A stretch of 27,780 nt of DNA, taken from positions 1 through 27,780 of the IMG/VR virus record IMGVR_UViG_3300025280_000129. One strand, 5' to 3'. The position numbers and the translations under genes were made by a program. Under the pieces are notes generated by a model. That model was not told the origin of the DNA, ran no database searches, and worked only from the letters and a program-made list of their open reading frames with translations. Position 1 is the stretch's first letter, and each line of letters begins with the position of its first letter. This stretch comes from a virus. Positions 1 to 27,780 of the stretch are shown here, piece after piece.

Positions 1-1
1 G

Positions 2-202
2 CCATATAATTACGGTTATGGTCACTGCAAAAAAACTGGGCTTTGGTTGTTTGGGCTTCCGCTATTGCAAAGCACCAACCCAGTAGATGGGCGGTCAAAC
101 TGGCTCCAGAACCTACCGCCAACCCCAGACAGATGGAAGATCAGAAGCAAGCTTTGTCAGGGGTTCGCTGATGCGATGGCAACCCAGTGGACTAACCTAT
201 AA
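2..202 (+). CDS. C-terminal end of a phage DNA methyltransferase-like protein (5' end outside window)
   Basis: The frame is open from the left edge to a TAA at 200-202, giving the last 66 residues of a longer protein. It reads as the tail of a family often annotated in phages as SAM-dependent DNA methyltransferase. The recognisable pieces are a YGYGH segment, then TGLWLFGLP, then a PTPDRWKIRSK segment and a final QGFADAMATQW, in the family's usual order. The catalytic part lies before the window, so the target base and even the activity cannot be judged. The next gene follows after 55 bases with its own ribosome binding site. A second, cytosine-specific methyltransferase lies 1 kb downstream, so this end of the genome looks like a DNA-modification block. 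The family call rests on motif memory; that it is the end of a real gene is firmer. Confidence 0.62.
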   Translation, partial: PYNYGYGHCKKTGLWLFGLPLLQSTNPVDGRSNWLQNLPPTPDRWKIRSKLCQGFADAMATQWTNL

Positions 203-257
203 AGGAGGAAAAGTACAACCGAATACGCAACACAATCTAACTAATAAGGAGTGAGTA

Positions 258-575
258 ATGGAACGAATAGACATAGGAGAATTATGCACATTCTGTGGAA
301 GGGATACATCGCACCGTCAAAAGGATTTATTCAGTAGCGTAGACGAAAACGGCAAAGAATTATTGCTAAGAGTGAACCGAATACCCTCAACGTCTGACGG
401 TTGGAAACGTGGCGAATATATCGTATACGCTAACGATTTCCCAGAGGATTTACAACCAGATAAATTTAGTGATCCAGCAAAAGCATTTATATTAAAGCAA
501 GAAGGCATTGAAGAGGTAGAACTGACTGGCTACCAATGTGTCGAGTGCCAACTAACAAAAATAAGGAGTGAATAA
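258..575 (+). CDS. Small putative zinc-binding protein, function unknown
   Basis: This 105-residue protein has two CxxC pairs, CTFC near residue 10 and CVEC near residue 94. That arrangement would bring the two ends together around one zinc ion. Between them lies a mixed alpha/beta stretch with no motif I recognise. An AAGGAG ribosome binding site sits 6 to 8 bases before the ATG. The stop overlaps the next start by one base (TAATG), so the two are probably translationally coupled. It lies between two methyltransferase genes. Small zinc-binding phage proteins often bind nucleic acid or modulate host proteins, but nothing here decides its role. Confidence 0.8.
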   Translation: MERIDIGELCTFCGRDTSHRQKDLFSSVDENGKELLLRVNRIPSTSDGWKRGEYIVYANDFPEDLQPDKFSDPAKAFILKQEGIEEVELTGYQCVECQLTKIRSE

Positions 576-769
576 TGGAAACGGTAACGCCAAAGGATGC
601 AGTCGTGCGACTGCTTGTAACGGCCATAACGGCAGAGGATGAGGCTACCAGAGATGTAGCCTCCAAGGAACTGGTGCGGATAGCCAAGGAGAGCCTGACT
701 GTTGACGCTATGGAACACTGCATTGCACTGGCCGAGGTTGAACTCATCTTATCTGGGAAACAATTATAA
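575..769 (+). CDS. Small helical protein, function unknown
   Basis: A 64-residue acidic protein, predicted almost wholly helical from its regular hydrophobic spacing (VRLLVTAIT, LVRIAKESL, CIALAEVELIL). The ATG overlaps the upstream TAA by one base, and AAGGAG lies 6 bases before it. It has no membrane segment and only one cysteine. No family recognised. Overlap and codon use match its neighbours, which supports a real gene. The helix-rich composition suggests a small dimeric partner protein, which is a guess. Confidence 0.7.
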   Translation: METVTPKDAVVRLLVTAITAEDEATRDVASKELVRIAKESLTVDAMEHCIALAEVELILSGKQL

Positions 770-787
770 TAGAGAGGTGCAAACGGT

Positions 788-991
788 ATGAATACGATAG
801 AGCTAGTGGTACAAACAAGGATAGGCGGATGGGGTCAGACATTCTATGATCCTGCCAATGAGGTAGCGAATGTCATTGCGGATTTCAACAAGACCAAAAC
901 CCTGACGATTTATGTACTCAAGGCGTGTAAGTCCATCGGCATGGCAGTGAAAGTCCTGCCAGTGGTAGACCAGAACATCCAGGAATTATAA
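788..991 (+). CDS. Small hypothetical protein
   Basis: A 67-residue protein with an alternating beta/helix look: a first strand with a GGWGQTFYD turn, a helix around VANVIADFN, a strand LTIYVLK and a closing strand MAVKVLPVV. No catalytic or metal-binding motif is visible. It starts 18 bases after the previous stop, behind a purine-rich GAGAGG site. No family recognised; orientation and spacing fit the operon. Confidence 0.68.
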   Translation: MNTIELVVQTRIGGWGQTFYDPANEVANVIADFNKTKTLTIYVLKACKSIGMAVKVLPVVDQNIQEL

Positions 992-1009
992 TAAGGAAAG
1001 GAGAACGGA

Positions 1010-1228
1010 ATGAATATATATTTTGAGAACTTTATCCAACAGGACGAGGAAGGCAACGGCATAGGACAATCAAGCTATGCTGAGTTTGCAGGAACACTAT
1101 CATGTGAGCCAGATAGTGAAATGTGGGAAGCCCTCAAGCAGTGGGCTAAGAGGCTCAACTTTACCGATGTTACATCATCTGAGGATACCCAAGAAGGAGT
1201 GAAGAATGATGCAGACCCAGAGTGCTAA
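1010..1228 (+). CDS. Small acidic hypothetical protein
   Basis: A 72-residue acidic protein with an aromatic N-terminus (YFENF) and a WEALKQWAKRL helix near residues 39-49. AAAGGAG precedes the ATG by 8 bases. Its last 23 bases overlap the start of the cytosine methyltransferase in another frame, so the methyltransferase is probably coupled to it. Acidic proteins next to modification genes are sometimes anti-restriction DNA mimics. At this length that is only a possibility. Confidence 0.66.
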   Translation: MNIYFENFIQQDEEGNGIGQSSYAEFAGTLSCEPDSEMWEALKQWAKRLNFTDVTSSEDTQEGVKNDADPEC

Positions 1229-2474
1229 ACAACCACTGACCCATATCAACCTGTTCTCAGGTTATGGCGGTTGGGATATCGCCATCCAACAATGGATCGA
1301 ACAGACGAATCAAAAGCTAGAATTAAGGACGGTGCTTTACTGTGAAATCGAATCATACTGCCAACAAGTTATTGCCCAACGGCAAAGGGATGGACTCCTC
1401 TCCCCAGAAGCGTGCATCTGGGACGATGTCAGGACTCTCAACCTTGAAGGATTTAGAGGAGCTATCGATATCCTTAGCGCATCAGCTCCATGCCAACCCT
1501 TCAGTGTCGCAGGTAAACAGCGACAAGATCAAGATGAAAGAGATATGTTCCCCGATACACTCAGGCTCATCAGTGAGTGTAGACCCCGAACTTTGGTACT
1601 TGAAAATGTCGCCGGAGTCTTATCAACTGGGTCTGGAAAACGCCGCCCCTATATCGAGCGAGTCCTCTGTCAGCTTACCGAGATCGGGTACACTGATATC
1701 CGATGGGAAATCCTATCGGCTAAGGACGTTGGAGCTCCCCATCTCAGGAAACGATGGCTCTGCATCGCCAAACTGGCCGACACCGAGGGTGAGCGATACC
1801 GAGGGGGGATTAGTACACAACGTGGAACTGAAGGACGGATCGTTCAGCAGGACGAACAAGCAAGGGGTGAGATGGGGAGTGAAACTGAGGGATGCGACAG
1901 AGAACTGGAGCACCCCAACAGAGGACGACAGCAGCAATGTGAATCCCAAGGAGAACAGAAGGATGACATTGGTCAAGCACGTAAACCAAGTGACCAAGAA
2001 CTGGCCAACCCCTCGATCCATAGATCACAAGAACCCGGATCAACCAGTGAACCGCAGGGAGAACACCCCACCGCAACACCTGTCAGCGGCAACCAAGAAC
2101 TGGCCAACACCAACCAAGAGGGATTGGAAAGGATCGGGTCCATCTGTCGAGAGGAAGGACGGCAAGAGCAGGATGAGCCACCTGGATTACAAGGCAGAGC
2201 TTTCCCATTTTGGACAAACAACAGACCCGGACTCCCTGAGTTCCCCCCATCACCAGATGACCACGAGTCATGGGAGTGGATCATCACCAACAGACCAGAC
2301 CTCGCACCTGCCGTCACAAAAGAAGTTGAATCCACTCTTTTGCGAGTACCTAATGGGACTGCCGGAAAACTGGACCAGTCTAAAACCTATAGAATACAGC
2401 GTCTAAAAATGATAGGTAATGGCGTAGTCCCTGCCACTCTGGCTCTCTTCCTTAGTAGACATATACAGGACTAG
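1206..2474 (+). CDS. dcm: DNA (cytosine-5-)-methyltransferase
   Basis: This 422-residue enzyme would transfer a methyl group from SAM to C5 of cytosine in a short target, protecting phage DNA from restriction or marking it. Family motifs appear in order: motif I LFSGYGG (residues 16-22), the acidic CEIE segment, catalytic PCQ of motif IV (Cys96), ENV of motif VI (133-135), the RxRKRW region of motif VIII (about 166-188) and GNGVVP near 404-409 for motifs IX/X. Residues about 190-340 form a long polar target-recognition region rich in Gln, Glu and Gly, with repeated LADT, LEHP, LANP and LANT elements. AAGGAG lies 6 bases before the ATG. The recognition region shares its DNA with a second long frame at 1342-2406, which may explain its odd composition. 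The enzyme class is secure; target site unknown. Confidence 0.93.
   Translation: MMQTQSAKQPLTHINLFSGYGGWDIAIQQWIEQTNQKLELRTVLYCEIESYCQQVIAQRQRDGLLSPEACIWDDVRTLNLEGFRGAIDILSASAPCQPFSVAGKQRQDQDERDMFPDTLRLISECRPRTLVLENVAGVLSTGSGKRRPYIERVLCQLTEIGYTDIRWEILSAKDVGAPHLRKRWLCIAKLADTEGERYRGGISTQRGTEGRIVQQDEQARGEMGSETEGCDRELEHPNRGRQQQCESQGEQKDDIGQARKPSDQELANPSIHRSQEPGSTSEPQGEHPTATPVSGNQELANTNQEGLERIGSICREEGRQEQDEPPGLQGRAFPFWTNNRPGLPEFPPSPDDHESWEWIITNRPDLAPAVTKEVESTLLRVPNGTAGKLDQSKTYRIQRLKMIGNGVVPATLALFLSRHIQD
1342..2406 (+). CDS. Overlapping-frame NWPTP-repeat protein nested inside the cytosine methyltransferase gene
   Basis: An open frame of 354 codons lies wholly inside the methyltransferase gene, shifted +1. 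It does not look random. A middle block (LWYLKMSPES, then LPRSGT, near residues 80-125) is followed by four NWPTP or NWSTP motifs at residues 144, 188, 220 and 253, and an ending LNPLFCEYLMGLPENWTSL. I recognise this order from phage proteins usually labelled hypothetical or, misleadingly, DNA methyltransferase. The open stretch begins after a TAA at 1324-1326. The first start is a GTG at 1342 with only a weak AAGGA far upstream; ATGs at 1390 and 1423 are alternatives. Frameshifting from the methyltransferase is another possible route. Function unknown. That the frame is under selection is likely; that it is translated here is inferred. Confidence 0.6.
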   Translation: MKSNHTANKLLPNGKGMDSSPQKRASGTMSGLSTLKDLEELSISLAHQLHANPSVSQVNSDKIKMKEICSPIHSGSSVSVDPELWYLKMSPESYQLGLENAAPISSESSVSLPRSGTLISDGKSYRLRTLELPISGNDGSASPNWPTPRVSDTEGGLVHNVELKDGSFSRTNKQGVRWGVKLRDATENWSTPTEDDSSNVNPKENRRMTLVKHVNQVTKNWPTPRSIDHKNPDQPVNRRENTPPQHLSAATKNWPTPTKRDWKGSGPSVERKDGKSRMSHLDYKAELSHFGQTTDPDSLSSPHHQMTTSHGSGSSPTDQTSHLPSQKKLNPLFCEYLMGLPENWTSLKPIEYSV

Positions 2475-2581
2475 ACAACAGTGGTACTATATATCGTGAG
2501 TCCTATCATAGACATACCTTTTGAAAGGAGAATCTACAACTGAATAGGCGATCCAAATTTTTAGAGAGAGGAATAAATCAA

Positions 2582-2806
2582 ATGGAAAAAATAAGATTGT
2601 ATTTAACTAAAGAGGGTAAGGAGAGAACGATACTAGGTTTTAGCTACGTTGATATCGTAGGCTTCGGGTATGACAGTGAGGGCAGCTTGAAAGAAGTAGT
2701 TGCTCTTGCAGACGGCAAACACCTAACCACTTATTCCGGCAGTGATTTATGGGAAGAGCTGCTCACATGGTATGAAGCACTGCCAATCGCAGAGGAGTGG
2801 AGATGA
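2582..2806 (+). CDS. Small hypothetical protein
   Basis: A 74-residue acidic protein: beta-like N-terminal half (RLYLTKEG, then ILGFSYVDIVGFGY) and an amphipathic C-terminal helix with WEELLTWYEAL. It is preceded by a 107-base gap and a weak GAGAGAGGAA ribosome binding site. Its TGA overlaps the next ATG (ATGA), implying coupled translation. No family recognised. Confidence 0.7.
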   Translation: MEKIRLYLTKEGKERTILGFSYVDIVGFGYDSEGSLKEVVALADGKHLTTYSGSDLWEELLTWYEALPIAEEWR

Positions 2807-3024
2807 GTAAGATGTCAAACCACATAGTAAGGCAGCGAGAGATGGATAACCGCCACATAGATTATGATGAGTGGGGATACTTTGAAGACCCTGACAGTGG
2901 AGTAGGTATTGTTATCAACCACTTCAGAGATGAGGGTGATCCCATGCTGAATGTGTATGTAGTACCCAAGGACAAAGTAGCCAACAATGATTGGCATAAT
3001 GACATGATAGATATAACAGGGTGA
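2803..3024 (+). CDS. Small acidic hypothetical protein
   Basis: A 73-residue protein rich in Asp and His with a central YFEDPDSGVGIVINHF stretch and a strand LNVYVVPKD. The ATG at 2803 is chosen over an in-frame GTG at 2797 because it overlaps the previous stop as ATGA and has AGGAG 5 bases upstream. No zinc motif, membrane segment or family signature is visible. Its stop sits just before the ribosome binding site of the next gene. Confidence 0.68.
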   Translation: MSKMSNHIVRQREMDNRHIDYDEWGYFEDPDSGVGIVINHFRDEGDPMLNVYVVPKDKVANNDWHNDMIDITG

Positions 3025-3038
3025 GAAAGGAGAAGGGT

Positions 3039-3305
3039 ATGGAGAAGATTACCAGGCTGAACGTGGGTAAATCCAGACCACTGGAAGTGTTATCCGGATG
3101 GCAGGTACAGGCGTACATCGAGGAGAAAACAGGGCGAGCTGTCAGTGATCAGTACGTCACTAAGCTCCGCAGGGACGGCAGCCTGCAATATGCAGGGCTG
3201 TTGGCAGGAACTTACATCTACACAAGAGATCAGGTAGATGAGGCCATCAAGAAGGCAGAAGAAATAGAACGCATGAGAAATCAATTTGTAGAGAGGATAA
3301 ATTAA
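3039..3305 (+). CDS. Excisionase/MerR-like helix-turn-helix DNA-binding protein
   Basis: An 88-residue protein. Residues about 17-70 fit the small winged-helix fold of excisionases and HTH_17 proteins: a first helix (WQVQAYIEEKTG), a turn with a recognition helix (SDQYVTKLRRDG), a wing (AGLLAGTYIYTR) and a closing helix (DQVDEAIKKAEEI). It probably binds DNA as a small regulator or architectural protein. The ATG at 3039 is preferred over a GTG at 3021 because AAGGAG lies 6 bases before it and conserved-looking sequence begins there. The stop overlaps the next start as TAATG. Two further proteins of this fold end the arm. Confidence 0.65.
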   Translation: MEKITRLNVGKSRPLEVLSGWQVQAYIEEKTGRAVSDQYVTKLRRDGSLQYAGLLAGTYIYTRDQVDEAIKKAEEIERMRNQFVERIN

Positions 3306-3997
3306 TGCAAGACAATATGAAGAAAACAGAAACGGTAAACGCAGTAATCACAGGATCATATCCTGCGACAAAGAACCAAGACACTGGGGCATGGCGGCCT
3401 GCCAGAATCACCGTGACCAACGAGGCAGGGGAACACACGCTAAAGGTATGGGCACTCAGGGACTTTGATACCAACGTGGTTATTGAGCCGGTAAAGATGC
3501 CAGACTTCTATACCGCCCTCGGAGATATAGAGCAGCTAATAGGAAAACGCATACAGTTCTCAGCCATAGCAGGTACAGACCGAGAGGGGAATTTTGAGTG
3601 GGCTAAGATAAAGGATATCCGTATCACCGGTGACCAATCAGGTTCTGGTAGTGGGGTTAGTGCCGATATCACCAACCCCACAAGGTCCCACCCCAAAAAT
3701 ACACCAATGCCACAGCCAGTGCAAGCAAATGTATCAGGTATCGATGCAGATTCCTATGTCCCAATGAACAGACAGGAAGTAGGGATGAGCATTGGCAACG
3801 CCAGAACCAACGGAGCTATGCTTGTTGCAGCTTATGTCCGTGCTACTAACGGAAAGATCCCAACAAGGCAGTGGCTTACCGATGCTGCAAAGGCCACACT
3901 CCACTACCAAGAGTCACTCCTAGGCCAGAGGGGCAATGAAGAGCCTGAGACAGCCCCCGAAGGCGATGATTTCGAGCAGCTTGGTGTCTTGGAGTGA
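3305..3997 (+). CDS. Putative OB-fold single-stranded DNA-binding protein
   Basis: A 230-residue protein in three parts. Residues about 8-110 are beta-rich with TGAWRPARITVTN, EHTLKVWAL and a late GNFEWAKIKDI strand, consistent with an OB fold. Residues about 112-150 are a Gly/Ser/Pro/Gln-rich linker. A helical segment follows (SIGNARTNGAMLVAAYVRA, about 160-180) and a strongly acidic end (EGDDFEQLG). Fold, linker and acidic tip resemble phage SSB-like proteins that coat single strands and recruit partners by the tail. Position just before nuclease, helicase and resolvase genes supports a replication or recombination role. The tail is not the classical DDIPF type, so this is a structural guess. 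The start overlaps the previous stop (TAATG). Confidence 0.5.
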   Translation: MQDNMKKTETVNAVITGSYPATKNQDTGAWRPARITVTNEAGEHTLKVWALRDFDTNVVIEPVKMPDFYTALGDIEQLIGKRIQFSAIAGTDREGNFEWAKIKDIRITGDQSGSGSGVSADITNPTRSHPKNTPMPQPVQANVSGIDADSYVPMNRQEVGMSIGNARTNGAMLVAAYVRATNGKIPTRQWLTDAAKATLHYQESLLGQRGNEEPETAPEGDDFEQLGVLE

Positions 3998-4296
3998 GCA
4001 GGGCGTACCGCCTTACCGATCCTTGGACATCCAGACAGGCGTTTGACGCAAAGAACTTGGAAGGTATCGTACTCAGGGCGATAGCTTCATCACCAAACGG
4101 ACTGACGGCAGGGGAGCTTGCTGAAATGCACCCCGAAAGGGACGGACTCTGGAAACGGATGTCCGTCCTAGAGAAGAAGGACCTTATCGTCAGGGGTGCA
4201 AAGGGATCGGAACGCTACTACCCCGGAACAAACAGATTCCAGACCGTCTGGTATCTGAAGGAACAACAGTTGGAACTACTGAGGAGTGAGGAATGA
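3994..4296 (+). CDS. Winged-helix (MarR-like) DNA-binding protein
   Basis: A 100-residue protein starting with GTG that overlaps the upstream TGA (GTGA). Residues about 25-70 form a winged helix: helix VLRAIASSPN, GLTAGELAEMHPE as the first helix of the HTH, DGLWKRMSVLEKKDLIVRG as the recognition helix, and a wing with RYYPGTNRFQTVWYL. This is the pattern of small phage MarR-like regulators. No effector or metal site is visible. It may regulate early genes or act in the replication complex; the sequence does not decide. It overlaps the following gene by four bases. Confidence 0.62.
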   Translation: MSRAYRLTDPWTSRQAFDAKNLEGIVLRAIASSPNGLTAGELAEMHPERDGLWKRMSVLEKKDLIVRGAKGSERYYPGTNRFQTVWYLKEQQLELLRSEE

Positions 4297-4631
4297 AATA
4301 CTACAAGGCAATCATACTACCAATGGGGCAACGCATCGTGTCAGTCATTGACACCAAACATAATCAGAGCTACGCCCTACCTAACTGGGAGAATGGAGAC
4401 GCAGATTTTAACTGGGGCTACTCCGGCACTGGAGTCAGCAACCTTGCTAAGTCCATGCTTCTGGATTTATATCCGGACATTGATTTTCTAGATCCTGATG
4501 ACACAAGGGTATTCTTTTTGAAGGACAATTTATTATCGGCCATCAGCCAGAACAAGGGATGGACTTTCTCCGCAGAGGAAATAGAGGGAGCAGCACAACC
4601 TAATGACCAGGAGCCACGCTATGACAACTAA
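4293..4631 (+). CDS. DUF6166-like protein of unknown function
   Basis: A 112-residue protein. The central FNWGYSGTGVSNLAKSML (residues about 49-66) matches what I recall as the signature of DUF6166: a Gly-rich turn after FxWGY, then a LAxAIL-type helix. The N-terminal strand IILPMGQRIVSV and a later TRVFFLK strand complete a small alpha/beta domain. The family is found in phages and mobile elements and has no established function that I know. The start overlaps the previous stop (ATGA); the last 11 bases overlap the nuclease gene. Confidence 0.58.
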   Translation: MKYYKAIILPMGQRIVSVIDTKHNQSYALPNWENGDADFNWGYSGTGVSNLAKSMLLDLYPDIDFLDPDDTRVFFLKDNLLSAISQNKGWTFSAEEIEGAAQPNDQEPRYDN

Positions 4632-5400
4632 ACAAGCTGACCACCAAGACCATCCATTGGACAATGGAAGCACTATGAGGATTTACCGGAATGGGAATCA
4701 CCAATACTGGACTGACGATGACCCGATCAAACGCCCAAGCGTTACCTCTCTTATTGCATATGTTGATGGTGGTGCATTCGGGGCGGGAAAAGGCTGGGCC
4801 GTCAGAGAAATACGGAAAGATTATCTGGAGCAGGGAGCAGGTGGAAGGCCAAACTTTGATATCCCTGACATACTTACCAACAAGGCAAGGGATGAAGGCA
4901 ACAAGCTGCATAGCGACATAGATAAATATATAAAGACAAGCGGTGGTTACATAGCTGAGGAGAACCCTGCCTTCCTTGCGTGGCATAGGGCTATGGCTAA
5001 CCACCTCTATCTCGATAGTGAAGTCTTCACGTATCACCCGGCTCTGAATTACGGTGGCACAATAGACCAGATAGCCTTGATCGGGGATGACATAGTAATC
5101 CAGGATGTAAAGAGCGTTGACCCTGAGAGCTGGGCTAAACATGGCAGCAAATATAGATGGGCAAAGGACCAGACACAAACAACTGCCTATATCTTGGCAC
5201 TGAGACAATCGGGAAGCCGCTACAAAGCAGTCAAGGGGGAAATAGTTTATGTCCTACGTGATGGATCAGGAGTATTCACAGAAGAAGTACACATCACCAC
5301 TGGGATGGCATTGTTTAGCAATAGCAGGCAGATATACGACACGCTGAAACTTGAAAATAAAGAGAGAAGTAATAATTTGAAAGAGGAGATAGGAAAATGA
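4621..5400 (+). CDS. PD-(D/E)XK nuclease, Cas4/RecB-like phage exonuclease
   Basis: A 259-residue nuclease of the RecB/Cas4-like PD-(D/E)XK group. Visible active-site elements: His97 in GNKLHSDID, Glu134 in LDSEVF, Asp149 in GGTIDQIA, the DVK triad at 162-164, and a QTTAY motif at 186-190, the position of motif QxxxY. Such enzymes degrade or trim DNA ends with Mg2+ during phage recombination or packaging. The ATG at 4621 is chosen over 4603 because AGGAG lies 7 bases before it. Its TGA overlaps the next ATG. Lying between an SSB-like gene and a helicase, it probably works in the same recombination or replication pathway. No iron-sulphur cysteines are seen, unlike true Cas4. Confidence 0.82.
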   Translation: MTTKQADHQDHPLDNGSTMRIYRNGNHQYWTDDDPIKRPSVTSLIAYVDGGAFGAGKGWAVREIRKDYLEQGAGGRPNFDIPDILTNKARDEGNKLHSDIDKYIKTSGGYIAEENPAFLAWHRAMANHLYLDSEVFTYHPALNYGGTIDQIALIGDDIVIQDVKSVDPESWAKHGSKYRWAKDQTQTTAYILALRQSGSRYKAVKGEIVYVLRDGSGVFTEEVHITTGMALFSNSRQIYDTLKLENKERSNNLKEEIGK

Positions 5401-6602
5401 CAATGGAAAAAATTACAACCATAAATGGAAAAGAATGTAGACTTACGTTTCGATTTGAAACAATAGACAAAGAAAGGGCATTGGAACTACTGGCCGCAAC
5501 CATTGGCAACAGGGGTACTGGATTAACTCAAGTTGCCAGATATGTACGGGCCATGACAACCGGTCAATGGATACTGGAATGTAGTCCGATCAGGATATCG
5601 GATACAGGAAAACTTATAGACGGTCATCACAGGCTTGAAGGAGTAATAGCCTCAGGCGTAGCACAGGAATTTCTGGTGATGTATGGTTTGCCAGAGGAAG
5701 TATTCATTGCTTTGGATCAAAACAAAACTCGTTCGACAAAAGACACATTTGCCGTAGCCGGAGAAACAAATGCCAGTTACTTAGGGGCTGCCATTAAGCA
5801 CCTGTGGCGGTTCATTAACAGCGTTGAACATAGATCAGCCTGTTCCAACGTAGAAGCTGCCGTACTGTTGGATAAGCACCCGAATATAAGGGACTCCCTT
5901 CTTGTTGCCACTGAATTAGGTAATCAAATACACTCTCCCATAGGCGTTATGACTGCTGTTCACTATGTGATTACATCTAGCGATGCCAAGAAATCCAATG
6001 ACTTTTTTAACGGACTTCTTTACGGTATAGGTGATATATTTACTAACCCTACGGACCCAAGAACCAAGCTGAGAGCCAAAATATTACGGGAACACAAACC
6101 AATGATGACCATATCTGAAGGCAGGAGAGTAGGGGGAATTACATGGAAGGAACTGAAGGTAGCATTTTGGGTAATGGAATCGTGGCTGTACTTCATTGAT
6201 GGTACCCCGTTACTCTATTGGAGCAAAGAGTTAATGGAACGGAACGTGCTGAATACTCTTTACTCAATGGCACAGGACGTTCATGCACAGGCACAGAATC
6301 CAGACAACCCAAGAATAGATATAGATAACCCACGGAATACAGCAGCAGATTCCATTGTCAGGCTAATGGAACACAGGGCAACTTGGACTGGGAAAACAGG
6401 AGATCTTTTGTCTATCCTTTCATCGGACTATGGATTAAAAGGAATGACTGTACAGAAATTTGGATACCACCTGACGAAACCCAGCACCGCCAAGATTATG
6501 AAAAACCACGGTATAGAAAGAACGAAATACACCTACAAAGGAAATCGTGTGACCCAGTTAATAAAACCATCTGCGATGGCTCCATTTAAGAGGGCGAGGT
6601 AA
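5397..6602 (+). CDS. ParB-like (DGQHR-type) phage protein
   Basis: A 401-residue protein. Residues about 30-115 carry the ParB/sulfiredoxin-like signature: RYVRAMTTGQW, a strand SPIRIS, LIDGHHRLEGVIASG with DGHHR at 75-79, then VMYGLPEEVFIALDQNKTRS. The rest (about 120-400) is a large helical part with no motif I know. In phages such proteins are usually annotated ParB-like nuclease domain proteins; the DGxHR core binds nucleotide in some members and cleaves DNA in others. The second residue of the usual DGQHR is His here. The ATG overlaps the nuclease stop, and the stop overlaps the next gene (TAATG). Activity is not provable from sequence. Confidence 0.72.
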   Translation: MTMEKITTINGKECRLTFRFETIDKERALELLAATIGNRGTGLTQVARYVRAMTTGQWILECSPIRISDTGKLIDGHHRLEGVIASGVAQEFLVMYGLPEEVFIALDQNKTRSTKDTFAVAGETNASYLGAAIKHLWRFINSVEHRSACSNVEAAVLLDKHPNIRDSLLVATELGNQIHSPIGVMTAVHYVITSSDAKKSNDFFNGLLYGIGDIFTNPTDPRTKLRAKILREHKPMMTISEGRRVGGITWKELKVAFWVMESWLYFIDGTPLLYWSKELMERNVLNTLYSMAQDVHAQAQNPDNPRIDIDNPRNTAADSIVRLMEHRATWTGKTGDLLSILSSDYGLKGMTVQKFGYHLTKPSTAKIMKNHGIERTKYTYKGNRVTQLIKPSAMAPFKRAR

Positions 6603-6880
6603 TGCCAAGAATATCTAGTTGTGACTACTGTGACTACAGGCATATAGTCCCAGACTATTGTATCAAGACTGAGTGCAAGGTGTACTGGGCAATGGTAGAG
6701 CAGAACGAATTGAAGGCAGAGGAGATCCGATTACTTAGGGACCAGCAGTATGTGCCAGAGGACTTTGTGAAGCCCAAGGCCGAGGTCAAGAGGGAGTTCA
6801 TAGCCCTGCCACATAAACCTAAACCACCACAACCGAAAGGGGGCATGAACATTGAGCCAAGAAGACAAGACTTTAGATAG
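6602..6880 (+). CDS. Small putative zinc-binding protein
   Basis: A 92-residue protein with a CDYC pair at residues 7-10 and CIKTEC at 20-25, a compact four-cysteine site in the first 25 residues. A charged helix (MVEQNELKAEEIRLLRDQ) and a Pro/Lys-rich tail follow (PHKPKPPQPKG). Zinc finger plus basic tail suggests contact with nucleic acid or a partner protein. The start overlaps the upstream stop by one base. Its 3' end overlaps the helicase gene by 29 bases, typical of a helper coupled to that helicase. No named family recognised. Confidence 0.7.
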   Translation: MPRISSCDYCDYRHIVPDYCIKTECKVYWAMVEQNELKAEEIRLLRDQQYVPEDFVKPKAEVKREFIALPHKPKPPQPKGGMNIEPRRQDFR

Positions 6881-8153
6881 CAGTACCGATTTTGATATAT
6901 CAGGCAGCAGTGGCTCATACCAGTTGGAGTGGACCTCTCTCAAGATCAGTTGCAAGGTCACGCACTTGCAGGAGAACTCCCACTACGAGCTTAGAGGCTA
7001 TGTAACCTTTACAAGTGAGAGGCCTACATCGAAAGGACATCTGCGTGGGGGAAGCCTGCTGCTCACCAGTCCCCAGTCAAGGGCATCTTTTGCCAAGCAG
7101 CTTGAGAAACGTGAGCCTACCGTGGACTGGGATGAGTGTATGGAGCAGCTCTGCGAGAACATCATAGGACGGCAGAGGCAGGGGGCTGAAGTCGTGGTGC
7201 TGAACAGCGAGTATCTGCCGGACGTAGATTCAAGCGATGAGAACCAGTTCAGCGTCTACCCGGTACTGGAGAACGAATCAGCCACGATATTTTACGGGCA
7301 CGGCAGCCACGGCAAATCACTGCTTGCCCAGTACATAGCTGTACTGTGCGATGAAGGGATCTCCGGAGTGGGGATCAGGGTAGACCGTAAGATCCCTGTC
7401 CTCTACCTCGACTATGAAACAAACGACAAGCAATTGTTCAGGCGTGTCCAGTCCATACGGAAAGGACTTGGGCTGTCACCTAACAGCACTATTAACTACA
7501 GGCCGATGGCTTCAAGCCTGGTTTCAGACATCGAGCAGATCAGGGAGATATGCAGGGATAAAGACATAGGGCTGATAGTCATAGACAGTATCAGCGGTGC
7601 TTGTGGCGGTGAGCAGGAAGCACAGAAACCGATTAAGGATATGATGACAGCCATACGGTCTATACAAATTGACCTCAAGATGAGTGCCCTGTACATAGGT
7701 CATGTCAATAAACAAGAGCAGATGTTCGGGTCTGTGTTCCAGTTTTATGATGCCCGGAATGTATTCAATGTGCGTAAGGACCAGAAGGAAGGTGATGCCT
7801 CGCTGTCTGTAGGATTGTTTCACCAGAAGTCCAATGACGGTTTACTCAGGCAGCCTATGGGGTACAAGGTATCATTCAATGACGGCCTGTGTACCCTGAG
7901 TAGCCATGATGTCAGGGATAGTGGACTGGAACAACACCTCAATATGAAAGAACGGATAGCTTCCCTGATGAGGAACAAGGCAGGCGGTATGTCCCCGGCT
8001 GATTTAGCAGAGGACCTAGGCAAAACCGAAACACATATACGCAAGGAGCTTTCCGAAGGGGTTAGAAATTATAAGATGTTCGTCAGGTTGGAGAACGGCA
8101 ACTACGCCAACGTGACGAGAGGAGATGATGACATACAATGGGAATTAAATTAA
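6852..8153 (+). CDS. RepA-like replicative helicase ATPase (RecA-fold, AAA_25 type)
   Basis: A 433-residue ATPase of the hexameric RepA/DnaB-like group. Residues 1-140 are the usual beta-rich N-terminal part ending in an LTS...R segment and helices. Walker A is GHGSHGKS at 149-156, LDYET with the catalytic Glu at 186-190, Walker B LIVIDSIS at 241-248, and a sensor YIGHVNK near 281-287. GSVFQFYDARNVF around 293-305 matches the family's GSxxxxNxxR element. The C-terminal 70 residues form a winged helix (GMSPADLAEDLGKTETHIRKEL). It would unwind DNA or load as the phage replicative helicase. The start is a TTG at 6852 behind GAAAGGGGG, because the N-terminal domain begins there and the next in-frame ATG is nearly 300 bases inside. 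Confidence 0.85.
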   Translation: MSQEDKTLDSSTDFDISGSSGSYQLEWTSLKISCKVTHLQENSHYELRGYVTFTSERPTSKGHLRGGSLLLTSPQSRASFAKQLEKREPTVDWDECMEQLCENIIGRQRQGAEVVVLNSEYLPDVDSSDENQFSVYPVLENESATIFYGHGSHGKSLLAQYIAVLCDEGISGVGIRVDRKIPVLYLDYETNDKQLFRRVQSIRKGLGLSPNSTINYRPMASSLVSDIEQIREICRDKDIGLIVIDSISGACGGEQEAQKPIKDMMTAIRSIQIDLKMSALYIGHVNKQEQMFGSVFQFYDARNVFNVRKDQKEGDASLSVGLFHQKSNDGLLRQPMGYKVSFNDGLCTLSSHDVRDSGLEQHLNMKERIASLMRNKAGGMSPADLAEDLGKTETHIRKELSEGVRNYKMFVRLENGNYANVTRGDDDIQWELN

Positions 8154-8572
8154 GAGATCTTGAGCCGGCAATCGTATCCATCGAAACGGCTCTGAAAAAC
8201 GGTTTGGGCTTCAAGGTAGAAGATAGCAAGGTTATCTTTGTTCCGCCCCAGTCAGATTACGATAAGGACACTATGAAGATAGTGACTAAGCAGTTATTAC
8301 AGAACGGTGAGGGGGTGAAGGCTATCGTTATGAACTCGGATGATGTGACGAGCACCGCCTCTAAGGCTCAAGACTGGATGTACCAGGCACAGCAGGTCTT
8401 TACGGACACACTGGACAAGCTGACACGCCTTGAAAGTATATTCATGAAGACGCACCCTGATTTTACCGGATGCTTTTTCGGCAAGGACAAATGTCCTGAC
8501 GATGCAATCATGCGGTGCAACAATTGTATTCAAAGGAAGGACACTAAGGGGAGAGTGCTAGAGGGATGGTAG
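8138..8572 (+). CDS. Hypothetical protein with C-terminal four-cysteine cluster
   Basis: A 144-residue protein overlapping the helicase gene by 16 bases. The N-terminal 70 residues are a small alpha/beta domain (FKVEDSKVIFVPPQ). A helix of about 30 residues follows (QDWMYQAQQVFTDTLDKLTRLES). Near residue 115 come four cysteines, GCFF, DKC, RCNNC, that look like a zinc knuckle. The pattern suggests a nucleic-acid or protein-binding accessory to the helicase, perhaps a loader or primer-associated factor, but no primase motif is present. Role inferred only from position. Confidence 0.68.
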   Translation: MGIKLRDLEPAIVSIETALKNGLGFKVEDSKVIFVPPQSDYDKDTMKIVTKQLLQNGEGVKAIVMNSDDVTSTASKAQDWMYQAQQVFTDTLDKLTRLESIFMKTHPDFTGCFFGKDKCPDDAIMRCNNCIQRKDTKGRVLEGW

Positions 8573-8612
8573 AAATATTGCTTGAAGTTCAGTCTAAAGG
8601 AGAGTGAAGGAA

Positions 8613-9107
8613 ATGGCACACAGGAAGTTTTATTATGATGATATGGTGAAGGTCATATCACTTGAACACAACAAACATAGGGGACACATAGGGAGCATAC
8701 AATCATCACGCATCCGTAAGCTGCCCTTCAACAGGGGAACACGGGTGACCTACACCGTGGACTGCCAGTGCGGCAAGCGGATGATGCTCAACGCCCATCA
8801 CATGGATCTGGTATCAGGTGTCGAACAGGAAGACAAGAAGATCTCCTTGCACGAGGCTCGGTTGGAACATTTCATCCGGGCGTGTAAGCTCGTGCCTCTC
8901 AAGAGATCTCTGGATGAACAGGTCCAAGGACTGCTCGATGGGTTGCAGAACCGTGAGAGGTACATCATCTCCAACAGGTATGGACTGAACGGCACACCAG
9001 GTAAAACATTCCAAGCTCTGGCTGATGAAGAGAACCTGACCAGAGGCCGCATCTGGCAGATAGAAAAACGGATACTAATCAATCTCAGAAAGGAGAAGCA
9101 TGAGTAA
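8613..9107 (+). CDS. Sigma-70 region 4 protein with a novel N-terminal domain
   Basis: A 164-residue protein. Residues about 100-160 are a clear sigma-70 region 4: LLDGLQNRERYIISNRYG, then a helix-turn-helix with FQALADEENLTRGRIWQIEKR. Regions 2 and 3 are absent, so it cannot be a complete sigma factor. It more likely contacts the -35 element or core polymerase as a transcription regulator, possibly for the virion arm. Residues 1-70 form a separate beta-rich unit resembling a KOW/SH3 fold (DDMVKVISL, RGHIGSI) and include CQC...HH at 51-63, possibly a metal site. The ATG at 8613 is preferred over a GTG at 8604 because AAAGGAG lies 10 bases before it and would crowd the GTG. Confidence 0.75.
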   Translation: MAHRKFYYDDMVKVISLEHNKHRGHIGSIQSSRIRKLPFNRGTRVTYTVDCQCGKRMMLNAHHMDLVSGVEQEDKKISLHEARLEHFIRACKLVPLKRSLDEQVQGLLDGLQNRERYIISNRYGLNGTPGKTFQALADEENLTRGRIWQIEKRILINLRKEKHE

Positions 9108-9516
9108 GATAACAAAACTGATTAAGTCACGCATAGATCAATTCAAGGAGTATATCTTTTTTAAGAAAGTAAAGGACATAAAGGAAGACAGGTTCTCTAT
9201 TGATGGACGACTTAGCGAGAGAATATATTTTGGCAAGAATCACAGAGTCCTGTGGACAGAAAGAAATGAATCCAAGTATGTGATGGTCTGTTCTAGGAAT
9301 GGTGACAACCGAAGGATAAGAAAAGCCAAGGGCTACCGTCTCAAATATGGAGAAATATTTTCAAAGGATTGGGTAAAATCCGAGTACAAAAAAAGAGAAC
9401 ATGAAAAGAGACTGGAAGGTGCAGAGAGAGCTAGTGCGATGTTCACCTCGGCTATGGCGAAGACAGAAGCCCGTAGATATATCAAGCAGCACGAGAAGGA
9501 GAAGCATGAGGATTGA
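9100..9516 (+). CDS. Basic hypothetical protein
   Basis: A 138-residue, strongly basic protein. The N-terminal half is a small beta-rich domain (RFSIDGRLSERIYFG, HRVLWTER, YVMVCSRNG). The C-terminal half is a long charged helix (KKREHEKRLEGAERAS) ending in Lys/Glu repeats. No family recognised. The ATG at 9100 sits in AAGGAGAAGCATGAG, a sequence repeated at the start of the next gene. It overlaps genes on both sides by 8-11 bases, so it belongs to the replication operon. The basic, helical tail suggests nucleic-acid binding. Confidence 0.66.
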   Translation: MSKITKLIKSRIDQFKEYIFFKKVKDIKEDRFSIDGRLSERIYFGKNHRVLWTERNESKYVMVCSRNGDNRRIRKAKGYRLKYGEIFSKDWVKSEYKKREHEKRLEGAERASAMFTSAMAKTEARRYIKQHEKEKHED

Positions 9517-9859
9517 ACTTGGTCACCTGCCTTTGCCGGAACTGAACCCGAACAAGAAGCTGCACCACATGGTGAAGCACCACTACATACAGTTGGCACA
9601 AGAGGAAGCCATTATACTGGCTATCAAGGCAGGCATACCGTTGAGACCGTTCAAGAAGGCTCACATCAGCATCACCTTCATAGCCAAGGACAAGCGGAAA
9701 AGAGATCTGGATAATCTATTCGCAGCCATGAAGTCCACGGTAGATGCCATCGTAGACGCAGGTGTCTTAGAAGATGACGATGCAGACCACGTTAGCTATA
9801 CGATCCAGTTTGAACGTGGTGAAGAAGACAATACAATCATAGACATAGAAAGGAGATAG
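9506..9859 (+). CDS. rusA: RusA-family Holliday junction resolvase
   Basis: A 117-residue protein of RusA size. RusA dimers cut four-way junctions, resolving recombination or replication intermediates before packaging. Family features: N-terminal LPELNPNKK strand and loop, a strand ISITFIAKD (54-62), the metal-binding RDLDN (66-70, Asp67 and Asp69), the helix LFAAMKSTVDAIVDAGVL, and the acidic EDDD at 89-92 that supplies the third carboxylate. An FERG strand closes the domain. The ATG at 9506 is chosen for its AAGGAG four bases upstream and because the RusA fold begins there; an earlier in-frame start at 9401 would add a Trp/Arg-rich leader with no match. Confidence 0.87.
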   Translation: MRIELGHLPLPELNPNKKLHHMVKHHYIQLAQEEAIILAIKAGIPLRPFKKAHISITFIAKDKRKRDLDNLFAAMKSTVDAIVDAGVLEDDDADHVSYTIQFERGEEDNTIIDIERR

Positions 9860-9863
9860 GAAT

Positions 9864-10652
9864 ATGACAAATGTACCAGCAATACCAGCCCCAAATAACG
9901 GATTCCGAGATTCCGAGCCGACCATTGTAAAACCAGAAGATATATTGCAGATTTATTGGTCTAATAAAGTTATTGATAAAGAAGGAGTTATCTGTAATTT
10001 AGACACTACAGGTCTTGGCAGTCACTTACCAAGAATAATAAAATATGCTTTGGAATGGGTAACACGTGACACTCGACCAGAATTCAAAGAGAGGCTCAAG
10101 GCACTGGGTATTAAGCGTATTGATGAACGGACAGTAAGGAAATGCGTTCTTCGTCTGAGGCAGGGTTCTCCTGTTAGATCTTTGTATAGAAGGATAGATA
10201 TAGGAAAAGGAAGAGACTCGAATGATATATTGAGTGAGCGTGTCAACCGCCACATCGTAGCCCAGAAAACAGCCGAGAAAATAAGCAGGCTTTTCAAAAA
10301 AGGGAGTTTAGACTTCATTGAAACTGACTTTGACGGGTATCCGATTTGGAACTTACAGAGGCCACTCTTAAACATAGCATCTAACGGAGTTCCATTTATG
10401 GACATGGGGGTTTATTGGATTGGAAGGTCTTCACACGTTCCTAACAACCATGAATGGATAACTTTTAGCACTAATGCTCTTGGTTCTACTGAATTCACAG
10501 CTGATGTTTGTGATGGGAAAAGTTTTAGCGGATATGGTTTTATGTATGGTAGGTTCCATGTTTACGGTCGAGAATGGATAATCCATAGACCCAACTCCAG
10601 ACACTTAGACGGCACAATAGGATTGGTGCTAGTAGAAATTGAACCTGCGTAG
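9864..10652 (+). CDS. Hypothetical protein, function unknown
   Basis: A 262-residue protein. The N-terminal half is helical and basic (ALEWVTRDTR, RTVRKCVLRLRQG). The C-terminal half is rich in aromatic residues and Gly (VYWIGRSSH, GYGFMYGRFHVYGREW), suggesting a beta domain. I recognise no family or catalytic set. The basic helical half could be a DNA-binding part. AAGGAGATAGGAATATGA covers its ribosome binding site and start and recurs exactly at the start of the gene at 13397-13840 on the other strand. Codon use is more A/T-ending than in the helicase, a weak hint of separate origin. Confidence 0.72.
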   Translation: MTNVPAIPAPNNGFRDSEPTIVKPEDILQIYWSNKVIDKEGVICNLDTTGLGSHLPRIIKYALEWVTRDTRPEFKERLKALGIKRIDERTVRKCVLRLRQGSPVRSLYRRIDIGKGRDSNDILSERVNRHIVAQKTAEKISRLFKKGSLDFIETDFDGYPIWNLQRPLLNIASNGVPFMDMGVYWIGRSSHVPNNHEWITFSTNALGSTEFTADVCDGKSFSGYGFMYGRFHVYGREWIIHRPNSRHLDGTIGLVLVEIEPA

Positions 10653-10745
10653 ACATAGAAAGGAGGACAGAATGTCAACAGTAGATAAATGATTTTTACG
10701 TTAGATAATTATGGAAAAATATAAGGATAAAGGAGAAAGGAAAAG

Positions 10746-10940
10746 ATGAAAGATAAAGAAGAACAGCTTTTATTTACGGAAACAGAAGCCCAGGAAATGT
10801 TGAGCATAGGGCGTACTACCCTGAGGAAGTACAGGGAAACAAAGGAACTGGTCCCTATAAAACTAGGGAAGTCAGTTCGCTACAGGAAACAAGATATTGA
10901 AAACTTCATAGCAATGCAGTATGAAAGTCTAGGAAAATAG
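10746..10940 (+). CDS. Excisionase-like helix-turn-helix protein
   Basis: A 64-residue protein of the HTH_17/excisionase type. Residues about 9-55 show a helix (TETEAQEMLS), a turn and recognition helix (GRTTLRKYRETKE), a wing (VPIKLGKSVRYR) and a final helix (QDIENFIAMQ). Such proteins bind direct repeats to bend DNA during prophage excision or act as small regulators. No integrase lies in the window, so a regulatory role is equally likely. AAAGGAGAAAGG precedes the ATG. A perfect inverted repeat begins at its stop codon and may be an operator or attenuator. Confidence 0.78.
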   Translation: MKDKEEQLLFTETEAQEMLSIGRTTLRKYRETKELVPIKLGKSVRYRKQDIENFIAMQYESLGK

Positions 10941-10979
10941 TGTCCTTATTTGTTAATAACATATCAGATGAGGACACTA
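10938..10979. repeat. Perfect 9-bp inverted repeat between two HTH genes
   Basis: TAGTGTCCT at 10938-10946 and AGGACACTA at 10971-10979 are exact reverse complements around a 24-base A/T-rich centre. The left arm includes the stop of the first HTH gene and the right arm ends 15 bases before the next ribosome binding site. It could be an operator for one of these proteins, an excisionase-type site or a weak terminator. No T-run directly follows the right arm. Confidence 0.5.
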
Positions 10980-11002
10980 AATAAATTTAGAAGGAGGGTC
11001 TT

Positions 11003-11194
11003 ATGACCTTAATTAGAGCGGGCTACACATTTAGTGAGGCTCAACAATATATCGGAAATGTCTCCAGAAGTACGATGTACAGACTGATGGAAGAAGGCTT
11101 GCCTTCATACACCATTGGCAACCGCAGATATTTCCTCGTGTCAGAACTCGATGCCTATCTCCAGAGGCAGAGTGCGGCTGGCCGAAAAGAATAA
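11003..11194 (+). CDS. Excisionase-like helix-turn-helix protein, last gene of the left arm
   Basis: A 63-residue HTH_17-type protein: helix TFSEAQQYIG, recognition helix SRSTMYRLMEEG, wing LPSYTIGNRRYFL and closing helix SELDAYLQRQ. The fold and length match the protein 60 bases upstream, but the sequences are too different for a recent duplication. AAGGAGGG lies 6 bases before the ATG. It is the last rightward gene and ends just before a large stem-loop. Likely a DNA-binding regulator or excision factor; the target may be the nearby inverted repeat. Confidence 0.76.
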   Translation: MTLIRAGYTFSEAQQYIGNVSRSTMYRLMEEGLPSYTIGNRRYFLVSELDAYLQRQSAAGRKE

Positions 11195-11196
11195 AT

Positions 11197-11246
11197 AATC
11201 TTACTATACTACCCCCCTAAAGGGGGTAGGTAGTAATAGTAAGATT
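11197..11246. terminator. Long imperfect stem-loop at the convergence of both arms
   Basis: The left arm 11197-11217 pairs almost completely with 11222-11246. The outer 10 bp (11197-11206 with 11237-11246) are perfect, then TACTAC with GTAGTA and a five-pair C/G core close on a tiny TAAA-type loop. It begins two bases after the last rightward stop codon. Read on the minus strand, the stem is followed by a T-rich run, as expected for a rho-independent terminator of the virion arm. On the plus strand no T-run follows, so stopping there would rely on the hairpin alone. Confidence 0.7.
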
Positions 11247-11293
11247 GACACACATTAGTACATATGATTCAATGTCATCGGTGTATTCCTCTT

Positions 11294-11339
11294 TGTAAGG
11301 GGTCAGGTTTTTTCTCACTCCGCTTCCTGACCCCTTACA
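11294..11339. terminator. Perfect 14-bp stem-loop, probable bidirectional terminator
   Basis: TGTAAGGGGTCAGG (11294-11307) and CCTGACCCCTTACA (11326-11339) are exact reverse complements around an 18-base loop that starts with six T. The structure sits 9 bases beyond the stop of the last leftward gene. A short T-rich stretch follows the right arm on the plus strand and an A/G-rich one follows on the minus strand. With the stem-loop at 11197-11246 it would keep the two arms from reading into each other. Confidence 0.7.
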
Positions 11340-11348
11340 TTTATCTAC

Positions 11349-11555
11349 TTAGTGTCTTCCGGTAAGAATCCCAAGCTTTGAACCAAAACGACTCCACTCA
11401 CCCACAGTCACTTTGCCATCCTTGAGCATAGCCATGCCGTACTCGGCCACATCTTTCCTTTCCTTTGCCGTGTTGAGGCTAGAAGTAATCCTCATAGCAA
11501 GTTCCAGTAGTTGCCTTTTATCCTCTGGTAAAAACCTTAATATAATTCCTAACAT
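11349..11555 (-). CDS. Small helical protein, last gene of the virion arm
   Basis: A 68-residue, mostly helical protein (LPEDKRQLLELAMRI, AKERKDVAEYGMAML) ending in a basic, Gly-rich tail. AGGAGG lies 6 bases before the ATG. No membrane span or motif; no family recognised. Being last before the terminators, it may be a late accessory protein. The strong ribosome binding site is the best evidence that it is a gene. Confidence 0.68.
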   Translation of the reverse strand: MLGIILRFLPEDKRQLLELAMRITSSLNTAKERKDVAEYGMAMLKDGKVTVGEWSRFGSKLGILTGRH

Positions 11556-11573
11556 AATGTCCTCCTACCTAGT

Positions 11574-12662
11574 TTACGTTGTAGCTGGTTCCGCTATCGT
11601 AACTTCCACGTTGTCTTCTATAGTCATGTTCGCAGCAGTTACAGTAGTAGAGATGGTGAACTCTTTAGTAGTAAATCCGTTCCCCATGCCACTTTCATTG
11701 AGCAAAATTTCCACGGTTCCAGCATTTATTCTCGAAAGTACACAATCTCCTCCTTTCGAGAAAATATTGCTTAGTCGAAGTGTGCCTATCTTTCCATTAA
11801 TGCCCGAATTCGGAGCCTGGATCCAAATTCTGTCGTACAGGCCACCGCTGGTTACGAGGGCTTCTGCTTGATGGTGTCCACCACCTATGGCTAACATACG
11901 AGATGTACCAGGTGAAGGTGCTATTGACTGACCATCACTGGCGTTACCCCGAACAATCAGGGTATGTGCCTGTATATCTGTAAGTGTGAGTTTCTTGCAC
12001 CGTGACTTCTCAAAGATCAGATGCCCTATCTCCAACCTCGTAGCATTAAAGTTTGAGGCAGCTGCATTACCACCGATCTGTACCACGTTCGTTTCTCCTG
12101 ATGGTAAGGCAGACCCTGTGAAAACAGTTCCCACGGAGACATTCTCAATCGTGATCTCCCTTACCGGGGTAGTACCCAGATCAATCCGTAACGTGTTGTA
12201 TTCTTCTTCATCATAGTAGATAGGCTCCTGTGCTGGTGCATCGTAGATCCCAGCAGAACCGCTACTGAAGTTTATCTCTTGGACGACTAATTCGCTGACT
12301 GCAACCCCCGACGTGACGACAGCAGATGCTGACAGCAATGCAGTAGCCTGTGCTGGGGAGAACCCTAGGGTGAGCATAAGTTTGTATGGACTCTTTACCA
12401 ACCAGAATACCTTATTCCATTTCTGGCTCTCTGATTCCAGCTTATCAACCACTTTCAGTATCTTGTTTCTAATCTTGATTACAAGACGGGCTGTCTTGAC
12501 TACAAACCAGATGATTGACTTGAACGGACTGAGCAGAACCGCCTTAATGAGCCTTAGAAAGCCCAGTATCATGGCTTTAGGCAGACGTTTAATGCGTGTT
12601 CCAAGCCTTTCGTGACTAGGACTATGATTCCTTTTGAACAAAGATCTCAGTCTAATCTTCAT
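11574..12662 (-). CDS. Membrane-affine/beta-rich late protein of unknown function
   Basis: A 362-residue protein in two parts. Residues 1-90 are very basic and hold stretches of hydrophobic residues separated by Lys/Arg (ILGFLRLIKAVLL, IIWFVVKTARLVI), an amphipathic, membrane-seeking pattern. A GFSPAQATALL segment and a hydrophobic SAVVTSGVAVSELVV follow at about 98-125. From about residue 130 to the end the protein is beta-rich with repeated short strands (LRIDLGTTPVREITIENV, LEIGHLIFE), like a virion or fibre domain. I recall similar unnamed proteins from uncultured phages. The start codon lies inside the end of the nine-cysteine ORF, an 11-base overlap. It may anchor at the membrane during release or entry, but the role is open. 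Confidence 0.72.
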   Translation of the reverse strand: MKIRLRSLFKRNHSPSHERLGTRIKRLPKAMILGFLRLIKAVLLSPFKSIIWFVVKTARLVIKIRNKILKVVDKLESESQKWNKVFWLVKSPYKLMLTLGFSPAQATALLSASAVVTSGVAVSELVVQEINFSSGSAGIYDAPAQEPIYYDEEEYNTLRIDLGTTPVREITIENVSVGTVFTGSALPSGETNVVQIGGNAAASNFNATRLEIGHLIFEKSRCKKLTLTDIQAHTLIVRGNASDGQSIAPSPGTSRMLAIGGGHHQAEALVTSGGLYDRIWIQAPNSGINGKIGTLRLSNIFSKGGDCVLSRINAGTVEILLNESGMGNGFTTKEFTISTTVTAANMTIEDNVEVTIAEPATT

Positions 12663-12756
12663 TGTTGCAAGCCTCGCATTTGCAATCGCAGTTGCAATCT
12701 GTACAGGTACATCCCCCGTCCTGGTTGCATGAACAATTATTCTCTGCTGTTGTCAT
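12652..12756 (-). CDS. Metallothionein-like nine-cysteine peptide
   Basis: A 34-residue ORF with cysteines at 8, 10, 16, 18, 21, 23, 25, 27 and 30: nine Cys, no aromatic residues, and four CxC units (8-10, 16-18, 21-23, 25-27), the 21-27 stretch being a continuous CxCxCxC run. The rest is Asn, Asp, Thr, Glu and Gly. This composition is typical of metallothioneins and other thiolate metal-cluster peptides, which bind Zn, Cd or Cu; nine thiolates could hold about three to four divalent ions. AGGTGGTGAT lies 3 bases before the ATG. The gene sits between a two-span membrane protein gene and the 362-residue protein, overlapping the latter by 11 bases. Homology to any named metallothionein is not established; a thiol redox or zinc-finger peptide is the alternative. 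Confidence 0.62.
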   Translation of the reverse strand: MTTAENNCSCNQDGGCTCTDCNCDCKCEACNNED

Positions 12757-12773
12757 CGTATCACCACCTGTTG

Positions 12774-12950
12774 TTATTCTTGTTCCAGCACCTTCAGGCT
12801 AACGCCTCCGAGAAATCCGAACACGGACCCTATTACTGCCGTTACCACCTCGGTTGCACCCATCTGCCATCCGATCACCATTCCTACTATGCCAAATATA
12901 GTACCGCATATAATGCTTGCCATGATCTGCGGTCTGAGCTTACCTGACAT
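12774..12950 (-). CDS. Small two-span membrane protein, holin candidate
   Basis: A 58-residue protein with two hydrophobic segments, residues about 8-29 (IMASIICGTIFGIVGMVIGW) and about 34-55 (VVTAVIGSVFGFLGGVSL), joined by a short MGATE turn. The N-terminus is basic and the C-terminus acidic (LEQE). Gly-rich hairpins of this size are typical of small class II holins and other late phage membrane proteins. AGAGGAAG lies about 5 bases before the ATG. The start overlaps the upstream ORF by 11 bases. No endolysin or spanin lies in the window, so holin is a possibility, not a call. Confidence 0.62.
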   Translation of the reverse strand: MSGKLRPQIMASIICGTIFGIVGMVIGWQMGATEVVTAVIGSVFGFLGGVSLKVLEQE

Positions 12951-13047
12951 CAGGCTTCCTCTTTCTCCACCGTAGATAGCTGGTTAGGAATTTCACTGTG
13001 GTAAGTCCTAGTACCATCATAGCTCCTGCGGTTCGTACCTTCACCAT
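12940..13047 (-). CDS. Tiny single-span membrane protein
   Basis: A 35-residue ORF with one hydrophobic segment (AGAMMVLGLTTVKFL, about 7-21) followed by a very basic tail (YLRWRKRKPDVR). AGGAGG lies 4 bases before the ATG. The ATG overlaps the upstream stop by 7 bases and its own stop overlaps the next gene by 11, an arrangement that favours real, coupled genes. Inside-positive topology would place the C-terminus in the cytoplasm. It may work with the two-span protein. A competing 33-codon frame from 13051 has its ATG one base from the ribosome binding site and lacks a hydrophobic segment, so it is less likely. Confidence 0.5.
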   Translation of the reverse strand: MVKVRTAGAMMVLGLTTVKFLTSYLRWRKRKPDVR

Positions 13048-13397
13048 TCATCCTCCTCTTCTTGTATTTCGACTTTAGGCAATTGAGATCGAAGGACCCT
13101 AGTTCTAGCTGGATCATATATAAACTTCCTGAACTCTGGTTCCTCTGAACAGACGCTTGCAGTACAAACGCCTGTTGTATATTTATTAATATAACTCTCT
13201 CCTAGTCCATCAACCCAACGATGCTCCACACCATTATGGTCTGTCATTTCCACCAGAACCCAACAAGCCACGGCATCAGCATAACAATATTTGTCAGGTG
13301 CTCCTGTTTCTAGCCGCCCAGACAGCACTGGGTCATCTAACGCATACCACCCGTCAGTTGCTGGTATAATTTGTAATATATTATAATTTTTATCCAT
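13041..13397 (-). CDS. Hypothetical protein
   Basis: A 118-residue acidic protein, mixed alpha/beta, with four scattered cysteines and a strongly acidic end (EIQEEEDEW). The segment ACWVLVEMTDHNGVEHRWVDGLG looks like a beta hairpin. No family recognised. The start is preceded by AAGGAGATAGGATA, part of the initiation cassette shared with the gene upstream. It lies between the tail fibre module and the tiny membrane-protein cluster, so it may be a late accessory or fibre-associated protein. Confidence 0.68.
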   Translation of the reverse strand: MDKNYNILQIIPATDGWYALDDPVLSGRLETGAPDKYCYADAVACWVLVEMTDHNGVEHRWVDGLGESYINKYTTGVCTASVCSEEPEFRKFIYDPARTRVLRSQLPKVEIQEEEDEW

Positions 13398-13840
13398 TAT
13401 CCTATCTCCTTATTCCTTTGATACTGTGGGCATACGGGATCATCAGGACACCGTCTTCCTGGTTCAAATACAGCAGGAAGCCAGTGTGGTTTGTTGTAGC
13501 CATTCTTTGGTACGTTCCTGACGATGGGGAGCTTCAACATATGCCCAAGGTAGACCATAGGTTCTTTACCAAACAGCATGAAAGTAGGGTGCGGATGGAT
13601 TAACCTATTGTTCCATAGCCCCGTTATCGCATCCACTAGTTCTTCTGACATACCTGTCCAGATGAAGATGTTTCCCACATTCACATTGGTATCAGCTCTA
13701 GGCTTGAGCTTTAATACACTATCACCCTTCCCTTCATCTCCTGCCAACCTCATTATCTCGACCATTGAAACATTCCTACTATTTTTTATTAGTTCTGCAA
13801 CATCTTCTACCAACGTACGTGCGTGGTTCCTTTTAATCAT
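13397..13840 (-). CDS. Hypothetical protein downstream of the tail fibre
   Basis: A 147-residue basic protein. The N-terminal third is helical (RTLVEDVAELIKNS, VSMVEIMRLAG). The middle has a GNIFIWTGMSEELVDAITGLW stretch, and the end has two cysteines in RCPDDPVCPQYQRN. No catalytic set is obvious and no family recognised. The initiation sequence AAGGAGATAGGAATATGA is identical to that of the 262-residue gene at 9864 on the other strand. It overlaps the next gene by one base. A tail-fibre assembly or accessory role is possible. Confidence 0.68.
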   Translation of the reverse strand: MIKRNHARTLVEDVAELIKNSRNVSMVEIMRLAGDEGKGDSVLKLKPRADTNVNVGNIFIWTGMSEELVDAITGLWNNRLIHPHPTFMLFGKEPMVYLGHMLKLPIVRNVPKNGYNKPHWLPAVFEPGRRCPDDPVCPQYQRNKEIG

Positions 13841-13866
13841 ATTCCTATCTCCTTATTCCTATTATT

Positions 13867-15948
13867 TTATTCTAATGCTGTAACTCTTGCATCTATTTCC
13901 TTCAATGCTGCTACAAGAATGGGAACAAGTTTCGAGTTATCCATACCTTGGTATGCTGGGCCACCATCCCTTGTAGCATCCTTTGCCCCTGTTACTGATT
14001 CAGGGACAACAGTGGCTGCTTCATGTGCGAAAAACCCGTCACGGGTTGTGCCAGTGTCAGCCTTGAAGTTAAACCTGTACGGCTTGAGTGCCTTAACCCT
14101 TGTCAGTCCATCTGATATAGCTGTCTCGTTCTCCTTTAGTCTATAGTCAGATGAGGTGTTATACGCAGTAGAAGATCCATCAACGGCAATAGTACCTCTT
14201 TCGTTTCCCGAAAGATGGAAGTCATCGCCATTAGCAAACCTTATCAGCGGACCGTTGTCTGGTCTTCCACATGATATAGCTGTATCTTGATACGAAGGCT
14301 TAAATACCGTGAGTAGTGGGTATCCATACCCTACAACGGTACCACCTAGCTGTAGACCACCAGCAGCTCCAGCGACAGCAACATTGAACTTGTTGGCCGT
14401 CAGGAATAAATCTGTGCCATCACCCTCTATTTTCTCCCCTGAGTCACCAAATATTAGACCTACATCATTAGCTAAAGTAAGATCACTTCCATCAAACGTC
14501 AGGCTGGCTTCACCATTCAACGCAGTCGAGGAACTGAAGGTAGCAACCCTGTTGTCTGCCCCATTTGCTACAGCAGACACGGCTCCAGAAACATCTTCCC
14601 ATGCAGGTGCAGTTCCTGCTCCTGTAGATGTTAGGACTTGTCCATCAGTACCATAGTTTGCCCCACCTACACCAAGTTCTCCCTGACTGGTAAACCTAAA
14701 CTTCTCAGTAGCTGCCTCTGAATGTCCAGTGTAGAATATTAAGTCTGTCGCATTGACAGAGGAACTGAACGTACCCTGTGCAATAGCCTGTATGGAAGCT
14801 GCTACAGTAATAGCATCTGTGCCACCAGCTTCATGGGGTGCTTGGAACTCTATCTTTCCTATGACATCATTGGCATTTATGTCTGTCAGTGATGTGGCTA
14901 ATAGAAGTTTTCCTGTACTAGTAGTTGCATCCGCAGATGCACCCATAATTCTTAACTGGTCTGCACTTTCATCCCACTCCATATACGCACCGGCAGATGC
15001 CCCAAAGAACTTAACATCTAATCCTGTATCATCTACGCCTACTGTCAACGCACCATCTATTTGCACTACACCCGATATATCTAGCGTTGCTGCATCCAGT
15101 TCTCCTGACAATGTGATGTTGGTAGCCCCGGTAATTGCTCCATTAAGAGCGACAGCCCCATTGATATCTACCGTGGTGTCTGACTCGATAGTTAAAACAC
15201 CATCGGCTGACTGATGAATGAACGTGCCAGCATCACCGAAGTTTATCTTCTCAGTGCTGTTCATTAGTATGTCATCTGAGAACTTGAAGTAGTCCTCGTC
15301 TTCCATCCATGTGATAACACCATCAGCACTGTTCGCATCGAAGGTCAGCGAGATATCCGTGTCTGCACCTGAACCTATTGTCAGGGCATCTACATTCACA
15401 TCCCAAGACATGGCGGCAGATGCACTGGAAGTAATCGTCCATACCTTGGTAAGCGTTCCAGCTTTCATTACATCAAATTCAATCTGCCCATCCTCTGTCC
15501 CGTCTGTCACATCTGTTGCAACCGCTGTCATGCGTCCATATTCAATCAATTCTGCGGCACTATTTGCCAGCTTAAACGACAAGTAAACCTCGTCATTGTC
15601 TGCCCTGGTAGTATTAGCACCACTGAATACTGCTACCTGGTTGGAAGCACTATTCGTCAGGTTTGTTAATGTAGCGGCAGGAGTACCAGCTGCTGCGTTG
15701 TTCCGTACATCAATCTCCTTGAGGGAGATCTCGTCCTGCCACTTAATCCTGCGTACCGAACTGCCGGAGGTTATCTCAACATCATACCTGTCCTGATCTG
15801 CCTCGTTGAAATACCATAGACCGGCACTATCAGTCGTAACGGTAGACCCTTCCTGGGTAGTAGTGCCCGTTTCCAAGAGCTTGACTGATGCTCCTGATAC
15901 AGCATTACCTGCATCGTTGAATAAATATCCCCTGAAATTAACTGTCAT
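13867..15948 (-). CDS. Tail fibre/spike with C-terminal S74 self-cleaving chaperone
   Basis: A 693-residue receptor-binding fibre. Residues 1-85 form a carboxypeptidase-regulatory-like beta domain (FRGYLFNDAGNAVSGASVK), probably the virion anchor. The middle is repetitive beta structure with phrases such as ADGVITWMEDEDYFKFSDDI and LDISGVVQIDGALTVG, typical of trimeric fibre shafts. The last ~94 residues are a peptidase S74 intramolecular chaperone, with SDYRLK carrying the Ser/Lys dyad near residue 600; in this family the chaperone folds the trimer and then cuts itself off just before that Ser. A C-terminal coiled coil ends LKEIDARVTALE. AGGAGG lies 7 bases before the ATG, which overlaps the upstream stop. 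Confidence 0.87.
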   Translation of the reverse strand: MTVNFRGYLFNDAGNAVSGASVKLLETGTTTQEGSTVTTDSAGLWYFNEADQDRYDVEITSGSSVRRIKWQDEISLKEIDVRNNAAAGTPAATLTNLTNSASNQVAVFSGANTTRADNDEVYLSFKLANSAAELIEYGRMTAVATDVTDGTEDGQIEFDVMKAGTLTKVWTITSSASAAMSWDVNVDALTIGSGADTDISLTFDANSADGVITWMEDEDYFKFSDDILMNSTEKINFGDAGTFIHQSADGVLTIESDTTVDINGAVALNGAITGATNITLSGELDAATLDISGVVQIDGALTVGVDDTGLDVKFFGASAGAYMEWDESADQLRIMGASADATTSTGKLLLATSLTDINANDVIGKIEFQAPHEAGGTDAITVAASIQAIAQGTFSSSVNATDLIFYTGHSEAATEKFRFTSQGELGVGGANYGTDGQVLTSTGAGTAPAWEDVSGAVSAVANGADNRVATFSSSTALNGEASLTFDGSDLTLANDVGLIFGDSGEKIEGDGTDLFLTANKFNVAVAGAAGGLQLGGTVVGYGYPLLTVFKPSYQDTAISCGRPDNGPLIRFANGDDFHLSGNERGTIAVDGSSTAYNTSSDYRLKENETAISDGLTRVKALKPYRFNFKADTGTTRDGFFAHEAATVVPESVTGAKDATRDGGPAYQGMDNSKLVPILVAALKEIDARVTALE

Positions 15949-16343
15949 TAGCCGCCTCCTAATCTGGAATGGTCCCGATATCTGAGTGCTTCACGGCAGT
16001 AGTGTTTTGCATCTGCCATGAGGTCATCGTCATCAATAAAGACCAGAGTTATATTCTGTTGTGCCAGGGAAGCCTTGGCCATTGTATCTCTAGCCGATGC
16101 TTCAACCCCGAACTGGTAGTGATAATACACCCCTTGCACATTAACCGCCAAATCCGGGGGATTGGTGAACATGAAGTCAAGCACAACCCCACCCTTGTCC
16201 ATCCGTCCGCCCATAAGTGGTGACTGGTAGGTAAAGTCTACACCAGGTTCTTTCCCTAACTGGACAAATGTCTGATAGGCTATATACTCCGGCACTGATC
16301 CTTCCCATGTACTGGGGACTTGTACCTGTGCTTGTGTAGTCAT
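15948..16343 (-). CDS. Vsr/EDxHD-like nuclease-fold protein in the tail module
   Basis: A 131-residue protein whose core fits the Vsr-like branch of PD-(D/E)XK nucleases: VPEYIAYQTFVQLG with Glu19, DFTYQSPLMGGR (36-47), GGVVLDF with Asp56, LAVNVQGVYYHY with His75, and an RD at 85-86, followed by a strand ITLVFIDDDD. This spacing resembles the E-D-x-H-D pattern of Vsr mismatch endonucleases and related homing enzymes, which nick or cut DNA. The ATG at 16343 is chosen because it overlaps the previous stop (TAATG) and has GGAGGGG 2-4 bases upstream; an earlier in-frame start at 16370 lacks this. Why it lies between tail genes is unclear. Fold likely, activity unproven. Confidence 0.6.
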   Translation of the reverse strand: MTTQAQVQVPSTWEGSVPEYIAYQTFVQLGKEPGVDFTYQSPLMGGRMDKGGVVLDFMFTNPPDLAVNVQGVYYHYQFGVEASARDTMAKASLAQQNITLVFIDDDDLMADAKHYCREALRYRDHSRLGGG

Positions 16344-16636
16344 TACCCCTCCAAGATCATAATCCAGCACACTTTATCGTTATTGCTGGCAGCATCTGCA
16401 TAGAACACATTAGCCGGGACAGATCCTCCGAACTCACCGAAGTTCAGTTCAACTGTATTCCCTGCTGATAGTTCATATCCAAGAGCTGCCGCCACATCAG
16501 ACACACCAACATAGGTAAGTCCTGAGTTGCCAGCCAGTGCCTTGAATATAATATATTTGACCCTGTTGGTCACATTGTTCATTTGGACGGCTGTGCCAGC
16601 CGATGATACGTTGGTTGTTCCTTGGTCTACTCGCAT
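16343..16636 (-). CDS. Small virion-associated protein
   Basis: A 97-residue protein with a beta-rich pattern: VQMNNVTNRVKYIIFKAL, LTYVGVSDVAAALGYEL, NTVELNFGEFGGSVPANVFYADAAS and a final KVCWIMILEG strand. The order (a short polar N-terminus, then a V.YI.FKA strand and an NVFYADAA strand) is one I associate with small structural proteins next to tail or spike genes. The ATG has AGGAGA upstream. It probably decorates or joins a fibre or neck, but no named family is secure. Confidence 0.62.
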   Translation of the reverse strand: MRVDQGTTNVSSAGTAVQMNNVTNRVKYIIFKALAGNSGLTYVGVSDVAAALGYELSAGNTVELNFGEFGGSVPANVFYADAASNNDKVCWIMILEG

Positions 16637-16650
16637 TCTATTCTCCTATT

Positions 16651-18663
16651 CTATGGTTCCACGACCTGAATAGTCGTAGATCCTCTTTCATCATAACCTG
16701 TAAATTCCATTCCCTGTGCAGCAACAACATCAACATAGTAGTTGCGTGTGCCTCCGCTGTCATCACGGAATGTAAACTCCACCAGCGTCTTGGATTCAAT
16801 AGCATCAACAAGATTCGATCTTAAATCTTTTGGTACATTCCCCTTGTACTCCCTCGTAAGGTCTACATCCACAGTATGTCCCCACTTGGCAGGGATCTTT
16901 TTACGGAAAGACAAGGTCAGTGATACCACATCAGGGGTATTAAACTTCTCAAGCCCGGTAGTATCATCATCATCCCGTTCAAGGGTGAGCTTGAATTTTA
17001 TTGACCTGAAGGTTATGCCTTCTGGAACCTCAGTACCGGCATTTACAAAGGGATAGGTATATGTGCCAGAGCTTCCATCACCCACTCCTGTCTGGGCATA
17101 CATTGTTGAGGAATTCAGGGTAGCTACTGCCGTGGTATACGATTCGTTATAATCGGTAGCATATTCTATCTTCACGATTTCTTTGTCAGCAGCACTCAGG
17201 TCCTGTGCCTCTATGCGTAGGGTGAGTGCCAGTTTATCCACCTCGGACTGGCCTGCGTTGAACCAAGGTGTTTCATGGATAGCACTGGTTGCATAAGCAA
17301 ACTCAACTACTTGCGATGGATTTATTATGTCCGATGGCAATGCCATATAATGTACCTTGTTATTGTGTCCCCAATACACACGGTACTTATCATATGCCGA
17401 TGTTACGTGCATGGAATCCAGTCCCTTACCTGATGTGCTGGATAGCCATTTCGTTTCCCACCCCATGTCATTGTATCCAAGTATGGAGCTATATCCTGTA
17501 TCCGGGGCTATAACAGGTGAGCCTTGGGTGCTATGCCACTGGTACGGAATAGATGTTGATGAAATAGTGGACGGAGCTGTGGTCGCATCCACCCCTGCAA
17601 GCAATTCATTGTGCGTTCCTGAAAGTAAATGGATTCCACCACGCTTATCTGACGGCAATCCGTCATCACGATCTGGTCCAACCACGCTTATGACTGCGGC
17701 ATTGTTGCCGTTGATATACTTGTATATAGCATTCCCTGAAGGAATGTACACGGAATCACGCCATGTTGCTGTTCCTTTCCCATTGTTTGGGTGTGTGGGA
17801 AATGTCATCTGCGTAGCCTCAAACATGGCATTGTCAGCGTTATGCATAAACAATCCTTCCTTGGTCGCTGCATAGATAACAGGTAGCCCCATAGCATTTC
17901 TTGCTACGAACAGCTTGGTTACGGTTCCGTCCGGGGTTGGAAGCATGGCATCCAAAACCTCGGAGTTGTCCACGCTGCTGTCAGTATCCAGATCCCCTGC
18001 TATATACCACAACTGCCCAGCATTTGTGATAGCCCATAATCTTTCATCCCATACTGTGACGAACTGAGCACCTCGGTTAGTATCTGTTTTCCAAGTAGAC
18101 CCATTACTGCTGTACGTGATGCCGCTTCCATTCGTATCATAATGAGCAAATACCAGATAGCTTGTTCCTGATGGAGCTGTGTATATAACGCTATCTGTTA
18201 CTTGATCTGCTGCACTTTGTGTTAATTCAGAACCCCAGCTATCACTGGCGTTGGCAAACTTGTACAGCTTCGGGGATTCCGATACTGACCCGTTCCAGAA
18301 CGCATACACATCGCCATCCAGCGTGTTGATTGCCCCAATAGTAGCATCAGTAAGGCTATGCGAAGGGGCTGATGTCTCTGTTACCAAACCAGGAAGGACA
18401 AGATGGTTCTTATAACGGAGCTGGCACTGACTGAACCACGCACGGTTGACATCACCTGCACCTTCCATGCGGTTGATTCCTATGCCGCCACGCCAGTCAG
18501 ACCACGCCACGATGGATGACCGTAGCTGTGAATCCTTACTGGTATCACCTATGACTATTTTTGCCGGATAAATAGAAGCAAGTGTTGACCGTACTGGCCG
18601 TGTTGTTGGATAGTACACACCGTTTAGGTACACCTCATTTTCTTCTACAACAGAGTTCGCCAT
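16651..18663 (-). CDS. Large beta-propeller-like virion protein
   Basis: A 670-residue beta-rich protein without a signal peptide. From about residue 90 to 440 it repeats short blocks of the type GDVYAFWNG...LYKF, DSVYIPSGNAIYKY and ERLWAITNAGQLWYI, 45-65 residues apart, the look of a beta-propeller. The last 200 residues hold more regular beta sandwich sequence (KIEYATDYNESY, IKFKLTLERDDDD) and a small C-terminal domain (FTFRDDSGGTRNYYVDV). Large propeller proteins occur as tail hub, neck or receptor-contact proteins in short-tailed phages. The start overlaps the upstream stop (TGATG). Virion role likely from position; exact part unknown. Confidence 0.62.
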   Translation of the reverse strand: MANSVVEENEVYLNGVYYPTTRPVRSTLASIYPAKIVIGDTSKDSQLRSSIVAWSDWRGGIGINRMEGAGDVNRAWFSQCQLRYKNHLVLPGLVTETSAPSHSLTDATIGAINTLDGDVYAFWNGSVSESPKLYKFANASDSWGSELTQSAADQVTDSVIYTAPSGTSYLVFAHYDTNGSGITYSSNGSTWKTDTNRGAQFVTVWDERLWAITNAGQLWYIAGDLDTDSSVDNSEVLDAMLPTPDGTVTKLFVARNAMGLPVIYAATKEGLFMHNADNAMFEATQMTFPTHPNNGKGTATWRDSVYIPSGNAIYKYINGNNAAVISVVGPDRDDGLPSDKRGGIHLLSGTHNELLAGVDATTAPSTISSTSIPYQWHSTQGSPVIAPDTGYSSILGYNDMGWETKWLSSTSGKGLDSMHVTSAYDKYRVYWGHNNKVHYMALPSDIINPSQVVEFAYATSAIHETPWFNAGQSEVDKLALTLRIEAQDLSAADKEIVKIEYATDYNESYTTAVATLNSSTMYAQTGVGDGSSGTYTYPFVNAGTEVPEGITFRSIKFKLTLERDDDDTTGLEKFNTPDVVSLTLSFRKKIPAKWGHTVDVDLTREYKGNVPKDLRSNLVDAIESKTLVEFTFRDDSGGTRNYYVDVVAAQGMEFTGYDERGSTTIQVVEP

Positions 18664-19946
18664 CAGTCCACGACCCTTACATTAGCCAGCATAGGGAATG
18701 CCCTGCGTGCCTTTGTAGCCTGCTCTGCCCAGTATGCGGAGAGCTGTCTCTTTGAATCAGGATCTGTGCCTGGTCCCCCGGATGAGGATAACAAAGCAAA
18801 GGTGATTGCCTGGTTTATCACGTACTCTTCGGGTATCTCCGTGGTATCTGAATCCGCTGTCATCAATGCAGGCTTATCACCGCCTGTGATTTTCATCAGG
18901 GAATAGGCAACTGCCTTATGACCGTCACGCACTAGGATGAGATCCCGTGCTTCCTTGTCGATCTTCCAGTTACGCCTGTCGAGGGTAGTCCACTCAGCTG
19001 TATCACTGGCTACAGCAACGATATCGTCTATCCAGACAGTAACGGCTCCGATGTCGGAGTCATACTCAAGACCTACAGATATGATAGCCGTGTCAGTCTC
19101 CGGATTTGCCATAGACATCCGTACAAATGTCCATGTATCCGCACTGAGGGCTGGGACACTAAGTGTTTCCAATGGGGATGCACAGGATGCGGTGTCATCA
19201 AGAAGCAGCTTGAGGTTCCCTGCACTGGTTGCCACGGTACTCTTAACCCACATCTCTATGGTATCGTACTTGGAAAGGTTGAGAGAGGTAATAGAATCTG
19301 AAAGAAATTCACCAGCAGATGCTCCTGCCGCTATCACCAGCTTCAGTGCCTGACTGCCTTGCTTCCTGTCATTGGTGTCAAGTGATTGAGTGTAGTAATT
19401 TGGATCAGCAGCATACGCAGTAGTCGCTTCGTCAAAGGTTGTACCACAGGCATGGATACGCACCCTACTGACCTTCTCCCTGTACTCGATCTTGGATATC
19501 ATGGAGATACCGCTTGGGATATCGAACCGTGTCTGGTGCCCATCACCATGCAAGGTTATATCTTCAATGGGATCATAGACCCATCCTGTAGAGGAAATAA
19601 TAGCTTGGTTGATGAAGTCATCTATATCATCAGGGTTGTAGGCACTATCCCATAGTTCGTAGGATTCCGATGCCGTGGATGCTGTTGCTACCGGCATGAA
19701 GGTTGAAGTGGTGACATTGCTACTAATGGATGAATCTGTAATCCTTCTTGTAAGCGTATCATTGCTACCGCTTGTGAAGCGTATCCATTTGCCTATCTGG
19801 TTATCAGCTCCCCCAAGCACCAGTGTGTTATCAAGAAGCGTAGATGTGCTTCCACTTGATGTAGCAGCAGAAACATACACAGCCCCTAAAGCACGGCCTA
19901 TGTGCTGTCGTAATTGTTCACGGGTTCTCCCTTGTATAGCTGGCAT
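18663..19946 (-). CDS. Structural protein with an internal jelly-roll domain
   Basis: A 427-residue protein. Residues 1-160 begin with a helix (RTREQLRQHIGRALG) and include DDIDDFINQAIISS, features I associate with tail-connector or adaptor-type proteins in environmental phages. Residues about 175-310 read as a lectin or carbohydrate-binding jelly roll (LNLSKYDTIEMWVKS, TWTFVRMSMANPET, VTVWIDDI). The C-terminal 110 residues are helical (EEYVINQAITFALLSS, LSAYWAEQATKARRAF). A connector-like protein carrying an inserted surface domain would fit. AAGGAAGTG lies upstream of the ATG. Role inferred. Confidence 0.6.
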   Translation of the reverse strand: MPAIQGRTREQLRQHIGRALGAVYVSAATSSGSTSTLLDNTLVLGGADNQIGKWIRFTSGSNDTLTRRITDSSISSNVTTSTFMPVATASTASESYELWDSAYNPDDIDDFINQAIISSTGWVYDPIEDITLHGDGHQTRFDIPSGISMISKIEYREKVSRVRIHACGTTFDEATTAYAADPNYYTQSLDTNDRKQGSQALKLVIAAGASAGEFLSDSITSLNLSKYDTIEMWVKSTVATSAGNLKLLLDDTASCASPLETLSVPALSADTWTFVRMSMANPETDTAIISVGLEYDSDIGAVTVWIDDIVAVASDTAEWTTLDRRNWKIDKEARDLILVRDGHKAVAYSLMKITGGDKPALMTADSDTTEIPEEYVINQAITFALLSSSGGPGTDPDSKRQLSAYWAEQATKARRAFPMLANVRVVD

Positions 19947-19947
19947 A

Positions 19948-20094
19948 TCACTTCCTTCTCACCTGTTTAGCAGTTCTTTTTATAGGATTTTGCTTTGGTT
20001 TTGCAGCCTGTAACGGTCTCGTTGCCCGTAGTGATAAAGCAAACTTGGGATCCTTTAGCTGTTGTTTTTGTTTTTCAGTAAATTTTGCTGCCAT
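19948..20094 (-). CDS. Tiny very basic protein
   Basis: A 48-residue ORF with 16 Lys or Arg and only two acidic residues (MAAKFTEKQK at the start, TAKQVRRK at the end). AGAGGT lies 6 bases before the ATG and the stop sits one base before the next start. It has no hydrophobic segment. The composition suggests binding to nucleic acid or an acidic virion surface. No family recognised. Tight spacing on both sides supports it as a gene. Confidence 0.58.
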   Translation of the reverse strand: MAAKFTEKQKQQLKDPKFALSLRATRPLQAAKPKQNPIKRTAKQVRRK

Positions 20095-20095
20095 A

Positions 20096-20194
20096 CTAAT
20101 ACCTCTTACCCATCTTTTTCTTTTTCTTAGCTATACGGGCAGCCCTCTTGCCTTTGTCTGTATATGGAAAAGATTTTCCGCCAACTTTAGGCAT
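20096..20194 (-). CDS. Tiny Lys-rich phage protein (KVGGKSFPYT type)
   Basis: A 32-residue ORF with 13 Lys or Arg. The opening MPKVGGKSFPYTDKGK and a closing Lys-run are the form of a tiny basic protein I have seen repeatedly among head genes of unrelated phages; its function is not known to me. The ATG at 20194 is preferred over 20200 because AAGGAG lies 8 bases before the former and only 2 before the latter. It probably binds DNA or a capsid partner. Confidence 0.62.
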   Translation of the reverse strand: MPKVGGKSFPYTDKGKRAARIAKKKKKMGKRY

Positions 20195-20196
20195 AG

Positions 20197-20370
20197 TCAT
20201 TTCTCCTTTTTACCGTTCTTGAGTTTCTCCAACTCATCAGTAAGCCGTTTGTTTTCTTCTTCCAGCTCACCAAGGGATCTCCTTAGTGCTTGATTCTCTA
20301 CCTGTAAAGTCATCTGAGGATTACCTGCCATCACAGCCTGGATATCCTCGGTCTTAACCTGTACTTCCAT
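20197..20370 (-). CDS. Small coiled-coil protein
   Basis: A 57-residue protein with a heptad coiled coil from about residue 22 to 52 (LQVENQALRRSLGELEEENK, then LTDELEKLK) and a basic tail. It may be a small scaffold, a dimerising adaptor or an anti-repressor-like piece. The ATG at 20370 with GAGGA about 8 bases upstream is chosen over a GTG at 20385 that overlaps the previous stop; both remain possible. It lies among head genes and may help capsid or connector assembly. Confidence 0.6.
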   Translation of the reverse strand: MEVQVKTEDIQAVMAGNPQMTLQVENQALRRSLGELEEENKRLTDELEKLKNGKKEK

Positions 20371-20381
20371 TTCCTTATTCC

Positions 20382-20750
20382 TCACACTTTCTGATAGTAC
20401 CGTACCGAATTGGTACGGCCTCTACGCTTAGTAGCACTGACCCTGAACGCTTCCAGAGCCTGTGCTATCTGTTTCCTTTCATCCTGTGTAGGCGGTCGCT
20501 TGGTATACTTCGTCCGTACTTCTTCCATGAAACTCTCGGCTGCATTGCCCATCATTTCTTCGATCTGGTTCTGACTGGTATCTTCATCGGCAAGGATCTC
20601 GACCCTTGTCTTATGTTCCCGTCCGAACCTGTCCTTGGCTCTCAGCATGAACTTATGCCTGACTATACTACCGCCTGTTTCTGCATTCCTTCCGAGAGGG
20701 GCTACACCTGAATAGTTAGCCCCTTTCGGAGTCCATAATTCCTGTATCAT
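20382..20750 (-). CDS. Hypothetical head-region protein
   Basis: A 122-residue basic protein. Residues 25-60 contain beta strands (IVRHKFMLRAKDRFGREHKTRVEIL), and 60-110 are helical (SQNQIEEMMGNAAESFMEEV, DERKQIAQALEAFRVS). No motif or family recognised. TAGGTG upstream serves as a weak ribosome binding site. Position between a large decoration-like protein and the tiny basic ORFs suggests a structural or assembly role. Confidence 0.65.
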   Translation of the reverse strand: MIQELWTPKGANYSGVAPLGRNAETGGSIVRHKFMLRAKDRFGREHKTRVEILADEDTSQNQIEEMMGNAAESFMEEVRTKYTKRPPTQDERKQIAQALEAFRVSATKRRGRTNSVRYYQKV

Positions 20751-20762
20751 ATTCTATTACAC

Positions 20763-21533
20763 CTAGTATCGAATGGTTAACATACACGCTTGCTTGTCAG
20801 TGTCTACTGACGGGATACCAATTGCTGTTCCTATGGATTGGATATCATCTTCACCGGAAAGGTCATAGAGTTCTGCTCGTCCAGATTCACCAGATGCCTG
20901 GGAAATCTGAAGACCATCTCCAACGACTCCAACCGCAGCACCGATAGCAACGCTGCCGATACCAGCAGTCTGTATCCAGCCATAGTAATTGGCTGTCATA
21001 GGTATAGTTGTTACACCCAACGCACCGGTTTCCATAGTTCCGTCACCATCAATGATTTTCACCGCTGAATAAGGATTTACAAATATACCAAAAAGCGATG
21101 ATGTCGTAGTAGCGGTCCTTAATCCGTCAGGCTCATCAATTGTGATGCTGACCGTATTATCGTCAGACGCATCATGGGCTGGGTGAGACTTGATTCGATA
21201 CACCTCACCTTCTCCCGGTCCATCATTAAAGATCAGATACCCATCTGCATACTGGTTTTTCGTCAAGTCAGTAGTAGGAACTTCAACACTTACGGCTGTT
21301 GTGCCTACAGCATTGGCGTTAGCAGGAACATCCATGTCATGTGCAGCTATAGCAAAAGCGGCAGCCGCATCAACAATCATACCTGCGGTAGTGATAGCAG
21401 CAGCCCCACATCTAGCATAGTAGAACACTCTTCCGTCAGGAAGCTGTGCTCGTGTTCCGAGTTTCTGCTTCTGTTCTTCAGTCTCAACCTTTTCCTGTCC
21501 ATAACTTAAAAAAATACTATTCGGAAATGCCAT
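20763..21533 (-). CDS. Head decoration or minor structural protein
   Basis: A 256-residue, Ala/Gly/Asp-rich protein that is beta-rich and lacks charge clusters. The N-terminal half has DGRVFYYARCGAAAITTAGMIV; the centre has YADGYLIFNDGPGEGEVYRIKSH; the end carries ITIDEPDGL and GDGTMETG strands. This resembles capsid-associated proteins encoded after the major capsid gene in environmental podoviruses. AAGGAGA lies before the ATG. It probably decorates or stabilises the head; whether head or neck is uncertain. Confidence 0.6.
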   Translation of the reverse strand: MAFPNSIFLSYGQEKVETEEQKQKLGTRAQLPDGRVFYYARCGAAAITTAGMIVDAAAAFAIAAHDMDVPANANAVGTTAVSVEVPTTDLTKNQYADGYLIFNDGPGEGEVYRIKSHPAHDASDDNTVSITIDEPDGLRTATTTSSLFGIFVNPYSAVKIIDGDGTMETGALGVTTIPMTANYYGWIQTAGIGSVAIGAAVGVVGDGLQISQASGESGRAELYDLSGEDDIQSIGTAIGIPSVDTDKQACMLTIRY

Positions 21534-21609
21534 AATAATTCTCCTTAACAGGCTCTACGTCCTGCGAATGCCGTTGGTAATATATCGCTAGGCACGGCAA
21601 TCTTTACAC

Positions 21610-21981
21610 CTAACTAGATGTGAAACGAGGGGTTGTTATCCTCGTTCCCCGTCTTAAACTTACGGCAGGTTTCTCCTGCGTTTCCGAGGTATCAGGGGTC
21701 ACAGCTTTGTTCCTATCCGCACACCATCTACAGGTACACGAATCTGTCGGAGGCCACTGCAATAACCCCTGTCTCGCCTTTCTCGTTATATAATCAGGAT
21801 TCCCTGGCAATCCTTCGACCTTCGTACCAGCCTCGCTCACCACTTCACCTTTAGGGTTTTTCATTTCCCTATGGCGGTACAGCGTGACCTTCGGCTGCCA
21901 CTCGTCAATATAGTTCCAGGAGTACCCCTGACCAACCAATTCCTCTCGTAATTCAGTACGTTCCTTAGTAGTCATTGCCAT
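21610..21981 (-). CDS. Small protein with a CTCRWC cysteine site
   Basis: A 123-residue basic protein. The first 70 residues are helical and aromatic (RTELREELVGQGYSWNYIDEW), then a strand VTLYRHREM. A CTCRWC cluster at residues 82-87 could bind zinc or form a redox pair. The tail is Thr/Arg-rich and disordered. It follows the capsid gene. AGGTGA lies about 7 bases before the ATG at 21981; a second ATG at 21975 is possible. Family not recognised; a head-completion or nucleic-acid-binding role is a guess. Confidence 0.66.
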   Translation of the reverse strand: MAMTTKERTELREELVGQGYSWNYIDEWQPKVTLYRHREMKNPKGEVVSEAGTKVEGLPGNPDYITRKARQGLLQWPPTDSCTCRWCADRNKAVTPDTSETQEKPAVSLRRGTRITTPRFTSS

Positions 21982-22001
21982 ACTGTTTCACCTATTCCTA
22001 A

Positions 22002-22862
22002 TTAAGATGTTGCAGGTGTAGCTGCGTCCAATGTTAATGCGACACCCTTGGAGTCATCAAGTTCAAACACACCGTAGTCAGCGGTGATCACTACCTCGGT
22101 TGCCCGAAGGGAAGCGTCACGCTGTCGCTCAGTTCTGGTGTCCACGCTCTTGAGTACGGCTAATGCCGTTTTGTCTGCACAGACTCCGATAGCGTCATCG
22201 CTTGAGTCAATCGAAATGTTCCCGTCTTCAAAGATAGCTACCCCATTGATTGGGCGTAAACCGCTGAAGAAGTTACCCAGTAGGTCCTCAGACCATCCGT
22301 GTGGTACCGGGTAGGTAGCAGAAGCTGTGACTGCCGTATTGGCAATGTCCCATACAGCAAACGGGTGCTGTACGATATAGACCTGTGATCCGAACTTGTT
22401 ACCCTTGGCATATGCCACGGTTGCGGATACGTTGGCAAGGCTCATACTTCTGCCTGCGGCTCCGATATCTGTACTGAAACCGCTGTAGAGTGCGAGAACG
22501 TCTTTGTCCTTTTTCCTTGCCATGCCATCACCTAACTGACGGCCTATGATGGAGAAGACATTCTCTGCACTTTGCCGTGCGAGTTTGTCTGTAATGATGA
22601 TCTTAGCCCCAACTTCCGCTGCGGTTAAGTCCACCGTGGTCATCCCGATATCTTCCTCATCGATGATGTCTTGACCATCAACGAGATCGGACATATCCAT
22701 TGAGGCCACTTTCGGGACTGTGACCTGTTTTGAACCCTTCGGCAATGTGAATTGCTCGATGAGGTTCATGGCTGGAGCGTTATGCTCCTCTGTATACCTG
22801 GCTGATGAAATAATGATTCTCTGGGCATTTTCCAGATTACCAGTAGTAGCTGTTTGTGCCAT
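22002..22862 (-). CDS. Major capsid protein
   Basis: A 286-residue protein read as the HK97-fold major capsid subunit. The N-terminal arm is helical (NAQRIIISSARYTEEH), followed by a strand KQVTVPKVASM and an acidic loop. The central part (VGAKIIITDKLARQSAENV, IGRQLGDGMARKKDKDVLALY) has the helix pattern of the P-domain spine. FAVWDIAN is followed by VAIFEDGN and ADYGVFELD strands. The size matches small capsid proteins of environmental podoviruses. It has the strongest ribosome binding site of the window, AAAGGAGGTG, as expected for an abundant protein, and follows a scaffold gene. No fused protease or cleaved delta domain is seen. Confidence 0.75.
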   Translation of the reverse strand: MAQTATTGNLENAQRIIISSARYTEEHNAPAMNLIEQFTLPKGSKQVTVPKVASMDMSDLVDGQDIIDEEDIGMTTVDLTAAEVGAKIIITDKLARQSAENVFSIIGRQLGDGMARKKDKDVLALYSGFSTDIGAAGRSMSLANVSATVAYAKGNKFGSQVYIVQHPFAVWDIANTAVTASATYPVPHGWSEDLLGNFFSGLRPINGVAIFEDGNISIDSSDDAIGVCADKTALAVLKSVDTRTERQRDASLRATEVVITADYGVFELDDSKGVALTLDAATPATS

Positions 22863-22875
22863 CTAGCACCTCCTT

Positions 22876-23652
22876 TTAGCTGCCTGTAGCGACTCTCTTG
22901 GCGGCCTTTACAGCCGCTTCGGACCTATCGCCATTAATATATGCTTCTAATAAACGATCTTGGTTACTTGTTACTTCCGCTGCCCCTTGACTGTTATCGA
23001 AAGACTGTGGGGACACCCGACCCTGCTTCAACCGTGCGTTCTCTGCTATTAACTCACGTTCTCGTTTCATTCGTTTTGCTTCCCGTTCCATTTCATCCGG
23101 GGTTTGGGATGACTGAAGTGCTGCAAAATCTTCAAGCATCTGCTTGTTAGCAAGACCGTTCTGTTTCATGAAATGGATTGCCGCTGCTTGTTTTCCCTGC
23201 ATCATCCCTACGGCTTCATAGGAATCCTGTTCCTGTTTTCTGAATTTTGTCTCCTGCTGTACATATCTCCTAGCCTGATCCCGTGCTTGTTCCGGCATAT
23301 ACCCGGCTTGCTGTAACTGCTGTTCGTATGATCTGGCTGTCCTTGCCACACGATCTCTCCATGCACGGTTCTGATCTTCAGCTCTCCGATTGTTTAGCTC
23401 ATCAATTTCCCTTTGGTCAAACTGAGGTACTCTCTGAGGTGCAGGCTCCGGGGCTGGAGCTGACTCTGGAACTGGTGCTGCCTGTTCAGACTGAGTTTCC
23501 CCGGAAGATACCTGTGTTTCTCCCGTAGTCGTAGCCTGAGTATCAGGTGCTTCCTGTTCAGGTGCAGGTTCCTGTCCCCCTGTATCAGTTGTTTCCGGTG
23601 CTATAATTTCGATTGATTCATCATTTTCCTGTGGTTCCTGTGTTGTTACCAT
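22876..23652 (-). CDS. Capsid scaffolding protein
   Basis: A 258-residue acidic, low-complexity protein. Residues 1-75 are rich in Pro, Glu, Gln and Thr and probably disordered. Residues about 80-210 are strongly helical with coiled-coil spacing (QFDQREIDELNNRRAED, EMEREAKRMKRERELIAENARLKQG). The end is basic (SEAAVKAAKRVATGS), suited to binding the capsid subunit. This composition and its place directly before the capsid gene are the usual marks of a phage scaffold, which guides shell assembly and then leaves. AAGGAGG lies 6 bases before the ATG. Confidence 0.8.
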   Translation of the reverse strand: MVTTQEPQENDESIEIIAPETTDTGGQEPAPEQEAPDTQATTTGETQVSSGETQSEQAAPVPESAPAPEPAPQRVPQFDQREIDELNNRRAEDQNRAWRDRVARTARSYEQQLQQAGYMPEQARDQARRYVQQETKFRKQEQDSYEAVGMMQGKQAAAIHFMKQNGLANKQMLEDFAALQSSQTPDEMEREAKRMKRERELIAENARLKQGRVSPQSFDNSQGAAEVTSNQDRLLEAYINGDRSEAAVKAAKRVATGS

Positions 23653-23670
23653 ATTATCCTCCTTATTCCT

Positions 23671-23697
23671 TCTATATATGATACTTCAATTAGTCAA
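23671..23697 (-). promoter_or_regulatory. Possible late promoter upstream of the scaffold-capsid genes
   Basis: On the minus strand TTGACT (complement of 23692-23697) and TATAGA (complement of 23671-23676) are 15 bases apart in the 67-base gap before the scaffold gene. The spacing is two bases short of ideal. It lies in the only clear gap between the large virion protein and the head genes, which fits a local boost for capsid production. Weak evidence only. Confidence 0.28.
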
Positions 23698-23699
23698 TA

Positions 23700-23715
23700 C
23701 TACTACATATAGTAG
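23700..23715. repeat. Small hairpin in the gap after the large virion protein gene
   Basis: CTACTA (23700-23705) and TAGTAG (23710-23715) pair around a CATA loop, between the stop of the large virion gene and the possible promoter. Six A/T-rich pairs make a weak stem. It might mark a processing site or help separate expression of the two genes. Confidence 0.3.
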
Positions 23716-23719
23716 CACC

Positions 23720-26700
23720 CTATGCTGCCTGCCGTACTGCTGACTGGGTTATCGACTGCCTGTACAATGCCTCGTAGTCATATGTGGGTAATTCCCCTCC
23801 ACCTGACAGATGGTCGAAGAGATTTTGGTTAATCTTTTTGCTTCCCTGATAGCTGTAATCTGCGTGCATCATAGCCATGACCCACTCATTAGAAGCATTA
23901 TTGACGAACTCCCTTCTCATCTGCCACAGTATCCCTTTCTTAGCTTCAGCCTTTGCAAGTGCCTTTGCCATTGTCTTTGCCGGATCCTGCTTTGCAGCGG
24001 CATCCCTTTCATACTTCGACAGGTTGATAAACTGACTCACCGTTTCCTCGTCTACCCCTGTAAGACCTGTTATATACTGGAGCACCATAGGATGGGTTTT
24101 CAGGTCATAGTAGTTTCCTGTCTGACCTTGGATGTTTACCTTGTACTGGCCTGCATACCTGCCTGCATAAAGCATATTCCTTACCGGCTGTGGATACTGG
24201 TCCTCTATGACCCGTATGTTATCCAGTAATTCATTTGCCTGTTCAGGAGTCAGGCTTGACCAGAACATTGACAGCTCTTCATCAAGTGCATCCCAGTCAA
24301 GGTTTCCACTGCCTGTCTTTGTTGCCTTGTCAAACACCTCGTAGTACCTGTTTATTATGTCTTCTCTGGTACCTGCTTCAGGTTCTGGCATTTCCTTATC
24401 CCTGTTATAGAGATCCTCGTGAACTCCGCCTACAGTCCTCTGCTTCTCCTTGTCCCAATGGCCGAAGAGCTTCTCTATCCGCTCTTCCCGGAGATCATCA
24501 AGACCAATCATATCGAGTTCAGGAGATCCTTTCCGTGCAAGTTTCGGACTCCACTTCGCACTCTGCATAGGAGCCGTCAGGAACTGATCGGATATCTGTG
24601 TGACACCCTTTATGAAATCTTCCTCGATTTTATCAGCCTTCTCGTACAGCGGACCTTTCCTTCCCCTGTACTCTTCACCGTGCCGTTCTTTCACGATAAG
24701 GTCTATGCGTGCCTTGACCCTCATATTCTGGTTTTCGTAGTCAGCGTATCCAAGCTCCCTTGCCACTTCCTCGGCTTGCTGTGTCCTTCCGAGAGGATAT
24801 GCCCTAAGTCCGAAGAACTCTCCCACTCCTCGTGTTGCCTTCTCTGATAATGTGCCTCCTTCCAGCATGACTGACTGTATCCATATAGGCATGATATCAG
24901 GAAGCACGATTTCCTTTCCTGTCTGGGCTAGATTGGTTACGAGGTCATCATCAAGGTTATCGAAGAACCCAGTGGGTTCCCCTATGTAATTATGTCCTGT
25001 GAGCATATCCACAGCGTCAGAAACCAAAGGTGATGCTTGGCCACGGAGGAAGTTTGTAAAGGGGTTGTGCCCCGCTTCATCACTGAACGGATTCATCGAT
25101 GAAAAATCTGTAATTCCCTTTGCTGCGAACCGTACCAGTGACCGTACCTTTGTACCGGGACCTACATTTGTCCCGTTGATTTCCCATGTAAAGAACCGTG
25201 GCGATGTAGGGTTGACTTTATCCGTAAGAAAATCTATCAGCCCTTCCTGTGTAGGATTTTCTGACTTCTGCATATACTCAGCTATGGAAAAAGCCAGGTT
25301 AATTGACATAAGGGCAACTACTGCTTGTCCCATAGTCCTTCTTGTATATCGTGCCCGTAACCCTCGATCTTTTATATTCACAGTATCCCACATCAATGCG
25401 GCTATTGCCCGTGTGTACCGTGGTGCCAGGAGCATAGCACTTTCCAGTGCACGGTGCTTGGGTTTTACACCAAGGCTTGCACTGCTTGCCAATCCCCGGA
25501 GGTTATTGATATAGGAATCAAGGTCACGAAGCCTAGTAGCTCTTTCTACTGAACCCCTTCTTGTTCCTTTTATAACAGATTGCTCCATAGCTTTTGCCAT
25601 TCCCAGACCAGCCGAATCCATAGCTGCGTTAAATCCCCTGACAAACGGAGACAGTGCTGTTCCCACAGGCTTGAATACGCCCCAGTTCAGCAACCCTCCC
25701 CTCGATGCAGCTTCTACCAGTTCTGTACCCCCTGGTCGTGATGCCAGGATAAGGTTCGGATGATCCCTGATCACCCTCCTGCTATTAAATGTTAGGTTTG
25801 CATGATATTTGGGATCAAACATACCGTTCACAAATCCTCGTACTGCCTGTCCCCATACCCGTGGGTTTTGTCCTGCTAGGAATAGGAGCTGTATCATAAA
25901 CGGGCTTGCGTCACCGTTCAGCACCATGAACCTTCCCACTGCGTTGAACTTATTCACCGCTGTAAGGGCACCTGAAATATTCGGATCCAGTGCATCGGAC
26001 ACTTTCTTGGCGAGTACCTTGTGCTCATCCCCTACAAAGACAGCCTGTTTGCTGAGTTGTGGGAAATTATGGATCTTTGAATATGATCCACCAATAGCCT
26101 TCTTCCCTTTCTTGGGTATTTTTACCAAGTTATCTGAATTCTTTACAAGCCAGTTTGCGACTCTTGTCCTAGCAGCATGGTTGTACGCAGCAGTCACGTT
26201 AGCACTGAGTGCCTCGTCTGCATTCATGGGTCTGAACCCGTCACGAGATGCCTCTCGCTGGCTTCCATATATCCGTTCCTTAAAGGCACTTGGCTTTGCT
26301 GCTACCTTCTTCTTGCCTGCTACAATCTCTGCTATCTCTTCCAGTTCGCCATCAACATTGAACTTTCCTGCCAACTGCCTTCTTCCGAAATATGTACCAC
26401 CATCAACAAAATTAAGCCTTTTGAAATCTATTTCGTTACGGTCAAGAAACCTCCCTTTGGCATTTGTTATCTTAAATGCTTCGTTGATCCAGTTTCTCCT
26501 TTTCAGAGACAAACCCTGGATGATTCTCCCGTTCTGATCCCTCACTGATCCCTTAAATAGTGATTTTATTGGAACTTTCTTCCCTCGTAGCGGCACCATA
26601 TAATTTTTCTTGTTAATGTTCTGTATAACGTCATAAAGGTATTGACCCCTAAGAGGATCCGTTTCACTCATTCCCATCAGCCTTCCCATCTCATCCGTCT

Positions 26701-27780
26701 TACCGAAAAGCTGGTCGTGGTTTCCAATTCGTGTGAGCCTTGACATAACCAATCCTGACTTCCTCTGGCCTTCTTCCATCATATTGCCGAGTATAACCAG
26801 ACCTCTTTCCTCTACAGACTTCGCTGTAGCGGATGGGTTGATGCGGCTTACGATGTTTCTCATTACTGCCGTATTGGCTATTTTCCTTCCCAAGTCGCCC
26901 CTAAACAATGTTTGTGCCAACAGCCCTTCATTTGTAAGATCAGGCATAACCTGTTTGTAAAATGATTTTCTAGGCTCTTGCTCCCATCTAGCCAGTGCTT
27001 CTGCCTCTGGAGGAGGAGGGGGCTTCTTGCCCTTTCCACCTGCTTCTACTACCTCTTTTGCTGCTTTTGCTATTGGAATCGCTTCCCCAGTGACTGTAGG
27101 CGTTATAGGACTAATTGGTTCTTCTGTTGCTTCTTTTACTACTTTCTCCATATCAAACAATGCAGGTTGTCCATCAACTTGTTGGGCTGCTGTTACTGTT
27201 GGTACACCCGTTGCCGGTTGTGGTGTTGCTTGCTGAATCGTTTCCATCCACCTATGATCAATCAACATATTGGCACTATGGGCTTTGGATGGTATATCCC
27301 TTAATGGGTGCTCATTCTCATCCATCCACCGATTCAGTTCAACCTTGCTATCTTTATCCATAAAAGACGAAGGTTTCTTTTTTGTTACTGGTATTCCTGC
27401 TTTTATCAGACCCGTATCTATAAAAGCATTTGGAGCTATTTGTCCAAAGGGTATCGTGTTTATCAGTGCGTCTTTATCCTGCAAGCTGAGATCGTTCCAC
27501 ACATCGTCAAGCAATCCCCTGTCTCCACGACTTTGAATACCTTTTCCACCGATTTCGGCATTAGGATATGCATTTTTTATCCAATCCTTAATGGACATCG
27601 GTCCATCTGCTGTATCCACACTCCATTTCTTACCTACTTGTGTAAGCCCTGTTGCTGTTATTGGTACCGCTGCTCCCGTTGGTGCTGCTACCACACCTAT
27701 ATCAGGAGTATCTAGCCCATCTATAGACTCAACGAACTCATCCCAAGCATCGTCTTTAGCCCCCATGAACTCATCATAGT
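23720..27780 (-). CDS. Large polyvalent-type virion protein, probable ejection/internal protein (5' end outside window)
   Basis: At least 1353 codons, open to the right edge. An ATG at 27766 exists but YDEF before it continues the DDAWDEF-like pattern, so the true start is probably beyond the window. Numbering is from that ATG. Residues 1-260 are Pro/Thr/Ala-rich linkers with a KKPPPPPE run near 250. The middle is globular and basic. Residues about 770-960 hold elements I know from large phage virion proteins of the polyvalent LPD38 type: LLAPRYTRAI, FFTWEINGTNVGPG, NPFTNFLRGQASP, HNYIGEPTGF, LPDIMPIW. The last 300 residues are helical and charged. Such proteins are packaged in the head and probably injected or form the DNA path. 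No catalytic motif is obvious. Confidence 0.72.
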   Translation of the reverse strand, partial: YDEFMGAKDDAWDEFVESIDGLDTPDIGVVAAPTGAAVPITATGLTQVGKKWSVDTADGPMSIKDWIKNAYPNAEIGGKGIQSRGDRGLLDDVWNDLSLQDKDALINTIPFGQIAPNAFIDTGLIKAGIPVTKKKPSSFMDKDSKVELNRWMDENEHPLRDIPSKAHSANMLIDHRWMETIQQATPQPATGVPTVTAAQQVDGQPALFDMEKVVKEATEEPISPITPTVTGEAIPIAKAAKEVVEAGGKGKKPPPPPEAEALARWEQEPRKSFYKQVMPDLTNEGLLAQTLFRGDLGRKIANTAVMRNIVSRINPSATAKSVEERGLVILGNMMEEGQRKSGLVMSRLTRIGNHDQLFGKTDEMGRLMGMSETDPLRGQYLYDVIQNINKKNYMVPLRGKKVPIKSLFKGSVRDQNGRIIQGLSLKRRNWINEAFKITNAKGRFLDRNEIDFKRLNFVDGGTYFGRRQLAGKFNVDGELEEIAEIVAGKKKVAAKPSAFKERIYGSQREASRDGFRPMNADEALSANVTAAYNHAARTRVANWLVKNSDNLVKIPKKGKKAIGGSYSKIHNFPQLSKQAVFVGDEHKVLAKKVSDALDPNISGALTAVNKFNAVGRFMVLNGDASPFMIQLLFLAGQNPRVWGQAVRGFVNGMFDPKYHANLTFNSRRVIRDHPNLILASRPGGTELVEAASRGGLLNWGVFKPVGTALSPFVRGFNAAMDSAGLGMAKAMEQSVIKGTRRGSVERATRLRDLDSYINNLRGLASSASLGVKPKHRALESAMLLAPRYTRAIAALMWDTVNIKDRGLRARYTRRTMGQAVVALMSINLAFSIAEYMQKSENPTQEGLIDFLTDKVNPTSPRFFTWEINGTNVGPGTKVRSLVRFAAKGITDFSSMNPFSDEAGHNPFTNFLRGQASPLVSDAVDMLTGHNYIGEPTGFFDNLDDDLVTNLAQTGKEIVLPDIMPIWIQSVMLEGGTLSEKATRGVGEFFGLRAYPLGRTQQAEEVARELGYADYENQNMRVKARIDLIVKERHGEEYRGRKGPLYEKADKIEEDFIKGVTQISDQFLTAPMQSAKWSPKLARKGSPELDMIGLDDLREERIEKLFGHWDKEKQRTVGGVHEDLYNRDKEMPEPEAGTREDIINRYYEVFDKATKTGSGNLDWDALDEELSMFWSSLTPEQANELLDNIRVIEDQYPQPVRNMLYAGRYAGQYKVNIQGQTGNYYDLKTHPMVLQYITGLTGVDEETVSQFINLSKYERDAAAKQDPAKTMAKALAKAEAKKGILWQMRREFVNNASNEWVMAMMHADYSYQGSKKINQNLFDHLSGGGELPTYDYEALYRQSITQSAVRQAA

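Follow-up and report, generated by a model that had tools for sequence, protein, structure and literature searches.

A viral C5-cytosine methyltransferase gene that probably encodes a second enzyme subunit in its +1 reading frame

Does more than 1 kb of a viral cytosine methyltransferase gene encode a second protein in its +1 frame, and what would that protein do? The question arises in a stretch of 27,780 bases from a viral source record (the window), where the original prediction placed a 354-codon open frame inside a 422-codon methyltransferase gene. We recovered both frames at the same positions and lengths, together with every motif attributed to them, namely, PCQ, ENV, and GNG in the methyltransferase frame (here called alpha) and LWYLK, LPRSGT, four NWPTP-type repeats, and LNPxFxExLMGxP in the +1 frame (beta). 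The locus is laid out as follows.

1194..1199, + strand: putative ribosome-binding site of alpha, AAGGAG, 6 nt 5' of the alpha ATG (sequence reading)
1206..2474, + strand: alpha gene, C5-cytosine methyltransferase, 422 aa, ATG start; catalytic large domain and motif X; PF00145 and M.HhaI matches
1254..1271, + strand: alpha motif I, FSGYGG (motif reading)
1342..2406, + strand: beta gene, +1 frame, 354 aa from a putative GTG start at 1342; frame open from 1327
1488..1496, + strand: alpha motif IV, PCQ, with the catalytic cysteine (motif reading)
1591, + strand: beta LWYLK (motif reading)
1602..1610, + strand: alpha motif VI, ENV (motif reading)
1675, + strand: beta LPRSGT (motif reading)
1740..1754, + strand: alpha motif VIII, HLRKR; the codon-position pattern of relatives inverts past here
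1771..1902, + strand: beta NWPTP cassette 1, 44 residues
1803..2222, + strand: alpha residues 200-339, predicted mostly disordered bridge (AlphaFold2 pLDDT mostly <50), opposite the beta cassettes
1903..1998, + strand: beta NWSTP cassette 2, 32 residues
1999..2097, + strand: beta NWPTP cassette 3, 33 residues
2098..2325, + strand: beta NWPTP unit 4 and linker, extending to the motif-IX-like element
2326..2364, + strand: beta motif-IX-like element LNPLFCEYLMGLP, of LNPxFxExLMGxP type
2415..2432, + strand: alpha motif X, GNGVVP, just 3' of the beta stop

Searching each frame separately against protein families, as had been proposed, identified alpha as a C5-methyltransferase (PF00145, E 1.1e-33). 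A profile of alpha and its relatives aligned with the large domain of M.HhaI across motifs I to VIII (E about 2e-42), and motifs I, IV (PCQ), VI (ENV), VIII, and X are all present in order. The LQGFP-type motif IX is absent from the window's alpha, which sets it apart from single-chain C5-methyltransferases. An IMG/VR scan with the window's alpha as a single protein found no relative. In the AlphaFold2 model of alpha, which matches M.HhaI by Foldseek, the catalytic core and the motif X helix are confident, while residues of about 200 to 340, opposite beta's cassettes, are mostly disordered in the prediction. In the two-polypeptide reading proposed below, the segment between motifs VIII and X would serve mainly as an open bridge by which motif X is reached.

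Beta matched two phage protein families, PHROG 1008 (E 1.5e-23) and PHROG 27243 (E 8e-14), and no Pfam or NCBIfam model. It contains four NW(P/S)TP units, beginning at 1771, 1903, 1999, and 2098. Its structure model has a mean pLDDT of 60, locally better at residues of about 150 to 290 and 330 to 345, and a Foldseek search with this low-confidence model returned no match in the PDB and nothing significant in BFVD.

The open beta frame is far longer than the alpha protein sequence would be expected to produce. When alpha was shuffled among synonymous codons, 2 of 20,000 shuffles had 359 or more codons open in the +1 frame, against a mean of 144, and in the control gene, E. coli dcm, the longest +1 frame is 88 codons of 473. 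Across relatives, the beta profile score exceeded that of all 30 synonymous alpha shuffles in 168 of 169 loci.

We assembled relatives in three sets, fetching loci from IMG/VR with the alpha protein of phage K1G, from IMG/VR with the beta motif, and from bacterial genomes with the beta pattern. Beta occupies alpha's +1 frame in 80/80 loci of the first set, in 78/80 of the second (it is in another frame in L028 and in-frame in L031), and in 80/80 of the bacterial set. The alpha-fetched set was not chosen for beta, so its 80/80 does not follow from the search. In all, beta overlaps a C5-methyltransferase gene in each of the 240 fetched loci, 238 of them with the +1 arrangement, and no beta was found away from a methyltransferase among them. 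The absence of free-standing NWPTP proteins, which the original prediction had listed as counting against a second product, is thus true as a fact of these loci, but it fits an obligate second subunit.

Several of these loci have features of their own. One viral contig (L165) carries tandem alpha/beta pairs at 2483-3551 and 4578-5604. In three others, one stop codon within the overlap breaks the alpha frame (L202:4507-4509, TAG; L219:1937-1939, TAA; L228:4468-4470, TGA); past the stop, alpha continues in the same frame with motif X, and beta is open. Either decay of alpha or its production in two pieces may account for this. In an uncultured phage (KT997847, locus L002), the start of alpha lies in a frame other than that of the rest of alpha, which suggests a frameshift or an assembly error, and beta is annotated in place of the remaining alpha.

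We found that purifying selection acts on both frames in close pairs of relatives. In a simplified OLGenie-type count over 58 independent close pairs, dN/dS before motif VIII was 0.07 to 0.15 for alpha and 0.25 to 0.55 for beta, while after motif VIII it was 0.16 to 0.42 for alpha and 0.10 to 0.28 for beta; treating the +2 frame as coding, as a control, gave 0.73 to 3.1, so that although these values are approximate (isolated differences only were counted and transition bias was ignored), the contrast with the controls is large. The predicted double constraint on the recognition region is therefore borne out by dN/dS values below 1 in both frames, and overprinting, the central proposal, is upheld by the shuffles, the conserved +1 nesting, and selection on both frames together.

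The codon positions at which relatives differ also depend on the side of motif VIII. Dividing position 3 changes in alpha by position 1 changes gave, over 90 pairs, 1.05 to 3.6 before motif VIII and 0.19 to 0.94 across roughly 135 codons after it. Outside the beta frame, the pattern is normal, with values of 0.365 versus 0.163 upstream and 0.437 versus 0.131 downstream, and ordinary methyltransferases (31 pairs) show ratios of 2.4 before and 3.0 after motif VIII, with no inversion. This inversion indicates that the DNA past motif VIII evolves chiefly as beta. When the window was compared with its relatives, the better-matching frame past motif VIII was beta in 244 of 249 loci; before motif VIII, it was beta in none.

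The distribution of motifs IX and X connects the two frames. LNPxFxExLMGxP is present in the beta frame of most loci, and the LQGFP-type motif IX is missing from the alpha relatives, one bacterial locus excepted. In a survey of viral genes sampled twice, by PCQPF and by PCQAF DNA patterns, a motif IX was seen in beta in 83 loci, in alpha in 80, and in both in 0, with neither found by these patterns in 58; among the 163 loci where it was seen, it was in one frame or the other, never both. By sample, the ratio of beta to alpha was 76:5 in PCQPF genes and 7:75 in PCQAF genes. An earlier count by beta profile, 108 of 120 PCQPF loci, was set aside for this stricter motif test because the N-terminal part of the profile also picks up conserved alpha motifs as read in +1, so that single-chain genes too were called as having beta. 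Direct resemblance of the LMG element to classical motif IX is weak. In a profile-profile comparison, the LMG element of beta aligned with classical motif IX at a local probability of 80.6%, a value that is only supportive because the windows were cut around the motif beforehand; a motif IX profile run against single sequences gave no significant score.

Five loci with split or fused forms (L003, L011, L012, L224, and L240) have motif X behind the LMG element, both in one frame. In two of these (L224:3902-5068 and L240:3983-5497), alpha stops after motif VIII and it is beta's frame that contains motif X, which fits the reading of the stretch between motifs VIII and X of alpha as a bridge to motif X. 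In Mycobacterium phage Babsiella (L012:1989-3833), the first LPTP repeats are read in +1; those that come later are in the methyltransferase frame, fused with the LMG element and motif X, a layout that looks like the outcome of a one-base frame change.

Considering these data together, we propose, with a probability of about 0.78, that the locus encodes an overprinted two-polypeptide C5-cytosine DNA methyltransferase with a catalytic half, alpha, and a recognition half, beta. In this proposal, which is drawn from sequence comparisons and structure prediction, alpha (frame 0) would supply the catalytic large domain, comprising motifs I to VIII, the disordered bridge, and motif X, and the nested beta (+1) would supply the DNA-recognition half, with tandem NWPTP cassettes followed by the motif-IX-like element. 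Beta would be translated separately by internal initiation, the two chains would assemble as a single active enzyme, the cassettes of beta would recognise the target DNA, and the enzyme would probably protect phage DNA from restriction.

The main alternative is a +1 ribosomal frameshift near motif VIII, yielding a fusion of the N-terminal half of alpha with the C-terminal half of beta beside full-length alpha. Such a product would require alpha to dominate before motif VIII and beta after it, as is seen; both halves are fused in-frame in Babsiella, and the candidate beta starts in the window have only weak ribosome-binding candidates, with no strong site among them. We nevertheless consider it unlikely, since constraint on the beta frame extends upstream of motif VIII (the dN/dS of 0.25 to 0.55 given above), position-3 change is already reduced 15 to 45 codons before that motif, and the fused product in the window would be without motif X. 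In addition, the start codons of alpha and beta are only a few bases apart in many relatives, though not in the window, and M.EcoHK31I is described as two polypeptides (PMC3404938).

Two other explanations give beta no part in the methyltransferase. Beta could be a separate phage protein with its own role, such as counter-defence, that merely shares methyltransferase DNA; this would suit a distinct conserved family that lacks a Pfam or NCBIfam model, but it is made improbable by the constant company of a methyltransferase in 240 loci, by the motif-IX-like element in beta, which exactly complements the motif IX missing from alpha, and by loci in which beta carries motif X or is fused to it. On the same grounds of universal overlap and a motif-IX-like element that alpha lacks, the original prediction that the NWPTP protein is a separate product mislabelled as a methyltransferase is not supported, and "methyltransferase" is probably the right family for beta. 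Least credible of all is that alpha is the sole gene and the +1 frame a by-product of its sequence and composition. One and the same DNA reads as LADT/LANP-type repeats in alpha and as W-P-T-P in beta, so some of the motif pattern is shared by necessity, yet alpha shuffled among synonymous codons loses the open frame along with most of its score against the beta profile, and the inverted codon positions and long +1 frame are not found in ordinary methyltransferases; the shuffles, dN/dS values, and codon-position inversion all contradict it.

Under the two-polypeptide reading, we infer that the NWPTP units of beta read DNA. Relatives differ by whole units: two 28-residue units in L047 are missing from its close relative L052, and a 35-residue unit in L094 is missing from K1G, differences that we took from protein splits, as nucleotide-level indel counts there are too noisy. 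A more tentative extension, which we think possible though somewhat doubtful, is that the units are exchangeable target-recognition cassettes, gained and lost whole in beta while the alpha frame stays open, so that specificity would evolve by cassette shuffling in overprinted DNA, and that the split enzyme accounts for a major, so far unrecognised, class of viral C5-methyltransferases. The sequence TGGCCR in three of the NWPTP units (window positions 1774-1779, 2002-2007, and 2101-2106) fits YGGCCR, the target of M.EcoHK31I, a match that may be coincidence because coding for W-P forces TGGCCN.

The arrangement is found in hundreds of phage and bacterial sequences, with the second protein usually missed or misnamed, and many phage "DNA cytosine methyltransferase" annotations seem to cover just one half of an enzyme, with the other half hidden in the second frame (76 versus 5 in the sampled PCQPF genes). 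This affects annotation, cloning, and specificity prediction, and synonymous recoding of alpha would destroy beta. It is also a large, testable example of a stretch of DNA shared by both subunits of an enzyme. The two-polypeptide kind of enzyme is known since 1995. The prevalence of the overprinted form in phages and the dominance of the second frame in the recognition region appear to be undocumented in the searchable literature, where we found no description of overprinted phage methyltransferases; as that literature was covered only in part, this is weak evidence of novelty and we state it with caution.

The window's alpha shares its large domain and motifs I, IV, VI, VIII, and X with the single-chain enzymes M.HhaI and E. 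coli Dcm; enzymes of that type differ in having motif IX in the same frame and no conserved +1 frame. M.AquI is a C5-methyltransferase split naturally after motif VIII into alpha and beta chains (PMC3404938), with motif X beside motif IX in the small subunit, whereas in the window motif X is in alpha, so the pair is not of the M.AquI type; in the placement of motif X, M.AquI is more closely resembled by L224, L240, and two actinophage loci, L003 and L011. The same +1 nesting and motif order as in the window are seen in Escherichia phage K1G (ORF31/ORF30) and Paenibacillus phage Arcticfreeze (gp56/gp57), where both frames are annotated, as two methyltransferases or an "Mte8-like" protein with no two-subunit enzyme stated, and there are fewer NWPTP-type units. 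The genes of M.EcoHK31I overlap, with the small one lying inside the large one in a different reading frame, and the window's small gene is placed in the same way. M.EcoHK31I (Lee, Kam and Shaw 1995, as described in PMC3404938) is a two-polypeptide C5-methyltransferase of an E. coli restriction-modification system with motifs I to VIII and X in the large polypeptide and IX only in the small one, and the window's alpha similarly has motifs I, IV, VI, VIII, and X without IX, a likeness drawn from the published description and the window's gene layout. The window pair differs in being viral and in having four tandem NWPTP-type units, and while the predicted recognition domain of M.EcoHK31I was assigned to the large subunit (PMC3404938), the selection pattern here points to beta.
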